A DNA stretch of 64,000 bases, from the NCBI GenBank assembly GCA_903879715.1, contig CAIRMR010000186.1:1-64000 (forward strand), written 5' to 3'. Positions 1 to 64,000 of the stretch are shown piece after piece. Each line of letters opens with the position of its first letter. Position 1 is the first letter of the stretch. The position numbers and the translations under genes are program-made. The notes under the pieces were generated by a model. It was not told where the DNA came from, ran no database searches, and saw only the letters and a program-made list of their open reading frames with translations. The DNA is from an uncultured Bacteroidales bacterium. Lineage in GTDB: Bacteria; Bacteroidota; Bacteroidia; Bacteroidales; UBA4417.

Positions 1-53
1 CTATTCTTAAGAATAAGTTCTAATGCTTCAATCTCCTCAGTTTTCAGTTTCAT
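1..53 (-). CDS. Possible 5' end of a small unknown gene, cut by the left edge
   Basis: An ATG on the minus strand (complement of 51-53) opens a frame that stays open to the window edge, giving the 17 codons MKLKTEEIEALELILKN and then a partial codon. The fragment is acidic and helical in character, like the start of a small soluble protein, but too short to assign. The AT-rich stretch upstream (54-147) could hold its promoter. It may equally be chance, since a 17-codon open frame is weak evidence. Confidence 0.3.
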   Translation of the reverse strand, partial: MKLKTEEIEALELILKN

Positions 54-145
54 ATATCTCATAATGAGATAAATGTACAACTTTAATTTCACATAACCAA
101 AATAATACGACATTATATTATTCTCATTACTTAGCTCAACACCTG

Positions 146-184
146 GCAAAAAAAAATACCCCCTGAAGAACAGAAGGTATTTCG
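146..184 (-). terminator. Rho-independent terminator of the efp/lpxD-like transcript
   Basis: On the minus strand the arms AAATACC and GGTATTT (154-160 and 176-182 on the plus strand), extended by CTG/CAG pairing, are followed by an uninterrupted run of T residues (complement of 146-153). It sits about 20 bases after the stop codon at 201, so it should end the lipid A/efp transcript. Confidence 0.75.
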
Positions 185-200
185 ATTGATTGGTTGAGGT

Positions 201-1130
201 TTATTTAAGATTAGCGTAAATTTCGGGTAGTTTACGAAGTATCGCAAGTTCTTTCCATTTTTTTCGTGCTTCGATGGCAGGAATTCCGAAATAAGTTCCT
301 CCGGGTGGCAGCGATTTATCTACTGCTGATGTGGCAAGGATAACACATCCTTTGCCGATTACAAGATCTTTATTGATAGCCACTTTTGCCCATATCAGCA
401 CATCATCCTCAATACGGGTAACTCCGGCTATAGCGGTATGAGCTCCAATCAGGCAGTTTGCGCCAATATGCGTGTCGTGGCCTACCTGCACATGATTATC
501 GAATTTAGTGCCTTTACCAACTACCGTATCGCCTGATACGCCACGATCGATGGAACAGAGAGCACCAATTTCCACATTATCGTGTATAACCACCTTCCCG
601 CATGATTCAAATTTGCGGTAGCCTTCGGGTTTGCGCTGGAAATAATACGCGTCAGCTCCCAGCACGCTGTTGGCATGTATTACTACATTATCACCAATTA
701 TGGTGTGATCGTAGATGCTTACATTGGAATGAATAATACAGTTCCGGCCAATAATAACATTGTTTCCAACAAATGCTCCGGGCTGAATAACCGTTCCTTC
801 TCCGATAACCGCGGTTGGGCTGATTGCGGAAGGTGAAGGTACAAATGGCATGAATTTGTTTACGAGCGATACATAAGCTGCAAATGGATCGTCATGAAAC
901 AAAAGTGCTTTGCCTTCGGGGCATTCGACTTTCTGGTTAATAATTATAGTTGTGGCTTTCGATGACAGAGCTTTGGAATAATATTTCGGATGATCGACAA
1001 AGGTCAGATCGCCAGTCATAACCATGTGTATTTCGTTCATTCCGGTAACAGGGAAAGTTGCATCACCCTGAAACGTCGAGCCAATAAAGGCTGCTATTTC
1101 AGAGAGTGCAATTGGTGCAGGTAATTTCAT
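201..1130 (-). CDS. LpxD-like hexapeptide-repeat N-acyltransferase (paralogue)
   Basis: This 309-residue protein is built like LpxD: a short N-terminal uridine-binding-type domain (about residues 1-100) followed by a left-handed beta-helix of many I-G-x-x-x imperfect hexapeptide repeats (about 105-275). It keeps the LpxD-like segments GADAYYF and VGHDTHIGANCLIGAH. It is shorter than the true LpxD at 5185 and lacks its C-terminal helical tail. It probably transfers an acyl group onto a nucleotide amino sugar, but whether the substrate is the lipid A precursor or another sugar cannot be read from sequence. It lies 59 bases downstream of efp on the same strand and is the last gene before the terminator. 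The ATG at 1128-1130 is the natural start. Confidence 0.82.
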   Translation of the reverse strand: MKLPAPIALSEIAAFIGSTFQGDATFPVTGMNEIHMVMTGDLTFVDHPKYYSKALSSKATTIIINQKVECPEGKALLFHDDPFAAYVSLVNKFMPFVPSPSAISPTAVIGEGTVIQPGAFVGNNVIIGRNCIIHSNVSIYDHTIIGDNVVIHANSVLGADAYYFQRKPEGYRKFESCGKVVIHDNVEIGALCSIDRGVSGDTVVGKGTKFDNHVQVGHDTHIGANCLIGAHTAIAGVTRIEDDVLIWAKVAINKDLVIGKGCVILATSAVDKSLPPGGTYFGIPAIEARKKWKELAILRKLPEIYANLK

Positions 1131-1189
1131 AAAAACGCAGTGATTTCGTTATGTTTATTTTAGCTGACAAAGTAATTTCCGGAGCGGTA

Positions 1190-1753
1190 TTATTTAACTC
1201 TTTCGAAATAGGTTCCTGTACGGGTGTCGATACGGATTTTTGTTCCCTCTTCAATAAACAAAGGTACCTGAACGATAGCGCCGGTTTCGAGGGTGGCTTT
1301 TTTCAATGTGTTTGATGCTGTATCTCCACGAAAACCGGGTTCTGTATACGTGACTTCAAGTTCAACAAAAGCAGGAAGTTCGCAGGTAAGCGGTGTTTCG
1401 GTATCGGCATGCACCATAATTTCAACACCCTGACCTTCTTTCAGGAACGGGTAATTGTCAACCATTTCTTCTTCTATCGAAATCTGGTCGAAAGTCTCGT
1501 TATTCATGAAATTGTATCCGTTGTCGTCCTTGTAAAGAAACTGATATGCACGGCGTTCAACCCGGGCTACATCAATAGGAGCGCCGGCTGTAAAAGTATT
1601 TGGGATAACTTTACCTGTTTTCAGGTTTTTGAGTTTTGTACGGACAAAGGCAGGGCCTTTGCCGGGTTTTACATGTTGGAACTCTACTAATTTGTAGAGA
1701 TCGCCATTAAAGTTGATGCATAGTCCATTGCGGAATTCAGCCGTTGTTGCCAT
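1190..1753 (-). CDS. efp: Translation elongation factor P
   Basis: The 187-residue length and the three-domain OB-fold layout match elongation factor P, which binds between the P and E sites and relieves ribosome stalling at consecutive prolines. The N-terminal KOW-like domain contains the loop [16 protein letters not shown] near residues 30-45, where the conserved lysine that can be modified in some bacteria would sit (K32, in PGKG). The C-terminal part ends in the usual [17 protein letters not shown] signature. It is cytoplasmic. The gene lies between the ABC ATPase and the LpxD paralogue, and a minus-strand -7 box is seen at 1797-1804, so it may be transcribed from its own promoter as well. 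Confidence 0.97.
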
Positions 1754-1796
1754 AAATTGGTATTAGTATGATGGTTACTCTTTTTTAAAATGGGTG

Positions 1797-1804
1797 CAAA
1801 AGTA
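1797..1804 (-). promoter_or_regulatory. Bacteroidota -7 box upstream of efp
   Basis: The minus strand reads TACTTTTG, an exact fit to the TAnnTTTG element of Bacteroidota promoters, 44 bases before the efp ATG. No convincing TTG element is found about 19 bases upstream, so this is a half-supported promoter. Confidence 0.5.
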
Positions 1805-1837
1805 CACTTTTTCCTGATAATGTTATAATTTGAAAAT

Positions 1838-1890
1838 GAGGTAATTTGAAAATGAATTAATTTGAGAATTCGATAATTAGTTAATGCGAT
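1838..1890. repeat. Short AT-rich heptamer-type repeat upstream of efp
   Basis: The motif AATTTGAAAATGA occurs twice, 16 bases apart, followed by AATTTGAGAATTC. The units are built from 7-base blocks (AATTTGA, AAATGAG and variants) and resemble the other intergenic heptamer arrays in this window, though this one is weak. Confidence 0.4.
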
Positions 1891-1974
1891 AATATGACAA
1901 GGTGCCGCTGGGTTAATTTGAGAAGGATAGAGTTTTGGTATGAATGGCAATAACGTTTTTTGATTAAGGGCTAA

Positions 1975-2607
1975 CTATTTGCCATTTCTTTTATAGTCAT
2001 CAATAACTATGGATTGGGTACAAAAATCGTGCTCCTCACTTTGCGAATTGGAACAGACAATAATAATCCTGTCGGTGTGATTTGTGGCAACCAGGTTACG
2101 ATACCATTCAATGGCTTTGCGATCGAGGTTAGCGGCGGGTTCGTCAAGAAGCACTACTTCGGATTCGGTTAGCAAGGCAATGGCGAGGCGCACCCGTTGT
2201 TTCATGCCGGAAGAGAAATATTTAATAGGCTTGTTGCGATTACGGATTAATCCTGTTGCATCCATAACAGCATTTACATCCATATTGTTGCGAAACTTCC
2301 GGAAACGGCTGTGGAAAGTGAGCATTTCTTCCAGCGTAAATTCCTCGATAAGTTCGAGATACGGACCACTGAATGTTACATGCCTGAAAAAATCCTCGAT
2401 GGCAATATTCTTTCCTTCGTGGCTGTATGTTAATGTGCCTCCCGTAGGATGCAGGTGCCCTGAAATAATCTGAAGCAGTGTTGATTTTCCTGAACCGTTT
2501 GATCCAAGAATGGCATAAGCATTTCCTTGCTCAAATTCAAAATCCACATCCTGGAAAATCCATTCGTAATTATACTTTCTGCTAATTTTACTCAGGGAAA
2601 TATGCAT
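1975..2607 (-). CDS. ABC transporter ATP-binding protein
   Basis: A single 210-residue nucleotide-binding domain with Walker A GSNGSGKST (35-43), ABC signature SSGMKQR (132-138) and Walker B VVLLDEP (151-157). It would hydrolyse ATP on the cytoplasmic face of a transporter. No permease gene is adjacent, so its membrane partner is unknown; stand-alone ATPases of the CcmA/drug-export type are usual in this family. It lies between lpxA and efp on the same strand, but a 176-bp MITE-like palindrome separates it from lpxA. Substrate is not predictable. Confidence 0.88.
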   Translation of the reverse strand: MHISLSKISRKYNYEWIFQDVDFEFEQGNAYAILGSNGSGKSTLLQIISGHLHPTGGTLTYSHEGKNIAIEDFFRHVTFSGPYLELIEEFTLEEMLTFHSRFRKFRNNMDVNAVMDATGLIRNRNKPIKYFSSGMKQRVRLAIALLTESEVVLLDEPAANLDRKAIEWYRNLVATNHTDRIIIVCSNSQSEEHDFCTQSIVIDDYKRNGK

Positions 2608-2635
2608 GGAATTTTCAGGTCTGGATTAAAAACAG

Positions 2636-2811
2636 GTAACCAATCAGTCTACTTAATTGTCGGTTTAGCCACAGATTACACAGATTTAAACTGCTTAAAG
2701 CAGTTCTATGGATTAGATTTTAACAATAAGTGAGACAAATTTATCTGTGAAATTTGTGTAATCTGTGGCAAATATTTGTTTGTAAATGCGTAAGATTAAC
2801 TTATTAGTTAC
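2636..2811. mobile_element. MITE-like palindromic element, copy 1
   Basis: The element begins GTAACCAATCAG and ends CTTATTAGTTAC, so its tips are inverted repeats. Inside, GCCACAGATTACACAG (about 2670) pairs with its near-complement TGTGTAATCTGTGGC (about 2755-2770). It would fold into one long hairpin of about 176 bases. The flanks AAAAACAGG and CAAAAAAGG match at 7 of 9 positions when the terminal base is treated as flank, which fits a decayed 9-bp target duplication. It has no coding capacity. Confidence 0.7.
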
Positions 2812-2844
2812 AAAAAAGGAAATTGTACCAAAACTCAGTAATTA

Positions 2845-3633
2845 TTATTCTCTTGATTTTGAATAGCCTTTCATAATACCACGGGTTGAACGGCTGATAA
2901 ACGAAAGGATTTCGTCGCGTTCAACGGTTGGATGCATGGTGGTTTCAACAATTTCGACCGCACGGCTTACATTGTATCCGCTCAGGAAGATAATGCGGTA
3001 GATATCCTGTATTTCGTTGATTTTCTCGTTCGAAAATCCCCTGCGGCGCATTCCTACTGAATTAATACCAACATAGGAAACCGGCTCACGGGCAGCTTTT
3101 GTAAAAGGAGGCACATCTTTACGAACCAGCGAACCGCCAGAAATCATTGTATGCTGACCAATGGTAACAAACTGATGAACAGCCGACAATCCTCCGATAA
3201 TTGCATAATCTTCAACCGAAATATGTCCGGCCAGCGCTACTGAATTAGCCAGGATGCAATTGTTCCCTACCACACAATCATGAGCTATATGCGCATAAGC
3301 CATAATAAGGCAATTGTTACCAATAACCGTTTCCATCAGGGCTTTTGTCCCGCGGTTAACGGTGACAAATTCACGTATGGTTGTATTATCGCCGATTTTT
3401 ACAATTGAATCTTCGCCGGCATATTTTAAATCCTGTGGTACAGCCGCAATAACAGCTCCCGGGAATATACGGCAGTTTTTCCCGATACGCGCTCCTTCCA
3501 TAATGGTAACACTGGACCCAATCCATGTTCCTTCACCGATTATCACATTTTTTTCAATGTTAACAAAAGGCTCAATTACCACATTTTTAGCAACATTTGC
3601 CTGTGGGTGTACATATGCTAAAGGTTGATTCAT
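2845..3633 (-). CDS. lpxA: UDP-N-acetylglucosamine O-acyltransferase
   Basis: LpxA carries out the first step of lipid A synthesis, moving a 3-hydroxyacyl chain from acyl carrier protein to UDP-GlcNAc in the cytoplasm. The 262-residue length is typical. The beta-helix of hexapeptide repeats runs from about residue 8 to 190, and AYAHIAHDC at 112-120 carries H118, the counterpart of the catalytic His125 of E. coli LpxA. A helical C-terminal part (about 190-262) follows as in the family. It is the third gene of the lpxD - lpxC-fabZ - lpxA series, 137 bases after lpxC-fabZ. Confidence 0.96.
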   Translation of the reverse strand: MNQPLAYVHPQANVAKNVVIEPFVNIEKNVIIGEGTWIGSSVTIMEGARIGKNCRIFPGAVIAAVPQDLKYAGEDSIVKIGDNTTIREFVTVNRGTKALMETVIGNNCLIMAYAHIAHDCVVGNNCILANSVALAGHISVEDYAIIGGLSAVHQFVTIGQHTMISGGSLVRKDVPPFTKAAREPVSYVGINSVGMRRRGFSNEKINEIQDIYRIIFLSGYNVSRAVEIVETTMHPTVERDEILSFISRSTRGIMKGYSKSRE

Positions 3634-3770
3634 TGTTAATTGAGGTGTTAGGTGTTAGGTTTTAGGGTTTAGTAACTCATACTAAACTAAGTTCTCACAA
3701 GCAATTATAAACCCGCTTACAATTCTCAATTACCCGGAACCAGGGATATGGCAGCAGGCACTTGTTAATT

Positions 3771-5156
3771 CTACTTTTTGCGTGCTATTTGCGCCATCAG
3801 TTCGGCCTCGGAAACAATTTTATCCCCAACCCAGGCAGTACCGCGCATATGACAGATACCCCTTCGAACGGGCGAAATCATTTCGAGCACAAATACGAGT
3901 GTATCGCCGGGAACAACTTTCTGCCTGAATTTAACGGATTCCATTTTCAGGAAATAGGTAATATAATTTTCCGGATCAGGAACCGAATGCAATACGAAAA
4001 TACCTCCTGTCTGTGCCATAGCTTCAATCTGAAGTACACCGGGCATAACAGGTTCATCAGGGAAATGGCCGACAAAAAAGGATTCGTTCATTGTAACATT
4101 CTTCACACCTATTACCTGCTTGTCACTAATTTCCATAATCTTATCGACCAGGAGGAAAGGCGGACGGTGCGGGAGAATCTTTTTTATGTCGTTAATATCG
4201 TAGACTGGTTTCTTGTTGAGGTCTACTTTAGGTCCTTTAGGCGCGTTTTTAATATGCTCGCGGATAAGCTTGGCAAAGTTGGTATTCACCAGATGGCCCG
4301 GGCGTGTAGCAATAATATGTCCTTTCAAAGGCATTCCGACTAGTGCCAGATCACCAATAACATCCAGGAGTTTGTGCCTGGCAGGTTCATTGTGAAAGCG
4401 CAATTCCAGGTTATTCAGGATGCCTTCTTTCAGAACGGTGATTTTAGGTTTGTTAAAATGCTTTGCCAGACTATCCAGCTCTTCTTCACTGAGCAAACGT
4501 TCTACAAAAACGATGGCATTGCTTACATCACCACCTTTAATAAGGTTGTTTTGAATCAGGAATTCCAGATCGTGCAGAAAAACAAAAGTGCGGCAGTCAG
4601 CAATTTCTTTCCTGAAATCCTCTATATCAGCGATCGACGCATATTGAGTGCCCAGGATACGGGTCTCAAAATCAATCATCACCGAAAGGCGGAAATTATC
4701 ATCTGGCACCAGCACCATTTCACTTTTGCGCTTGGCATCCGTTAACGTAAGTGTGTTACGGAATTCGAAATATTCGCGATGAGCGTCAAGTTCTATAATG
4801 CCTGCAGCATCGAGGGCAGCCACAAAGAAACGTGCGCTTCCATCCATAATTGGCATTTCCTCGCTGTCAACCTCTACCAGCACATTATCAATACCTAAGC
4901 CGGCAACTGAAGCCATCACATGTTCGATGGTAACGAGCCGTACTCCCTGGAATTCAATGGTTGTGCCACGTGAAGTATCAACAACATAATCGGCAATAGC
5001 ATCAATTACAGGTTTTTCTTCGAGGTCGACACGACAAAACTTTATGCCGTGATCTGCCGGGGCAGGTTTAAATGTTAAGGTAACTTGTTTGCCTGTATGT
5101 AATCCTGCTCCTTGTATAGTAACAGGCTCTTTTATAGTACGTTGTTTATCAAACAT
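3771..5156 (-). CDS. lpxC/fabZ: LpxC-FabZ fusion: UDP-acyl-GlcNAc deacetylase / hydroxyacyl-ACP dehydratase
   Basis: This 461-residue protein joins two enzymes. Residues 1 to about 300 are LpxC, the committed zinc-dependent deacetylase of lipid A synthesis; the metal-binding histidine lies in TIEHVMAS and the other two ligands in RHKLLDVIGD. Residues about 315-461 are FabZ, with LPHRPPFLLVDKI and the active-site segment GHFPDEPVMPGVLQIEAMAQ (catalytic His and Glu). The fusion, common in Bacteroidota, puts two enzymes that compete for 3-hydroxyacyl-ACP in one polypeptide. It follows lpxD after 28 bases and is presumably cotranscribed with it. Confidence 0.97.
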   Translation of the reverse strand: MFDKQRTIKEPVTIQGAGLHTGKQVTLTFKPAPADHGIKFCRVDLEEKPVIDAIADYVVDTSRGTTIEFQGVRLVTIEHVMASVAGLGIDNVLVEVDSEEMPIMDGSARFFVAALDAAGIIELDAHREYFEFRNTLTLTDAKRKSEMVLVPDDNFRLSVMIDFETRILGTQYASIADIEDFRKEIADCRTFVFLHDLEFLIQNNLIKGGDVSNAIVFVERLLSEEELDSLAKHFNKPKITVLKEGILNNLELRFHNEPARHKLLDVIGDLALVGMPLKGHIIATRPGHLVNTNFAKLIREHIKNAPKGPKVDLNKKPVYDINDIKKILPHRPPFLLVDKIMEISDKQVIGVKNVTMNESFFVGHFPDEPVMPGVLQIEAMAQTGGIFVLHSVPDPENYITYFLKMESVKFRQKVVPGDTLVFVLEMISPVRRGICHMRGTAWVGDKIVSEAELMAQIARKK

Positions 5157-5184
5157 AGATTGGAATAAGTGAGCTAGTGGTTAG

Positions 5185-6246
5185 TTAGCTGATTTTTTCG
5201 TCGCTGATTTTTTCAGCCTGCAATTGTTTTATTGTTTTTTCAAGATCTCCGATCCTGTAATATAATTTATCAAGGTTGTTGAAAATGGCGATAATTCTTC
5301 GGAACCTGCTGATATCAATAGCCGGGGATCCAAGAAGTATACTTCCCGGTTTGTTAACATTACTTGCAAGGCCCGCCTGTGCCCCGATTTTTACATCGTC
5401 GGCAATTACAATATGGCCGGCAAGTCCCACCTGGCCACCTATCATACAGTTTTTCCCGACTTTGGTTGATCCTGCAATACCGCTTTGTGCAGCTATAACA
5501 GTGTTCTCCCCGATTTCAACATTATGTCCTACCTGAATCAGATTGTCGAGTTTAACACCTCTCCTGATTATTGTTGATCCAAGTGTAGCCCGGTCGATAG
5601 TGGTGTTTGCACCGATTTCAACATTGTCTTCAATAACGACATTTCCAATCTGAGCTACTTTTTTGTAATTGTTATCACTTTGTGGCGCGAATCCAAACCC
5701 ATCAGCCCCGATAACCGATCCTCCATGAATGGTACATTCATTACCAATTATACAATCGTAATAAATAATTACACCGGGGTTTAGTGTTGTGCCTGATCCG
5801 ATTTTTACATTTTCACCAACATAACTGTGAGGAAATATTTTTACATCATCACCAATCACTGCATTATCGCTGATAACAACAAAATCCCCGATATAGGCAT
5901 TGTTTCCTATTTTTGCAGATTTGGCAATGGATGCCAGGGAAGAAGTTCCTGTTTTTCCTTTACGCATCTTATCATAAATCTCAAGCAGATTGGCAAAAGC
6001 GGTATACGGATCATCAACACGAATAAGCGTACATGAAAGTTCCTGTTCAGCCTGAAAGTCGCTCTGAACAAGTACGATAGATGATCGTGTGCTGTTGATA
6101 TACGGGTAATATTTTGGATTTGCCAGGAAACTTAAAGCCTCAGGTTCGCCATCTTCGATCCTTGCTAAGCGGTTTACTTTTACGTCAGGGTTTCCGTCAA
6201 TAGTGCCGCCTACAAGGCCGGCAATGTCTTTTGCAGTAAATTCCAT
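5185..6246 (-). CDS. lpxD: UDP-3-O-(3-hydroxyacyl)glucosamine N-acyltransferase
   Basis: LpxD adds the second acyl chain in lipid A synthesis. About 353 residues: N-terminal uridine-binding domain (about 1-100, with NPKYYPYI), a hexapeptide beta-helix (about 105-310) containing GADGFGFAPQ and VGHNVEIGENTVIAAQ, and a C-terminal helix (about 315-350) with a coiled character. The ATG at 6244-6246 gives MEFTAKDIAG, the usual LpxD start; an upstream in-frame TTG at 6255 is less likely. It is the first gene of the lipid A run and has a -7 box 44 bases upstream. A shorter paralogue is at 201-1130. Confidence 0.95.
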   Translation of the reverse strand: MEFTAKDIAGLVGGTIDGNPDVKVNRLARIEDGEPEALSFLANPKYYPYINSTRSSIVLVQSDFQAEQELSCTLIRVDDPYTAFANLLEIYDKMRKGKTGTSSLASIAKSAKIGNNAYIGDFVVISDNAVIGDDVKIFPHSYVGENVKIGSGTTLNPGVIIYYDCIIGNECTIHGGSVIGADGFGFAPQSDNNYKKVAQIGNVVIEDNVEIGANTTIDRATLGSTIIRRGVKLDNLIQVGHNVEIGENTVIAAQSGIAGSTKVGKNCMIGGQVGLAGHIVIADDVKIGAQAGLASNVNKPGSILLGSPAIDISRFRRIIAIFNNLDKLYYRIGDLEKTIKQLQAEKISDEKIS

Positions 6247-6289
6247 CAGGATCAATTAGGTTTATTTTCCGGTAGGTTTTAAAAGTTTG

Positions 6290-6297
6290 CAAATATA
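6290..6297 (-). promoter_or_regulatory. Bacteroidota -7 box upstream of lpxD
   Basis: The minus strand reads TATATTTG, an exact TAnnTTTG match, 43 bases before the lpxD ATG and downstream of the HD-domain gene. A clear TTG element at the expected distance is absent. It could drive lpxD - lpxC-fabZ - lpxA. Confidence 0.5.
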
Positions 6298-6455
6298 GAT
6301 ATTATTATTAACATGGGCTTCACATGTTTATAACATCTATTTAACATGTGTTATAGGTTGAGAAAAGGGATAAGTAAAAAAGTAGAAGTATTTATATCAT
6401 CTATGTCCTATACTTCTGTTCCTTTATGCAACAAAACCTTACCTAAAGAACACAG

Positions 6456-7700
6456 TTATTCATCAGCCCATTTGGGATAGTACGTGAAGAACTTTGAAAC
6501 AGTTTTGTTATAGATGGCAATATTCAGTTGCTCCGAAAGTCCGGAAATATCCCAGCGCTGACCAATTTTGTCTACGATTGTGATCCGGTCGTTATTTGGA
6601 TCGTAGGCACTGTTCGAAATCTCACCCTGGCCGGTAAAATAGCTGTAATCGTTACCCACAAGGTTGAGTTTTTCGCTTATCCTGTTTTTTATTTCGGTAA
6701 TTCTTTCTGCTTCCATAGGCGTTGATGTAATTACAACCCTGAAAAGATTCCTGTTAAGTAATGACTTGCATAATGAACTCAGAATGGCATCAGGATATGA
6801 AGCCCATTGTTTTATGGCACAATGGATATCATAATCGTCGAGTGAAGCAAATATCGATAGTATTTCGGGCGAAGCAATAAATTGTGCTTCCCCGATTTGC
6901 CGGCTCAGGAAAAACATCAGCGATTTTGAAGCAGGCAGCTCTTTCCCTTCAGTTGCAAGTGCCCTTGCCCGGTTCAGAATGCTGATCTGCATATACTCGA
7001 CGGCAAGAACTGTTTTGTGATAGTATACTTGCCAGTACATGAGCCGGCGGGCAACAATGAATTTTTCGATGGAATAAATGCCTTTTAGTTCAACCGCCAG
7101 TTCATCATCAACAACCGTCAGCATTTTCAGGATACGGTCGGTACTGATCACTCCTTCGCTTACGCCGGTATAAAAACTGTCGCGCATCAGGTAATCCATC
7201 CTGTCCATATCCAACTGGCCAGAAACAAGTTGATGTAGAAACTTACGCGGATAGGTATTTGAAAAAATTTCTATAGCTGTTTCAAGTTTGTTATCAAATT
7301 CTGAATTCAGCTCTTTCATGAACATGAGTGTAATCTCTTCATGCGAAATATCATGAACAATATGGTGTTCAAGCGCATGAGAGAATGGTCCATGCCCGAT
7401 ATCGTGCAATAGTATGGCAAGTGTAGCCCCCTGAGCTTCTTTAGGAGAAATTTGAAAATCTTTTGATCGTAATGTTTCTATCGCCTGCCCCATCAGGTGC
7501 ATCGCGCCAATGGCATGATGAAACCGGGTATGCAGTGCTCCGGGATAAACCATTGAAGCAAGTCCCAATTGTTCAATCCTGCGGAGCCGTTGAAAAAACG
7601 GATGCTCAATTATATCAAAAACCAGCTTGTCAGCAATGGTAATAAAGCCATAAAGCGGATCATTTATTATTTTTCGTTTAAAGGCCGGTGCTGTTGCCAC
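6456..7700 (-). CDS. HD-domain phosphohydrolase
   Basis: A 414-residue soluble protein of the HD superfamily, related to dNTP triphosphohydrolase-like proteins. The metal site is visible as HTRFHHAIGAMH (57-68) and LLHDIGHGPFSHALEHH (97-113, H99-D100). A conserved start region KRKIINDPLYGFITI is present near residue 8. The biochemical substrate (nucleotide or other phosphate ester) is not known from sequence. The only in-frame start before an upstream stop is GTG at 7698-7700. It lies just upstream of lpxD and divergent from porX, an arrangement I recall as common in Bacteroidota. Confidence 0.87.
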   Translation of the reverse strand: MATAPAFKRKIINDPLYGFITIADKLVFDIIEHPFFQRLRRIEQLGLASMVYPGALHTRFHHAIGAMHLMGQAIETLRSKDFQISPKEAQGATLAILLHDIGHGPFSHALEHHIVHDISHEEITLMFMKELNSEFDNKLETAIEIFSNTYPRKFLHQLVSGQLDMDRMDYLMRDSFYTGVSEGVISTDRILKMLTVVDDELAVELKGIYSIEKFIVARRLMYWQVYYHKTVLAVEYMQISILNRARALATEGKELPASKSLMFFLSRQIGEAQFIASPEILSIFASLDDYDIHCAIKQWASYPDAILSSLCKSLLNRNLFRVVITSTPMEAERITEIKNRISEKLNLVGNDYSYFTGQGEISNSAYDPNNDRITIVDKIGQRWDISGLSEQLNIAIYNKTVSKFFTYYPKWADE

Positions 7701-7805
7701 GCTATTTTGTTAAATTTGTATAAAAGACTCGCTTATTAACCTTAAGGCACAATAAAACAACTTGTTTTCGCATTAGTAGGAGAGCTGACAAAGTGCAGAT
7801 TGGAA

Positions 7806-7835
7806 TTTGCCACATGTAGCTAACGGCTATGTTTG
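7806..7835 (+). promoter_or_regulatory. Promoter of porX, Bacteroidota type
   Basis: TTTG at 7806-7809 and TATGTTTG at 7828-7835 are separated by 18 bases, a textbook TTTG - N18-20 - TAnnTTTG Bacteroidota promoter. Transcription would begin near 7840. The ATG at 7829 lies inside the -7 box and so cannot be translated from this promoter, which fixes the porX start at 7886. Confidence 0.8.
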
Positions 7836-7885
7836 CAAAGATAACAAATGCCTTTACGGATTGTTATATTTTAAAAATAATAAAA

Positions 7886-9439
7886 ATGGAAAACGGAGTA
7901 ATATTGTGGGCTGACGATGAAATTGACCTTTTGAAACCTCATATTATGTTTCTGAAGGACAAAGGGTACGATGTGCTTACAACCAACAATGGTGACGAAG
8001 CAATTGACGTTTTAAAAGCCACAGTAGTTGATATCGTTTTTCTCGATGAGAACATGCCTGGATTGTCAGGTATAGAAACTCTTTCAATAATTAAAGCGAG
8101 CTATCCTAACTTGCCCGTGGTTATGATCACGAAAAGTGAGGAAGAGCATATTATGGAAGATGCCATAGGCGCCAGCATTTCCGATTACCTGATAAAACCG
8201 GTTAACCCGAAACAAATATTGCTGAGTGTAAAGAAAAACCTGGAAAACAAACGGCTTGTAAGTGAGAAGACCACGCATGCTTACCAGCAGCAATTCCGCA
8301 ACATTGGAATGGAGATCAGTAACCGGCTTGATTTTAACGAATGGACAGAAGTATATAAAAAACTTGTTTACTGGGAACTCGAACTCGAAAAAGCCCAGGA
8401 CCAGGGGATTGTCGATATAATGCGTTCGCAGAAAGATGAAGCCAACCAGGTTTTTTGCAAATATGTTGAGCGTAATTACCTCGACTGGCTGAATGGCAGA
8501 ACTGCTGAAAAACCTGTACAGTCGCATACACTGCTGCGTGAAAAAGTTTTCCCTCTGATAAAAGAAAATAGTTCGATGTTCCTGATTCTTATCGATAACC
8601 TTCGTTACGATCAGTGGAAAATGCTGCAGCCGATTTTTGAGGAATATTACCGCGTTGAACAGGACGATTTATATTACAGCATATTGCCGTCAACAACGCA
8701 ATATGCGCGCAATGCTTTGTTTTCAGGGCTTCTACCAAGTGAAATAGCAAAGAAATATCCAAAATACTGGGTGGATGAAGATGAGGAAGGCAGTAAAAAC
8801 CAGTTTGAAGGAGAACTCCTGGGTGAAAATTTAAAGCGGTTTGGTCACGATGTGAAATATTCCTACACCAAAATCCTGAACCTTACAGCAGGCCGCAAGT
8901 TATTGGATTCGCTACCCAACCTGATGGGAAACCGTTTCAATGTAATTGTCTACAATTTCGTTGATATGCTTTCACACGCCCGTACCGAGATGGAAGTAAT
9001 ACGCGAACTGGCTGATGATGAAGCCGCTTACCGCTCACTAACGGTAAGCTGGTTTGAACATTCTCCGCTGATGGATATTATTAAATTCCTCGCCGCCAAG
9101 AAAATTCCACTGATCATTACCACTGATCATGGTTCGGTCAGAGTGAATAACCCGGTAAAGGTTATTGGTGATCGAACCACGAATACCAATCTTAGGTATA
9201 AAAACGGGAAAAGTCTGAATTTTAATAAAAATGAAGTGTTTGAGGTAAAAAATCCTGCTGAAGCATTTCTGCCGCGGACGAATGTCAGCTCTGCTTATGT
9301 TTTCTGCCGGGGCGTTGATTTCTTCGCTTATCCAAACAACTATAACCACTATGTTTCGTATTACCGCGATACCATACAGCATGGAGGCATTTCGATGGAG
9401 GAACTAATGATACCTTTTATATACATGAAAGCAAAATAG
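7886..9439 (+). CDS. porX: PorX-type response regulator with PglZ domain
   Basis: A 517-residue protein with an N-terminal receiver domain (about 1-125; acidic pocket D10-D11, phospho-acceptor D54 in VFLDENMPG, lysine in DYLIKPVNP) joined to a PglZ domain of the alkaline phosphatase superfamily (about 200-510; metal-site motifs LIDNLRYDQW, SHARTEME and TTDHGSVRV). PorX is known as a two-component regulator needed for type IX secretion in Porphyromonas and relatives, and the PglZ domain has been reported to hydrolyse phosphate esters or oligonucleotides. No histidine kinase such as PorY is adjacent. T9SS cargo and PorP/SprF genes at 49-58 kb agree with this call. Start chosen at ATG 7886 because of the promoter position. 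Confidence 0.92.
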   Translation: MENGVILWADDEIDLLKPHIMFLKDKGYDVLTTNNGDEAIDVLKATVVDIVFLDENMPGLSGIETLSIIKASYPNLPVVMITKSEEEHIMEDAIGASISDYLIKPVNPKQILLSVKKNLENKRLVSEKTTHAYQQQFRNIGMEISNRLDFNEWTEVYKKLVYWELELEKAQDQGIVDIMRSQKDEANQVFCKYVERNYLDWLNGRTAEKPVQSHTLLREKVFPLIKENSSMFLILIDNLRYDQWKMLQPIFEEYYRVEQDDLYYSILPSTTQYARNALFSGLLPSEIAKKYPKYWVDEDEEGSKNQFEGELLGENLKRFGHDVKYSYTKILNLTAGRKLLDSLPNLMGNRFNVIVYNFVDMLSHARTEMEVIRELADDEAAYRSLTVSWFEHSPLMDIIKFLAAKKIPLIITTDHGSVRVNNPVKVIGDRTTNTNLRYKNGKSLNFNKNEVFEVKNPAEAFLPRTNVSSAYVFCRGVDFFAYPNNYNHYVSYYRDTIQHGGISMEELMIPFIYMKAK

Positions 9440-9644
9440 GCCGGAATTTTGAAATTGAAATATATCGGAACAGTAGGAGAGGAGAATGTATTGTGATCGT
9501 CTTTTGACATGAAGATTGATGTCGCAACAATAGCTTGGGTTTGTTTGTTATTGTTGAATCAAAACACTTTGCATTACTCTTTTCCGGCTTTTCCAATTTT
9601 ATTTTTTAGAAAGACTGAAAACAAAAATAATTTAACGGTTAAAA

Positions 9645-10064
9645 ATGGCAGAAATTTACACTTGTCAATCACCGGCTGAACTTAAATCAATTGCTTCTGC
9701 CCTGATTGAATATCATAAGGATAAAAGGATTTTCGCATTTCATGGTCAAATGGGTGCCGGGAAAACCACCTTTATCAAATCCATCTGCGAATATTTAAAT
9801 GTTACGGATTCTGTCAGTAGTCCTACATTTTCTATTGTAAATGAATACCTTACAACGGATTCAGGAAGCGTTTATCATTTTGATCTTTACAGGATTAAAT
9901 CCTGGACGGAGATGCTTGAAATCGGATACGAAGACTACTTTGACAGCGGTAATTATTGCTTACTGGAATGGCCCGAAAAAATTGTAAATTTGTTACCTGA
10001 AGAAACTGTGCACGTAGATATCGTTGTTTCACCGGATGGTAATTTGCGCACAATCACATTCTGA
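9645..10064 (+). CDS. tsaE: tRNA threonylcarbamoyladenosine biosynthesis ATPase
   Basis: TsaE is the small ATPase of the TsaB-TsaD-TsaE complex that makes t6A37 in ANN-decoding tRNAs. The 139-residue length is usual. Visible motifs are Walker A GQMGAGKTT (34-42), SSPTFSIVNEY, HFDLYRI and the late LLEWPEKI, all family hallmarks. It is cytoplasmic. It ends 19 bases before the alanine dehydrogenase gene, so the two are probably cotranscribed, a neighbourhood I recall from other Bacteroidota. Confidence 0.95.
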   Translation: MAEIYTCQSPAELKSIASALIEYHKDKRIFAFHGQMGAGKTTFIKSICEYLNVTDSVSSPTFSIVNEYLTTDSGSVYHFDLYRIKSWTEMLEIGYEDYFDSGNYCLLEWPEKIVNLLPEETVHVDIVVSPDGNLRTITF

Positions 10065-10083
10065 TTTTTGAAATGATAAGGTC

Positions 10084-11301
10084 ATGATACAAAATAACTA
10101 CTCGGGAATATTTCATTCAGGACAATTGATTCCGCAGGAGGAGCGGCTTGAAGTGCAGCGTGGACAGAAAAACCTTGTAATAGGAGTTCCGAAAGAATGC
10201 GCTTTTTCAGAGAACCGTATACCGCTTGATCCGGATGCTGTTGGATTGCTGGTTCATCACGGACACCAGGTGCTGATTGAGGCGGATGCCGGCAAAGCAG
10301 CTCACTTTCCCGATGCCGAATATGCCGAAATGGGTGGAGAAATTGTACACGATACCCGAAAGATATTTGGTGCTGATATCCTGCTTAAAATTGCTCCGCC
10401 TACCCTGGAAGAAATTGAAATGATGGGTCATAAGCAAACCGTTATTTCATCCATTCATACCTCAGCGATAAATGAGGAATATTTCAGGCGGTTGCTGGTA
10501 AAAAGAATTACTGCGCTGGCCTTCGAATATGTGCAGGACAAAGCCGGAACTTTTCCCGTAATCCGTGCCATGAGCGAAATTGCCGGAAATACATCTATGC
10601 TTGTTGCCGCCGAATATATGAGCAACCCCGAATATGGCCGGGGAAAAATGCTTGGCGGTTTTTCGGGTATTTCTCCTACTGAGGTTGTTATTTTAGGCGC
10701 AGGCACTGTTGGCGAATACGCGACAAGGGCCGCTCTTGGAATGGGCGCCTTCGTGAAAATCTTTGATAATTCCGTTTATAAGTTGCGCCGTCTCCAGAAT
10801 AACCTGAATACCAGGGTTTATACTTCGATGATTCAGCCACGTGTGTTATTGAACGCGCTACGTTCGGCCGATGTGGTTATTGGCGCAATACATACTGCTT
10901 ATGGACGCACACCCATAGTTGTAACCGAGGATATGGTTCAGCAAATGAAATCCGGAGCAGTTATTATTGATGTTAGCATCGACCAGGGCGGGTGTTTCGA
11001 AACTTCTGAAGTAACTGACCATCGTAATCCTGTTTTCAAGAAATACGATGTAACTCATTATTGTGTGCCGAACATTGCCTCGAAAGTGCCTCATACTGCC
11101 TCATATGCATTAAGTAATTTTCTTTCGCCCATACTCCTGCGTTTTGGCGAAGAAGGCGGCGTTGAAAAGGTATTGCATTCCGATTACGGAATCCGCCAGG
11201 GCGCTTATCTTTACAATGGCATTTCAACTAATAAATATCTCAGCGATTCATTTCATCTTCCTTTCCAGGATATCAATCTTCTGATGGCTGCCTTCAGGTA
11301 A
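10084..11301 (+). CDS. ald: Alanine dehydrogenase
   Basis: A 405-residue NAD-dependent dehydrogenase of the alanine dehydrogenase/PNT family, converting L-alanine to pyruvate and ammonia. The N-terminal substrate domain has GVPKECAFSENRIPL (34-48), K102 in LLKIAPP and H125 in SSIHTSA as likely catalytic residues. The Rossmann motif LGAGTVGEYA is at about 204-213, followed by an acidic residue in KIFD that would bind NAD ribose. It is some 30 residues longer at the N terminus than typical alanine dehydrogenases. Related N5-(carboxyethyl)ornithine synthases cannot be fully excluded. It follows tsaE closely. Confidence 0.88.
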   Translation: MIQNNYSGIFHSGQLIPQEERLEVQRGQKNLVIGVPKECAFSENRIPLDPDAVGLLVHHGHQVLIEADAGKAAHFPDAEYAEMGGEIVHDTRKIFGADILLKIAPPTLEEIEMMGHKQTVISSIHTSAINEEYFRRLLVKRITALAFEYVQDKAGTFPVIRAMSEIAGNTSMLVAAEYMSNPEYGRGKMLGGFSGISPTEVVILGAGTVGEYATRAALGMGAFVKIFDNSVYKLRRLQNNLNTRVYTSMIQPRVLLNALRSADVVIGAIHTAYGRTPIVVTEDMVQQMKSGAVIIDVSIDQGGCFETSEVTDHRNPVFKKYDVTHYCVPNIASKVPHTASYALSNFLSPILLRFGEEGGVEKVLHSDYGIRQGAYLYNGISTNKYLSDSFHLPFQDINLLMAAFR

Positions 11302-11366
11302 AAAAACTTGTAAACATTAAGAAATTCTATTTGGTTTACCGCTTATTTGCGGAATTTAATTCTTTT

Positions 11367-13721
11367 ATGCGAAATTTTCTTTCCCTTTTTGTACTCATAT
11401 TATTTCTTCTGACTTCTAATGTCAGCAAAGCCGGTTCTGCCGAAAACGACCTGGCCAGAGTGACTTTGAGCGGGTATGTTCACGACCAGTCGAATGGGGA
11501 ATTACTCATTGGTGTCACTGTGTATTGCATCGAACTGAAAACCGGCGCTGTTTCCAATATGTATGGATTTTATTCGTTAAGTCTTGCTCCGGGAAAGTAT
11601 ACCATCCGTTATTCGTATGTTGGTTTTAATTCGCAGGAAAAGGAAATCAGGATTGATAAAAACCTGACTTTGGATATCAACCTGTCACTAGCTGAGTCAG
11701 TGCTCGGCGAAGTTGTAATTACGGGAAAGCGTACTGACGAGAATGTGCGTGCCCCTGAAATGAGTCTTGTGAAAATGGATATGAAAACCATTCGCAAAGT
11801 GCCTGCCTTATTAGGAGAAATAGATATAATAAAAGTACTTCAGCTACTTCCGGGGGTGCAATCAACCAGTGAAGGCTCTACCGGTTTTAGTGTTCGTGGC
11901 GGGAACTCTGATCAGAATCTTATCCTTCTCGATGAAGCCACTATTCACAACGCTTCGCATCTGATGGGATTCTTTTCGGTGTTTAATAATGATGCTATTA
12001 AGGATGTCACGCTTTATAAAGGAGATATTCCCGCTGCTTATGGCGGAAGGCTTTCATCCTTACTCGATGTGAGGATGAAGGATGGCAACGCAAAAAAAAT
12101 ATCTGGAACCGGCAGCATTGGTACAGTTTCGAGCAAGCTTACGCTCGAAGGACCTATTATTAAGGATCGCACAACTTTTCTGGTTTCCGGTCGGCGGACG
12201 TATGCTGATTTGTTCCTGCCTTTCGCAAAAGACAAAGAAGTTCGCAATAACAAGCTTTATTTTTATGATTTGAACCTGAAATTGACACATGTTATCAACG
12301 AAAATAACAGAATGTACCTATCAGGTTATGCCGGGCACGATACATTTAAAAATCAATTCGCATCAATGGGATTTGGTAACCAGACCGGATTGATACGCTG
12401 GAACCATCTTTTCTCAAAGAAGCTTTTCTTTAATCTCAGCCTGATTTATTCAAATTATAATTATGAGCTGGGAACGCCTGAAGGTGATGCGAATTCGTTT
12501 AAATGGACTTCGAAAATGCGTGATTATTCTGCGCGATTCGATTTTTCTTATTACCTGTCGGATAAGCATATGATTCGATATGGAGCTACAACGATGTATC
12601 ATGAGTTCTTTCCCGGAACGGCAAGCGGCCTGGGCAGCGAAAGTGCTTTTACCGAATTTAAATTACCGGCTGAGTATGCACTTGAACACAGCCTTTATGG
12701 ATCGGATGAATACAAGCTAAATCCGAAACTTACCCTTAAATATGGAATCCGGTTCGCTTTGTTTCAGAATATTGGTCCGGGAACCTATTATAATTATGAC
12801 AAGGACTATACTCCAATTGATAGCACAGTATATAAGAAAGGCGATTTGTTTAATTCATATGCCAGCTTTGAGCCACGTTTTGCTTTTACATACCTGGTAA
12901 ATGATATATCATCCATAAAAGGTAGCTATTCACATGCGGCACAGTTTCTAACGCTTGCGCAAAACTCCACTGCCGGAACTCCGCTCGATATCTGGTTCCC
13001 GGCTACTCCAAATGTAAAACCGCAGGTTTGTGACCAGGTTGCGATGGGATATTTTCGGAATTTTCACAAAAATATGTATGAAGCTTCCGTTGAAGTTTAT
13101 TATAAAAAATACAGGAATGTAATTGACTTCCGCGATCATGCGTCATTGCTGCTAAATCAATATATTGAAGGAGAATTGCGTATTGGTACAGGATACTCGT
13201 ACGGTGTGGAAACCATGCTGAGGAAAAATGAAGGAATTCTAACCGGTTGGGTAAGTTATACTTATTCACGGGCTTTTCGCGTAATTCCCGAAATTAACAG
13301 TGGCAACAGGTATAATGCCCCTTATGATAAACCTCACGCTGTTAATATTGTCTTGAATTATGATTTCTCTAAACGGGTTTCAGCTTCAGCTACCTGGGTT
13401 TACGCAACAGGCCTTCCTGTCACTTTTCCAACTGGCAGGGCAGTTATCGGGAATGCTGTTATCCCTATTTACTCCAACCGCAATGCCTACAGGATGCCTG
13501 ATTACCATCGAATGGATTTATCAGTTTCGCTCAAAGGAAAGAATAAAGCAGGTAAAAAATGGCATGGAGAATGGAATCTGTCCGTGTATAATGCTTATAA
13601 CAGGCATAATGCATGGTCAATCAGTTTTACCCAGGATGCTGTGGATCCAAATGTTACTTATGCTGAAAAAACTTATCTTTTTGCTGTAATTCCGGCATTG
13701 ACGTATAATTTCAAATTTTAA
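11367..13721 (+). CDS. TonB-dependent receptor with carboxypeptidase-like N-terminal domain
   Basis: An outer-membrane receptor of about 784 residues. After a signal peptide (MRNFLSLFVLILFLL..SKA) comes a CarboxypepD-regulatory-like beta domain (about 35-120), a plug domain (about 125-250; FSVRGGNSDQNLILLDEA, YKGDIPAAYGGRLSSLLDV) and a 22-strand-type barrel ending in an aromatic residue (YNFKF). Such proteins import ligands using TonB energy. The ATG at 11367 is preferred over the TTG at 11331 because it starts the signal peptide. The DUF4249 lipoprotein gene follows 139 bases later; this receptor/DUF4249 pairing recurs in Bacteroidota. The ligand is unknown. Confidence 0.92.
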   Translation: MRNFLSLFVLILFLLTSNVSKAGSAENDLARVTLSGYVHDQSNGELLIGVTVYCIELKTGAVSNMYGFYSLSLAPGKYTIRYSYVGFNSQEKEIRIDKNLTLDINLSLAESVLGEVVITGKRTDENVRAPEMSLVKMDMKTIRKVPALLGEIDIIKVLQLLPGVQSTSEGSTGFSVRGGNSDQNLILLDEATIHNASHLMGFFSVFNNDAIKDVTLYKGDIPAAYGGRLSSLLDVRMKDGNAKKISGTGSIGTVSSKLTLEGPIIKDRTTFLVSGRRTYADLFLPFAKDKEVRNNKLYFYDLNLKLTHVINENNRMYLSGYAGHDTFKNQFASMGFGNQTGLIRWNHLFSKKLFFNLSLIYSNYNYELGTPEGDANSFKWTSKMRDYSARFDFSYYLSDKHMIRYGATTMYHEFFPGTASGLGSESAFTEFKLPAEYALEHSLYGSDEYKLNPKLTLKYGIRFALFQNIGPGTYYNYDKDYTPIDSTVYKKGDLFNSYASFEPRFAFTYLVNDISSIKGSYSHAAQFLTLAQNSTAGTPLDIWFPATPNVKPQVCDQVAMGYFRNFHKNMYEASVEVYYKKYRNVIDFRDHASLLLNQYIEGELRIGTGYSYGVETMLRKNEGILTGWVSYTYSRAFRVIPEINSGNRYNAPYDKPHAVNIVLNYDFSKRVSASATWVYATGLPVTFPTGRAVIGNAVIPIYSNRNAYRMPDYHRMDLSVSLKGKNKAGKKWHGEWNLSVYNAYNRHNAWSISFTQDAVDPNVTYAEKTYLFAVIPALTYNFKF

Positions 13722-13771
13722 TGTTTATGGTTTGGGGAAATATGAATACAAATTTTAATTTTTTGGCGAGC

Positions 13772-13795
13772 AGAGACGCGAGGCATCGCGTCTCT
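13772..13795. repeat. REP-like perfect palindrome between receptor and lipoprotein genes
   Basis: AGAGACGCGA, four-base loop GGCA, then TCGCGTCTCT: ten perfectly paired bases, with GGCG/CGCC as an outer pair. The sequence type (AGAGACGCGA..TCGCGTCTCT) is one I recall as a dispersed palindrome in several phyla. It lacks a T tract, so it is more likely a repeat than a terminator, although it could stabilise the 3' end of the receptor mRNA. Confidence 0.7.
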
Positions 13796-13860
13796 ACGCC
13801 TTTAAATATAAATTTGTTTCCCAACCCCAAATCCCAAAAACCTAACCCCTTTTTTCTCAC

Positions 13861-14715
13861 ATGAGATACGTTAAATCAATCATAATAATTTTCCTCCTTA
13901 CGATACTGGTATTTTCCTGTACCGAAAAAATTGATATTCAACTGGATGATAGTTACACCCGTTTAATCGTTGAAGGTTCCATTACCACCGATACAATGGT
14001 TCAAACCGTTATACTCAGTACAACTTCCAGTTATTACTATAACGAGCCTGCTCCAATGGTTTCTGGTGCACAGCTTAGTATTTCGGACGGTACGCAAACA
14101 TTTAACCTGCACGAAGATTCAGCAGGAGTATACCGGACTGAACCTTCCGTTTATGGTGTTGCCGGACAGACTTATACATTAAGCATCAAACTTGAAAAAT
14201 CGATAGGCGGATATACTGACTATACAGCCATTTCAAAACTAAATCCGATTGTCCCTCTTGATTCGGTAAGTCTGCTCTTTCATCCCGATTGGGCTAAAAA
14301 TGGAATCTGGGAAGTGAAATGTTATGTGCAGGAACCTCCGACAATTGATTTTTACCGTTTCCTGATATTGAAGAACCGTATGTTACTTACCGATACTTTA
14401 AATGAGTGGTTTGTTACGGATGATAAATTCTTCAACGGGAACTATACCAATGGAGCTACCGTTGCCTACCTTCAGCAGGGTTCAGTCAGGGATGGGTTAG
14501 CACCCGGTGACACAGTAACGGTAGAAGTAAACAGTATTGGAAAGGAATATTTTAATTTTATAACAGAAGCCCAGACTGAGCTGCGTGGTTCAAATCCATT
14601 GTTCAGTGGTCCTTCGGCCAATGTTAAGGGGAATATTAACAATGGAGCTGTAGGTTTTTTTGCTGCTTATTCCACTACCCGGTCGTATACTCTTGCGCCT
14701 GAGTTTAAGAAATAA
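13861..14715 (+). CDS. DUF4249-type lipoprotein
   Basis: A 284-residue protein with a short signal peptide and lipobox (LVFSC, Cys near residue 20), so it is probably lipidated and anchored to the outer membrane. Beta-rich sequence follows, with VEGSITTDTMVQTVILSTTS near the start as in DUF4249 proteins. DUF4249 proteins are encoded next to TonB receptors with a carboxypeptidase-like domain, as here; a role as surface partner of the receptor, similar to SusD in concept, is inference. The frame ends in YTLAPEFKK. The following spacer is filled by repeats. Confidence 0.82.
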   Translation: MRYVKSIIIIFLLTILVFSCTEKIDIQLDDSYTRLIVEGSITTDTMVQTVILSTTSSYYYNEPAPMVSGAQLSISDGTQTFNLHEDSAGVYRTEPSVYGVAGQTYTLSIKLEKSIGGYTDYTAISKLNPIVPLDSVSLLFHPDWAKNGIWEVKCYVQEPPTIDFYRFLILKNRMLLTDTLNEWFVTDDKFFNGNYTNGATVAYLQQGSVRDGLAPGDTVTVEVNSIGKEYFNFITEAQTELRGSNPLFSGPSANVKGNINNGAVGFFAAYSTTRSYTLAPEFKK

Positions 14716-14724
14716 GTGAATAGT

Positions 14725-14785
14725 GTCGCTTCGTTTTGCTTCACTCCGTTTGCAATGACAACTAGCAATGACAGCTACCAATGAC
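14725..14785. repeat. Dispersed repeat that encodes spurious CHCKRSEAK-type peptides
   Basis: The minus strand contains TGTCATTG three times, followed by CAAACGGAGTGAAGCAAAACG. This is a sequence type I recall from many genomes as a short interspersed repeat, often mis-annotated as peptides with CHCxRSEA. It lies directly after the DUF4249 stop codon. Confidence 0.5.
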
Positions 14786-15009
14786 AGTGAATAGTGAATA
14801 GCAAATACTGAATAAAGAACAAAAAATAACGAATTACGAATTACGAATTACGATTTACGATTTACGATTTACGATTTACGAATAACGAATTACGATTTAC
14901 GATTTACGATTTACGAATTACGAATTACGAATTACGATTTACGATTTACGAATAACGATTTACGATTTACGAATAACGAATATCGAACAACGAACAACGA
15001 ATAACGAAT
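14786..15009. repeat. Heptamer tandem array, 32 units
   Basis: The spacer between the DUF4249 gene and the next gene is a continuous 7-bp periodic array. From 14829 the units are almost all ACGAATT, ACGATTT or ACGAATA (26 units, 182 bases); the preceding 14786-14827 is in the same phase with units such as AGTGAAT and AGCAAAT. No unit is inserted or lost from phase. It fills nearly the whole 339-base gap between genes; no gene is visible in it. Confidence 0.95.
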
Positions 15010-15054
15010 AACTTATCCGGTTCCCTATCCCTTTAACGAAATTCCAGGATATCT

Positions 15055-15624
15055 ATGCACGATATTGAACCCTATTATAACTGGCACAGCCTTTACCTTG
15101 CTTCTGAGGATGAGCGCTCCCCTTTTTACGGGCGTGAATACAGTGAATTTGAATTTACCGGCAAGGTTTATAATTATCTTATTCATCCGCAATGGGATTA
15201 CATTGGTTCCGAAACCCTGTATGTGAAATTGCTTTTTACCGATTATGAAAAAGGATATTGCATTATTGAATTAATAGGCGAGTGGAACGATTGTCTGTAC
15301 AACGATATTATGTTTCTCTACCGCAATGTAATAGAAACCTTGCTTGAAAACAGTATCACAAAATACATTCTGATTGGCGAAAATGTGCTTAACTTTCATT
15401 ACTCCGACAACGATTATTACCAGGAATGGTTTGATGAACTGGAAGACGGCTGGATCGTTTGCCTCAATTTCCGTGGCCATGTAATTCAGGAATTCGAAGC
15501 CGGGCACCTGGATTATTATATGGCGATGGGTGGAAACTTTGATATTTTGCCCTGGCGTACAGCTTCGCCGCAAAAACTGTTTCTTGTGGTGGAACAATTG
15601 ATCACACGGAGACTGAATATGTGA
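15055..15624 (+). CDS. Conserved-type hypothetical protein, tyrosine- and acid-rich
   Basis: A 189-residue soluble protein without signal peptide, rich in Tyr, Asp, Glu and Trp (for example NDYYQEWFDELEDGW near residues 120-134). I recall similar unannotated proteins in Bacteroidota but cannot name a family or function. The frame is clearly coding: good length, ATG start at 15055, and amino-acid composition of a folded protein with alternating hydrophobic strands (YVKLLFTDYEKGYCIIELIG). It sits between two repeat-filled spacers (7-bp array upstream, GGGGCGA-type units downstream) and is followed by acylphosphatase on the same strand. Confidence 0.75.
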   Translation: MHDIEPYYNWHSLYLASEDERSPFYGREYSEFEFTGKVYNYLIHPQWDYIGSETLYVKLLFTDYEKGYCIIELIGEWNDCLYNDIMFLYRNVIETLLENSITKYILIGENVLNFHYSDNDYYQEWFDELEDGWIVCLNFRGHVIQEFEAGHLDYYMAMGGNFDILPWRTASPQKLFLVVEQLITRRLNM

Positions 15625-15690
15625 TGAGGGGCGACAAGGCGAGGGGCGAAATGGCGAGGGGCGATAAGGCGACAAAATAGGGGCGAATAG
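15624..15690. repeat. GGGGCGA-type 7/8-bp repeat
   Basis: Units GGGGCGAC, AAGGCGA, GGGGCGAA, ATGGCGA, GGGGCGAT and AAGGCGAC follow each other directly, starting at the stop codon of the hypothetical gene. The same unit family reappears at 18950-19060. Confidence 0.75.
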
Positions 15691-15792
15691 TAATTATCAT
15701 ACTGCGAAATTCGAATTTTGAACATGGATATCAGAGTAGAGATAATTTGTGAATTTTAATTCAGGACATACGTTTTACAAAATGTTTATACT

Positions 15793-16062
15793 ATGAAACG
15801 ATCCGTAATCCTAACCATCCATGGTCACGTACAAGGCGTCGGTTTCAGGTATTTTGTTATGAAAGAGGCTGAAAAGTTTGGTATTAGCGGTTTTGTAAAA
15901 AACCAGATGAATGGAAATGTGTATGTCGAAGCCGAAGGCCATTCCGAATTGCTGGAATTATTTATTCAAGCATGTAAACAAGGTCCATCACATGCATGGA
16001 TAGAAAAGGTTGATATCCAATATTGCCCTGTTCAGAATTTCAAAGGATTTCAAAAGAACTAA
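15793..16062 (+). CDS. acyP: Acylphosphatase
   Basis: An 89-residue protein with the full acylphosphatase signature: GHVQGVGFRYFVMKEA near residues 10-25 (catalytic arginine R18 in FR) and GISGFVKNQMNGNVYVEAEG (residues 30-49, catalytic Asn N37 or N41 region). It hydrolyses acyl phosphates such as acetyl phosphate and carbamoyl phosphate in the cytoplasm. A possible promoter, TTG at 15747 and TACGTTTT at 15769, is imperfect. The gene is convergent with the hcp-like gene, with a long palindrome between the two. Confidence 0.93.
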   Translation: MKRSVILTIHGHVQGVGFRYFVMKEAEKFGISGFVKNQMNGNVYVEAEGHSELLELFIQACKQGPSHAWIEKVDIQYCPVQNFKGFQKN

Positions 16063-16119
16063 TCTGATATTTAGGGAAATTTGGTTGTCGGTATTAAAAA
16101 AAGAATATTGATAAAACTT

Positions 16120-16161
16120 GAATTGTAACTATTTAGTCAATATGCTAAACAGTTACAATTC
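16120..16161. terminator. Long hairpin between convergent acylphosphatase and hcp-like genes
   Basis: GAATTGTAACT (16120-16130) pairs with AGTTACAATTC (16151-16161), and TTTAG with CTAAA inside it, giving 17 positions per arm with a single mismatch and an 8-base loop. No T tract follows, so it is either an unusual bidirectional terminator or a palindromic repeat. Confidence 0.5.
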
Positions 16162-16185
16162 AGATAATTGATTCAGATTGGGCTT

Positions 16186-16680
16186 TTAATGTTCCCAATC
16201 GTCTTCGGCTGTAATACCTCCATCGGTCCAGGTCCAGGTAATTTTTGCATATGTGAATGCAATTTCTTCATACTCTGCATATTTCATAAGATCCGGATTT
16301 TTGTTGTTCAGCATATGAAAACTGATATCAATGATTCGGGCATTTGTTAGTTTCACCGTATAATATTGTGTTTCCGTTCCGGCACCGGTTCTTGAGCTGA
16401 TAGCTTGTTTCCAGAATTGCAATTCCCAGTCTGTAATATTCTCATTATTCACCAACATATCATACAGTATAGGAGTTGATTTATCTACTTCCTTCGTAAT
16501 GATAAATGGTTTGTGCTGAACCTTTCCGGTTGCGAGTCCTGATGCCTGATCCGTTGGCGATAATACTTCGTGGTTGGCAGCGATAACCATGATTTTACCT
16601 TCCCGGCCCTTTTGAGTTACAGAGCCTTTTACATCGCCGTGCTTCTGACCTTTGAGTTTCAAATACGCATTTAGTGCCAT
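16186..16680 (-). CDS. hcp: Hcp-family type VI secretion tube protein, orphan
   Basis: A 164-residue protein matching the Hcp (TssD) fold family: start MALNAYLKLKGQ, middle HKPFIITKEVDKSTPILYDML (residues about 57-77), and TQYYTVKLTNARI followed by a beta-rich end with EEIAFTYAKITWTW (about 138-151). Hcp forms the hexameric inner tube of type VI systems and is often also exported. No other tss gene is in the window. The sequence looks like the proteobacterial-type Hcp rather than the usual Bacteroidota T6SS-iii TssD, which suggests transfer or a different use. It is flanked by acylphosphatase and a cupin gene. Confidence 0.8.
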   Translation of the reverse strand: MALNAYLKLKGQKHGDVKGSVTQKGREGKIMVIAANHEVLSPTDQASGLATGKVQHKPFIITKEVDKSTPILYDMLVNNENITDWELQFWKQAISSRTGAGTETQYYTVKLTNARIIDISFHMLNNKNPDLMKYAEYEEIAFTYAKITWTWTDGGITAEDDWEH

Positions 16681-16837
16681 AGGTTTAAAGTTTTAGGTTA
16701 GATACTATTGTGCTGAATAACAATATGTAACAATCTGAAACGAAAACTGTTTGGTAAAAACCAACGGATAAAATAAATCTATCAAATAAAGCTCAAACTG
16801 ACTGGAATTGAATGAATCAGAATCATGCAACCAGGAT

Positions 16838-17200
16838 TTATTCATCCCTTTTCACCAGATCCATTCCGAATGCTGGCAGGCAAACTGCAACATATTCGGC
16901 ACCGCCTTCGAACGGACTGCTGTATTGCACCCAATCGCCACTTCCGGTTAAGATCGCCTGTCCTGCGGAAACAATAATTTCTCCTTCACGGGTAGCCACT
17001 TTTAAGGATCCTTTCAGAACCAGTGTGTATTCGTTAAATTCAGGGCGTTGTCCGGGTTCAACCCAGCCCTGTGGACTCGTCATCCGGGCAATGCTAACCT
17101 CTGATGTATCGGAGTTTACTCGTCCGAAAAATTCTTCGATTATTTTCCCTCCTGTACCGGCTGCTTTTATTGTTGACGGTGATTTAATGTGTTGTATCAT
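16838..17200 (-). CDS. Small cupin-domain protein
   Basis: A 120-residue protein that folds as a single cupin beta-barrel. The segment GQRPEFNEYTLVLKGSLKVATREGE (about residues 50-75) matches cupin motif 1, but the usual two histidines are replaced (RPEFNEY), and motif 2 is around GDWVQYSSPFEGGAEYVAV. Metal binding is therefore uncertain. It may be a small sugar- or metabolite-binding cupin; EutQ-like proteins are comparable. No operon partner is obvious: 158 bases separate it from the hcp-like gene on the same strand. Confidence 0.7.
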   Translation of the reverse strand: MIQHIKSPSTIKAAGTGGKIIEEFFGRVNSDTSEVSIARMTSPQGWVEPGQRPEFNEYTLVLKGSLKVATREGEIIVSAGQAILTGSGDWVQYSSPFEGGAEYVAVCLPAFGMDLVKRDE

Positions 17201-17341
17201 AGTGTTTTGTTCTTGATTTGTGTTTAATTTTAGTTGAGGTGGTATCTGGCTGTTTATAATAATTTAAGTCTGATTATGGCTACAGAGAAATTATACAAGC
17301 AGGATTTTTTAATCATGAAACATTCATTCGGCAAATTCTGC

Positions 17342-17376
17342 CTTCCCTAACCCCTAATCCCCAAAACCTAACTCCT
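17342..17376. repeat. CCTAA-type heptamer array
   Basis: CTTCCCT, AACCCCT, AATCCCC, AAAACCT and AACTCCT follow in register, five heptamers ending within the 3' end of the mnmD-like gene. It is one of several arrays of this unit type (see 19163). Confidence 0.6.
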
Positions 17377-18048
17377 TATTTTTGTCGCCCTGAGAACTTC
17401 TCTTTTTCCCACCGGCCCCGGAAGTTTCTCTATAGAAAATCCTGCTGCTTTCAACGCGCGTTTCACGGTTCCTTTGCAACTGTATGTTACCAGTATACCA
17501 TTTTGCTTCAGGCATTTGAATAATTGAGTAAAAACCTGTTCCGTCCAAAGTTCGGGTTGTACATCCGGACCAAACGCATCGAAAAATACCAGGTGAAATT
17601 GCTCGTCCTTCAACGAAATATCTTCCAGTTTGGCTTGTATCTTGCTGATTATAAAATAATCACTCAGGAATGTAGGATACACCCATCCTGCTTCATTGAT
17701 TTTTTTAAAATAACCGGCAGCTTCAGTACCCCCGATTATTGTGGGGAAATTTAAATTTTCGAGAATGTCTGCAGCAATAGGTTCAGGTTCAACAGCTACA
17801 TAATTAATTTTTCTCTTTTGCTTTTTTGATTCAAGCACTGTAAGCAAGGCGTTGAGCCCGGTTCCGAAACCGACTTCCAGAACGTTTATTTCCTTAATGC
17901 AGGCAGTAATGTGATGTAATCCATTCTGTATAAAAACCATTTCTGATTCCTGCAATGCTCCATGAGTTGAGTGGTAGTGCTCATTCAAATCCGGCACAAA
18001 CAAAGTGTGCGAGCCGTCTTCGGTGGTTTGTAGTATTATTTTATGCAA
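17368..18048 (-). CDS. mnmD: MnmD-type tRNA 5-methylaminomethyl-2-thiouridine methyltransferase
   Basis: A 226-residue DUF752-family methyltransferase, which completes the mnm5s2U34 modification in tRNA anticodons using S-adenosylmethionine. Family features: TTEDGSHTLFVPDLNEHYHS (8-27), SAM-binding EVGFGTGLNALL (58-69) and the active-site-like VFFDAFGPDVQPELW (about 150-164), then NGILVTYSCKGTVKRAL. In some bacteria this is part of the MnmC fusion; here it stands alone without the oxidase domain, as in many other phyla. The start at 18048 is TTG; no ATG or GTG is in frame before the upstream stop. Confidence 0.85.
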   Translation of the reverse strand: MHKIILQTTEDGSHTLFVPDLNEHYHSTHGALQESEMVFIQNGLHHITACIKEINVLEVGFGTGLNALLTVLESKKQKRKINYVAVEPEPIAADILENLNFPTIIGGTEAAGYFKKINEAGWVYPTFLSDYFIISKIQAKLEDISLKDEQFHLVFFDAFGPDVQPELWTEQVFTQLFKCLKQNGILVTYSCKGTVKRALKAAGFSIEKLPGPVGKREVLRATKIRS

Positions 18049-18218
18049 TTTGCTGATTATTATCTGAAAGTTGAGACATGATTTTTATTACAGGTGATAA
18101 AATTAAACGAATTGCCGTGATTACAAATTAAAAACTTTGTAATTTTATATCAATAAGATTTCCATCAATTGATACGAGATCAAACCTGAAATTTTTAACC
18201 CTATTAAATCTAAATCAT

Positions 18219-18941
18219 ATGCTGGAGAAAATTGATATTGAAAATGTTCTATTCCTTGATATTGAAACAGTTCCCGCGTTTCCGGAATATAGTCAGATGA
18301 GTGAGCGTATGCAGAAACTCTGGAATAAAAAATCTGAGCGGCTGTCCACAGGCAGCAATTCTAATGCTGAGATTGTTTCGCCTGAGCAATTGTACGGCCG
18401 GGCAGGGATTTATTCGGAGTTCGGCAGGATTATCTGTATTTCGGTTGGCGCATTTTTAAAAGGAGAATTCAGGATAAAGTCATTCTCGGGACATGATGAG
18501 AAAGTGCTTTTAACTGAATTTGCCGAACTGCTGAACAAGCGCTACAACCGCCCTGAACATTTACTCTGCGCACACAATGGTAAAGAATTCGATTTTCCAT
18601 ACATGGCCCGCCGTATGTTAGTACTTGGTATCCCTATTCCGTCAATTCTGGATTTGTCGGGCAAAAAGCCATGGGAAGTCAGCCATTTGGATACTATGGA
18701 ACTATGGAAGTTTGGTGATTATAAGAATTATACTTCACTCGACCTGCTTGCAGCAATCTTTGATATTCCTACACCTAAGGATGACATTGATGGCAGCCAG
18801 GTTGCCGATGTTTATTACAAGGAAAAAGACCTGCCACGGATTGTGCATTATTGCACCAAAGATGTTCTGACTGTAGCGCAGATTTTTCGCCGGTACCGCG
18901 GCGAGGCGTTGATTGAGGAAAATGCGGTGGTTGTGGTATAA
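18219..18941 (+). CDS. Predicted 3'-5' exonuclease related to family B polymerase proofreading domain
   Basis: A 240-residue DEDDy exonuclease. ExoI is LFLDIETVPAFPEY (13-26, D and E ligands), ExoII lies in LLCAHNGKEFDFPYMARRM (D near residue 127), and ExoIII is HYCTKDVLTVAQ (Y and D near residues 216-220). This is the stand-alone exonuclease family related to PolB (PF10108 type). It probably trims single strands or mismatched ends in the cytoplasm; the biological role is not defined. ATG at 18219 is a good start. Its 3' end runs directly into a GGGGCGA-type repeat array. Confidence 0.87.
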   Translation: MLEKIDIENVLFLDIETVPAFPEYSQMSERMQKLWNKKSERLSTGSNSNAEIVSPEQLYGRAGIYSEFGRIICISVGAFLKGEFRIKSFSGHDEKVLLTEFAELLNKRYNRPEHLLCAHNGKEFDFPYMARRMLVLGIPIPSILDLSGKKPWEVSHLDTMELWKFGDYKNYTSLDLLAAIFDIPTPKDDIDGSQVADVYYKEKDLPRIVHYCTKDVLTVAQIFRRYRGEALIEENAVVVV

Positions 18942-18949
18942 TGATCGAC

Positions 18950-19060
18950 GGGGCGATGAGGCGATGGGCGAAAGGCGATGGGGCGAAAGGCGACGGGGCC
19001 AAGAGGCGATGAGGCGAAGAGAGAAAGGCGAAGGGGCGATGAGGCGACGAGGAGAATTTT
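18950..19060. repeat. GGGGCGAT/GAGGCGAA-type 7/8-bp repeat array
   Basis: Units such as GGGGCGAT, GAGGCGAT, GGGCGAA, AGGCGAT and GAGGCGAA follow each other for about 110 bases directly after the exonuclease stop codon. It is the same unit family as at 15624-15690. No gene lies in this spacer. Confidence 0.85.
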
Positions 19061-19162
19061 TCGGGATAATTGAATCTGCTATTTTTGAATTTTGATTTGT
19101 GATTTTGGCCTTGGGCCATGGGATTTGAAATTTCGACTTGGGATTTAAAGCTAAAACCTTTC

Positions 19163-19204
19163 AGTCCCTAGTCCCTAATCCCTAATCCCCAATTCCTAAC
19201 CCCG
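19163..19204. repeat. CCCTAAT-type heptamer array, 6 units
   Basis: AGTCCCT, AGTCCCT, AATCCCT, AATCCCC, AATTCCT and AACCCCG follow in strict 7-bp register, just upstream of the FKBP promoter. Confidence 0.85.
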
Positions 19205-19251
19205 AAACACCTATTTAACATCTTTTAGTTTTTACAATTGTATTATTTCCA

Positions 19252-19259
19252 TACTTTTG
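19252..19259 (+). promoter_or_regulatory. Bacteroidota -7 box upstream of the FKBP gene
   Basis: TACTTTTG fits TAnnTTTG exactly, 21 bases before the ATG. The upstream element at the expected distance (about 19230) is only TTAG/TTTT, so support is partial. Confidence 0.5.
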
Positions 19260-19279
19260 CGCAAACAATTAAACTCAAT

Positions 19280-20047
19280 ATGAAAAAATACATTTTACTG
19301 ACTGTAATAGTAATGCTGGTAGCAGCTGTTTCCTCACAGGCTTATGCACAGAAGAAGGAAAAAAAGAAAAAGGGCGCAAAAGAAGAAATTGTTACTGCAC
19401 CAGTAGCCAATAAACCTTTATTTGCAAATAATAACGATACTATCAGTTATATTATCGGTGCTGATATAGCTCATAGTTTTGCTAAAAATGACCTGGATCT
19501 GAATAAAGAACTTGTTTTCAAAGGATTTTCCGATGGTCAGGCTAAAACGGATACAGTTTTTACTCAAGAGCAGATTGGCGCAATTATGATGGCATGGCAG
19601 CAGGAAATGAGCGCAAAAAAAGCAGCTGTGACCGAAAAAGAAATGGCGAAGAATGTAAAAGCCGGTGAAGATTATCTAACCGCTAAAAAAGCAGAAGAAG
19701 GCGTAATTGTACTTCCAAGCGGACTGCAATACAAAGTTTTAAAAGCCGGCGAAGGTGAATCTCCAGCTGACAATGATGTAGTTAAAGTTCATTATACCGG
19801 CACATTGATTGACGGAACTGTTTTTGATTCATCACGCGAACGCGGCGAGCCTATCGAATTTCCGGTTAACGGAGTTATCGCAGGATGGACAGAAGCTCTT
19901 AAAATTATGAAACCAGGCGCGCAGTATATGTTGTATATTCCTGCTAATCTGGCTTATGGCGATAAGAAAACAGGTCCTATTCCTGAAGGTTCAACTTTGG
20001 TTTTTGATGTAGAACTCTTATCCTTTGAAAAGAAGGATAATAACTAA
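19280..20047 (+). CDS. FKBP-type peptidyl-prolyl cis-trans isomerase
   Basis: A protein of about 255 residues with a signal peptide (MKKYILLTVIVMLVAA..AYA), so it acts in the periplasm or outer membrane. A helical dimerisation domain (about 45-140, FKBP-N type, with DTISYIIGADIAHSF) precedes the FKBP catalytic domain (about 150-255; VKVHYTGTLIDGTVFDSS, INGVIAGWTEAL-like segment, PANLAYGDK, GSTLVFDVELL). It resembles Mip/FkpA-type chaperones that help fold exported proteins. A lysine-rich KKEKKKKGAK linker follows the signal. The ATG at 19280 is preferred because an in-frame TTG upstream lies before the -7 box. Confidence 0.94.
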   Translation: MKKYILLTVIVMLVAAVSSQAYAQKKEKKKKGAKEEIVTAPVANKPLFANNNDTISYIIGADIAHSFAKNDLDLNKELVFKGFSDGQAKTDTVFTQEQIGAIMMAWQQEMSAKKAAVTEKEMAKNVKAGEDYLTAKKAEEGVIVLPSGLQYKVLKAGEGESPADNDVVKVHYTGTLIDGTVFDSSRERGEPIEFPVNGVIAGWTEALKIMKPGAQYMLYIPANLAYGDKKTGPIPEGSTLVFDVELLSFEKKDNN

Positions 20048-20077
20048 TATCCTGGCGTACTAATATGTTCAGGAAAA

Positions 20078-20124
20078 TGAAAAAATCCCGGAGTTGTTCA
20101 GTGAACAGCTGCGGGATTTTTTTA
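20078..20124 (+). terminator. Rho-independent terminator of the FKBP gene
   Basis: AAAAATCCCG (20081-20090) pairs with CGGGATTTTT (20112-20121) and the inner AGTTGTTCA with TGAACAGCT, with only a G-G mismatch and one wobble. A run of T residues ends the right arm. It lies 31 bases after the stop codon. Confidence 0.88.
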
Positions 20125-20228
20125 GGCAGGTTTTTGCATTTTAATGGAAACAGGTGGCAATCAGTTGCAAAACTGTATTATTATCCAATTAAATCAAATG
20201 CATCTGCTAACGAAACTTTTTTTTCTGA

Positions 20229-20870
20229 CTAACCAGAAATGGAAATACTGTTCTCAGTATGGAATACTTCGGTCATTTCAATAGGTGCTTTATCTGTTTT
20301 TAAAACCCTGGCGATGATTTCGAGCAGGAAGGAGTGATCCGAATCTTTTAACGTTTCAAGGTAAATATAAACATCATTGGCACCTTTGAATATTCGCAGA
20401 TTTTTCAGCCCGTAGGTTGATCCCCAGAAATCAATATCCCCGAAATGATCGTTTGGAACTGTTTCCTCAAGACCGGGAAATACCGGCAACGTATACGCAT
20501 GCCGAATAATTGTTGTAGTTGTAGGTATTAGTGATTGAAAACTGAACCAAAGATTTATTCCAGCCCACCATTCATTATCTTTCCTGTATTCAAGCGGTTG
20601 CTGCATAGTATCGGTGAGTTTCCACCATTCCCGGGTGCTTATATCGGTTCCAATGGCCGCCATATCCGAGTCATAATTGGTGCCGTTATAAACCATATGA
20701 CTGAAAAGGATTCCGCTATGCAGGAATATAGAATAATCAGTGATATTAGAAAGACTTATGCGATTTAAAACTCCGGGAAATGTGTGCTTATGCAGTAAGA
20801 TGTATTGTTCTTCAAATTCTTTTTTCAAGCCTATGATACTACCGAGACTAATTTGGTTTTCATTGCTCAT
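20229..20870 (-). CDS. L-rhamnose mutarotase-family protein
   Basis: A 213-residue protein with a RhaM-like domain in its first half: YILLHKHTFPGVLNRISLSN (23-42, with the family's YxxxH..P pattern), ITDYSIFLHSGILFSHMVYNG and DMAAIGTDISTREWWKLTD. This family interconverts the anomers of rhamnose or related 6-deoxy sugars. The second half (from about residue 95) is not recognised and makes the protein about twice the usual length of about 105 residues; it may be a second divergent ferredoxin-like domain. The upstream minus-strand neighbour is a class II aldolase, which agrees with deoxy-sugar catabolism. Confidence 0.75.
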   Translation of the reverse strand: MSNENQISLGSIIGLKKEFEEQYILLHKHTFPGVLNRISLSNITDYSIFLHSGILFSHMVYNGTNYDSDMAAIGTDISTREWWKLTDTMQQPLEYRKDNEWWAGINLWFSFQSLIPTTTTIIRHAYTLPVFPGLEETVPNDHFGDIDFWGSTYGLKNLRIFKGANDVYIYLETLKDSDHSFLLEIIARVLKTDKAPIEMTEVFHTENSISISG

Positions 20871-20998
20871 ATGTTTTTAGACTTTGGAATTAGAATCAGA
20901 ACAATTTGAATTACAGAAGCCTGAGTTGGAATATCTTCTGTTTTTTAAACCTTTTGAATTTGATTAATCTTACTTTCGTACATGGATAATAATCAGAA

Positions 20999-21643
20999 TC
21001 AGGGATTTGTTGCTCTTTTCATATATTTATCCATCTCACAAATCTGCTCTTCTGTAAGACGAACCGCCTGGTTTTTACTCCGCATAATAATGCCGCAGGC
21101 CAGTTCAAAGAAAAGCGCTTTTTGTATTACATCGTCAAAACTTTTTCCTACAACCACCTGCCCATGATTTTTCAGCACAACGAGGTCATGATTTTTCATT
21201 GATTCAGTTACCTTAATACCCAACTCAGGCGAGCCGGGACAGATATAGGGCAGCATATCAATCTTGCCGATATAAACCGGAACTTCATTAATCACGTTGA
21301 AGTTAGTCGGAGGATCAGGCAAACAAGCCAGAGTAGTGCCATACAGCGACTGGAAATGCAGGATTACATTAACGTCTTTCCTTTGATGCATAACGCCGAA
21401 ATGAAATCCGCTGTCCATCGAAGGACGTACATTATTTAATATCATTCCGTCCGTATGCCGGCTGATACAAACCTGGTCTTTACTCAGGTATGGCAGCCAG
21501 GAGCCAGTTTGCGAAATAAGCATTATTTCTTCATTCAGACGCCATGAGAGGTTACCGCTGCTGCACAATAAAAGCTGATGTGTTCCTATGCGATGGGCTG
21601 CTTCTACAAATGTTTTCAGATGACTGTCGGTTACAGTTGGCAT
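20999..21643 (-). CDS. Class II aldolase/adducin-family protein
   Basis: A 214-residue member of the class II (zinc) aldolase family, which includes L-fuculose-1-phosphate and L-rhamnulose-1-phosphate aldolases. Segments visible are LLCSSGNLSWRL (about 23-34), VILHFQSLYGTTLAC (metal-ligand region, though one of the usual paired histidines is F), and NHDLVVLKNHGQVVVGKSFDD (about 155-175, third histidine). The incomplete HxH pair in ILHFQS makes catalytic activity less certain. It is encoded 128 bases upstream of the rhamnose mutarotase-like gene on the same strand, suggesting a common deoxy-sugar pathway. Confidence 0.82.
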   Translation of the reverse strand: MPTVTDSHLKTFVEAAHRIGTHQLLLCSSGNLSWRLNEEIMLISQTGSWLPYLSKDQVCISRHTDGMILNNVRPSMDSGFHFGVMHQRKDVNVILHFQSLYGTTLACLPDPPTNFNVINEVPVYIGKIDMLPYICPGSPELGIKVTESMKNHDLVVLKNHGQVVVGKSFDDVIQKALFFELACGIIMRSKNQAVRLTEEQICEMDKYMKRATNP

Positions 21644-21900
21644 TGTGTTTTGGATTTTGCAATTGATGTATGATGAATAAGTTAATGGTAAACAGCATTT
21701 CTGTTAAATGAATTCCAAAAAATAAGGTACCTATTATTTGGGAAAGCTAACAGAATAAAAAAGCCTGCAAATGTACTATGTTTTGAAATAGTTTGCCATC
21801 ACCTGTTCTTAACTTTTTGAAGTAAAGTAAACTGATTTAACTATTCCTGAGGTATTTTCTGCGATGGATGATCAGGTGTAGAGCAATGCAGAAATCAGGC

Positions 21901-23886
21901 CTATAGTTTCGTGATCCTGCATGCAAAACCACCTCCGGAAGCCAGTCTGAGGTTCAGAATGGCCCTATTCGTCACAGTAAAAGTTTCGCTCGCATAATCT
22001 TCGGCGCGACGGTCGGCATTTATTCCATCTTTAAAAATGGTAACCGAATACTGTCCTTCATCGAGGAAACTGAGCGGAACATCAAAACTACGAGCCGTGA
22101 AATCGGTCATTGATCCCAGGTACCAATCGTTGCCATTTTTACGGGCAACCGTTACATACTGACTGATTGAAGCGTTTATGCATTTGGTTTCGTCCCAGGT
22201 AACCGGAACTTTTGCAAGGAACGACAGATATTCAGGCTCTTTCATGTAGTTTGTCGGATTATCGCACAACATTTGCAGCGGGCTTTCGAAAATGACATAT
22301 TTCGCCAATTCGTGGCACCTTGTCCCCATGCTCATTGGGGCACTGTAGTTGATTGTAAAGGTTTTCTGGTTTTCGTTACGCATAGCGCCGGGAGTATAAT
22401 CCATGGGTCCTGCAAACATTCTTGTAAATGGCAAAGTACAATCGTGAGCCGGAGTTATATCCTTCGACCATTTTGCGTTTTCTAAGCCTCTGACACCTTC
22501 GCGGGTTAGCGCATTCGGATAGGTACGACTGAATCCGGTTGGCTTATACGCTCCGTGAAAATCTACCAGCATATGATATTCAGCCGCTTTTTTAGCTACA
22601 CGTTCGTAAAAATTAACCATTGCCTGGTCGTCGCGGGTCAGGAAATCTACTTTTACTCCGACGCATCCCCAATTGCTGAATTTAGCAAAGGAAGATTCGA
22701 ATTTTTCTTCCAGCGCCCTGCCGGTTGTCCATAAAATAATCCCTACATTTTTCTGCTTTGCGTATGCGAATAAAGCATCCATATCCATATCCGGATTTAT
22801 TTTCTCGAGGTCTTCCGGTTTCGACCAGCCTTCGTCGAAAACTACATATTCCAGTTTGTTCGCTGATGCAAAATCGATATAATATTTGTAAGTGTCCGTA
22901 TTTATGCCTGATTTGAAGGGCACACCCGAAATATTCCAGTCGTTCCACCAGTCCCAGGCAATTTTTCCGGGCTTTATCCATGAAGTTTCTGACAGTTTAC
23001 AAGGGCTTCCCAAGCGATAGCTTAAATCATTTTCCAGTAAGCGGGCTTCGTTTTCGGCTAAACCGAAAGCACGCCAGGGGAATTCGCGTGTGCCATTGGT
23101 TCGCGCTATATAATTTTTACGGCTAACAATACCATAATCACGGTCCTTTTTCGGTTGCATCTGATCAACAACTTTTGGGAAAGTACCGGTAAATGAACCA
23201 TCTGATTTGTCGCTGCCAAGCAGGTAAAGTCCGGGGTAATCCAAAAGGTCACCTTCGGTAAATGCTGCAATGGATCCGTTTACTTTCCGGAAAACTGCAG
23301 GCAGAATTCCCATTTGATTACTTTTTATCGATCCGGCTTGCCTGCAGGTATAAAACCGTTCGGAATGGGAAACAAAATTATCCTCATCGCCATAATATAC
23401 CGAATCGGCTGCAGCCATTTTTAAGGTTACAAGTTCATTGATTACAGTAATTGAATCCGTAAATTTCGTCAGGAGTCTCCATGCTACACCATCGTTGTAA
23501 GCACGCAGTTTTATGCCATAATTGCCCTTAAACCAGATTTCTGTCTCGTTATACTCATCCCTGATCCGGCTGCGTTTTTCGGCTACCGGAGGGATAATCT
23601 CCGTGTTTACATTTCGCAACTTGATTTTTGGTCCGGTTGGATTTACGAATGCGCCAGGATATTCGCTTATGCTCATGGAAACAGGCGAAGGTGCCATAAC
23701 CTGCTGGCCATTATAATCTACTGAAAGTAAAAAGCCTTTTGTGAAACCGAGGCGTATCACAGCTTTGCCATCAGGAGATGTTACTACAATATCCCTATCT
23801 TTTGCTGAAACGTTTAGCGCAAAAGCTAACAGAATCATTACAAGAATAAGTGCTTTTTGGGAACTCAATTGTAAAAGTGATTTCAT
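21901..23886 (-). CDS. Glycoside hydrolase family 97, retaining type
   Basis: A 661-residue secreted enzyme (signal peptide to about residue 28) with N-terminal beta-sandwich (about 30-300), a TIM barrel (about 300-570) and a C-terminal beta domain, the GH97 layout. GH97 includes inverting alpha-glucosidases (SusB) and retaining alpha-galactosidases. The segment VGVKVDFLTRDDQ carries D414, and VDFHGAYKPTGFSRTYPN with REGVRGLENAKW (E463) follows; this matches the retaining alpha-galactosidase-like group rather than SusB, where the KVDF aspartate is absent. Alpha-galactosidase or related activity is inferred. Neighbours are a transglutaminase protein, GH92 and deoxy-sugar genes, but no SusC/SusD pair. 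Confidence 0.9.
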   Translation of the reverse strand: MKSLLQLSSQKALILVMILLAFALNVSAKDRDIVVTSPDGKAVIRLGFTKGFLLSVDYNGQQVMAPSPVSMSISEYPGAFVNPTGPKIKLRNVNTEIIPPVAEKRSRIRDEYNETEIWFKGNYGIKLRAYNDGVAWRLLTKFTDSITVINELVTLKMAAADSVYYGDEDNFVSHSERFYTCRQAGSIKSNQMGILPAVFRKVNGSIAAFTEGDLLDYPGLYLLGSDKSDGSFTGTFPKVVDQMQPKKDRDYGIVSRKNYIARTNGTREFPWRAFGLAENEARLLENDLSYRLGSPCKLSETSWIKPGKIAWDWWNDWNISGVPFKSGINTDTYKYYIDFASANKLEYVVFDEGWSKPEDLEKINPDMDMDALFAYAKQKNVGIILWTTGRALEEKFESSFAKFSNWGCVGVKVDFLTRDDQAMVNFYERVAKKAAEYHMLVDFHGAYKPTGFSRTYPNALTREGVRGLENAKWSKDITPAHDCTLPFTRMFAGPMDYTPGAMRNENQKTFTINYSAPMSMGTRCHELAKYVIFESPLQMLCDNPTNYMKEPEYLSFLAKVPVTWDETKCINASISQYVTVARKNGNDWYLGSMTDFTARSFDVPLSFLDEGQYSVTIFKDGINADRRAEDYASETFTVTNRAILNLRLASGGGFACRITKL

Positions 23887-23940
23887 TTTTATAGGGATTA
23901 AATTATTGGAAATTTAGTTTGATCAGAATGAATTTTACTT

Positions 23941-26631
23941 TCACTTCAAAGGAGTAAGCGCCTTTGCAATTTGTTCGCCGATTCCGATTTTATACCCTTC
24001 GGAATAATAAACAAGATTACCGCTTTTATCGGTGATTACAATTACCGGAAGGCTTTCGCCACAATTCCTGTTTCGCAGATGGCTGATTTCCGTTAACAAT
24101 TTTGCGCCTTTGTCATAGGCGAATTTGCTTTGCGATGGAAGGTCAGCGAATTTGGATGACTTAAACGCCGCGCTAACTTTGTCGTTGGCAAACAGGAAAA
24201 CTACTCCACCATTCCATTTTTCGATTAAATCCTTAACCGCAGGAATATCTGCCAATACATGTTTTGATGGTTCTTTATCCGGATCAATCCAGATCAGAAT
24301 CGCACCTTTTTGAGCAGATAAACTATTAAGAGGAAGATTCTCGTTAGTCGGATACTTATTGAATTTGTAAGCATCCGTATTTATTTTCGCCCAGGGTTCG
24401 GCAGGTGTAAAATCCTGTCGGATTTCCACTTTTACATCCGGTGTAACTTTAGCCGGTACTTCAAAAAAAGTGACAGATGAAAGAACACTTCCGTCGGATT
24501 GCCTGTTTCCGGTTACGAGTAAATATTTTCCTGCTTCTACTTCAGTACTGGTCCCAAACTCGCTGATTTTCATGCCATAATCGAACTCTAACGTCCGGTA
24601 AACTCCGGCATTGTAGCGTGCGATTGTAAAATTGATGGCATATTTCGGATCAAGACTTTCATCAGAATTAACGAAATGAATAAAGCCTTTTTCTGCAATA
24701 TTTTCTGTAACGGGTTCGAATGCTACATTTATCCATTCACTTCCGTTGTGGTATTGTGGCATGCTGGTTGCTGGATTTATGCGGGCCGCATGACCCAGGC
24801 TGCGGCATACAGCAACAAAGAAAATATCCCGCGAATGCCTGTCAGCCACTTTTAACTCGAAAACTCCTTTTGGTGACAAGGGCGCACGAGAATGGAGATT
24901 TGCTGTTTCATCAATCTTAATATTTGTCTTGATCCAATCAACCAGGACGTTTACATCTGATTTAAACTGCATGATGAAATCATATTCAAATTGTTTTTGC
25001 AGAAATGCACGCCAGGGAAGCATCATCTCATTTGAGATGCGTCCGCTCATCACAAAGCGCGCAAAGAACTCTTTGTCCTGGCTTGATGCCGGGTTGTTGT
25101 AGTTAAATGAATTTGTCAGGTGATCCTTAAGTATTTCGGCTTTGGTGTCGCGAATATGTTTCTCCGAAATTACCTCCAGCATCCATGTAGCCCATTCTTT
25201 CTGGAAACTTGGAGTTCCGGTAATGAAATCTGAAATTTCCTGCCAGTTGCCATAGCTTTTAGTAAAGATTGGTAAAAGTTTTTCAGCACTTAATCCTTGT
25301 TCTGCAGCAAATTTTGCTACCCAGACAGAATCTTTAAATGTTGCCATGTAACCTGTCCGTATCGAATCTTCCGCCTGAAGCCTCAATGTATTATGATCCC
25401 GATCTTTTTGAGTGACTTTCGTGAGCAACGGATTTTTCTCCACAGGAGGAATAAAGTCGAAATTCTCAGCCAGGCCAGGTGTATGCTTATCTGTGATAAC
25501 AACGGTAACAGAGTCCATTTTATCAACCGAAATCTTTTTATAACCCCATTTTTCGCCCTCATATGCCCAGATCAATAAGTCGCCAAGCCCGGTAATAATT
25601 GTGCTGATTCCATTCTGATCCGTGGTTCCCTTTGCTATCGGGTAAAATTCAGCATAGTTATAAAGCTGGTATTCGACGTGGGCATTCGCTACGGGCGTGT
25701 TATTCGTTGAAATCACTTTTACAAAAATGCTTTTTGCCGCGGCGTAATTCTGAATCAGGTTGAGTTCGGCAAAACGTTCCTGTTTATCGATAACCGGCTC
25801 ATTTCCATGATAAGCACCGTAAGCACGAGTGTGCACCAACATTGCTCTTCGGGCAGGTTCGGCAAACCATCCCATATTTACATCGGGTTCCGGTTCGCAT
25901 GCACCCATGAAATACCATTTCCCATCGATCCATGCTTCAACCCAGGCATGATTATCATCGCTATGAGCCCATCGCGGAGTATAAACCTGGCGTGCAGGAA
26001 TTCCAACCGTTCGCAAAGCGGTTACCGTAAATGTTGATTCCTCGCCACATCGCCCAAAGGACGTTTTTACAGATGCAAGCGGCGAACTTGTTCGGTCATC
26101 GGATCCACGGTATGTTACTTTTTCATGGCACCAATGGTTAACTTCCAGGGCCGCGTCGTGCATATTCATTCCTGCAATTCGCTTTTTGATTTCATCATAC
26201 ATCACTACCCTGAACTGATCCAGGTTTTCGTTGTTGACACGTATTGGAAGTACGAAATGAAGAAAAATATCTTCCGGAACAACCTTTCCCCACGTCATTT
26301 CATTACGGGCTTTGATCACAGTCTTCACCTGCTGAAAGAAAAAATCCCCGTTATAATCAGCCATATCGCTTAGTGGCATATAAGCATACAAATATTCAAG
26401 CGCCTGCTTTTCATCCGCCTGCATTGGACTTTTAAACACATCAAAAAGTTGCTCACTCCGGCTTTTTGCCAATTGTTGCTGCTTCTGAAGCATGATCTGC
26501 ATATCAGTAAGAGTTTTGCTATCATTAATAAGCTGTGCCTGGGATGTATAACCCAAAATAAGCAGCAGAAATAACAGGGTAATATTTCCGGATATCAGTC
26601 TAAATGAGAACCAATTGACAAAATTTTTCAT
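23941..26631 (-). CDS. Transglutaminase-like domain protein
   Basis: An 896-residue exported protein (signal anchor near residues 12-33, ending SQAQ). A transglutaminase-like catalytic core lies at about 185-260: C195 in SFGRCGEESTFT, H228 in SDDNHAWVEAW and D250 in CEPEPDVN form the expected triad. Downstream are a carboxypeptidase-like beta domain (about 300-370), a helical region, and a thioredoxin-like C-terminal part (about 770-896; ILIWIDPDKEPSKHVL, PVIVITDKSGNLVYYSEGY) without a CxxC pair. Activity as peptidase or amidase in the periplasm is inference. It lies between GH97 and GH92 on the same strand, 54 bases before GH97. Confidence 0.83.
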   Translation of the reverse strand: MKNFVNWFSFRLISGNITLLFLLLILGYTSQAQLINDSKTLTDMQIMLQKQQQLAKSRSEQLFDVFKSPMQADEKQALEYLYAYMPLSDMADYNGDFFFQQVKTVIKARNEMTWGKVVPEDIFLHFVLPIRVNNENLDQFRVVMYDEIKKRIAGMNMHDAALEVNHWCHEKVTYRGSDDRTSSPLASVKTSFGRCGEESTFTVTALRTVGIPARQVYTPRWAHSDDNHAWVEAWIDGKWYFMGACEPEPDVNMGWFAEPARRAMLVHTRAYGAYHGNEPVIDKQERFAELNLIQNYAAAKSIFVKVISTNNTPVANAHVEYQLYNYAEFYPIAKGTTDQNGISTIITGLGDLLIWAYEGEKWGYKKISVDKMDSVTVVITDKHTPGLAENFDFIPPVEKNPLLTKVTQKDRDHNTLRLQAEDSIRTGYMATFKDSVWVAKFAAEQGLSAEKLLPIFTKSYGNWQEISDFITGTPSFQKEWATWMLEVISEKHIRDTKAEILKDHLTNSFNYNNPASSQDKEFFARFVMSGRISNEMMLPWRAFLQKQFEYDFIMQFKSDVNVLVDWIKTNIKIDETANLHSRAPLSPKGVFELKVADRHSRDIFFVAVCRSLGHAARINPATSMPQYHNGSEWINVAFEPVTENIAEKGFIHFVNSDESLDPKYAINFTIARYNAGVYRTLEFDYGMKISEFGTSTEVEAGKYLLVTGNRQSDGSVLSSVTFFEVPAKVTPDVKVEIRQDFTPAEPWAKINTDAYKFNKYPTNENLPLNSLSAQKGAILIWIDPDKEPSKHVLADIPAVKDLIEKWNGGVVFLFANDKVSAAFKSSKFADLPSQSKFAYDKGAKLLTEISHLRNRNCGESLPVIVITDKSGNLVYYSEGYKIGIGEQIAKALTPLK

Positions 26632-26694
26632 GAGTGTTGTTTTAAGCTTATAATTTTTATTGAGGCAGCAATTAAGTTCAGGAAAATTATATTC

Positions 26695-26877
26695 GTAGCT
26701 AATCAGTTCATTTAAGTCATTGCCAAACAGATATATGCCACAGATTACGCCGATTACACAGACAAATATTCAGTGACTAGGATCAAACTCCATATAAGAA
26801 ACTGCTGAAAGCAGTTTAAATCTGTGAAATCTGCGAAATCTGTGGCAAAATTGTCTTTTACGCAGGCTGATCAATAT
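26695..26877. mobile_element. MITE-like palindromic element, copy 2
   Basis: The left end GTAGCTAATCAGTTCATTTAA matches the inverted right ends of copies 1 and 3. The inner arms are ATGCCACAGATTACGCCG and AATCTGTGGCAAAA, with AAACTGCT/AGCAGTTT at the centre (about 26803-26820). It fills the 266-base spacer between the transglutaminase and GH92 genes. Confidence 0.7.
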
Positions 26878-26897
26878 CTTATTCCCAAATCCTCAAA

Positions 26898-29843
26898 TCA
26901 TTTAATGATAATCTCATCCGCAAACACCCACGCCGCAGCACCCTGGCCTTTATGACCCGGAGGGCAGTTTCCGATATTAGTAGCAACAACTTTTATATAC
27001 CTCGCATTTACAGGCTTACTGTTCATCCCGAAGGTTTTTGTAATAGCTCCTTCTTCTGTTTGTGGCACATCATTTTTTATTATTCCTGCAGAACTGTAAT
27101 CTGTTCCGTTTTCGGAAACAAAAAACTCAACCTGCGAAGGCATAAAAAGCCACGAATTGATGTCTTGCAGGAAACCGGCACCAAATGTGGATACATGTTT
27201 TACTTCCCTCAGATCAATTATTGCTTCCAGGTTCACTTTCTCAAATCCCAGCCAACCGCCAACCCTGAAATCAGGTGAACAACGTATGCCATCGATCAGG
27301 TTAGTTACCCCGCCGCTGGAGTATTGATTCGCCGGAGGATAAATGAGCTTTATATCTTTATCATCTGTCATTTTAACAAATTCGGAAGTTACTACTGAAC
27401 TTACACTGCCATCTTTCTGGGCATAGAATTTAATGTTGGAAGTATGGTCAATTGTGAAGGGCGCCAGGTAAGGTTGCGTTAAAGTCTTTCCGTCAGCTCC
27501 TGTTAAACTGTAAAAAACAGATGCTCCCGCAGGTCCTGTGATTGTGATCGTTTTTTTGTCCTTAAATGATTTTGTAGCATCCAGGATAGCCGGTGCGGGA
27601 ACAATCAGATTGTCGGTAATAGCTGTAAAAGGTTCTTTGTCAATGCCAACTCCCCAAGTTTTATTCGGTTTGCTACCCATAGTGAAACTTAGTTCTCCGC
27701 CATTCATAATATCCGAATGTTTCAGAAATGAAGCATTATAGCTTTTGCCGTATAGTACAGCGGATTGGATATAAAAGTTGTTTGATGAAACAGCTTTGGC
27801 GTTAATAACAAAACTCCTGCCGTTCTCAAGGCTGATAATCACTTTGCTGAACCATGGTGTCCCGATTACATATTCATCGGTTCCGGGTGTAACCTGGTAA
27901 AATCCCATGGCGCTCATTACCGCCCAGGCCGACATCTGACCGCAATCTTCATTTCCGGTAAGTCCGTCAGGATTATTACGGTAGAAGATATTCATAATCT
28001 GGTGCACAAGTTTTTGCGTTTTCCAGGGTTGGTCGACAAACGGATAGAGGTAAGCGATATGGTGGCTGGGTTCGTTACCGTGCGCATATTGACCGATCAG
28101 GCCGGTAATATCACTCTGGTCGCGGCCCGAAGTTTTGGATGAAACGCTGAAAAGCTGATCCAGTTTTTTAGCCAGGTTAGGTTTGCCACCTTGCAGCTGA
28201 ATAAATCCATTCATATCCTGAACAGCCGTATAGCTGTATTGCCACGAATTGGCTTCGGTATAATTGAAATTAACCTCAAACGGATCAAAGGGATTAAACC
28301 AGCCACCATTGGACCTCCTGGCCCGCATAAACCCGGTTGATGGATCGAACATGTTTTTGAAGTTCTGCCCGCGTTTAATGAAATAGCTGTATTCGTCGGT
28401 TTTGCCTAATGATTTGGCAAATTGTGCAATACACCAGTCGTCGTAAGCATATTCCAGCGTTTTCGAAACACTCTCCGATTCATCTTCAGTTGAAATATAA
28501 CCATTCTTATCCAGCGCTTTAAGTCCAATATTTCCATCTCGCGTAGCGCTTTTGCGCATGGCCACAAATGCTTTTTCTGTATCGAAGCCTTTGATTCCTT
28601 TCAGATAGGCATCAACAATTACAGGAACTGAATGGTATCCGATCATGCAGAAAGTTTCGTTGCCGGCAAGTTCCCAAACCGGCAGCAATCCGCCCTGGTC
28701 GTATTGGGTAAGGAAAGTTTTAATATAATCCAACGTTCGTTTCTGATCGATAATAGTCATCAGCGGGTGACAGGCCCTGTAAGTATCCCAAAGCGAGAAA
28801 ACAGTGTAATTGGTAAAAGTATTGTCTTTATGAATTTTCAGATCACGGCCGCGATAGCTGCCATCCACGTCCATGTATGTGTTCGGATTTACCATGGTAT
28901 GATACAAAGCCGTATAGAAAACGGTTTTCTGCTGATCGGTTCCGCCTTCCACCTGTATTTTCGAAAGCTCCTTATTCCAGCTGGCTTTGGCATTGCCGCG
29001 AACCTGCGCAAAATCCCAGCCTGGAATTTCAGTTTCTAAATTGAGTCTCGCGCCGTCCTCATTCACGGCTGAAATTCCAACTTTAACATAAATCTTTTCA
29101 CCGGAGGAGGTATTAAAATGAAAAATGGCTTTAATATTTTTCTTGTTTTCTGCTGATTTAATTCCGGGTTGAGCTTGGTCGCCGACAGCAATTTCGTAAG
29201 AGGAAAAAGGTTTAGAAAACTCAGCAACAAAATATACATACTGGTTTTCTGCCCATGATCTGGAACGTCGTAACCCTTCAATTTGTGTATTGCTGATCAC
29301 TTTGATTGATGATTCCAGCACTTCGTCGCGGTGAAAAAGGTCGACAAGTATATTCGATTGGTTACCGGCAGAGAAGGTGTAACAATGCATTCCGGCTCTT
29401 GTGGTTGCAGTAAGTTCCGCTGTCACAGCATAATCATCAAGAACTACCTTATAATAACCAGGTTCTGATTTTTCGCTGCTGTGTTTGAAATGTGATCCAT
29501 ATCCCGGTTTTCCGTCCGAACCATTATTCCAACGGGTTTCTCCAGTTGTTGGCATAAACAGGATATCGCAAAGATCAGGAACACCGGTTCCGTTCAGGTG
29601 GGTATGCGAAAACCCGTAAATATAATTGTCATCGTAATGATACCCGCCACAGCCATCCCAGCCTTCGAGCCTGGTGTCAGGACTCAGCTGCACCATTCCA
29701 AATGGCATGGTAGCTCCGGGATAGGTATGCCCATGCCCGCCTGTTCCGATAAAAGTATTGACATATTCAGCCGGTGATTTCTGTGCCATCGCTACACACA
29801 AAAAAACTCCTGAAATGAATAGAAGTATTACTGCTTTTTTCAT
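26898..29843 (-). CDS. Glycoside hydrolase family 92 alpha-mannosidase
   Basis: A 981-residue secreted enzyme with signal peptide MKKAVILLFISGVFLCVAMA. The GH92 start motif VNTFIGTGGHGHTYPGATMP (residues about 28-47) and GFSHTHLNGTG are followed by the (alpha/alpha)6 catalytic domain with TGNEDCGQMSAWAVMSAMGF, where E632 and D633 lie in the calcium-dependent active site. GH92 enzymes remove alpha-linked mannose, often from N-glycans. After about residue 740 there are an FN3/chitobiase-like C-terminal domain and an F5/8 type C-like carbohydrate-binding domain (about 830-980), which make it longer than a bare GH92. Confidence 0.95.
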   Translation of the reverse strand: MKKAVILLFISGVFLCVAMAQKSPAEYVNTFIGTGGHGHTYPGATMPFGMVQLSPDTRLEGWDGCGGYHYDDNYIYGFSHTHLNGTGVPDLCDILFMPTTGETRWNNGSDGKPGYGSHFKHSSEKSEPGYYKVVLDDYAVTAELTATTRAGMHCYTFSAGNQSNILVDLFHRDEVLESSIKVISNTQIEGLRRSRSWAENQYVYFVAEFSKPFSSYEIAVGDQAQPGIKSAENKKNIKAIFHFNTSSGEKIYVKVGISAVNEDGARLNLETEIPGWDFAQVRGNAKASWNKELSKIQVEGGTDQQKTVFYTALYHTMVNPNTYMDVDGSYRGRDLKIHKDNTFTNYTVFSLWDTYRACHPLMTIIDQKRTLDYIKTFLTQYDQGGLLPVWELAGNETFCMIGYHSVPVIVDAYLKGIKGFDTEKAFVAMRKSATRDGNIGLKALDKNGYISTEDESESVSKTLEYAYDDWCIAQFAKSLGKTDEYSYFIKRGQNFKNMFDPSTGFMRARRSNGGWFNPFDPFEVNFNYTEANSWQYSYTAVQDMNGFIQLQGGKPNLAKKLDQLFSVSSKTSGRDQSDITGLIGQYAHGNEPSHHIAYLYPFVDQPWKTQKLVHQIMNIFYRNNPDGLTGNEDCGQMSAWAVMSAMGFYQVTPGTDEYVIGTPWFSKVIISLENGRSFVINAKAVSSNNFYIQSAVLYGKSYNASFLKHSDIMNGGELSFTMGSKPNKTWGVGIDKEPFTAITDNLIVPAPAILDATKSFKDKKTITITGPAGASVFYSLTGADGKTLTQPYLAPFTIDHTSNIKFYAQKDGSVSSVVTSEFVKMTDDKDIKLIYPPANQYSSGGVTNLIDGIRCSPDFRVGGWLGFEKVNLEAIIDLREVKHVSTFGAGFLQDINSWLFMPSQVEFFVSENGTDYSSAGIIKNDVPQTEEGAITKTFGMNSKPVNARYIKVVATNIGNCPPGHKGQGAAAWVFADEIIIK

Positions 29844-30182
29844 AATGCTTTCCGTAAATATTCAGTTATCAGACAGAGTGATTTTCACTATCAAACAGTA
29901 GCGTAAAAATACAATATTGCCTGATTTATCAATAGTTTTTTAAAGACTATCTGAAATTTCTTCTGCGGTAAAATAAGAGTCTGAAAAGTACAGGAACAGG
30001 AATTGATGCCCATTTGGAGCAGATGGAATACTCCTTGGATTATCATTTATCTGAGAAAAAGAATTTGCTTCTTCAATAAACTAAATCGAACTGATACAAA
30101 ACTCCCAGTAAGTTACGTAATAGAAATTGAAATACTGATTTTTGACGGAGGATTTCACGCTAAGTGAAATCCGCATTTGAAA
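29844..30182. other. 339-base spacer without a recognisable gene
   Basis: Between the GH92 start and the VOC gene stop I see no open frame of interest. A 9-bp hairpin (GGATTTCAC - GCTAA - GTGAAATCC, 30150-30172) lies 10 bases after the VOC stop codon (the gene reads on the minus strand) and may help end that transcript, though it lacks a T tract. Confidence 0.5.
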
Positions 30183-31253
30183 TCAATCCTTCACTTTGCT
30201 TATTCCCAGCATTTTAACTATAAAATCTGGCAAGTGTTTCGCAGGATTGCGTTTGCGGAGGTTCAGGTACCAGCCGAATTTTTTGAGAATCGGAACTTTA
30301 TGTGTTTCCACAAATTCAATTAAAGTGCCATCCGGATCTTCGATGTACGAAAAATGACCTGCGGCTTCACCCATATCAAAACTGTTTCCAAGCGAAGCAG
30401 AGCTATCAACAGTAAAAGGCGATCCCAGCCTGGCGCATTCTGTCTTTAATGCATCCATTCCCTGAATATCGTAGCAAAGGTGAATAAAACCAAGATCACC
30501 CCAGAACCGGTTTTCAAATATTTTGCGCGGAACCCTGCCTTCGACCTGCACCAGTTCAATTTCGCTTTTACCAAATAATTTTGCGAAAGCGCCCAAACGA
30601 GGTTTGCTGTTTTTAAGAATTACCCGGCGGAAGGTTGCATCAGCGCCTTTAAGCGATGTGAAATCATCGAATTTAGATGTTTTATCGGATACAACCTGAT
30701 CGTAACCAAGAATATCGGAATACACTTTAACTGATTTAGCTATATCCGTAACACCGATTATTACTCCATAAACTGAACCCGTATTTTTTTTCTCATTTAC
30801 ATACCAATTGTCCGATTCAATGATTTGGAAAATATTGTTGTATGGATCTGTCAGAAAGAAATGAGACCTTCCATCAGGATCAGTTGCAACCGTGCTTATA
30901 TTTAGTTTTTCGGCAGTAAACCAGGCATGTGTTTTGTGAACATCACGGGCCTTAATTTTTGCCGCGAATATTCCTAAATCGCCTAAAGCAGGTACAAATT
31001 TTGGTGGCTGTGGAATGCGTTCGGTATATTGCCATATCTCGAAACCGCCGCCACCACTCATGTTTAGCGCAAGCACAGCATGCCGTTTCTGCGGAACACC
31101 ACCGGTGTAAGGTAACATCAGGGCTGCTGTAGCACTTTCTTCAAACACTTTAATATCCATTCCCAGGTATTTGCGATACCATTTCCATGCTTCTGCCACA
31201 TTCGACACGCCGATGCCAAGCTGCTGTATTCCGCTGATTACAATATTATTCAT
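30183..31253 (-). CDS. VOC-superfamily protein with two glyoxalase-like domains
   Basis: A 356-residue soluble protein with two vicinal-oxygen-chelate modules. The first (about 5-150) begins GIQQLGIGVSNVAEAWKWYRK and contains HFFLTDPYNNIFQIIES; the second (about 155-320) begins GVIIGVTDIAKSVKVYSDILGYD and has GFIHLCYDIQGMDALK and YIEDPDGTLIEFVETHKVP. The histidine and glutamate positions typical of VOC metal sites are present in the second module. This layout is seen in 4-hydroxyphenylpyruvate dioxygenase-like and related proteins of Bacteroidota, but the reaction is not known. It is cytoplasmic and lies between repeat-filled spacers. Confidence 0.78.
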   Translation of the reverse strand: MNNIVISGIQQLGIGVSNVAEAWKWYRKYLGMDIKVFEESATAALMLPYTGGVPQKRHAVLALNMSGGGGFEIWQYTERIPQPPKFVPALGDLGIFAAKIKARDVHKTHAWFTAEKLNISTVATDPDGRSHFFLTDPYNNIFQIIESDNWYVNEKKNTGSVYGVIIGVTDIAKSVKVYSDILGYDQVVSDKTSKFDDFTSLKGADATFRRVILKNSKPRLGAFAKLFGKSEIELVQVEGRVPRKIFENRFWGDLGFIHLCYDIQGMDALKTECARLGSPFTVDSSASLGNSFDMGEAAGHFSYIEDPDGTLIEFVETHKVPILKKFGWYLNLRKRNPAKHLPDFIVKMLGISKVKD

Positions 31254-31261
31254 TCTTTAAA

Positions 31262-31480
31262 GAGGGGTTAGGTTTTAGGGATTAGGTTTTAGGGTTCAAA
31301 TGTTCAAAGGTTCAAAAGCTCTGCGTTCAAAGTTCAAAAGTTCAAATGCTTCGCGTTCAAAGGTTCAAGGTTCAAATGCTGCGCGTTCAAGGTTCAAATG
31401 TTCATTAAGAATTCACAATTCACAATTCACAAATCACAATTCACAATTCAAACATCCGAAATCCGAAATCCGACATCAGG
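31262..31480. repeat. Compound heptamer arrays of three unit types
   Basis: Three arrays follow in series: GGGGTTA, GGTTTTA, GGGATTA, GGTTTTA (from 31262); GTTCAAA/GGTTCAAA units with 7-8 bp spacing (31285-31400); then CACAATT, CACAATT, CACAAAT, CACAATT, CACAATT (31413-31447) and ATCCGAA, ATCCGAA, ATCCGAC to about 31475. The arrays end at the 3' end of the SDR gene. No gene is visible. Confidence 0.9.
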
Positions 31481-32306
31481 CATTTGGATCAATCCTCAGC
31501 GCAATCCAGTAAAAAAGCCATGGCGCGTATCGTTTCAGGTAGGCCATAATTAATTCTTTTCTTCCGACAAGAATCTGCTTTTTATTTTTTCTAATTGCCC
31601 TGTCGATTTTTGAAGCGCAGTATTCAACAGAAACCCCGTTTTCCTGCCCTTTGTCCATCTTGCCGTGTGTGTCGCCGGTGGAAGTAAGTGCACCATAAGA
31701 AAAGTTGGTTTTTACCCTTCCCGGGCAAACCATAAGTACATTGATTTTATCTTTATGATGTTCAAGTCTTAAGGTTTCAAAAAATCCATGTAGCGCATGC
31801 TTGGCTGCACAATACAATGAACGTTGCGGAAATCCGAACAATCCTGACAGACTGCTCATTACTACAATGGTTCCGCCACCGGTTTTTACCATAAACGGAA
31901 GTATTTTTGTAGTGAGTGTGGCGTGACCCCAGAAATCAGTTTCCAGAATCTTCCGGGCGACATCCGCAGGCGTTTCAATTATTAAAGATCGCTGTCCTAT
32001 GCCTCCTACATTAGCGAGAATATCAATTTTGGTAACCAGAGTCTGAACAGTATTTGCAGCTTCGGTAATTTCGTTTTCTATTGTCAGATTAAAAGGCACA
32101 ATGTGCGTCAGGGCTCCTTTCAATTCGCATTTTGCGGCGACAGGCTCCAGTTGTTCCTTTGAGAGCCCAGAAAGAACAATTGTAGTTCCGGACGCTGCCA
32201 ATTGTAAAGCCAAAGCTTCGCCTATTCCGGAGGATGCTCCGGTGATCCAGATATTTCGTGATGAGGAGGTGTTTTGTGTTTTGCGGTTTTGAGTTTCAGG
32301 TTTCAC
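31476..32306 (-). CDS. Short-chain dehydrogenase/reductase
   Basis: A 276-residue classical SDR with the nucleotide-binding motif ITGASSGIGEA (21-31), the NVGG segment (99-102), serine in VVMSSLSGLFG (about 149-159) and the catalytic YxxxK (Y165, K169 in SLYCAAKHAL). It would oxidise or reduce an alcohol or keto group with NAD(P)H; the substrate is unknown. The only start codon available in frame is a GTG at 32304-32306 that lies inside a small GTTTCAG-type heptamer repeat, so residues 1-16 (MKPETQNRKTQ..) look repeat-derived. Confidence 0.87.
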   Translation of the reverse strand: MKPETQNRKTQNTSSSRNIWITGASSGIGEALALQLAASGTTIVLSGLSKEQLEPVAAKCELKGALTHIVPFNLTIENEITEAANTVQTLVTKIDILANVGGIGQRSLIIETPADVARKILETDFWGHATLTTKILPFMVKTGGGTIVVMSSLSGLFGFPQRSLYCAAKHALHGFFETLRLEHHKDKINVLMVCPGRVKTNFSYGALTSTGDTHGKMDKGQENGVSVEYCASKIDRAIRKNKKQILVGRKELIMAYLKRYAPWLFYWIALRIDPNA

Positions 32307-32458
32307 GTTTCAGGGGTTCAGATTATAGGATTCGGGTAGTGATAAGTTTCATGTTTTGTGCTATTCAGGTATTGGGGATTTCCAATGTGGAGGTATAATG
32401 CTTTAGTTCTGCGGTTTTGGGATAACTAAACATGAAACCAGAAACCTGAAATATTTTT

Positions 32459-33895
32459 TTATGGTGTCTTCTCCTTTTTACTCTTTTCAAGAGCTTCTTC
32501 CCGTTTAATGATAACATTACTTATATCATCAATAAGAAGGAATTTCGTCAGGATTTTTTTATTTTCATCCAACAGGTACATTATGGGTGTGCTGCGTATA
32601 TCGTAAAGCGTGTGATAGTTTCCGCTTACACTCAGATGCCCGTTCACATTGATCCACGACATTTTGTTTTTTTTGATATAGGCTTTCCACTTCACAAATG
32701 AAGTATCCGTGCTTACTCCGTAAATTTCAAGGTTATACCTGGTGTGGAAATCGTCATAGAGTTTCAAAACCTTTGGCATTTCCTGCTGGCAATGACCGCA
32801 AGAGCTTTCCCAAAAAAACAATAGTGTATAACGTGCTTTGGTTGCCTGTAACGAATGAGCGACATTATTGGTATCGACCAGGATGAGTTCCGGTGCTAAC
32901 TTATCCAGCAACAAAGGTTCCAACGCATTTATACGTTTCAGGATATTGTCTTTGACTTCGGGATAAAGGTAGTCAACTTTGCCGGTCTCAAGGTATTTGC
33001 GAACTATGTAAACAAAAAGAGCATCATGTCCCATTACCTGTGAGGTTTCATATTTTAATGAAAGAAACCATGCCATATAGGTTTCCATTTCTTTGTTTAC
33101 AGATGCCAGTGTCATTACTCTGTCAATATCCTTTTCCAGTGAGTCACGCGTGGGTACTACCAGTTTATCTAAGTAAAAATCAATTTTCTGGGAAAATACA
33201 GGAGTATAAATCAGCCGTGGATCTGTAAAAGTGAAATTATCAAAATAATGTGCTTTATAGGTCGGATACAGTAGTGTTGAGTCAATCTTGCCTTCCGGGG
33301 AAGTGATGTACTGCATGTATTCAGGTTCATTGTTAGCTTTGACAAAATTAGCCGACAGAAACCCGGGGTTGGAAGTGTAGAAATTTTTTATAAATTCTTT
33401 TGCCTGCTTATCGATAGCTTCAATCCTGGATTTAACCATAGCAACGGAGTCTTTCCGGTCACGGTTGGCTTTCATCCAGTTGTTCAGAGGTTCTATTTCC
33501 TTTTGTTTTGATCCAAGGTATTTTATATAGGAATAAAATGCATTATTGTCATCAGAACCTTTAACCTGCATAGTATTGACAACATTTGCCGGGTCACAGG
33601 AAAATTCAATGTGCTGTGTTCCTGTCAGAAAAAAATCAAAATACTTGTTTTTATTTGTACCGGCAATAATGTACATTCCATCTTTCAGCTTTTCAGCTCC
33701 TTCGAAAACATAAAAGCCTTGTTTGTTCCTGTACGCTGTGTCGTCAAGATATTGTTTGCTGCCGTAATAGTGAGCAAGTAGTACCGATGTATCAGCAGAT
33801 CCTGTGAGTTTTAAGGTAATTTTGTATCCTTTTTCGGCAGCCAGCAAACCGCTGCTAAAGCATAAAGCAAATAGTAAAGCAACTGTGTTTTTCAT
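32459..33895 (-). CDS. Periplasmic thioredoxin-like (TlpA/AhpC-type) protein with DUF4369-like N terminus
   Basis: A 478-residue exported protein (signal peptide MKNTVALLFALCFSSGLLAA). The N-terminal beta domain (about 22-125) resembles DUF4369, the central part is helical (about 130-330, DUF5106-like), and the C-terminal thioredoxin fold has the redox motif CGHC at C366-C369 in FFWESSCGHCQQEMPK. It is probably a membrane-associated or periplasmic disulfide reductase; such proteins are abundant in Bacteroidota and their clients are rarely known. The spacer upstream of its start holds a 61-bp tandem repeat. Confidence 0.86.
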   Translation of the reverse strand: MKNTVALLFALCFSSGLLAAEKGYKITLKLTGSADTSVLLAHYYGSKQYLDDTAYRNKQGFYVFEGAEKLKDGMYIIAGTNKNKYFDFFLTGTQHIEFSCDPANVVNTMQVKGSDDNNAFYSYIKYLGSKQKEIEPLNNWMKANRDRKDSVAMVKSRIEAIDKQAKEFIKNFYTSNPGFLSANFVKANNEPEYMQYITSPEGKIDSTLLYPTYKAHYFDNFTFTDPRLIYTPVFSQKIDFYLDKLVVPTRDSLEKDIDRVMTLASVNKEMETYMAWFLSLKYETSQVMGHDALFVYIVRKYLETGKVDYLYPEVKDNILKRINALEPLLLDKLAPELILVDTNNVAHSLQATKARYTLLFFWESSCGHCQQEMPKVLKLYDDFHTRYNLEIYGVSTDTSFVKWKAYIKKNKMSWINVNGHLSVSGNYHTLYDIRSTPIMYLLDENKKILTKFLLIDDISNVIIKREEALEKSKKEKTP

Positions 33896-33970
33896 TTTCT
33901 GTATTCAGTTTTTCTTTTTGTGTTTTTCAAATATGTTTTTTCTTCTCTTAACTGATTGCATCTTTTTAAT

Positions 33971-34118
33971 CCCCAACCTGAAGGTCGGGGCAATAGATTC
34001 TCCGATCAACTATTTTTTCTTAACTAATGATCCCCGACCTAAAGGTCGGGGCAATAGATTCTCCGAATAACTATTTTTTCTTAACTAATGATCCCCGACC
34101 TGAAGGTAGGGGCAATAG
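33971..34118. repeat. 61-bp tandem repeat containing a palindrome, 2.4 copies
   Basis: Copies begin at 33971, 34032 and 34093, so the period is 61 bases. Each starts with a hairpin, CCCCGACCT-GA-AGGTCGGGG in the best copies, followed by CAATAGATTCTC and an AT-rich stretch. The third copy stops after about 26 bases. From 34135 a heptamer-like ATTTTCC/ATTAACT array continues to about 34170. Confidence 0.9.
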
Positions 34119-34190
34119 ATTCTCTAATTTTCTATTCTCTATTTTCCATTTTCCATTAACTATTTTCCATTAACGCTCATCCTTTATCAA

Positions 34191-35999
34191 CTAGTATACC
34201 AACACATCTTCCTGGCTATAAATTCCCAGCCAATTGTCATCAGCAATTATATCAACTTTAAGCTGCATTCGTCCTTTCTTCTGAGGTATTGCAACTTTAA
34301 TGGACTGGTGCATGGTGCCGATAATATCGGATTGAAGTGGAGTTCTGATTTCGTTCCAGTTTAAAACATCATTATTGGCTACCCAAAAGTAAGATAAAAA
34401 TATATTGTTGCCTTTGCCAGAATAAACCGGCGTTTTTCCTTTATTTACAATGGTTACGGGTATCCAAACCGTATCCATGGCAGGATATATATTTTTTGAA
34501 TTAATCGTTATCCGAAGGTCGTTAGCTGTATAATTGATATTTGAATTTGGGGTGGAATCGTTGATTGTCCGGTAAGGACCAATGTCAAAATGAAAGTATC
34601 TTTTATTGAGACAGTTATAGTTTTTTAATTCTGATTTCCTGTAAATAAACTGGCCGGCTCCGATTTTTTCTTTAATAATATCAGAATCAAAATCTTTATC
34701 CGGGACTATTGTTAAGGTCAGGTCATTGGCATCAATTGCGCTGAGGAGCATGGTTTCAATCGGATACGACCAGGTAAGCTGTGAATATCCGTGGTCGACA
34801 ATCGTGCTGGAAATAACAAATTTACTTCCGCCTTTCTGCCTGGCAGTTTCAATAAGCTGTTCCATCTGGGCAACTCGTTTCACAAATATTTCACTGCCCG
34901 AATAAATTAAAGTCAACCGGTAAACAACAAGAGCTGAAATCAGAAGTACCGCTAAATTTTGACGTCCCTGCCTTCTTTTTGATGAAAAACCGTAAATAAG
35001 TGGTATAAAAACTATAGCAACAAAAGGAAACATCAGCTGTTCCAAATATCCGGAAGGCTCAACAATATATGAAGAATTGACCAGAAAGACATAGATGAAA
35101 ATTGTTCCGGCTACAAGAAGTAATCTGAGCCATTGCTTCCGGGATACCAATATGATAATCACAATTATGAACCCTGCCGGAATCTCAAAATAATTGCGCA
35201 GCAAAAATATTCCGGTAGCTTTTGTAAAAGCAGGATTCAGGTAAAGCAGGTATTGCCCGGGTTCAAAAAAGTTAATCTGTGTGGTAAGTTTACCTGATCC
35301 GTAATCGCAGGTTACAAAATACCTGAATGCCAAAACTGCAAGGAAAACCAGTATTACCGGCAGATAAAACTTAAGTGGTTTGGCGTTTTCTTTTCTGAAG
35401 TTGTACAGCAGCAGGTAAACAAATAAAACAAAAGCCATAGGATGGCTTAAAAGTATCAGGATTTCAAGTAAAAGCAGGATAAAAAGGACGTTGTATCGGA
35501 AAGGTAACCTCCAGATGGCATAAAAAGTAATAAGCAAAGGAACCGCATAATAAAGTTCAAAAACAGGGATGAAGAAACTGTGAACAATACCAACGGTCTG
35601 AGCAAGAATCATCAGCAATCCTGAACGTCTGTCGCGGAGTCCGTAATAAACAAAGAGAAACAGGAAATAGAAAAATATTACAGGGCTCAACGAATATATC
35701 AGGAGAACATATTTGAATTCCAGTCCTATCCAAATGCTGATAAGTGGAAGTATTTGTGAAATTACCGATACAATTCGCTGACATTCAACAAAAAATGTCT
35801 TGTTGTTTATAATCTCCGAAAAATACAAACCTGATTCAGCGTAGATCCTGGCTTTATAAAAGATCGTAGCCATGGCAAAAAGTGCCATCCATGGTAAATG
35901 GGGTACAATGCGGTTTACCACCATATACCTGTATTTTGGCCTTCGGAGTAATCGCCTCAGGGTCATCCTGGTATCAGATGTTTCAACTACATTTGCCAT
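34191..35999 (-). CDS. Multi-spanning membrane protein with C-terminal extracytoplasmic domain
   Basis: A 602-residue protein with roughly eleven hydrophobic segments between residues 30 and 390 (for example SPVIFFYFLFLFVYYGL and AGFIIVIIILVS), then a hydrophilic beta-rich C-terminal region of about 210 residues. The topology resembles GT-C-type glycosyltransferases or Wzy-like polymerases, and the conserved-looking HPMAFVLFVYLLLYNF loop could be functional, but I recognise no family motif. The C-terminal region includes VWIPVTIVNKGKTPVY, like an immunoglobulin-like beta domain. It is followed on the same strand by the repeat spacer and preceded by a DUF1684 gene. Confidence 0.72.
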   Translation of the reverse strand: MANVVETSDTRMTLRRLLRRPKYRYMVVNRIVPHLPWMALFAMATIFYKARIYAESGLYFSEIINNKTFFVECQRIVSVISQILPLISIWIGLEFKYVLLIYSLSPVIFFYFLFLFVYYGLRDRRSGLLMILAQTVGIVHSFFIPVFELYYAVPLLITFYAIWRLPFRYNVLFILLLLEILILLSHPMAFVLFVYLLLYNFRKENAKPLKFYLPVILVFLAVLAFRYFVTCDYGSGKLTTQINFFEPGQYLLYLNPAFTKATGIFLLRNYFEIPAGFIIVIIILVSRKQWLRLLLVAGTIFIYVFLVNSSYIVEPSGYLEQLMFPFVAIVFIPLIYGFSSKRRQGRQNLAVLLISALVVYRLTLIYSGSEIFVKRVAQMEQLIETARQKGGSKFVISSTIVDHGYSQLTWSYPIETMLLSAIDANDLTLTIVPDKDFDSDIIKEKIGAGQFIYRKSELKNYNCLNKRYFHFDIGPYRTINDSTPNSNINYTANDLRITINSKNIYPAMDTVWIPVTIVNKGKTPVYSGKGNNIFLSYFWVANNDVLNWNEIRTPLQSDIIGTMHQSIKVAIPQKKGRMQLKVDIIADDNWLGIYSQEDVLVY

Positions 36000-36066
36000 T
36001 ATTTAATTAGCTTCTTACAGATGGTTTGGAGAATACTATCTTGAAATTTCTTTATCCGGTAAATTT

Positions 36067-36693
36067 CTACTTATGCCATTTTTTTTCACCTGCTTTCACC
36101 TCAATTTTCAGATTGTTTTCCTCAGGCGGAATAGGGCAGGAGTATTTGTGGTTATAAGCGCAATACGGATTATAGGCCAGGTTAAAATCCAGTATTACTG
36201 TATCAGCACCTGTTTCTGTAAGGTCTAAAAACCTGCCGCCACCATAAGTTTCATTTCCATTGGTTTCGTCGTTAAAAGGGATGAAGAGGTGCTTCTCAAA
36301 TCCTGGCTTTTTAACCAGCTCAATGTTTTGATACACATTTAACGAATACTTTATCCCCATATGGTTGAAATTAAGAACTCCATAAATAGAATATTCGGGG
36401 AGTCTTGCCGTAGAGGTTTTCATCAGGAAGTGTGTTGCCTGGTCAAACCGGGTAAAACCGGCTTCTTTCCGGAATTCAACATCTGGTTTATAATAGTTCA
36501 ATTTCGTGAAGGTCACCTTTTCTTCAGCCAGAATAGGTGATTTATCATCATTCAGCATCTCATAGTCTTTTTGTTGCCGGTCTTTCCTGATTTTGGAAAT
36601 ATACTCCGAACGGTCAAACCCTACTTCCGTCTGTGCCTCGGCAGCGATTGACGCGAATAAAATCACTAAAATAAGGAGATTGAAAAATTTCAT
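36067..36693 (-). CDS. DUF1684-type exported protein
   Basis: A protein of about 208 residues with signal peptide MKFFNLLILVILFASIAAEA, hence periplasmic or surface exposed. The second half carries the DUF1684 hallmarks: GGGRFLDL, then FNLAYNPYCAYNHKYSCPIPP with its cysteine-bearing NPYCAYN..YSCP pattern, and a final KIEVKAGEKKW. The function of DUF1684 is unknown. The ATG at 36691-36693 starts the signal peptide; an ATG five codons upstream (36708) is also in frame. It is divergent from pdxH. Confidence 0.83.
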   Translation of the reverse strand: MKFFNLLILVILFASIAAEAQTEVGFDRSEYISKIRKDRQQKDYEMLNDDKSPILAEEKVTFTKLNYYKPDVEFRKEAGFTRFDQATHFLMKTSTARLPEYSIYGVLNFNHMGIKYSLNVYQNIELVKKPGFEKHLFIPFNDETNGNETYGGGRFLDLTETGADTVILDFNLAYNPYCAYNHKYSCPIPPEENNLKIEVKAGEKKWHK

Positions 36694-36846
36694 AGGTACA
36701 TTCAACATTATAGTTTCTGAATTTCAGTGCGAAGATATGAAATCATAGAGTTTCTGCAATCAGTTTAAGCTTGCATGACAAACATACTGATAAATATTTT
36801 GTTTATATTTACCATGCTTTATGTAAAAGGATTTTAAATTAAAACT

Positions 36847-37482
36847 ATGGATCTGAGAGATATTCGTAAAGATTACCAGCACAGCGCAATCCATGGTGAT
36901 GATTTTCCCGTTGAACCTGTTAACTGGTTCAGGGAATGGCTGAGCGATGCGATGGAATCAGGCGAGCCGGAGCCTACAGCTATGGTATTAGCGACTGTTT
37001 CAGCCGAATGGAGACCTTCAGCCAGGGTGGTTTTGCTTAAATCGTTCGATGATCACGGTTTCGTTTTTTTTACCAATTACCTGAGCCGTAAAGGTGTTCA
37101 AATCAGCGGAAATCATGCTGCCGCGCTTACTTTTTTCTGGCCATTGACTGAGCGGCAGGTTCGCATTGAAGGCATTATTGTAAAAGTAGATGCTGATGAG
37201 TCGGATGCTTACTTCTATTCCCGGCCACTCGAAAGTCGAATTAATGCCGTTATTTCTCCGCAAAGTACACATATTGCTTCTCGCGGCGAATTGGAAGAAG
37301 AACGCGAAAAACTTCTGTTCCTGGAAGGAAGTGAAAATATAGCACGGCCTATACATTGGGGTGGTTACCGCTTGAAACCGGATCGGATGGAGTTCTGGCA
37401 GGGCCGACCCGGCAGGCTTCACGACAGGATACAGTATCTGCTTGAAGGGAATGTGTGGGAAGTGAGCAGGCTGGCTCCGTAA
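36847..37482 (+). CDS. pdxH: Pyridoxamine/pyridoxine 5'-phosphate oxidase
   Basis: A 211-residue FMN enzyme that makes pyridoxal 5'-phosphate from pyridoxamine or pyridoxine phosphate. Family motifs are all present: MVLATVSAEWRPSARVVLLK (46-65; FMN and substrate contacts), FFTNYLSRKG, ALTFFWPLTERQVRIEG, SRPLESRI and the C-terminal FWQGRPGRLHDR and SRLAP. It uses oxygen, so its presence beside a glycyl radical enzyme suggests a facultative or microaerotolerant lifestyle, or a different electron acceptor. It stands alone between minus-strand genes. Confidence 0.96.
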   Translation: MDLRDIRKDYQHSAIHGDDFPVEPVNWFREWLSDAMESGEPEPTAMVLATVSAEWRPSARVVLLKSFDDHGFVFFTNYLSRKGVQISGNHAAALTFFWPLTERQVRIEGIIVKVDADESDAYFYSRPLESRINAVISPQSTHIASRGELEEEREKLLFLEGSENIARPIHWGGYRLKPDRMEFWQGRPGRLHDRIQYLLEGNVWEVSRLAP

Positions 37483-37607
37483 TTTATGAAACAGCAATTT
37501 AAGATTTACTTTCTTGTGCTATTTCGGTATTTCCACTGGAAGCATTTAGTTAAAATGAAATATTTCCCGCATTCTTTACTTCTCGGCGGAACAGTTGTTA
37601 ATGTCAC

Positions 37608-39200
37608 TTACCATGAAGTACGAAAATTAGGTGGGAGATAAGGCTGCATCATAGTTTTGTGCATCATCATATTATTCTGCATCCAGAAATTATTATAATT
37701 GTTCCTGTATCTCGAAAATCCTGAAATAGCAAAGTCAACAGGTATAACAATTTCCTGGGTTACTTTCTGTTGTGAATTCATAGCCGCTGTCCACGTTTTT
37801 TTCTTACTCATTATTGCGAAATAATTAAGAACCAGGCTGTCACATTCCGGATTTAATCCTTTTATTATCCGGATATCCGAAACCAGTCCAGTTGCTTCAA
37901 TAATGCATTTAACTAATACAACTCCATGCTCGTAGTTACGGATTGAATTCAAAGGATACTCAGTTTTTTTACTGAGTTGTTTCTGGAATTGGTTGAAATT
38001 GTTGATTTCTGCATTCTTTTCACATTTTTGAAATATTTTCCGGCCCGATTGATCTGTGTAATATGAACTGGAAATTCTGAGATTAATAAATTCAATTGTT
38101 AACTGCCTGTCATTTACCGAATCGTACAAAAGCTGAGTTCCGTTACCTTTACTGTCAAATATTGGTTCGCCGTTTAGTGTAAATACTTGTCTGTAAACTG
38201 TGTTTTCATAATCTGGATAATATTCAGACTGAATTTTCCCGTTTGGGTAAAACAAAGTTGTTAATTGCGGATTATTAAAAAAATAGGTTATCGTTTTCCT
38301 GATCTTTCCATCGGGATAAAACCAATTGAATTCACCGGTTTTTTTTTCAGGATAAAATGAAGAATAATTGCCTTCATATAGTGGTACATCATTGTTAGTG
38401 TAATATTTAAGGTGAAAAATTGAATCCTTTAATGATTCAATATCAGCATAATATGAGGATTTATTAATTTTATCCACTTCATCCCATGAAGCTGTGTAAT
38501 ATATCCTTTCCCTGTGATCGTATTTCCACTTGTATTTAAGCATTTTAGCCATAACCGGAATGTCATCGGCTTTATATTTGTCCAGTTCAATTTGTTCTTT
38601 TAATGATTTAAATTCTCCGAAAACAGGAAGGCATGTTTCTTTGAATTTGTTTGCAGTTTTAGGGAAACTTATATATTCATCTGATGTATCAGCTTTTACA
38701 AGATAGGTGTAAACAATATTATTCATACCGGTTCGCGTATGCTTATAAAAAACAAGATTGCCAACCTTTTCGATTACCTCAGCAAATTCTCTTTTGTTTG
38801 ACGGAAAACCGCCAAGCATTCGTTCCACATTAAAATTTGTGATTACTCCAAATGAATCTGCCCCGATAACATAGCCTGAACAGTCGTTTGGGGAGAGAAT
38901 ATATTCCTCGGAATTATTGTCCGCTGCGAAGGTTGGAGAAGCGTTAATCTGTGAATACAGCAGTAATCCCGGGGTTTTATTAAATATGCGGTTGTAATAA
39001 TATCCGGGAGTGAATTCCTCCCCGATTTCAAATTTCACGAATAATTGCTCCTTTGGATCATAATCCTGATCGCAATATCCGGGTATGAAATTGTTATTGA
39101 TATCAAAATAATACCCTGTCCGGGAATTACCCGGAGCAGGCTGCGAATAGACTTTCACCGCAACTATTATTGCCAAAACAAGTAAAGAAAGCAGTTTCAT
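37608..39200 (-). CDS. Exported protein with MORN/YwqK-like repeats and TonB C-terminal domain
   Basis: A protein of about 530 residues with a signal peptide (MKLLSLLVLAIIVAV..VYS). The centre (about 245-350) contains YwqK/MORN-like units such as GEFNWFYPDGKIRKTITYF and TTLFYPNGKIQSEYYP. The end (about 410-500) is a TonB-C-like domain: YEHGVVLVKCIIEATGLVSDIRIIKGLNPECD matches the strand-turn pattern of energy transducers. Such fusions are common in Bacteroidota, but no function is established and there is no transmembrane anchor other than the signal. The start at ATG 39198-39200 is chosen because it begins the signal peptide. Confidence 0.77.
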   Translation of the reverse strand: MKLLSLLVLAIIVAVKVYSQPAPGNSRTGYYFDINNNFIPGYCDQDYDPKEQLFVKFEIGEEFTPGYYYNRIFNKTPGLLLYSQINASPTFAADNNSEEYILSPNDCSGYVIGADSFGVITNFNVERMLGGFPSNKREFAEVIEKVGNLVFYKHTRTGMNNIVYTYLVKADTSDEYISFPKTANKFKETCLPVFGEFKSLKEQIELDKYKADDIPVMAKMLKYKWKYDHRERIYYTASWDEVDKINKSSYYADIESLKDSIFHLKYYTNNDVPLYEGNYSSFYPEKKTGEFNWFYPDGKIRKTITYFFNNPQLTTLFYPNGKIQSEYYPDYENTVYRQVFTLNGEPIFDSKGNGTQLLYDSVNDRQLTIEFINLRISSSYYTDQSGRKIFQKCEKNAEINNFNQFQKQLSKKTEYPLNSIRNYEHGVVLVKCIIEATGLVSDIRIIKGLNPECDSLVLNYFAIMSKKKTWTAAMNSQQKVTQEIVIPVDFAISGFSRYRNNYNNFWMQNNMMMHKTMMQPYLPPNFRTSW

Positions 39201-39265
39201 CGGAATAAAATTTATATAAATAGACAAATAGAAAATAGTGTAAATAGTGATTTATAGGGAACCTA

Positions 39266-40810
39266 CTATTGATGTTCTTTCCTCAACAAATCATTCACTG
39301 TCTTCACAGGATTAAAAGTACTGATTGGGATTTCGACAAAAACAGTGATCCAGTTAGCCATCGCGCCATTCCATAAACCTGGTAATTCCTGCGCTTTCAA
39401 GTCTTTTCCATCTTTCGATTTGTAGGAGATAAATCCGGTAGCAGGATCAACAAATTTCCGCAGATCGAAAACCTTGCCTTTGTAATCACGGACACCACAC
39501 ACCAAATCAACTGGATTAAAGTGGGTTGATTTTCCGAGAATTTCCTTCTGCTGGGCATTATCCATATCAATCTGCGATGATTCAACAATCTGAAGCGAGA
39601 TTTCGCCGCTCGGTTCCTTCACCCAGAATGGTCCGCCTCCGGGTTCACCTTCATTTTTAACCATCCCGCAAACCTTGATGGGACGGTTCAGCTTATGGTG
39701 GAGGTATTCAATTTTGTCTTCGCGTGCCATGCTGCTGAACTCCGGATCAACAACAAAACCAAGTTTTGATTTGATAAAGCGGAGGATCGTGCGCAGATCT
39801 TCGTCATCGGGTTTACCATCAAGAGTTTCGAGGTGCTCAAAAACAACATCCTGCAGTTCAAACAGGTAGCCGCCTAATACTTTTTTATACAGGTAGGTAT
39901 CCTGTTTCATGCTATCGGGTACCACATTGTCGATGTTTTTTATAAACACGATTTCGCTTTCGCGATCATTCAGGTTTTCAATCAAAGCGCCGTGTCCGCC
40001 CGGCCTGAACATTAGTCTGCCATCAGCTTCACGCATGGGTTTATTCTGCATATCAACCGCTATAGTATCAGTTGAAGATTTCTGAAGCGAAAAGGTAAGT
40101 TCGTAGGTTAAGTCAAAGAGATCTTCGTATTTTTCCTTAACACGGTTTATCTCGTCGAGGAACATATCGGCATGCTCAGGCGAAACCGTAAAATGTATGG
40201 CCGCGCGTTTTTCCCTGTCTTTGCAATAATTGGCAGCCTCAACCATATGTTCTTCAATCGACATGCGTGCTCCGTCGGGATAGGAATGAAACACCAGTAG
40301 CCCTTTTGGAAGGTTTGCATAATTAAGCCCTACCGGATTCAGGAGGTAATCGATGATGATTTTGTATTCTTTTTTCGCCAGGCATTCGTTTATGTCGTAA
40401 TCATCTTTACGCAATGCTTTCGACAGCTTATCGTAAAAAGCAAAATCTTTGATACGTTCAAAAAAATCTTTGACTAATTTTAGCTTAGGCGAAGTCTGGA
40501 GTTTTTGGATATCCTCTTCGGAACCGGTATACGTTTCAACAAATTCGAACAAATGCTTGAACATCCGGCTGGCGGCGCCCGAAGCCGGTACAAATTTCAG
40601 TACTTCGTAGCGTTTCGAATTGGAATCGTAGTAATACGAAAGTTTTTTGGCATCACGCTGGTTGAACGCTTTAAGGCCGTCTCCAACGATTGCCGGACGG
40701 TCAAGATTTATAAAAGGAAATCCTCTGCGGAAATTATCTATCTGGGCTTCAACTACTTTCAGGTCGCTTCCGCGCGATTGCAATTGTTTAAGGTCGTCTT
40801 TTGTAAACAT
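39266..40810 (-). CDS. DUF4301 family protein
   Basis: A 514-residue soluble protein with the features I associate with DUF4301: an N-terminal nucleotide-handling-like region (FVPASGAASRMFKHLFEF, residues about 74-91), GARMSIEEHMVEAANYC, FRPGGHGALIENLN (about 263-276) and a long C-terminal region with GGGPFWVKEPSGEISLQIVESSQ. The glycine-rich pieces resemble those of nucleotidyltransferases, so sugar-nucleotide or phosphate transfer is a possibility, not a finding. A TAACTTTG -7 box lies 26 bases upstream. It is transcribed away from the tRNA genes. Confidence 0.82.
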   Translation of the reverse strand: MFTKDDLKQLQSRGSDLKVVEAQIDNFRRGFPFINLDRPAIVGDGLKAFNQRDAKKLSYYYDSNSKRYEVLKFVPASGAASRMFKHLFEFVETYTGSEEDIQKLQTSPKLKLVKDFFERIKDFAFYDKLSKALRKDDYDINECLAKKEYKIIIDYLLNPVGLNYANLPKGLLVFHSYPDGARMSIEEHMVEAANYCKDREKRAAIHFTVSPEHADMFLDEINRVKEKYEDLFDLTYELTFSLQKSSTDTIAVDMQNKPMREADGRLMFRPGGHGALIENLNDRESEIVFIKNIDNVVPDSMKQDTYLYKKVLGGYLFELQDVVFEHLETLDGKPDDEDLRTILRFIKSKLGFVVDPEFSSMAREDKIEYLHHKLNRPIKVCGMVKNEGEPGGGPFWVKEPSGEISLQIVESSQIDMDNAQQKEILGKSTHFNPVDLVCGVRDYKGKVFDLRKFVDPATGFISYKSKDGKDLKAQELPGLWNGAMANWITVFVEIPISTFNPVKTVNDLLRKEHQ

Positions 40811-40835
40811 AACATATACTTTTATGTGCAGTTGT

Positions 40836-40843
40836 CAAAGTTA
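40836..40843 (-). promoter_or_regulatory. Bacteroidota -7 box upstream of the DUF4301 gene
   Basis: The minus strand reads TAACTTTG, an exact TAnnTTTG match 26 bases before the ATG. The partner element near 40862 is TTTC rather than TTTG. Confidence 0.5.
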
Positions 40844-41021
40844 ACAAAATTGGTTTTACATGAAAGTGTTTTCCGAAAATACTCCGCAAATTTAAAGATC
40901 AGGTAAAAAGTTAATCGTTAATTAGCTCAAAAATAGCTTAATGTAATTTAAGTTGGCATTGCTATCTTTAATAGGGACACCAAAAATTTCTATATCTCAT
41001 CAATATTGAAATAAATATTTT

Positions 41022-41057
41022 TTGATTGTTTATCGTTTCGGAAAAGTATTATCTTTG
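41022..41057 (+). promoter_or_regulatory. Promoter of the tRNA-Leu pair
   Basis: TTG at 41022-41024 or 41026-41028 and TATCTTTG at 41050-41057 (exact TAnnTTTG) make a Bacteroidota promoter about 108 bases upstream of the first tRNA. The rest of the 40811-41165 spacer is AT-rich and shows no gene. Confidence 0.7.
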
Positions 41058-41165
41058 CACCCGCTTTAACGAGGTGCAGATACTGATACCAATCATAATT
41101 TCACGAGCTTAAGCGACTGAATAACAAAACCTCAGGAATACAAAAAGTTCTTTACACAATATAAT

Positions 41166-41249
41166 GCCCAGGTGGTGAAATTGGTAGACACGCCAGCTTG
41201 AGGGGCTGGTGTCCTTAAGGATGTGCAAGTTCGAGTCTTGTCCTGGGCA
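41166..41249 (+). tRNA. tRNA-Leu (GAG)
   Basis: An 84-nucleotide class II tRNA. Acceptor arm GCCCAGG/CCTGGGC with discriminator A at 41249, anticodon stem CCAGC/GCTGG with loop TTGAGGG (anticodon GAG at 41200-41202), a long variable arm (TGTCCTTAAGGATG) and T arm with GTTCGAGTC. CCA is not encoded. It reads CUC/CUU leucine codons. Confidence 0.95.
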
Positions 41250-41276
41250 CTCATCACACAAATTGAAGATCCATCT

Positions 41277-41360
41277 GCCCAGATGGTGAAATTGGTAGAC
41301 ACGCTGGTTTCAGGGACCAGTGGCCTTACGGCTGTGCAGGTTCGAGTCCTGTTCTGGGCA
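41277..41360 (+). tRNA. tRNA-Leu (CAG)
   Basis: An 84-nucleotide class II tRNA. Acceptor arm GCCCAGA/TCTGGGC with discriminator A at 41360, anticodon stem CTGGT/ACCAG with loop TTCAGGG (anticodon CAG at 41311-41313), long variable arm and GTTCGAGTC T arm. It reads CUG. CCA is not encoded. It is 27 bases after tRNA-Leu(GAG) and shares its transcript. Confidence 0.95.
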
Positions 41361-41364
41361 CCCG

Positions 41365-41398
41365 AAACCCCGTACTTTGTTATAAAGACGGGGTTTTT
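41365..41398 (+). terminator. Terminator of the tRNA-Leu transcript
   Basis: AAACCCCGT (41365-41373) pairs with ACGGGGTTT (41388-41396) and a T run follows. It lies 5 bases after the second tRNA. Confidence 0.88.
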
Positions 41399-41517
41399 CA
41401 TTTGCTGGAGTACGCTGTGTAGTACAGGATCTGGGACAAAAGTTGCGGATCACTTTCAAAAGTTGGGGAGTAAAACGAGAATTCCTGTTTTGATGTTTGC
41501 TGTTTCTTCGAAGAATT

Positions 41518-41700
41518 GTACCTAATCAGCCTACTCAAAAGGCATTTTGGCCACAGATTACGCCGATTTCACAGATTAAAACTGCGTTTAGCAGTTTTTT
41601 AGATGAAATTTGATCATACGCTAGCTTAATTTATCTGCGCAATTTGTGTAATCTTTGGCAAATATTTGTTTGTCAATGTTTTAAATGAACTGATTAGTTA
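41518..41700. mobile_element. MITE-like palindromic element, copy 3, with target-site duplication
   Basis: The ends TACCTAATCAGCC and CTGATTAGTTA are inverted repeats; the inner arms are GGCCACAGATTACGCCG and TGTGTAATCTTTGGC. The 9-base sequence CGAAGAATT lies immediately on both sides (41509-41517 and 41701-41709), as expected for a target-site duplication. It has no open frame. This copy lies in the spacer between the tRNA terminator and hsdR. Confidence 0.78.
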
Positions 41701-41812
41701 CGAAGAATTCAATTTTGAATTATTTTCCGCTCCTTTTACCTTGATACTTCGGCGGCCAGGTAACATTGGTATAATTATATTTTATTCGGGCGGATACAAG
41801 GGTTAATTCCAC

Positions 41813-44800
41813 CTACGCCACCTCCGCGTTCCTATTCACCCTCTCAACCAACTCTATTATCCTTGCTGAAGTCCCTTTATCAAAGATTCCTATTCCATCT
41901 GAGCTTACTTCTGTAAATGGTGGTTCAAATAGCTTATCCGGTTCGATGATGCCATTAACAGCCAGGAAGTCAATAATTTTGTTGATGAAGCGTATCTGGA
42001 CTGAGTTTAGGGTTTGGTTGTTCAGGATTTCACCAAAGGCTTGCTTGGCGGCGTTGATATCCATGCCGATTATTTCACGGACAAACTTACCTAAAGGCTT
42101 CTCTCCATATACTTTAATGAATTCTTCCCTGGTGCCAATGGAGCCTTGCTGGAATAACATGCGTTCCAGTTCATCAAGTTCTGCCTGGGTAATAGGCACA
42201 TTATTCCGGAGTTTATAAATAGTGAGGTGATTCTTTTGCTCTTTCAGGAATTGTTCAACCTTGCGCTTGTATGCATCCAGGTCATTAAAGTTTTTTACCA
42301 ACTGGAATTCCTTCAGGTTTTCACCAAACTCATCTTCAAAATCGGTGAAGTAAATTGGCCTGGTTTCAAAGTCCAGGAATTTGATAAGGTCTCGCAGGTC
42401 GATTCTGATACGTTCTATTGCAGGTATGCTGGCATCTTTCCAGAAGGCTTTATCTTGCACTGTTTTAATGGTGCCCATCTTTTGAGCAACGGAAGGAATA
42501 GAGGCTTTTTTACTCAGTTTGGCAGCAGTGGTTACAACTTTATGTATCAGGGCTATTTGTTTCTTCTCACCATTTAAAACACTGAGTTGCAATTCCAGCA
42601 TCAAAGCATCAAAGCGTTTAGCCATTTCATCCTGATCTGTTTCAAGCATCAGGGGTGAAATATGGGTGAACAACTCACGTATATCCAGATCATTGAGTGA
42701 ATTCCAACTATTCGGGTCCTGGTATTTTTCTACTACTTCCCAGTGCTGTCGGACAATAAAACTATCAGTATTCAAGGCTTGTGTTTGTTTTACAAGCTGG
42801 TCAATCAATGCTTGTCCATATTCCTTTAATTCAGTTTCTTCCTGGCTTAACAACACAAATGCCAGGCGCAAACGCAGTTCAAAAAGGCGTTGGCTGAGGG
42901 TTTTAAAATTGCTGGCTTCAAAGCCTTTGGGATTTACATTGAAGAATTCAAGGTTCTCGCAGAAGTCGAAAATTACAAACTCTCGTTTGTCTTCATCTTT
43001 GGCAAACAGGTCTTTACAAAGTCGTGTGCCTCTGCCCAGCATTTGCCAGAATTTAGTACTACTCCTTACAGGTTTGAAAAAAACAAGGTTGCAAACTTCT
43101 GGTACATCAATTCCGGTATCCAGCATATCCACCGAAATGGCAACCTGTGGCATGTTATGTACAATTTTGAACTTTTTCAGTAAATCATACCTGTATTCTT
43201 CCTGGTAATCAATTACTTTAAAGAACTCACCTTTGTATTCAGGATATTGCTTGTTGAAACGATCCTCAATGAATTTAGCATGTTTGTGCGATCGGGCAAA
43301 TATGATTGTCTTTGCCAGTTTATCACCTCCTTCCACTTTAATACCGTATTGCATCAGATGAGCAATCACTTTATCAACCGTATCCGCATTAAATAACCAT
43401 GCATTTAAAGCATCAGCTTCAATTTCATCCGGAAACAGACCGGTTAAAGGATCAGTAAATTGTTCTTCATAGGTTTGTTGTTCTTCCTCACTGAGTTCAG
43501 CATATTTAATGCCCTTACGCTGAAACTTTATGGGTACTGAAATGGCTTTGGGAGGAACCAGAAACTTATCATTTACAGCCTGCTCCAATTCATAGGCATA
43601 GGTCGGGTTGTTGGGTTCCAGATCAAATAAAGCATAGGTGTCACGATGCGTATCGGATTTTGGTGTTGCTGTTAATCCAAGCCTGATGCCGTCAAAATAT
43701 TTAAAGATGTGTTTGTACCTGTTATAAACTGAACGGTGGATTTCATCAAAAATGATCAGGTCGAAATGGCCAACACCATAAAACCGGTTGTCTCCATCCA
43801 CTTCACCATCAATCATGTTGATAATGGTTTGATAGGTGGAAAAGACAATACGGCTGCTCTCATCTTCTTTCTCCTTGGTTAAATCAACAGCATGAAGGTT
43901 TGGAAGGTAATCGTTCAGGTTGACTTTGGCCTGGTGAATTAAGGCATTGCGATCAGCTAAAAACAGCACTCGTTTTATCCAGCCTGCTTTGCTTAACAAA
44001 TCTATTATAGACGCTGAAACGCGGGTCTTTCCTGTGCCGGTAGCCATGACCAGCAGGGTCTCACGATGGTTCTTTTCAAGGGCTTCATTAACCATACGAA
44101 TTGCTTCGTGCTGGTAATGCCTGTCGGTTATTGACTGGTTAACCTTTTTTATTGATAAGGGAGTTTTCAACGTTCTGCGTTGAATAAGAGCCTGTAATTC
44201 ATCAGAAGTATAAAATCCAAAGACTTCCCTTGGCGCATAATTCAAATCATCCCATATCCATGTTTTAAAACCACTGGAATAAAAAATAACAGGACGCTGA
44301 CCACATTCTATCTGCAAACAATCCGCGTATAATTTTGCCTGGTGCTGACCCACACGGGCATCACGCCTGGTTCTCTTGGCTTCAACCACGGCCAATGGTT
44401 TGCCATCGTTACCCCAAAGCACATAATCAACCCAGCCTTTTCCATCTGTGCCCTGATCCTTTGGCATATGATGTACAGGAAATTCAGCTACATTATGGCC
44501 TTGCGGGTCCCAGCCAGCTTCACGCAATAAGGTATCAATGTATAATTTGCGGGTAAAGTCCTCATTCGGATCAATGGGAGGCGGTACAAATGATATATTT
44601 TGTTCTTTGATGGCTTTGATACCGGCAAGTTCTTCCTGTAACTTTTTTAGTTCTTCCTGCTGCTGGTAGTATGCCTGTTCCAGTTTTTTAAGTTCTTCTT
44701 TGCTTTTGTCTTTACCTGGTTCTTTGTCAATAAGGTTTTCATCGAAAGCAGGAACCTTTATTTTTTCTTCGTTGTAAACTTGTGTAACCCAACCAATAAA

Positions 44801-45142
44801 GCCATGCAGCAGGTGAAGCATATGCAAAGCTTCCTGTGGTTTAATTTTAGCGTTGGTGTGAACCGCGTTGTTGCCTGATTTGCGTACCAGGTTGATCTGG
44901 TTAAACTGATTGGGCGCAACTATATTCTTAAAGCCCTGTTCGTGCATTAATGAGCTGAGGGAAGTATCATAAGGCAATACCAGGTCAGCATCATGTTCAA
45001 ATATCCAACGTACCCATTCTTCGAGGCTTTTACGGCAAAGCATGGCAGCATACAGTGGTGCACTGTACACATGTTTTTCAGCTTCCTGAGGAGTAGTGGC
45101 TAAGGAAGCCCATTTTGCAGGTATGAAGGAGAAATTACTCAT
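41813..45142 (-). CDS. hsdR: Type I restriction endonuclease subunit R
   Basis: An 1109-residue motor-nuclease subunit. An N-terminal DUF4145-like helical region (about 1-130) is followed by a coiled-coil (about 145-180), a PD-(D/E)xK nuclease site (DYVLWGNDGKPLAVVEAKRT, about 235-255), and helicase motor domains with Walker A ATGTGKT (367-373), DEIH (466-469) and LTATPKSDT. The C-terminal region binds the methyltransferase. It translocates and cleaves DNA when the recognition site is unmethylated. Its ATG overlaps the hsdS stop codon (ATGA), so the two are translationally coupled. It is the last gene of a four-gene operon. Confidence 0.95.
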   Translation of the reverse strand: MSNFSFIPAKWASLATTPQEAEKHVYSAPLYAAMLCRKSLEEWVRWIFEHDADLVLPYDTSLSSLMHEQGFKNIVAPNQFNQINLVRKSGNNAVHTNAKIKPQEALHMLHLLHGFIGWVTQVYNEEKIKVPAFDENLIDKEPGKDKSKEELKKLEQAYYQQQEELKKLQEELAGIKAIKEQNISFVPPPIDPNEDFTRKLYIDTLLREAGWDPQGHNVAEFPVHHMPKDQGTDGKGWVDYVLWGNDGKPLAVVEAKRTRRDARVGQHQAKLYADCLQIECGQRPVIFYSSGFKTWIWDDLNYAPREVFGFYTSDELQALIQRRTLKTPLSIKKVNQSITDRHYQHEAIRMVNEALEKNHRETLLVMATGTGKTRVSASIIDLLSKAGWIKRVLFLADRNALIHQAKVNLNDYLPNLHAVDLTKEKEDESSRIVFSTYQTIINMIDGEVDGDNRFYGVGHFDLIIFDEIHRSVYNRYKHIFKYFDGIRLGLTATPKSDTHRDTYALFDLEPNNPTYAYELEQAVNDKFLVPPKAISVPIKFQRKGIKYAELSEEEQQTYEEQFTDPLTGLFPDEIEADALNAWLFNADTVDKVIAHLMQYGIKVEGGDKLAKTIIFARSHKHAKFIEDRFNKQYPEYKGEFFKVIDYQEEYRYDLLKKFKIVHNMPQVAISVDMLDTGIDVPEVCNLVFFKPVRSSTKFWQMLGRGTRLCKDLFAKDEDKREFVIFDFCENLEFFNVNPKGFEASNFKTLSQRLFELRLRLAFVLLSQEETELKEYGQALIDQLVKQTQALNTDSFIVRQHWEVVEKYQDPNSWNSLNDLDIRELFTHISPLMLETDQDEMAKRFDALMLELQLSVLNGEKKQIALIHKVVTTAAKLSKKASIPSVAQKMGTIKTVQDKAFWKDASIPAIERIRIDLRDLIKFLDFETRPIYFTDFEDEFGENLKEFQLVKNFNDLDAYKRKVEQFLKEQKNHLTIYKLRNNVPITQAELDELERMLFQQGSIGTREEFIKVYGEKPLGKFVREIIGMDINAAKQAFGEILNNQTLNSVQIRFINKIIDFLAVNGIIEPDKLFEPPFTEVSSDGIGIFDKGTSARIIELVERVNRNAEVA

Positions 45143-46338
45143 GAGACAAGTTCGCCGGTGAAGGCTTTTTGGATTAACGAATCAAAAAGTTGATTAGTTT
45201 TTAACAAAGATTCCTTGGCGTTTTCAAGGCTATTATTTATTGATTCAATGATCAAAGAATAATTGTTTTGCAATGCGAATGGAGGTAATTCAATTTTAAT
45301 ACCCATTAATTTTTCTTTCGAAATATTAGGCATTGATCCAGCTGCTCCACCTGCCAAGGATTGAATATTACTTCTTTTGGAAGAATGGGTTAACAGACCA
45401 TGCAAATAGACAGGTGAAACTATTGAATCTTGCTTTAATTTAAATCGAAATATCAAATCAGATAACATTAAATGAGGCCTGGTTTTCTTAACTAATGCAC
45501 ATGCAGCGACTAATTCATATGTGTTCTTTCTGGAAAAAAGGAGATCACCATTCTTTACCTCAATATTCTCTCTTGGTTTATCGCATTTTAATAAAGCTTT
45601 GTTCTCATTTTCATTATAAACACATTTGGTAATTGCGCCTAATTTTAGCACACCCCATTCATCATTAGATGCACTTTTATCATAACACACTGGGCTCCAG
45701 CCACTTTCTATTTTTTCTAAAATTTCTTTAAATGTTACTCTTTGCCACTCTTTCTCATTCTTCACCGGATCCCCAAACATATCTATAAAAATAGCCTGAG
45801 CCAGTTCATCGTATTTTTTAAGCAGTTGCTGGTCTTTGCGTTTTAAGGCATCGGCAGCATCGAGGATTTCGGCAATTCGTTTTTGGATGGGGAGTGGGGG
45901 AATGGGGATTAGGATGTCTTTCAGCGATGAACCACTTATATGTGGAATGGTTGCCCCTGTACGTTGTGATTTGATGGTTTCATTTTTTGACTCTAAGAAC
46001 CAAAATAAGAACCGTGCGTCAATTTCTGGGTTTTTTATAAATAATCTTGCTAAAGTACTTCCTATCACTCCTTCATATCCAACCCCAACCTTACCTGCAT
46101 TTGCTCCATCCCAAGCAATTATCAAATCATTTGGATTACACCAAACACCTTTGTCATTTGTATACTGAGGATTTTTGTCTCTATGTAAATCTTCAATATT
46201 TATATAACGATGAGCTCCATTAAGTATAGGAGTATGTTTTTTGCCTTTTGATATTGAAATCAAATTACCTAAATGTGTTTGTCCCCAACTCATGCCAGCA
46301 TTGTTTTTAATTGGTTTACTCTTGATTAATCCTTCCAT
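45139..46338 (-). CDS. hsdS: Type I restriction-modification specificity subunit S
   Basis: A 399-residue protein with two target-recognition domains (about 15-145 and 200-360), each followed by a conserved helix: LPIQKRIAEILDAADALKRKDQQL (about 150-175) after the first, and a second helical region (ENAKESLLKTNQLFDSL) at the C terminus. HsdS sets the bipartite DNA recognition sequence. Its start overlaps the preceding nuclease gene by 13 bases, and its stop overlaps the hsdR start by 4. The recognition sequence cannot be read from the protein. Confidence 0.95.
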   Translation of the reverse strand: MEGLIKSKPIKNNAGMSWGQTHLGNLISISKGKKHTPILNGAHRYINIEDLHRDKNPQYTNDKGVWCNPNDLIIAWDGANAGKVGVGYEGVIGSTLARLFIKNPEIDARFLFWFLESKNETIKSQRTGATIPHISGSSLKDILIPIPPLPIQKRIAEILDAADALKRKDQQLLKKYDELAQAIFIDMFGDPVKNEKEWQRVTFKEILEKIESGWSPVCYDKSASNDEWGVLKLGAITKCVYNENENKALLKCDKPRENIEVKNGDLLFSRKNTYELVAACALVKKTRPHLMLSDLIFRFKLKQDSIVSPVYLHGLLTHSSKRSNIQSLAGGAAGSMPNISKEKLMGIKIELPPFALQNNYSLIIESINNSLENAKESLLKTNQLFDSLIQKAFTGELVS

Positions 46339-47510
46339 TTTGCTATTTCCTGTTGAATAAAACCGGCTAATTGTTCTTTATCGGGCAGTTGCAATAAGTA
46401 TTTGGAAACAAAGTGTTTCTCGTCCATTCCGCTTAACGCGTATTCAACCAGTTTTTTGCCTTTTTCGGTACAGAGCAGTATGCCTATAGGTGGATTATCA
46501 TCTTCCTTTTTTACTTCTTCCCTATAATAAGCCACATACGCGTTAAGTTGCGAAAGATGTGCGTGTTTGAATGCGTCTATTTTCAGATCAATTAACACAT
46601 GGCATTTGAGTATGCGATGGTAAAATACCAGATCGACAAAATAATATTCATCATCAATCAGCATACGTTGCTGCCGTGCCTCGAAGCAAAAACCATGGCC
46701 TAATTCGAGTATAAACTCCTGCAAATGGTTGATTAAAGCTGTTTCAAGATCTTTTTCTTCAAGCAGTTGATTTACTTTCAACCCCAGGAAATCGAAGAAA
46801 TAGACTGATTTAACGGCATCGCCAGGTTGTTGGAGATCAATTTTTTGTTGCAACTGACTGAATGCCGATTCCGTGTTAAGCGAAAGGCCGGTTCTTTCGT
46901 AAGCCAATGTATTTATTTGCCGTTGTAACTCCTTAACACTTGGCGTAGTTTTGAGGATGAGAAGCTCGTAGAACCTTCTCTTTGTTTTATCTTCAATTTT
47001 TAGCAGTTCAACGAAATGGGTAAATGAGGATCGCTCAATAAGACTTAGATAATAAAGGTCTCCGGCAGGTAAATTTTGGTCGGACTGAACTGTTAACAGG
47101 GGTAGTTTTGCTATTAACTGAGATTCGTCAGTCAGCGACTGACTAATTTCATTCGTTCCATGTGTGGCTTTTTGTAATTCGTCAGTCAGCAACTGACGAA
47201 TGTTAAACGGCAACCAGATTTCGGAATTCCGGAACAGCGCCAGAAGAATTCCAGGGTATAAATTATAGAATTGACGGCAGAGTTTAAGGTTTGTCTCGGC
47301 CAATCCTTTTATTTTAACATTCAGAGCTATAGTGGCAATCAACTGTTCGCCGTACTTTGCCCTGTCTTCACCTTTCTGTTCAAATTCAACAATGTAGTAA
47401 CCGATTAACCAATTACGGATGGTAAGGTTAATGTTTACAGCCTTTACCGCTTGCTGCTGAAAGCTTTGATGGGTTTGCTGAATGCTGTTTACCAGGATTT
47501 CGAAATTCAT
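46326..47510 (-). CDS. DUF1016 (YhcG-like) PD-(D/E)xK nuclease inside the type I operon
   Basis: A 394-residue two-domain protein. The N-terminal helical DUF1016 domain (about 1-100, SFQQQAVKAVNINLTIRNWL, IATIALNVKIKGLAETNLKL) is joined by a linker (about 100-135) to a C-terminal PD-(D/E)xK nuclease-like domain (about 200-370), with D308-x-K310 in HVLIDLKIDAFKHAHLSQL and an acidic QQRMLIDDEYYFVDLVFYHR region before it. The stop of hsdM overlaps its ATG (ATGA) and its own end overlaps hsdS. The role is unknown; association with type I loci suggests defence or control of foreign DNA. Two near-identical palindromes are inserted in frame in the linker. Confidence 0.85.
   Translation of the reverse strand: MNFEILVNSIQQTHQSFQQQAVKAVNINLTIRNWLIGYYIVEFEQKGEDRAKYGEQLIATIALNVKIKGLAETNLKLCRQFYNLYPGILLALFRNSEIWLPFNIRQLLTDELQKATHGTNEISQSLTDESQLIAKLPLLTVQSDQNLPAGDLYYLSLIERSSFTHFVELLKIEDKTKRRFYELLILKTTPSVKELQRQINTLAYERTGLSLNTESAFSQLQQKIDLQQPGDAVKSVYFFDFLGLKVNQLLEEKDLETALINHLQEFILELGHGFCFEARQQRMLIDDEYYFVDLVFYHRILKCHVLIDLKIDAFKHAHLSQLNAYVAYYREEVKKEDDNPPIGILLCTEKGKKLVEYALSGMDEKHFVSKYLLQLPDKEQLAGFIQQEIAKWKD
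47123..47201. repeat. Pair of near-identical 25-bp palindromes within the DUF1016 gene
   Basis: ATTCGTCAGT-CAGCG-ACTGACTAAT at 47123-47147 and ATTCGTCAGT-CAGCA-ACTGACGAAT at 47177-47201. The second is a perfect 10-base hairpin with a 5-base loop; the first has one mismatch. They are 54 bases apart and encode QLLTDEL and SLTDESQ, the linker of the nuclease. Confidence 0.9.
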
Positions 47511-48970
47511 GAAAGCATCGTTTTTAGCTGGTTTAACAATGCCGCCCGTTCTTTATCCAGGGTTTCAATCTCTGAAATTATTACGGTTGGCTTTTCATAT
47601 ATTTTCACTTCGTGTACTACTTCTTTATAACGATTGATGCTCAGGTCGTATTTATTATCCCGTATTTCGGTAACAGGAACCATAAAACTGCTGTCAGTTC
47701 TGCTACGGGTGATTTCTTTTTCCTGGTTTTTAAAGCGTTGAATAATATCAGGAATATCATTGGCTTCAATCTGGCTGCGTTTATCATCAAGGCTAAAGCC
47801 ATCAGCCTTCATATCGTAAAACCAAACCTTATCAGTACCACCACTGTTGGTTTTGGTAAACAATAATATAGCTGTACTTACTCCTGCATACGGTTTAAAT
47901 ACACCGCTTGGCATGGAGATAACTGCCTGTAGCCTTTGACGATCTATAATTTCCTTTCGAATTTGTAAGTGTGCGTTAGAGCTCCCAAATAATACACCAT
48001 CAGGAACAATAACAACAGCACGTCCGCCAAGCCTTAATCCTCTTAGAATAAGAGCCAGGAAAAGCAATTCAGTTTTCTTACTATCAACTACAGCCAGGAT
48101 TTTACCATCCACTGCTTCACGGTCCAGACTACCTTTAAATGGTGGATTGGAAAGCACCAGGGTGGCTTTATCAGTAAACCCCGCATTGGCTTCACTAAGT
48201 GAATCTACATCCTGTAACTGAGGGTTTTCGATGCCATGCAGTATCATGTTCATGGCACCAATACGGATCATGGTAGGATCGAATTCCATACCCATAAACA
48301 TTTTATTCTGGAAATGCTGTTTTACATCCTCCTTGTATAATTCGTTTTCGTAATGTTCACGGATGTATTCACCGGCCACAGTCTGGAAACCACAGGTACC
48401 TGAGCTTGGATCACAAATCACATCTTCAATGGTAGGTTGCACCAGTTCCACCATCATGCGGATAATATGCCTGGGAGTGCGAAACTGTCCATTCTGACCG
48501 GCAGAGGCGATTTTACTTAATAAATACTCATATACATCCCCTTTGGTATCACGGTCACGCATATCCACATTCGAAAGCATTTCAACCACCTGGGCCAGCA
48601 GTCGGGGAGTGGGTATCATAAAGGTAGCGCCCTTCATAAACTTGCTGAAAGCCGCGCTACGGTTGCCTACATTACGCAGAAAATCAAAGACCCCCTCATT
48701 CCTGGTAAACATCTTATGCATTACCTCAGGGTCCATATTCTTGAACCAGCTCCAGCGCAATTCGTATTCTTCTTCACTATAAATAGGCTCTTCGATAGGC
48801 TTTTTCAGCAGGTTAGCCTTTTGTTCTCGTTGTGTTTGCAGTTCATCCAGCCTGCGGATAAAAAGCAAAAAGGTCATTTGTTCAATAACAGTTAAGGGGT
48901 TTGAAAGTCCCCCTGTCCAAAACGCTTCCCAGACTTTATCTATTTGTGATTTGAGTTCTCCGGTGATCAT
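47507..48970 (-). CDS. hsdM: Type I restriction-modification methyltransferase subunit M
   Basis: A 487-residue N6-adenine methyltransferase. The N-terminal helical domain (about 1-140) is followed by the catalytic domain with SAM motif DPSSGTCGFQT (about 182-192) and motif IV SNPPF at 274-278 (N275). It methylates the recognition site together with HsdS, protecting host DNA. It is the first gene of the operon hsdM - DUF1016 nuclease - hsdS - hsdR and is coupled to the next gene by an ATGA overlap. No exact -7 box was found in the spacer upstream; TATTTATTTG is a near miss. Confidence 0.96.
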   Translation of the reverse strand: MITGELKSQIDKVWEAFWTGGLSNPLTVIEQMTFLLFIRRLDELQTQREQKANLLKKPIEEPIYSEEEYELRWSWFKNMDPEVMHKMFTRNEGVFDFLRNVGNRSAAFSKFMKGATFMIPTPRLLAQVVEMLSNVDMRDRDTKGDVYEYLLSKIASAGQNGQFRTPRHIIRMMVELVQPTIEDVICDPSSGTCGFQTVAGEYIREHYENELYKEDVKQHFQNKMFMGMEFDPTMIRIGAMNMILHGIENPQLQDVDSLSEANAGFTDKATLVLSNPPFKGSLDREAVDGKILAVVDSKKTELLFLALILRGLRLGGRAVVIVPDGVLFGSSNAHLQIRKEIIDRQRLQAVISMPSGVFKPYAGVSTAILLFTKTNSGGTDKVWFYDMKADGFSLDDKRSQIEANDIPDIIQRFKNQEKEITRSRTDSSFMVPVTEIRDNKYDLSINRYKEVVHEVKIYEKPTVIISEIETLDKERAALLNQLKTMLS

Positions 48971-49200
48971 GCTAAAAATTTAATGAATTATGCGCAAATA
49001 AATATTGTGTTTATATATGGAATGCTAATGGGGCAGTCCGGAATAGTAAATTGAGTACCAAAGTACAAAATATAAGCATCATAGAATTAATATTTATTGA
49101 ATTGTTAATTCTGTCAGTTATCTGCGAAATAAAAATTTCAAAATTCTATACGTACTAAAAATATAAAACCCTATGCCTGTATTTTAACGGGTAAGCTTGC

Positions 49201-49215
49201 CCTGTTCCGGGCACT
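49201..49215 (+). other. Possible remnant of a tRNA-Leu 3' end
   Basis: CCTGTTCCGGGCAC at 49201-49214 matches the 3' end of tRNA-Leu(CAG), CCTGTTCTGGGCAC, at 13 of 14 positions, and is followed by a strong terminator just as the intact tRNA is. Upstream similarity is weak. It may be a displaced tRNA end left by an insertion between 41361 and here, or a coincidence. Confidence 0.4.
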
Positions 49216-49222
49216 GATTTTG

Positions 49223-49268
49223 AAAAAACCGCTTGTTAAACAATAGTTTACGGGCGGTTTTTTCTTTT
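49223..49268 (+). terminator. Rho-independent terminator not preceded by an intact gene
   Basis: AAAAAACCGC (49223-49232) pairs with GCGGTTTTTT (49254-49263), with TAAAC/GTTTA inside, and a T-rich tail follows. No intact plus-strand gene precedes it within the 556-base spacer (48971-49526), only the tRNA-like remnant. On the minus strand it could also act upstream of hsdM. Confidence 0.8.
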
Positions 49269-49462
49269 TTGGCACTTTTCTTTATTTGGTAATTTATAAA
49301 TTTTTAAAATACTCTTGGCTGGATTCTGATTAAGCAATTACATTTTTTGATATTCATTAAACAGGAATACCTATATTTACTGATTAATTTGAAGAACAGG
49401 CATTGGCCATTTATGAAATTTCCTGATTTATAGAACTACCCGGAACCAGAATATCTCTCACA

Positions 49463-49490
49463 TTTCATTGTTTAGAAATGGATAAATTTG
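49463..49490 (+). promoter_or_regulatory. Possible promoter of the PKD protein gene
   Basis: TAAATTTG at 49483-49490 fits TAnnTTTG, 36 bases before the ATG. The upstream partner is imperfect (TTTC at 49463 with 16-base spacing, or TTG at 49468 with 12). The remaining spacer shows no other gene. Confidence 0.4.
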
Positions 49491-49526
49491 CAAAGAAAAT
49501 AATCTAAATAACTGAGATTACCCATC

Positions 49527-52500
49527 ATGATAAAATGGTTTACTATACTGCTTTTCACTTGTTTAGTGCCTTATTATGTAAATGCACAAATTTCGGTTTC
49601 TTTTACTTTCAGCCCTGACGGAGCATGTTCGGGAATCCCTGTAAAATTCACATCAGAAGTTACCAGCCCGAATACTTCTCCTAAAATTTATTCGTGGAAT
49701 TTTGGAGATGGAGTAACATCCACTTTAACTAATCCGATTCATACTTATACCGCCTATGGGTGTAACAGCCAAAGTTATAATGCTGTTTTAGTGGTTACAG
49801 ATACTACAAAGGGAAATACTGTCTCAGATTCGTATACCAGTGTTGTTAATGTTCAATGCAAACCCAGACCCCAATTAATTGATATACTTAATCACGATCC
49901 TTTTAGTAATTGCAGTAATTCGCCAACTTCCGAGAACCCTACTTTCAGTATACAGGTGCAAAATATTACCATAAATTACGGGTGTATTTTGAGCTTTACG
50001 TTGAATTGGGGCGATGGTGATTCGCTTACTGGTCTGCAGATGAGCGATTTCCCTCTGGATCATACCTACACAGAACTTGGTGCCTTCAATCTTGTTATTA
50101 CTGCTGTGGCTGAGAATGGGTGTAACGGAAAAACTACATATATTGTTAAAAATCAATCGAACCCTGCGGTTGGGTTAGCGTCAAACGGTGGTACGGAAGG
50201 TTGCGCGCCTCAAACATTCCCGTTTACAGTAACAAAAGATGAAAAAAATTCTCCTGGTACTACGTATCAGTGGGATTTTGGAGATAATAGCCCTGTAATC
50301 ATTTGGACCAGAGACTCAATTGTGGCAAATAATGGAAATATTCTACATGTTTTTAATTCTACTTCTTGTGGAAAGCCGGATAATGTGTTTTCGGTTAAAT
50401 TAACAGCCATTAACTCCTGCAAGAGCACCCCTGTTACAATTGGCGGCATTACAATGTGGAGCGCGCCTGTCCCTGATTTTAGCATAAATACAGCGGAGGG
50501 ATGTGAAAATTCCGGTATATTTTGTTTCTCAAATATGACTACTCCCGGTGGATGGGGCTCTGACTGTGACCGGACTACAACTTATTTGTGGGATTTTGGA
50601 AACGGACACACGTCTATTTTGCAGACCCCTCCATGCCAGTCCTATCCTGTTGCCGGCCTTCATACTATTTCTTTAACTGCTTCGAATAATTGTGGCAGCA
50701 AAACCATTAAACACGACATAGCCGTTCAAAGCCCGGCTACCGCCATCGCAGAAGCTGATAAATATTCCGGCTGCGTGCCTTTTCCTGTGAGCTTTATAAA
50801 TAAATCAACTGATTCAACAACGTTGACTTATATCTGGAACGTTAGTCCAAATTTAGGCTGGAGCTTTATTAACGGGAGTAACAGCAATTCAAAGAACCCC
50901 GAAATTCAATTTACAATTGCCGGAACATACACTGTAACTCTTACCGTAAATAATAAATGTGGCGATAAGAGTACAACATTAACAATTCAGGCTAATGATA
51001 TACCCTCGGTTGGTATTCCGACTATTCCAGGTAATTGTTTTCCTTTTGCCTTTACCGGTAACGCTTCGTATACTAATAATGGCAGCGCAATTACATCCTA
51101 TGCGTGGTCAGTGAACCCATCAAATGGTTGGACTTTTGTTGCTCCGTCAAATTCTGGTTATATGAATCCGTCCATCTTATTTTCAGATGCCGGTACTTAC
51201 CAGGTCATTGTTAAAGCAACAAACGAATGTGGTACCGGCGACAGCATAAGCAATAAGTTTGAGGTTTTTACACCTGTTCCGGTTACGGTAGGCAATGATA
51301 CTGTTGTTTGTTTATACAGTGGTGATTTTAAGTTAGCCGCTAATCCTACGGAAGGAACCTGGAGTGGTGTTAATGTGAGCGCAGTTGGCCTTTTTTCTCC
51401 GGTTTCTCCAGGCGATTACACATTAACATATAGCAGGGGTACCGGCAATTGCCTCAGGCAGGATCAGGTTGTAGTAAAAGTGCTGCAAAACCCAACCGTT
51501 GATGTAGGTTCTGATTTTTTGGTATGTATTAACAAAGGAATTCAAACCTTAACCGGAAACCCGGCAGGTGGCACCTGGTCGGGTACAGGGATTACGAATG
51601 CGGCACTTGGTACTTTTAATCCTCTGGTCACAGGTGAGGGTTCCTTCACTTTACTGTATTCCTACACTGATGCTCTGTCAAAATGTTCAAATTCAGATGA
51701 TTTACTTATCACTGTTTCACCTTTTCCAATTGTAAGTGCGGAAGATGTAACTATATGTAATCAGCCGATACCTGAACAATTGACTGCTTCTCCCGGCGGT
51801 GGCTTTTGGTCGGGACCCAATGTAACATCAAGCGGATTATTTACGCCTAACGGGCTTGGGGACTTTGTGGTAACGTATTCATTTACTGACAATAATGGTT
51901 GTTCCGGTTCGGATGGTATGACAGTAACGGTTATCGCACCCGATTTAACGGTAAGCGCCGGTAATGACAAATCAATTTGTGCAAACGACAATGTAACTCT
52001 GATTGGTAATCCGTCTGGTGGCGAATGGAGTGGTGCCAATGTAACCCGGGATGGTTATTTTGAGCCTGTTTCAACCGGGAATTTCAAGTTAGTATACAGC
52101 CTGGGAAGTGGCAGCTGTTTTGTTGCTGATACAATGCTGGTAACTGTAAAGCCTTCTCCAAAAGCCGGGTTTACATCAAACAATGTTTGCTTCGGGGAAA
52201 CAACGTTTTTCCAGGATCAGTCGCAGGGTGGGGGCGTTAACTTAACGACATGGCTCTGGCGATTCGGCGATAGCAATACTGCTCAGGCTCAGAATCCGAC
52301 ACATTATTTTTTGGCTCCCGGCATATATTCCGCATCACTTATGGTGGAAAATGAAAGCGGTTGCGCTGATTCTATCGGAAAATGGGTTGAAGTACTTGAA
52401 CTTCCGGTAGTTAAATTCAATTTTGATATTCCCGCCTGTACAAATGTTCCCGTAAATTTCGTCAACAATTGTTCCAATGCTCAGACCTTTTTGTGGGATT

Positions 52501-54437
52501 TTGGTGATGGCAGTTCTGCGTCAGAAGTTGAACCCAAGCACATTTTTACCACCGAAGGCTCTTATAAAATAAAGTTAACAGCCACCTCAGGCCTGGGATG
52601 TACTTATTCAGATTCATTGGTTTTAAATATTACCGGCCCTCCACCGCAGCCTGTTTTTAAACTTACAACCAAAGAAGGGTGTAGCCCGCTTACAACCAAA
52701 ATTTCTATAGATAATTCCCAATACAACGCCAATTCATCCTATTATTGGGATTTTGGAAACGGATTAACAAGTACATCACTAACCTTTCCGGATTCATTAA
52801 TCTATACCGGAAGTCTCACAGGGGATACTGTGCTTTATGTCCGGTTTACATCCCGGAATTATTGCGATTCAATTGTTTATACCGATTCAATTCTGGTTCA
52901 TAACAAACCATTATCACGGTTTGATATGCTGCATAACTGGGATTGTACGCCTGTGGAAGTTCAGTTCAGGAATGTATCCACAGGATACCCGGATGTTTTA
53001 TTTTGGGATTTTGGCGACGGAACCACATCCAACGAGTTTGAACCCGTTCATACCTATATCACCGGTGCCAATTCGACATTGTATACTATTAGCCTGGTAG
53101 CTCATAATGGATGCGGTACCGATACGCTTACAAAAGATTTATTGGTCAAGCCGAAAACGGTTCAAGCCAAATTTACAGTCGGGAATTTCAAAGGATGCGA
53201 GGGTGATCCGTTCTGCTTTCAGAATTATTCAACCGATGCGTCCATGCTTGGAATTTCTAATCTTTCGTGGGATTTTGGCGACGGGCATGGCTCATCAGAT
53301 GAAAACCCCTGTCATGTTTTTACCCATGAAGGCATTTACATCGTCACACTTAATGTTGATAACGGATGTGGATACGATGAAGCCTACGATACCATTACTA
53401 TAAATCCGGTTCCGCAGCTTCAGATTTTCTCGAATAACGATGCCTGCGAAGGCGAAATAATATCGTTTGATTATTCATCCGATGTTGACATAGGTGGATT
53501 ACTCTGGTATTTCGGCGATGGCGATTCATCCGTGTTATCAAACCCATTTCATTCCTATAAAAATAGTGGTATTTATAAGGTAGTAGTAAGCGGTGAATCA
53601 GCTTTCGGATTCCCGGTATGTATCGGATCGGCAAGTAAACTGGTTGAGATAAAACCGTCACCTGAATCCTTTATTTTACCTGATACTTCCGGTTGTGCGC
53701 CCTTTCAGATTACATTCGAAGGCGATGCGGGTAGTTCTCACCTCTGGAATTTCGGGGATAATTCAACCTTTACATCTGATCCGACTCATGTTTTTGAAGT
53801 TCCGGGTCTCTTTAATGTCAGATTGATTTCGGAAAACGCGAATAAGTGCAAAGATTCGGATAGTATTCAAATCAGGGTACTTCCTAGCCCGCAGAGTCAG
53901 TTTACTTATACTACCACAGGCGGTTATCCTGAATATCTTACATTCACTAATTCTTCAATTGATGAAACTGCTTGCTTCTGGGATTTTGGAAATGGCCAGG
54001 TAATTTCCGCCTGTGCTGTAAATGATCCTATAAAGTATAGTTATAACGGCATATACACGGTTACACTCAAAACCTGGAACCAATATGGCTGTTCTGACAC
54101 CGCGACTAAAAGTTTCCCGATCTATTATAAAGGATTGTTTGTCCCTAATGCCCTTATTCCCGAGCATCCTGACCCGGACGAAAACCTTTTTCTTCCCAAG
54201 GGAATAGGGCTATTGGAATATACCATTCAGATTTACGATACCTGGGGAAACATGGTATGGCAATCATCAGCCCTGCAGGATGGAATGCCTTCGGAAGGCT
54301 GGAACGGAAGAGATAAAAACGGGAACCTGTATCCACAGGATGTATATGCCTGGAGAGCATCAGCGAAATTTGCAGATGGAACTTACTGGAGTGGCATAAA
54401 TGGTAAAACTTACGGAACGGTGACCTTGATCAGGTAA
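49527..54437 (+). CDS. Large PKD-repeat surface protein with gliding motility-associated C-terminal domain
   Basis: A 1636-residue secreted protein with signal peptide MIKWFTILLFTCLVPYYVNA. Most of it is PKD and related immunoglobulin-like repeats, marked by recurrent WDFGDG/WNFGDG-type motifs (for example near residues 67, 250, 350, 990, 1165 and 1245). A block of glycine-rich repeats with TWSGTGI or EWSGANV-like cores (about 590-870) differs from the rest. The last 95 residues (YKGLFVPNALIPEHP..YTIQIYDTWGNMVWQS..WNGRDKNGNLYPQDVY) form the gliding motility-associated (CHU-C, type B) T9SS sorting domain. An adhesin or surface-filament role is likely. The adjacent convergent gene encodes PorP/SprF, the usual partner. 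Confidence 0.93.
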   Translation: MIKWFTILLFTCLVPYYVNAQISVSFTFSPDGACSGIPVKFTSEVTSPNTSPKIYSWNFGDGVTSTLTNPIHTYTAYGCNSQSYNAVLVVTDTTKGNTVSDSYTSVVNVQCKPRPQLIDILNHDPFSNCSNSPTSENPTFSIQVQNITINYGCILSFTLNWGDGDSLTGLQMSDFPLDHTYTELGAFNLVITAVAENGCNGKTTYIVKNQSNPAVGLASNGGTEGCAPQTFPFTVTKDEKNSPGTTYQWDFGDNSPVIIWTRDSIVANNGNILHVFNSTSCGKPDNVFSVKLTAINSCKSTPVTIGGITMWSAPVPDFSINTAEGCENSGIFCFSNMTTPGGWGSDCDRTTTYLWDFGNGHTSILQTPPCQSYPVAGLHTISLTASNNCGSKTIKHDIAVQSPATAIAEADKYSGCVPFPVSFINKSTDSTTLTYIWNVSPNLGWSFINGSNSNSKNPEIQFTIAGTYTVTLTVNNKCGDKSTTLTIQANDIPSVGIPTIPGNCFPFAFTGNASYTNNGSAITSYAWSVNPSNGWTFVAPSNSGYMNPSILFSDAGTYQVIVKATNECGTGDSISNKFEVFTPVPVTVGNDTVVCLYSGDFKLAANPTEGTWSGVNVSAVGLFSPVSPGDYTLTYSRGTGNCLRQDQVVVKVLQNPTVDVGSDFLVCINKGIQTLTGNPAGGTWSGTGITNAALGTFNPLVTGEGSFTLLYSYTDALSKCSNSDDLLITVSPFPIVSAEDVTICNQPIPEQLTASPGGGFWSGPNVTSSGLFTPNGLGDFVVTYSFTDNNGCSGSDGMTVTVIAPDLTVSAGNDKSICANDNVTLIGNPSGGEWSGANVTRDGYFEPVSTGNFKLVYSLGSGSCFVADTMLVTVKPSPKAGFTSNNVCFGETTFFQDQSQGGGVNLTTWLWRFGDSNTAQAQNPTHYFLAPGIYSASLMVENESGCADSIGKWVEVLELPVVKFNFDIPACTNVPVNFVNNCSNAQTFLWDFGDGSSASEVEPKHIFTTEGSYKIKLTATSGLGCTYSDSLVLNITGPPPQPVFKLTTKEGCSPLTTKISIDNSQYNANSSYYWDFGNGLTSTSLTFPDSLIYTGSLTGDTVLYVRFTSRNYCDSIVYTDSILVHNKPLSRFDMLHNWDCTPVEVQFRNVSTGYPDVLFWDFGDGTTSNEFEPVHTYITGANSTLYTISLVAHNGCGTDTLTKDLLVKPKTVQAKFTVGNFKGCEGDPFCFQNYSTDASMLGISNLSWDFGDGHGSSDENPCHVFTHEGIYIVTLNVDNGCGYDEAYDTITINPVPQLQIFSNNDACEGEIISFDYSSDVDIGGLLWYFGDGDSSVLSNPFHSYKNSGIYKVVVSGESAFGFPVCIGSASKLVEIKPSPESFILPDTSGCAPFQITFEGDAGSSHLWNFGDNSTFTSDPTHVFEVPGLFNVRLISENANKCKDSDSIQIRVLPSPQSQFTYTTTGGYPEYLTFTNSSIDETACFWDFGNGQVISACAVNDPIKYSYNGIYTVTLKTWNQYGCSDTATKSFPIYYKGLFVPNALIPEHPDPDENLFLPKGIGLLEYTIQIYDTWGNMVWQSSALQDGMPSEGWNGRDKNGNLYPQDVYAWRASAKFADGTYWSGINGKTYGTVTLIR

Positions 54438-54472
54438 GGGGATTTTAAATTCCGATGTGGCCTGAATTTATA

Positions 54473-54542
54473 AAGTCCCAAGTTTCAAATCCCAAGTTTC
54501 AAATCCCAAATTTCAAATTTCAAGTTCCAAGTCCACTATTCC
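54473..54542. repeat. AAGTTTC/AAATCCC-type heptamer array, 10 units
   Basis: AAGTCCC, AAGTTTC, AAATCCC, AAGTTTC, AAATCCC, AAATTTC, AAATTTC, AAGTTCC, AAGTCCA and CTATTCC follow in strict 7-bp register between the convergent PKD protein and PorP/SprF genes. Confidence 0.9.
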
Positions 54543-54653
54543 AAGAGCTTATAACTCAAATCTTCATTTAGGTACTGCCTGGAATTTGGAGCTTGGATTT
54601 TGGAATTTGAGTCTTAAATTAATCGGAAATTTCTTCCGTTTTTCAGAATATCA

Positions 54654-55778
54654 TTACTTCCTGTGTTTAGAAGTTCCGGTTTTGCGGCTCCAATTACTGC
54701 CTTCATCACATCTGTCGGGCTTGTCGTTAAAAAATGTCTTGTTATTCAGAGCCAGACTGATAGTTAGTTCAGGACTTCCCCTGCTGGCATCAACTAATTT
54801 TGAAGTAGTAATATCATAGGATAATGAGGTAGTCAAAACTGTATTATTCGCCTTATTAACAAGGAAACGATAGGCAAATAAAAATACAATTGCGTCAGTA
54901 TTTTGCAGGTTTGTATTCCTGTTTCTGAACCACACCCCAAAATCTATATTGGAATCAACAAACGAAGTTGTTACGCCCAACATATAGGAGAACATCTGCC
55001 ATTGTGATTCGCCAAGAAAGGATGGCTCTATAAATAATAAACCGGCGGATTTAAGCGGAACTGAAACTGTATAATTTGTGAAGAGAACATATTTGGCCGA
55101 AAGCGGCGCTTCGGAATATGTAAAAGATTGATTGGGTTCCGATAAATGAAATGCGGATAACCCGACTTCAAATTTCCGGTAGAACCTGGATGAATTTGCC
55201 TGCGATGAATTATTCTCGTACCTGTAAACTCCTCCTATATTAAAAATATCAACGTAGGATCTTTGGCTGTTCCCATTATCAGGAGGGACAAATCCAGATG
55301 GATTGATATTCCCGTAGTACGGATTAAGCTGCCCGCTGAATATAAATCGGTCCCAGTTAATACTGTTGAACCCGATTGATGGCATTACACCAACCTGGAT
55401 TAATGATTTTTCCGCGATTGGAATCCGGGCTGAAATTGGAATACCGATCGTATAATTTTGAAGAACGCCTTCACCTTCGGTATTTGAAACGACTATAAGC
55501 CCAAAACCGCCTACACCCCGGGCAACCCGCATTCCCTGGTCAAAGCCTGTATAAAATGTCTGGAATTTACTCGGAATTTTTGGCCACTGCCGGCGGTATG
55601 CCATATTTAACCTTATGCCATAATCAATTCCGGCATAAGCCGGATTATAATACATTTTGTTGTAATTGAAATTTGAAAAATGAGGGTCCTGGCCCCAAAT
55701 GCGGGTAGCACATAAGCAGAGTATCAGAAAAACAAAATGCTTAATTTTCACTATCAAATACGTTGGATATAAGTCCAT
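54654..55778 (-). CDS. PorP/SprF-family type IX secretion membrane protein
   Basis: A protein of up to 374 residues with the PorP/SprF start DPHFSNFNYNKMYYNPAYAG right after the signal peptide, and a beta-barrel body to the end. These outer-membrane proteins bind or receive type B T9SS cargo such as SprB, and are often encoded beside it, as here. An alternative start is a GTG at 55749-55751, which would give a cleaner signal peptide (KIKHFVFLILCLCATRIWG); the ATG at 55778 adds nine residues. It is convergent with the PKD protein gene, with heptamers in between. Confidence 0.92.
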   Translation of the reverse strand: MDLYPTYLIVKIKHFVFLILCLCATRIWGQDPHFSNFNYNKMYYNPAYAGIDYGIRLNMAYRRQWPKIPSKFQTFYTGFDQGMRVARGVGGFGLIVVSNTEGEGVLQNYTIGIPISARIPIAEKSLIQVGVMPSIGFNSINWDRFIFSGQLNPYYGNINPSGFVPPDNGNSQRSYVDIFNIGGVYRYENNSSQANSSRFYRKFEVGLSAFHLSEPNQSFTYSEAPLSAKYVLFTNYTVSVPLKSAGLLFIEPSFLGESQWQMFSYMLGVTTSFVDSNIDFGVWFRNRNTNLQNTDAIVFLFAYRFLVNKANNTVLTTSLSYDITTSKLVDASRGSPELTISLALNNKTFFNDKPDRCDEGSNWSRKTGTSKHRK

Positions 55779-56786
55779 ACAAAACCAACAAATCGTTTAT
55801 GTTAATTGCATATGAACGATTAATAAAAAATGATTCAGTCACAAATTAAAATTCTGAATGCTTAACCGGAATTAACGTTTGATCAGGAGTTGGTTTAACA
55901 CTGCAGGCATACGGAGTCTATCAGCCATATGCCTGATATTTTCGAGTATGAAGCATTAAAAGTATGGAAAATTCCTTAAATCAAATTTTGTGATGCCCAT
56001 TTATTTGATTTTAATAGGGTATAACCCTTAGTGGATAACAAAGATATGAAGAAACGTGTCTGAAAATGACTGCATTAGTGCAATTTAAATTCACTTGAAC
56101 ATAACAAGTTTTTTGTTAGAAAAATCTCACAGTCTTCACAAGTCAAAAAAAGCACCGTTAGGTAATCCCGAAGCATCCCGTACATATGTAAAAATTCCGG
56201 ATGTCAACTCAGATCAATTTTGGTCAGCTCAAAAAGAGTTTATTCGACACACTTGTGCTTTTTTTTAGATTGGTTAAAGTAAATCCAGACGGGAGCTAAT
56301 TCCTCAGTAACTTTTAACGTGAAATGAGTAATATACTATGTTTTAGAGTCGCAGTATAAGCTGAAAGAAAATAGAATTTTATTGACTTTAAATATACGAA
56401 ATATATCGATATGACTTGCAGTGGTATCGGAATTATAAGAAAAAATTATATGTAATCCTTTTAATGCTTTATTCAACCAAACTTCTGAATATTTATTCTG
56501 AATCTATTTATAAATTCCCTTACCAACCAGCAATTTGCTCTAAAAAATAAATCATAGTATAAAATTGCTAAATGGCTCTATATCATTAACATGTTAGTAT
56601 ATAAAGTTATAGTGATGTATTAAAGATGTATTAATTTATAGGTTGCAGAATACTATTTTATTTCATTGTAGTAATCATGATGTACTTTTTTAATGCACAA
56701 ATTTAAAATCGTACATTTTTATTTGTAAATTAGCAGCTTATTGTAATCCAATTATTCAATTATTATTAACCTAAACCTTTTAACAC
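55779..56786. other. 1-kb AT-rich spacer without a gene
   Basis: No open frame over about 60 codons is seen on either strand. The stretch upstream of 56787 is strongly AT-rich with many TATA/TTTA pieces; near misses to a -7 box (TTTATTTG near 56717) lie about 70 bases before the T9SS cargo gene. It may hold promoters for the two divergent genes or an unseen small RNA, for which I have no direct evidence. Confidence 0.6.
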
Positions 56787-58415
56787 ATGAAAAAATTTAC
56801 CTTTGTTTTAATGCTGATGCTGGCTTACGCTGGGTTTACAATGGCTCAAACCGTTGAAGACTTCGAAGGTGGCATAAAGATGAGCGGTTTTAACGGTGGA
56901 AGCACCGGTAAAGTAAGTGCTGCTCCCAATCCTGATCGTACAGGAATCAATACAAGTGAAGTAGTAGGCAAAATGGTACGTGCAAAGGATGGAGATCCCT
57001 GGCAAGGTTGGGTATCAGTCCTGAAAACTCCAATTGATGGTACTGCAAACAAGTACATCCACCTAAAAATCTGGAAACCTAGAATAACTAAAACTGTTGT
57101 TAAATGGGAGAAAGAGGGAGATGTCGGAGCAAACTCAGGTGATGTTGTATCAATGAATCCCCAGGCAGTTACCAGCCAATGGGAGGAATTGGTTTTTAAT
57201 ATGAGTGCAGTAAGCGGCAACCAGATAAGGTTCGTTTTAATCCCTGACTTTCCGGAGCCAGTAGGCCTTACAGAAGATATCAATATCTATTTTGATGATA
57301 TCTATGCAAACAACGATCCTGCAGTTGGAAGCGCACCTGTTCAGATGATAGCAAACTATGAGCACATTGTGTTTAATTATATGATAGATGATCCTATTAA
57401 TGACTTAAGCTATATGACTTTAGTTGAAAATCCTGATAAATCGGGCGTGAACCGTAGTAACTGTGTTATTAAATTCAACCGCGATAAAGATGGTTTACCA
57501 TGGGATGGTTTCTGGACATTACTTCCAACTCCTCTTGATTTAACTACCAATAAATATGTACATGTTAAAGTATGGAAACCACGGGTTAGTCCTGTATTTT
57601 TCAAAATTGAAGGCGGTACCGGAGATCCAACCTATATTGAAAAACCAGCTGATGTAGCTCAGGCAGCAATCGGACAATGGGAAGATCTTGTATGGGATTT
57701 TAGCGCAATGCCTGCAACTACATATACCAAACTTGGACTACAACCTGACCGTGCAGAGCCTGTTGGCCTTGATAATGATCTTACCATCTACTTCGATGAT
57801 ATTATCCTGAACAACGATCCTAATCCAATACCTGCAGCTCATCAAAGACTCAGCATTGATTTAAATGGTATGGTTCCTCCTCTTGTTGCAGGAACCCCGG
57901 TTTATATTGCCGGAGCTTTTGGAACTGATGATAATGGCAGTTGGGCCGGACCAGGAACTAAACCAGCTAATCAATGCTTTGAGGATCCCTTATATCCAGG
58001 AATCTATACAGTAGACATGTATTTGCCTGACGGGTCTTATGAATTTAAATTCTTCTGGGGTGCCAACTGGAATAATGGCGATCCATTTAATAGTGGTGCA
58101 AACAGAGTTGCTACAATTGCCTATAATACCAATTTAGTTTATACCTGGGGAGTTGGCGGAGTTGATGTTTCTATCCGTGATAACAAACAGGCTGGTAAAA
58201 TCCAGATGTATCCTAACCCGGTTAGTAACGAGTTGACAGTTAACACAACCTCTGATATAAGCAAGGTTATTATTACAAACACACTTGGTAAAGTTGTTGG
58301 CAACACGATTTATACCAGAACTATCAATACTTCGAACCTGAGCAAAGGAATGTATTTCGTTACATTCGTTAATGCAGATGGAACTAAAGTAACTCAAAAA
58401 CTGATAAAAGACTAA
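56787..58415 (+). CDS. Secreted protein with duplicated N-terminal domain, carbohydrate-binding-like module and T9SS tail
   Basis: A 542-residue T9SS cargo protein with signal peptide MKKFTFVLMLMLAYAGFTMA. Two homologous domains follow (about 22-178 and 187-343); matching pairs are YIHLKIWKPRI/YVHVKVWKPRV, NIYFDDIYANNDP/TIYFDDIILNNDP and EPVGLTEDI/EPVGLDNDL. Next comes a beta module (about 350-460, VYIAGAFGTDDNGSW, DGSYEFKFFWGANW) like starch-binding or SusE/F-type domains. The last 75 residues (QMYPNPVSNELTV..GMYFVTFVNADGTKVTQKLIK) are the Por secretion tail (type A). Its ligand is unknown, but polysaccharide binding is likely. Confidence 0.85.
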   Translation: MKKFTFVLMLMLAYAGFTMAQTVEDFEGGIKMSGFNGGSTGKVSAAPNPDRTGINTSEVVGKMVRAKDGDPWQGWVSVLKTPIDGTANKYIHLKIWKPRITKTVVKWEKEGDVGANSGDVVSMNPQAVTSQWEELVFNMSAVSGNQIRFVLIPDFPEPVGLTEDINIYFDDIYANNDPAVGSAPVQMIANYEHIVFNYMIDDPINDLSYMTLVENPDKSGVNRSNCVIKFNRDKDGLPWDGFWTLLPTPLDLTTNKYVHVKVWKPRVSPVFFKIEGGTGDPTYIEKPADVAQAAIGQWEDLVWDFSAMPATTYTKLGLQPDRAEPVGLDNDLTIYFDDIILNNDPNPIPAAHQRLSIDLNGMVPPLVAGTPVYIAGAFGTDDNGSWAGPGTKPANQCFEDPLYPGIYTVDMYLPDGSYEFKFFWGANWNNGDPFNSGANRVATIAYNTNLVYTWGVGGVDVSIRDNKQAGKIQMYPNPVSNELTVNTTSDISKVIITNTLGKVVGNTIYTRTINTSNLSKGMYFVTFVNADGTKVTQKLIKD

Positions 58416-58440
58416 GTTTATCTTATCCTTTTTCAAAAAG

Positions 58441-58469
58441 AAAGCTCCCGCATCGGGGGCTTTTTTTTT
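58441..58469 (+). terminator. Rho-independent terminator of the T9SS cargo gene
   Basis: AAAGCTCCCG (58441-58450) pairs with CGGGGGCTTT (58454-58463) around CAT, followed by a nine-base T run. It lies 25 bases after the stop codon. Confidence 0.9.
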
Positions 58470-58474
58470 GCTGT

Positions 58475-58507
58475 AACCCTTGAAGGATTTCAAATCCTTC
58501 AAGGGTT
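58475..58507. repeat. Perfect 33-bp palindrome
   Basis: AACCCTTGAAGGATTT (58475-58490), one base, then AAATCCTTCAAGGGTT (58492-58507). It directly follows the terminator and lacks a T tract. It resembles interspersed palindromes common in this lineage. Confidence 0.9.
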
Positions 58508-58566
58508 TTGAATGGTTCAGAAATAGTTAAAATATTGTAAGCAATGAGGTTACATTAATTTGCATT

Positions 58567-58941
58567 TTGTCACAGATTACCTTCGGTGAGAACGCTTTGT
58601 TATTCGCTTCGCTCATGAGATCGCTTCGCTAAGTTCGCTTAGTTACGCAGATTACCTTCTGTGAGATCGCTTTGTTATTCGCTTCGCTCATGAGATCGCT
58701 TCGCTCATGAGATCGCTTCGCTCATGAGATCGCTTCGCTCATGAGATCGCTTCGCTCATGAGATCGCTTCGCTAAGTTCACTAAGTATCACAGAATTTAA
58801 ACTGCTTTCAACGGTTTTTCAAATGAAATTTGTTCATGCTAACTGAAAATTTATATGTAAAAGCTTAGCAATGGTTCGGCTTTGCACACCATAAATCCAG
58901 GCATATAATGTTTGTCAATACTTTAAATGAACTGATTGTTC
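58567..58941. mobile_element. MITE-like palindromic element, copy 4, disrupted by a 17-bp tandem repeat
   Basis: GTCACAGATTACC (from 58569) and, at the right end, TTGTCAATACTTTAAATGAACTGATTGTTC (to 58941, matched in pieces to copy 3) are family sequences. Between them is a 17-bp tandem array and the family core TTAAACTGCTTTCAACGG. The left end is not clear and the inner right arm is lost, so the element is degenerate. Confidence 0.6.
58605..58773. repeat. 17-bp tandem repeat array within copy 4
   Basis: CGCTTCGCTCATGAGAT occurs once at 58605-58621 and five times in direct tandem at 58680-58764, with a partial sixth copy. Unit CTCATGAG is itself palindromic. The array has no spacers, so it is not a CRISPR. 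Confidence 0.92.
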
Positions 58942-58946
58942 TTCTG

Positions 58947-60590
58947 TTATTTAGCACTTATCTCTTTCGTGTCAACATAAAAATTACTATCCGTCTCAAA
59001 TTTCGAGCCTGCTTCAACTTCTAACTGTTTCCAATCCATTGACGGATTCACCCATTTGGTGGTATCATTAACTTTAATTTTTAATGGCATATTAAATCCA
59101 TCCACGCAGTTGTTCCAATGGTAACTCAATTGAGTCTTGTCAAGTTTGTATTCCAACACCGGTATACGGGTATCACGGAGATATTGATTAAAGAATGCCG
59201 CTAAATCCTTGCCGGTTGATTCGCTCATGTATTTTTCTACCTGATCAGATGTAACGGTCTGATGATAAAATGTTGAGCTAAGTCCACGCATCATGCTTCT
59301 GAATTTTTCGTCATCATCAACCACCTGGCGAAGCGTATGAAGCATATTTGCTCCTTTATAATACATGTCATGCGATCCTTCGGTATTTACATTATAGGGC
59401 CCTATTATTGGGCGGTCATTCCGTATTTTTGCGCGTGTTCCGATTACATATTCGCTGCAGGCCTGTTTACCGAAATGGAAATTCAGGAAAAGACTTTCCG
59501 AGTATGCGCCAAAAGCTTCATGTATCCACATATCCGCAACATCTTTACTCGTAATGCTGTTGCCGAACCATTCATGAGCCGATTCGTGAACGATAATGAA
59601 ATCAAATTTAAAACCCCAGCCGGTGTTGCTTTCATCGGTTTGTTTATAGCCGTTTTTATAGTCATTTCCATAGGTAACCGAACTTTGATGCTCCATGCCC
59701 GGATATGGAACTTCAACCAGTTTATAGCTGTCCTCATAAAAAGGGTAGGGGCCAAACCAGTATTCCAGGGCATCAAGCATCCTTTTTACTTCTTTAAACT
59801 GAAGCTTTGCTTTATCCAGGTTGTAGCTCAACACATAATAATCGCAATCCAGCATTCCTTTTTCACCTTTGTATTTTTCGCCAAAGTGCACATAATCAGC
59901 AATATTTAGATTGATGCAATAATTATTGATCGGACTGGAAACAAACCAGGTGAAGGTCTTTGTAAGATCAGGATTACTGATAGCATTACGCAGTCTGCCA
60001 TTCGAAACATCAGTCAGATTTTCCGGAACGGTTACAGTTATCAGTGTACTGTCGGGTTCGTCGTACTGATGATCCTTGCAAGGCCACCATAAACTTGCGC
60101 CATCACCCTGGCAGGTAGTAACAATCAGCGGGTGGTTGTTGGCATCGCGTTTCCACGAAAGACCGCCACTCCACGGAGGACGTTTACTTACCTGCGGTTT
60201 GCCTTCAAAATCAATATTTATTTCGTTGTAATTCCCCGGTATTTGCTTTTTTGTTAAATCAATAAAATAAGCATTCCCATCACGTCTGAAAGTTAGTGAT
60301 TTTCCATCCTGCGATACTTTGGAAATCTGCATGGGTTCCTGGAGATCAATCTGCATCCGCTGAAACGGTGAAAGAACTTTGTACCTGACTGTGTTTTGCC
60401 CTTTCAACGAGCTATCCGAAGGATTTACTTTTATGTTGAGATGATAATAGGATAAGTCCCACCAGATCCGCTCTTGTGTTATTGTTCCTCTTAAGGTATC
60501 CTGGTGTGTAAACTTTGTATTCTGTCCGTAAATAGCCGAAGTTGATATTGCTATCAGGCATATCAGAAATAGTGGAATTAGATTTTTCAT
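58947..60590 (-). CDS. M1-family metallopeptidase (aminopeptidase N-like)
   Basis: A 547-residue exported zinc peptidase (signal peptide MKNLIPLFLICLIAISTSAIYG). The N-terminal beta domain runs to about residue 235; the catalytic domain has the GxMEN-like PGMEHQSSV (about 297-305) and the zinc site HESAHEWFGNSITSKDVADMW (H335, H339, E in WIHEAFG about 18 residues on). It lacks the long C-terminal helical domain of aminopeptidase N, so it is a short form as seen in many Bacteroidota. It probably trims peptides in the periplasm. It is 79 bases downstream of the activating enzyme gene. Confidence 0.93.
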   Translation of the reverse strand: MKNLIPLFLICLIAISTSAIYGQNTKFTHQDTLRGTITQERIWWDLSYYHLNIKVNPSDSSLKGQNTVRYKVLSPFQRMQIDLQEPMQISKVSQDGKSLTFRRDGNAYFIDLTKKQIPGNYNEINIDFEGKPQVSKRPPWSGGLSWKRDANNHPLIVTTCQGDGASLWWPCKDHQYDEPDSTLITVTVPENLTDVSNGRLRNAISNPDLTKTFTWFVSSPINNYCINLNIADYVHFGEKYKGEKGMLDCDYYVLSYNLDKAKLQFKEVKRMLDALEYWFGPYPFYEDSYKLVEVPYPGMEHQSSVTYGNDYKNGYKQTDESNTGWGFKFDFIIVHESAHEWFGNSITSKDVADMWIHEAFGAYSESLFLNFHFGKQACSEYVIGTRAKIRNDRPIIGPYNVNTEGSHDMYYKGANMLHTLRQVVDDDEKFRSMMRGLSSTFYHQTVTSDQVEKYMSESTGKDLAAFFNQYLRDTRIPVLEYKLDKTQLSYHWNNCVDGFNMPLKIKVNDTTKWVNPSMDWKQLEVEAGSKFETDSNFYVDTKEISAK

Positions 60591-60669
60591 GAGTTTTATA
60601 CGTTTATTTTATGTGGTCTTTTTTGCGTCAGTTTTACTGTTTTCCATTTACTATTTTCCTTTTTCCTAC

Positions 60670-61578
60670 TTACCCTCCCACACTCGCCAGAATTCCATAT
60701 TCCCCGAACTTTGCAATCGCCCTTTCCAGCGTTTCTTTATCCGGTTCCTTGAGTTTTTCAAAATCATCCGATTTGCCCAGTTTCCTGTATTTGTTCTCGG
60801 CAATGGCATGGTAGGGCAGGAGGTGAACCTGTTTTTTTTCGCCGGCCAATTCCGAAATGAATTTTGCTGTAAGTTCAATGTTTTCATCAGTATCATTAAC
60901 TCCTCCGATAAGCGGAATCCGGATAATAATATGTTTACCTGCTTCGGCAAGGACTGTAAGGTTATGAAGTATTTTTTCATTACCCGAGTTTATCCATTTT
61001 CGGTGTAAATCTGAATCCATCATTTTTATATCGTAAAGGAAAAGATCAGTTCGTTTGGCGACATCCAGTATAATTTCGGTGCTAACATTCCCAGCTGTGT
61101 CCACAGCTCGATGTATACCTCTTTTGCCACATTCATCCAGCAGCCTGATCAACATTTTTGTATGAACAAGCGGCTCGCCACCTGAAAAAGTAACTCCCCC
61201 GCCCGACTGATCAAAAAATATCCGCTCTTTCTCAATAATATCCATGATCTCAGTTACCTGCATCACTTTTCCGGACATCTCAATGGCTTTTGTCGGGCAT
61301 ACATCGGCACATTTGCCGCACATCTTGCATAGGTCAGGATCAGTGATAATGCCTTCAGAGGTCAGGGTTATGGCATTTTCGGGGCAGGCCTCTACACAGG
61401 TGCCGCATTTGATGCATTTGGCCGGGGCATACATTTTTTCAATCTTTGATGATATACTCTCGGGATTATGGCACCAGGCACAATGCAGGTTACATCCTTT
61501 AAAAAAGATGACCACACGTATACCGGGGCCATCGTTTATTGCATATCGTTTTATATCAAAAATCAGGCTTTCAGGCAT
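60670..61578 (-). CDS. Glycyl radical enzyme activating enzyme (radical SAM)
   Basis: A 302-residue radical-SAM protein with the CxxxCxxC cluster C29-C33-C36 in FFKGCNLHCAWCHNPE. Between residues 50 and 100 is an inserted ferredoxin domain with two 4Fe-4S sites: C55-C58-C61-C65 (CIKCGTCVEACP) and C84-C87-C90-C94 (CKMCGKCADVCP). This insertion marks activases for non-PFL glycyl radical enzymes such as choline lyase, glycerol dehydratase and arylacetate decarboxylases, which lack it only in PflA. It would install the radical on the enzyme encoded just upstream (61813 onward), using SAM. Confidence 0.94.
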   Translation of the reverse strand: MPESLIFDIKRYAINDGPGIRVVIFFKGCNLHCAWCHNPESISSKIEKMYAPAKCIKCGTCVEACPENAITLTSEGIITDPDLCKMCGKCADVCPTKAIEMSGKVMQVTEIMDIIEKERIFFDQSGGGVTFSGGEPLVHTKMLIRLLDECGKRGIHRAVDTAGNVSTEIILDVAKRTDLFLYDIKMMDSDLHRKWINSGNEKILHNLTVLAEAGKHIIIRIPLIGGVNDTDENIELTAKFISELAGEKKQVHLLPYHAIAENKYRKLGKSDDFEKLKEPDKETLERAIAKFGEYGILASVGG

Positions 61579-61686
61579 GTGTTGAGATTAGTAGATTCTG
61601 CCAATATTTAAATTGTAGTACTGATTTGGCTGGAAGTCGGAAGACCGAAGCAGGAAGACCCAATCAGAATTCTCAATCTTAGTTTC

Positions 61687-61812
61687 GTCTCCCGACTTCC
61701 GTCTCCCGTCTCCCGACTCCCGACTCCCGACTTCCAACTTCCAACTTCCGACTTCCAACTTCCGACTTCCAACTCCCGACTTCCAACTCCCGACTTCCGA
61801 CTCCCGACTCTT
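61687..61812. repeat. GACTTCC/AACTTCC-type heptamer array, 18 units
   Basis: Eighteen heptamers such as GTCTCCC, GACTTCC, GACTCCC and AACTTCC run in strict register from 61687 to 61812 and abut the TAA stop codon of the glycyl radical enzyme (61813-61815). They fill most of the 234-base gap between enzyme and activase. Confidence 0.95.
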
Positions 61813-64000
61813 TTAAAACGCATCATTCTCCGTTCTCTCTATCACTTCCTGCTGCAGGTCAGCATTCATATCATTGAAGTAATCGCTGTAACCGGCCATA
61901 CGCACCAGCAGATCTTTATAATCTTCGGGGCATGCCTGGGCAGCCAGTAATGTTGCAGTATCTACAATATTGAATTGGATATGATGTCCGCCAAGTGTAA
62001 AGTAACTCCTGATCAGGTGTCCCAGTTTACGGATATCTTCTTCTTTCCGCATCAGGCTGGGCAGGAAACGCTGATTCAGCAACGTACCGCCGGATTTTAC
62101 ATGATCAATCTTGGTCAATGATTTTACAACTGCCGAAGGGCCGTGTGTATCAGCGCCATGCGAAGGTGAAGTGCCATCAGATATTGATTTTCCGGCTAAA
62201 CGGCCATTTGGGGTCGCGCCCATAACTTTCCCAAAATAAACATGGCACGTAGTGGAAAGCATATTCAGGTGATATTTCCCGCCTGGTTTGATATTTGGTT
62301 TCCCATCGATGGTATCAACCAGGTCATCATAAACTTTAACCGCAATGGCATCCGCATAATCATCGTCGTTTCCGAAAAATGGTGTACGGTTTATGATGGT
62401 CTGCCTTAGCAATTCCTCTCCTTCGAAATTTTTCAGAACAGCATTTAAAACCCTGTCCATACTGAATGATTTATCTTGGAAAACATGTTTTTTCAGTGCG
62501 GCCAGGCTGTCAGTTATAGTTCCCAGTCCGCAGCATTGAATATAGCTTGTATTGTAGCGCGGTCCGCCATCGTAGTAATCTTTGCCTTTGGAAATACAAT
62601 CTTCTATTACCACCGAAAGAAAAGGAGCCGGGGCGTATTTTGCAAACATGCGGTCGATATAGTTGCTGACCCGCATTTTCTGATCAACTACAAATTGAAG
62701 CTGTTTCAGAAAAGCATCATAAAGTTCATCGTAAGATTTGAAGTTGCGAGGATCACCGGTTTGTATCCCGACCATTTTTCCGCTTACAGGATTTATCCCG
62801 TTGTTGAGTGTTATTTCCAGGATTTTCGGGACATTTAGATAGCCTGTCAGCAAATATGCTTCTTTGCCAAATGCTCCGACTTCAATACAACCACTGCACC
62901 CACCTTCGCGGGCGTCCTGCAAGGATTTACCCTGACGCAGTAACTCCAGGATATAAATATCCGGATTAAAAACAGAAGGATAACCATGGCCCTGCCGTAT
63001 AACATGGGCTGCGGCATGCAGAAATTTATCCGGCGTTTTTGCGCTGATGTGAACAGAGTTACCCGGTTGTAAAACATGTAGTTCTTCAATTACGTCAAGC
63101 ATGATATACGAAACTTCGCTGGTTCCGTCGGTTCCATCGCCTTTTAATCCGCCTATATTAATATTTGTAAAATCATTGTATGTGCCGCTTTCGCGGGCAG
63201 TAATACCAACTTTTGGTGGCGCTGGATGGTTATTCACCTTGATCCAGAAGCAGGAAATCAGTTCTTTGGCTTCATCGCGCGAGAGAGTTCCTTCCGCAAT
63301 TTCTTTGGTATAAAATGGTGCCAGGTGTTGGTCAAAATGGCCAGGATTCATGGCATCCCAACCATTCAGTTCAGTAATTGTCCCCAGGTGAACAAACCAA
63401 TACATCTGTATGGCTTCCCAAAGGTTTCGCGGAGCCTTTGCTGGAACCCAGCGACAGACTTCAGCTATTTTAGTTAACTCTGCAACTCTTTTCGGATCAC
63501 TTTCTGTTAAGGCAAGACTTTCAGCGAGTTCAGCATGGCGTTCGGCAAATAAAATAACAGCGTCGCATGAAATATCCATAGCTTTCCACTGCTCTGATTT
63601 ATCGGTTGCTCCCGGGTCATTTATATAATCAAGAGATGCCAGGTTTGCTGCAATTTCCTTTTTAAAATCGATCATCCCTTTCTGATAAATTTTGCCGTCA
63701 AGCGCGGTATGACCTGGCGCACGCTGTTCCATAAATTCTGTAAACAATCCGGCTTCATAAGCTGCTTTCCATTCGTCAGGAACATGGCTGAAGATTCGCT
63801 CGCGCTGGGTTTTACCCTCCCAGTAAGGGATCACCTCTTTTTCGTAAATGTCAATATCCTGCTGGCTGATCGTGTAGCGTTGCATATCACGGGTATTCAG
63901 CACATGAAAATCTTCGACGCTATGGCAGGTAAGTTCCGGGAAAGTAGGTACACACTTTGGTTTTGGACCACGTTCGCCTACTATTAATTCACCTTCACCT
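61813..64000 (-). CDS. Glycyl radical enzyme, decarboxylase/eliminase type, 5' end beyond the window
   Basis: The frame stays open to the right edge, and the translation upstream of a GTG at 63903 (ELIVGERGPKPK, VPTFPELTCHSVEDF) matches the usual N terminus of this family, so the true start is beyond 64000 and GTG 63903 is internal. The catalytic cysteine is in GCSGCIEVG (codon 62887-62889), with the C-x-E pattern of decarboxylases and eliminases instead of the CC of pyruvate formate-lyase. The radical glycine is in MAGYSDYF (codon 61891-61893). FGKEAYLLTGYLNVPKIL after the cysteine recalls arylacetate decarboxylases, but I would not name a substrate. The activase gene is downstream. Confidence 0.93.
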   Translation of the reverse strand, partial: GEGELIVGERGPKPKCVPTFPELTCHSVEDFHVLNTRDMQRYTISQQDIDIYEKEVIPYWEGKTQRERIFSHVPDEWKAAYEAGLFTEFMEQRAPGHTALDGKIYQKGMIDFKKEIAANLASLDYINDPGATDKSEQWKAMDISCDAVILFAERHAELAESLALTESDPKRVAELTKIAEVCRWVPAKAPRNLWEAIQMYWFVHLGTITELNGWDAMNPGHFDQHLAPFYTKEIAEGTLSRDEAKELISCFWIKVNNHPAPPKVGITARESGTYNDFTNINIGGLKGDGTDGTSEVSYIMLDVIEELHVLQPGNSVHISAKTPDKFLHAAAHVIRQGHGYPSVFNPDIYILELLRQGKSLQDAREGGCSGCIEVGAFGKEAYLLTGYLNVPKILEITLNNGINPVSGKMVGIQTGDPRNFKSYDELYDAFLKQLQFVVDQKMRVSNYIDRMFAKYAPAPFLSVVIEDCISKGKDYYDGGPRYNTSYIQCCGLGTITDSLAALKKHVFQDKSFSMDRVLNAVLKNFEGEELLRQTIINRTPFFGNDDDYADAIAVKVYDDLVDTIDGKPNIKPGGKYHLNMLSTTCHVYFGKVMGATPNGRLAGKSISDGTSPSHGADTHGPSAVVKSLTKIDHVKSGGTLLNQRFLPSLMRKEEDIRKLGHLIRSYFTLGGHHIQFNIVDTATLLAAQACPEDYKDLLVRMAGYSDYFNDMNADLQQEVIERTENDAF

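What the first reader, a model, noticed from the sequence alone, without database searches (positions are those of the whole stretch)
14786..15009. A 32-unit heptamer array, and the same 7-bp period in at least ten other spacers with unrelated units
The longest array keeps perfect 7-base phase for 224 bases (units ACGAATT, ACGATTT, AGTGAAT and others). Strict or near 7-bp arrays with unrelated units are also at 17342-17376, 19163-19204, 31262-31480 (three unit types), 54473-54542, 61687-61812, and looser 7/8-bp ones at 15624-15690 and 18950-19060, with short ones near 1838, 3650 and 34135. All are intergenic. A shared period with different sequences suggests one generating mechanism, such as slippage with a preferred step, rather than copying of one element. 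Heptanucleotide arrays (STRRs) are known from cyanobacteria; I know of no named equivalent here.
Basis: partly seen in the sequence, partly recalled or inferred. Interest (0 to 1): 0.68.

Follow-up and report, generated by a model that had tools for sequence, protein, structure and literature searches.

The report
Seven-base repeat arrays between genes
The spacers between this bacterium's genes hold many short tandem repeats whose unit is mostly seven bases long although the letters differ; they grow and shrink in place between related species, a known kind of bacterial repeat seen here in unusual detail.

Summary
The array at 14786-15009 is real: 32 units of 7 bp in unbroken phase. The 7-bp preference holds in genome stretches taken by contig number: intergenic autocorrelation peaks at lag 7, then 14 and 8; coding sequence shows only the 3-bp signal. 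It holds in 80 loci from other genomes, nearly all labelled Bacteroidota, and is absent from 400 kb of E. coli K-12. The units are not one-offs: nine of the window's arrays have matches elsewhere in related genomes. Orthologous spacers show growth and loss in place, including differences of exactly 7 and 14 bp. Best explanation: local tandem duplication and deletion (slippage or mispairing) with a preferred step of about 7, then drift and homogenisation, in spacers that tolerate it. The enzyme behind the step is not shown, and how unit families reached many loci is open. Heptanucleotide excess in bacteria and the polymerase-step idea are in print (Mrazek 2007, as cited by PMC4679880 and PMC4692102), as are heptamer assemblages in Bacteroidetes (PMC4679880). 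New member of a known kind, with new evidence on step and turnover.

The parts
14786..15009 (+). 32-unit heptamer array, family (T/A/G)ACGA(A/T)T; its right end is in register with the five-unit array of G009 (L004), three of those five units identical
14716..14785 (.). left part of the same spacer, with a 13-bp degenerate repeat CAATGACAGCTAC
   Evidence: sequence; TRF row 14753-14787
3643..3672 (.). short array AGGTGTT/AGGGTTT
15626..15672 (.). 7/8-bp mixed array of GAGGGGCGA and AAGGC words
   Evidence: orthologous spacer I
17342..17376 (.). weak array of CCCTAAC/CCCTAAT words; similar words at this place in G003 and G009
   Evidence: not listed by TRF at score 40
18952..19056 (.). 7/8-bp mixed array of GGCGATG/GGCGAAA words
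19163..19203 (.). array AATCCCT/AGTCCCT
31263..31296 (.). array TAGGTTT/TAGGGAT, nearly unchanged in G003
31294..31404 (.). 7/8-bp array GTTCAAAG with GCTCCGC-like inserts
   Evidence: matches elsewhere in G003
31410..31450 (.). array AATTCAC
31454..31477 (.). array ATCCGAA, 3 units here, about 11 in G003
34127..34174 (.). array ATTTTCC/ATTAACT
54473..54534 (.). array TCCCAAG/TTTCAAA; the spacer is exactly 14 bp longer than in G003
61686..61810 (.). 17-unit array ACTCCCG/ACTTCCG
   Evidence: G009 has a shorter array at the same place

Best explanation
These are intergenic simple sequence repeats that arise and change in place. During replication or repair a strand mispairs with itself about seven bases out of register (8 or 6 less often), which adds or removes one or more units. 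Point mutation plus repeated duplication and deletion homogenises each array and lets its unit drift. Genes purge such changes; spacers tolerate them, so the arrays sit mainly in spacers. Shown here: the 7-bp preference, its concentration in spacers, growth and loss at orthologous sites, and some differences of exactly 7 and 14 bp. Inferred: that the step comes from the replication or repair machinery. How the same unit families came to occupy many loci (ancient seeding, occasional copying, unit conversion or parallel drift) is not settled.
For: Period: in G000 stretches taken by contig number (484,510 bp, 74,577 intergenic), intergenic arrays by period were 7:12, 14:5, 21:1, 8:5, 28:2, 11:1; one shuffle of the same sequence gave 1 array in all, at lag 23. 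In 80 loci of other genomes around one conserved gene, 40 of 60 intergenic arrays have a period of 7, 14, 21 or 28, and 13 of 60 have 8, 16 or 24. E. coli K-12: 0 intergenic arrays in 400 kb and no excess of 7-bp two-copy repeats (1 against 2.2 expected); G000 has 51 against 11.0 and other Bacteroidota loci 23 against 9.0. In place: of 100 orthologous spacer pairs G000/G003, 24 carry a 7-type array in at least one species, 13 in both and 11 in one only; median length difference is 53.5 bp with arrays and 1.5 bp without. Clean steps: a 422/429-bp spacer pair that shows, besides one base change, a difference of exactly one 7-bp unit; window 54438-54653 differs by 14 bp; a further 14-bp tandem duplication in L344, whose unit is not visibly 7-periodic. 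Old edge, new interior: G009 has five units in register with the right end of the 32-unit array, three of them identical. Little sign of block exchange: mean longest shared run between loci 1.95 units against 2.10 in permuted arrays; the 10-unit maximum is two contig ends that flank one array of G003 and so are probably one locus.
Against: Clean tandem indels between G000 and G003 are few: 8 in 32.5 kb of aligned intergenic sequence, of which 4 are 7 or 14 bp. Length differences that are multiples of 7: 7 of 24 array spacers, about 3.4 expected (counted by hand). Two-copy repeats may partly be remains of shrunken arrays; in the array-poor congeners the excess at 7 is small, 6 against 3.0. Recurrence of the same unit at many loci (68 exact hits of an ACGATTT 18-mer on 19 contigs) is not predicted by independent slippage alone. 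Against a first-order chain of units, shared runs between loci are longer than expected (1.95 against 1.68, 0 of 100 replicates reach it), and two loci, L089 and L097, share eight units and the same palindrome nearby, which looks like copying. In the ACGA family four columns stay at 0.89-1.00 consensus while three fall to 0.65-0.82 (38 arrays in 32 stretches). Some arrays lie under the ORF mask: 8 of period 7, 14 or 21 in the eight nearest relatives' loci and 8 of 58 in stretches picked for arrays; these ORFs may be spurious. Period 8 is a clear second preference. No strain pair of one species was available.
Confidence: 0.7

Rival explanations
1. The arrays are dispersed or mobile elements: blocks of units are copied from locus to locus, perhaps together with the REP-like palindrome CTGAGCGNAGNCGAAG and a REP-associated (Y1) transposase.
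For: The same units recur at many loci within the genus. In G003 11 of 30 palindrome copies examined have a strong 7-bp array beside them, against 2.5% of random spacer positions; in G000 1 of 15 beside period-7 and 3 of 15 beside period-8 arrays, against 1.5% and 0.6%; 2 of 30 and 1 of 15 lie beside arrays of other periods. The palindrome lies in or beside arrays of several unit families. L089 and L097 share eight units and a palindrome, and the window array shares six units with L089. G000 and G003, with the most array matches, also have the most Y1 transposase matches, 16 and 15.
Against: Flanks of different ACGA arrays share only short or low-identity stretches. Unit runs shared between loci are no longer than in permuted arrays. 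At least eight array sites lie at orthologous places in G003 (the G003 stretches were picked because they hold arrays). Outside G000 and G003, Y1 counts do not follow array matches: G005 has 1 and 17, G007 has 5 and 6. In the array-poor congeners G001, G004, G006 and G007 the few palindrome copies looked at stand without arrays.
Confidence: 0.18
2. The arrays are selected binding sites, for example for a protein that reads ACGA every 7 bp, and the other three letters are free.
For: Column conservation in the ACGA family: four columns at 0.89-1.00, three at 0.65-0.82. Changes in the variable columns are mostly transversions among T, A and G, unlike the core changes (counts).
Against: No orientation of ACGA arrays relative to flanking co-directional genes (16 sense, 22 antisense) and no fixed distance. 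Arrays are present or absent between close species. One spacer holds different units in different species. The exact ACGA-type 20-mer is absent from 60 of 60 other Bacteroidota genomes searched. A shared ancestral pool of variants would give the same column pattern.
Confidence: 0.08
3. Assembly artefact or chance periodicity.
For: The relatives with a title are mostly metagenome assemblies, and at least four of the 19 contigs with the ACGATTT 18-mer begin or end in or near the array (C24, C31, C50, C130).
Against: Separately assembled relatives have arrays in the same spacers. Shuffles give almost none. In general, contig ends are not clearly enriched in arrays: 2 of 43 ends against 1.3% of random windows, too few to tell.
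Confidence: 0.02

Closest known systems
Prokaryotic long simple sequence repeats of 5-11 nt, heptanucleotide class (Mrazek 2007; paper not held, known from passages of PMC4679880 and PMC4692102)
   Same: Heptanucleotides as the most abundant class in most genomes, with slippage and a polymerase contact length of about 7 proposed as cause
   Different: Here units are degenerate and often alternate (14-bp period), several families share one genome, and turnover is seen at orthologous spacers
TAACTGA direct repeats of Beggiatoaceae, Cyanobacteria and some Bacteroidetes (PMC4679880: passages and its Bacteroidetes section)
   Same: Intergenic heptamer arrays; other heptamers beside them in Gramella, Aequorivita and Elizabethkingia; presence or absence between close relatives; contigs that end in them
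   Different: TAACTGA is not among the 43 distinct units; the ACGA arrays show no orientation preference
GGGAATC repeats of Xanthomonas and GGGGA(C/T)T repeats of Nostoc (PMC4692102: abstract and passages)
   Same: Heterogeneous heptamer arrays at many intergenic loci, length differing between related species
   Different: One G-quadruplex type of unit per genome is described there; here 43 distinct units, 4 of which hold a run of three or more G or C (units)
Heptanucleotides of the cyanobacterium Calothrix PCC 7601 (mentioned in PMC4692102; the name STRR is recalled)
   Same: Several 7-bp tandem units in one genome
   Different: Sequences not compared here
Chloroflexus aurantiacus (GATAGRA)n satellites (PMC6749651: passages)
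   Same: One heptamer family at many places of one genome (22 satellites)
   Different: A single family is described there

Membership tests
Prokaryotic heptanucleotide long simple sequence repeats | head-to-tail 7-bp units, more than chance | tested here: met
Prokaryotic heptanucleotide long simple sequence repeats | 7 favoured over neighbouring unit lengths | tested here: met
Prokaryotic heptanucleotide long simple sequence repeats | mostly outside genes | tested here: met
   18 intergenic and 2 coding arrays of period 7, 14 or 21; in picked stretches 50 and 8
Prokaryotic heptanucleotide long simple sequence repeats | length change by whole units | tested here: inconclusive
   clean cases of 7 and 14 bp; only 4 of 8 clean tandem indels and 7 of 24 length differences are multiples of 7
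TAACTGA direct repeats | unit TAACTGA | tested here: not met
   not among the 43 distinct units of 82 arrays
TAACTGA direct repeats | one orientation, just upstream of start codons | tested here: not met
   ACGA arrays only
Xanthomonas/Nostoc quadruplex heptamers | G-run in every unit | tested here: not met
   units; the main array has mostly one G per unit
Cyanobacterial STRR | the named Calothrix heptanucleotides | not tested
   sequences not held
REP/RAYT elements | palindrome with a Y1 transposase that mobilises it | tested here: inconclusive
   palindrome near part of the arrays; transposase number follows array number only in G000 and G003
Contingency-locus (phase variation) repeats | length change switches a gene | not testable with these tools
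   no expression data

The most novel reading that the evidence does not exclude
Many Bacteroidota carry an intrinsic indel step of 7 nt (second choice 8), set by a replication or repair enzyme, that acts already on unique sequence. E. coli lacks it. It steadily writes heptamer arrays of any sequence into spacers and rewrites them over the time that separates sister species, so the arrays are a readable record of an enzyme's grip on DNA.
Probability: 0.35. Interest if true: 0.7.

Novelty: new member of a known kind. Interest (0 to 1): 0.45.

Why it matters
The cause of the heptanucleotide abundance in bacteria was a proposal in 2007 and, by the papers seen here, still was in 2015. Here the preference is visible at the two-copy stage, is absent in E. 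coli in the same test, and differences of exactly 7 and 14 bp are seen between related spacers. That makes the step directly testable in laboratory Bacteroidota. Practically, some contigs of this assembly end in such arrays, the arrays give BLAST matches between otherwise unrelated loci, and they may serve as fast strain markers.

Tried and rejected
Transposase link: Y1_Tnp (PF01797) counts over 21 genomes are highest in G000 and G003 but do not follow array matches in the other congeners. Reverse transcriptase as a telomerase-like source: RVT_1 (PF00078) has no match in G000, which is rich in arrays, and matches in 11 of 21 genomes; rejected. Contig-end enrichment: 2 of 43 ends in the sample against 1.3% of random windows; too few, not pursued. 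Secondary structure: median fold z 0.00 and mean -0.57 over 39 arrays; no signal. Strand composition: 28 of 43 distinct units lack G or lack C, against 19.4 expected for matched GC; noted, not explained. Orientation and placement: none consistent, apart from a mild excess in spacers between co-directional genes, 81 of 98 arrays against 411 of 590 background spacers (18 arrays at stretch edges and 7 under ORFs left out; stretches partly picked for arrays). Indel spectrum between G000 and G003: too few clean tandem events. First palindrome scan with too strict a pattern was replaced. Rfam: only two tRNAs in the window at the gathering threshold, nothing in the arrays. An ORF mask of 90 aa or more was used as a stand-in for gene calls.

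Full report
WHAT WAS CHECKED. The window is bases 1-64000 of one contig (C186) of a 6.07-Mb, 223-contig genome, called G000 here. The nearest relatives with a title are metagenome genomes labelled Bacteroidales or Bacteroidetes; one congener is labelled Lentimicrobiaceae. G003, G009, G008, G007, G002, G012 and G005 were matched to the titled loci L003, L004, L005, L006, L007, L008 and L010 by equal contig lengths. The array at 14786-15009 reads as 32 seven-base units without an indel. The first six units are diverged (AGTGAAT, AGCAAAT, ACTGAAT and so on), the middle is a mixture of TACGATT, TACGAAT, AACGATT and AACGAAT, and the right end is ATCGAAC/AACGAAC/AACGAAT. It lies between a DUF4249 gene (13861-14715) and a conserved gene of 189 aa without a Pfam hit (15055-15624); an acylphosphatase follows.

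THE PERIOD. I took stretches of G000 by contig number (30 stretches, 484,510 bp, 74,577 bp intergenic by an ORF mask). Intergenic autocorrelation is highest at lag 7 (z 8.7), then 14 (6.5), 8 (5.8), 4 (5.7) and 6 (4.7); coding sequence shows only the 3-bp codon signal. Intergenic arrays there: period 7, 12; 14, 5; 21, 1; 8, 5; 28, 2; 11, 1. The two of 28 are not heptamer arrays by eye. One shuffle gave one array of any period. Extrapolated, that is about 225 heptamer-type arrays in the genome (inference). With the window and further stretches added, some of them chosen for synteny with array loci, lag 7 reaches z 14.2, and lags 14, 8, 6, 15 and 21 reach 12.2, 7.5, 6.2, 6.1 and 6.1. In 80 loci of other genomes that surround one conserved gene (titles nearly all Bacteroidota), 40 of 60 intergenic arrays have a period divisible by 7 and 13 of 60 one divisible by 8; in the eight nearest relatives eight further 7-type arrays fall under the ORF mask. 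In 400 kb of E. coli K-12 there is no intergenic array and no lag-7 signal (z 0.2). Outside arrays, exact two-copy tandem duplications in G000 are in excess at 7 bp (51 against 11.0 expected), less at 6 (65 against 41.8) and 8 (10 against 3.4), with few at 9-13. Other Bacteroidota loci show 23 against 9.0 at 7, 15 against 1.4 at 8, 51 against 31.4 at 6 and 4 against 0 at 11. E. coli has 1 against 2.2 at 7. G003 has 41 against 11.3 at 7; three array-poor congeners together have 6 against 3.0. Lags of 14 and more are cut out of that test by its array filter.

THE UNITS. An exact 18-mer of the ACGATTT unit has 68 hits on 19 contigs of G000, and its reversed control none. Twelve congeneric genomes were searched with the window region; most show further hits to the array, while G001, G004, G006 and G007 have few matches (the match list was cut). 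A 20-mer of the unit is absent from 60 of 60 other Bacteroidota, none of them of the same family. So this unit family is lineage-specific while the period is wider. Searches with other window pieces list matches in G003, G008 and G009 at most array positions (none listed for 60633). Units can grade into each other: the orthologous spacer of L343 carries TAGGATT-type units in G000 and TACGATT-type units in G003, aligned without a gap over some 29 bases. In the sampled G000 and G003 stretches, 82 arrays have 43 distinct consensus units. In the ACGA family the columns A, C, G, A keep 0.89-1.00 consensus while the other three fall to 0.65-0.82, over 38 arrays in 32 stretches and about 613 units (many of these stretches were picked for this unit). 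This is either a pool of old variants or a constraint, and I could not separate the two.

TURNOVER. Spacer A (14716-15054) is 339 bp in G000, 85 bp and without an array in G003 (97% identical neighbour protein), and 118 bp in G009 with five units in register with the right end of the window array, three of them identical. No array is seen in L005 (G008), L009 and L010 (G005). L006, L007 and L008 (G007, G002, G012) have other words of about 7 bp there, such as TTTCCCC/TTTCCAG and TGGTTAA. Of 647 G000 spacers examined, 100 had an ortholog in the G003 sequence held. 24 of the 100 carry a 7-type array in at least one species: 13 in both, 4 in G000 only and 7 in G003 only. Median length difference is 53.5 bp with arrays and 1.5 bp without (means 122.7 and 22.9); part of the stretches had been picked because they hold arrays. 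Clean cases: one 7-bp unit difference in a 422/429-bp spacer pair with otherwise one base change; 14 bp at window 54438-54653; a 14-bp tandem duplication in L344 whose unit is not visibly 7-periodic. Of the 24 length differences 7 are multiples of 7, against about 3.4 by chance. A general indel count gave only 8 clean tandem events in 32.5 kb, 4 of them 7 or 14 bp.

LOCAL OR COPIED. For 23 ACGA arrays of G000 with at least 8 units (248 pairs), the longest shared run of units averages 1.95, against 2.10 in permuted arrays and 1.68 in first-order chains; the second comparison goes against purely local evolution (0 of 100 replicates reach the observed value). The longest run, 10 units, comes from L084 and L087, two contig ends whose other flanks meet at one array of G003, so probably one locus. 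The next, 8 units, is between L089 and L097, which also both carry the palindrome beside the run and may be a copied block; the window array shares 6 units with L089. Within arrays of at least 14 units, units two apart are alike more often than expected (0.305 against 0.233) while neighbours are not (0.184 against 0.234), so 14-bp steps seem common. Flanks of different ACGA arrays share only short or low-identity stretches. My reading is mainly local change with some copying possible.

PALINDROMES. The REP-like CTGAGCGNAGNCGAAG has 54 copies in G000, 83 in G003 and 1-14 in the seven other congeners searched. In G003, 11 of 30 copies examined have a strong 7-bp array beside them, against 2.5% of random spacer positions; in G000 1 of 15 beside period-7 and 3 of 15 beside period-8 arrays, against 1.5% and 0.6%. 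Copies at one locus are not independent. It lies in or beside arrays of at least five unit families. Whether hairpins promote slippage or arrays are good landing sites is open.

WHAT IS KNOWN. From passages of PMC4679880 and PMC4692102 and the whole Bacteroidetes section of PMC4679880: Mrazek 2007 found heptanucleotides to be the commonest class in most genomes and proposed that 7 nt is the length in contact with the polymerase; I could not read that paper itself. PMC4679880 also describes heptamer repeats beside TAACTGA sets in Gramella, Aequorivita and Elizabethkingia, shorter spacers without them in close relatives of the first two, and contigs that end in them. PMC4060949 (passages) suggests that mismatch repair is efficient on loops of 1-3 bp and weak on longer ones, which would explain why short units are rare but not why 7 is favoured. 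PMC6749651 (passages) reports 22 satellites from one heptamer in Chloroflexus. PMC4596501 (passages) describes a 23-nt minisatellite inside a MITE of Porphyromonas gingivalis, a different unit length. Searches of the held library for heptanucleotide or heptamer repeats with Bacteroidetes or Flavobacterium (1 of 1, 15 of 24 and 12 of 143 papers listed) showed no survey of the phylum; the library lacks most subscription journals.

VERDICT. A real and strong 7-bp habit of intergenic tandem repeats in this genome and in other Bacteroidota, best read as local duplication and deletion with a preferred step. The kind is known. The comparative evidence for turnover, the contrast with E. coli and the palindrome association are what this work adds.

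Noticed in passing
58679-58773: 5.6 perfect copies of a 17-bp repeat (TCGCTTCGCTCATGAGA). The stretch just left of it, 58570-58652, matches about a dozen places in G003, and a few further hits cover the repeat itself.
   Followed up: partly
33969-34124: 61-bp repeat, 2.6 copies, each with a palindrome of the CCCCGACCTGAAGGTCGGGG kind; two such copies in G003 and a changed one in G009.
   Followed up: partly
41166-41249 and 41277-41360: Two tRNA genes in tandem, the only Rfam hits in the window.
   Followed up: no
L106:7364-7411 and L115:156-215: 28-bp repeat units of the TCATTGCGAG/GAAGCAA type; similar words (GCAATGACA) lie left of the main array.
   Followed up: no
L006, spacer after the ortholog of 15055-15624: In this relative (G007) the spacer is 1417 bp and holds an open reading frame with a P-loop-like motif by eye, with heptamer-like words on both sides.
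   Followed up: no
L098:10180-10545 and L192:5400-5640: Some ACGA arrays are followed in the same spacer by the inverted unit (TCGTAAA), as if part of the array had been flipped or strand-switched.
   Followed up: no
L089:8490-8743 and L097:5330-5660: Two loci share a run of eight ACGA units and the same palindrome beside it, a possible copied block.
   Followed up: partly
G000 and G003: These two genomes hold 16 and 15 Y1 transposase matches against 1-5 in the other congeners, and the most CTGAGC palindromes of those searched.
   Followed up: partly
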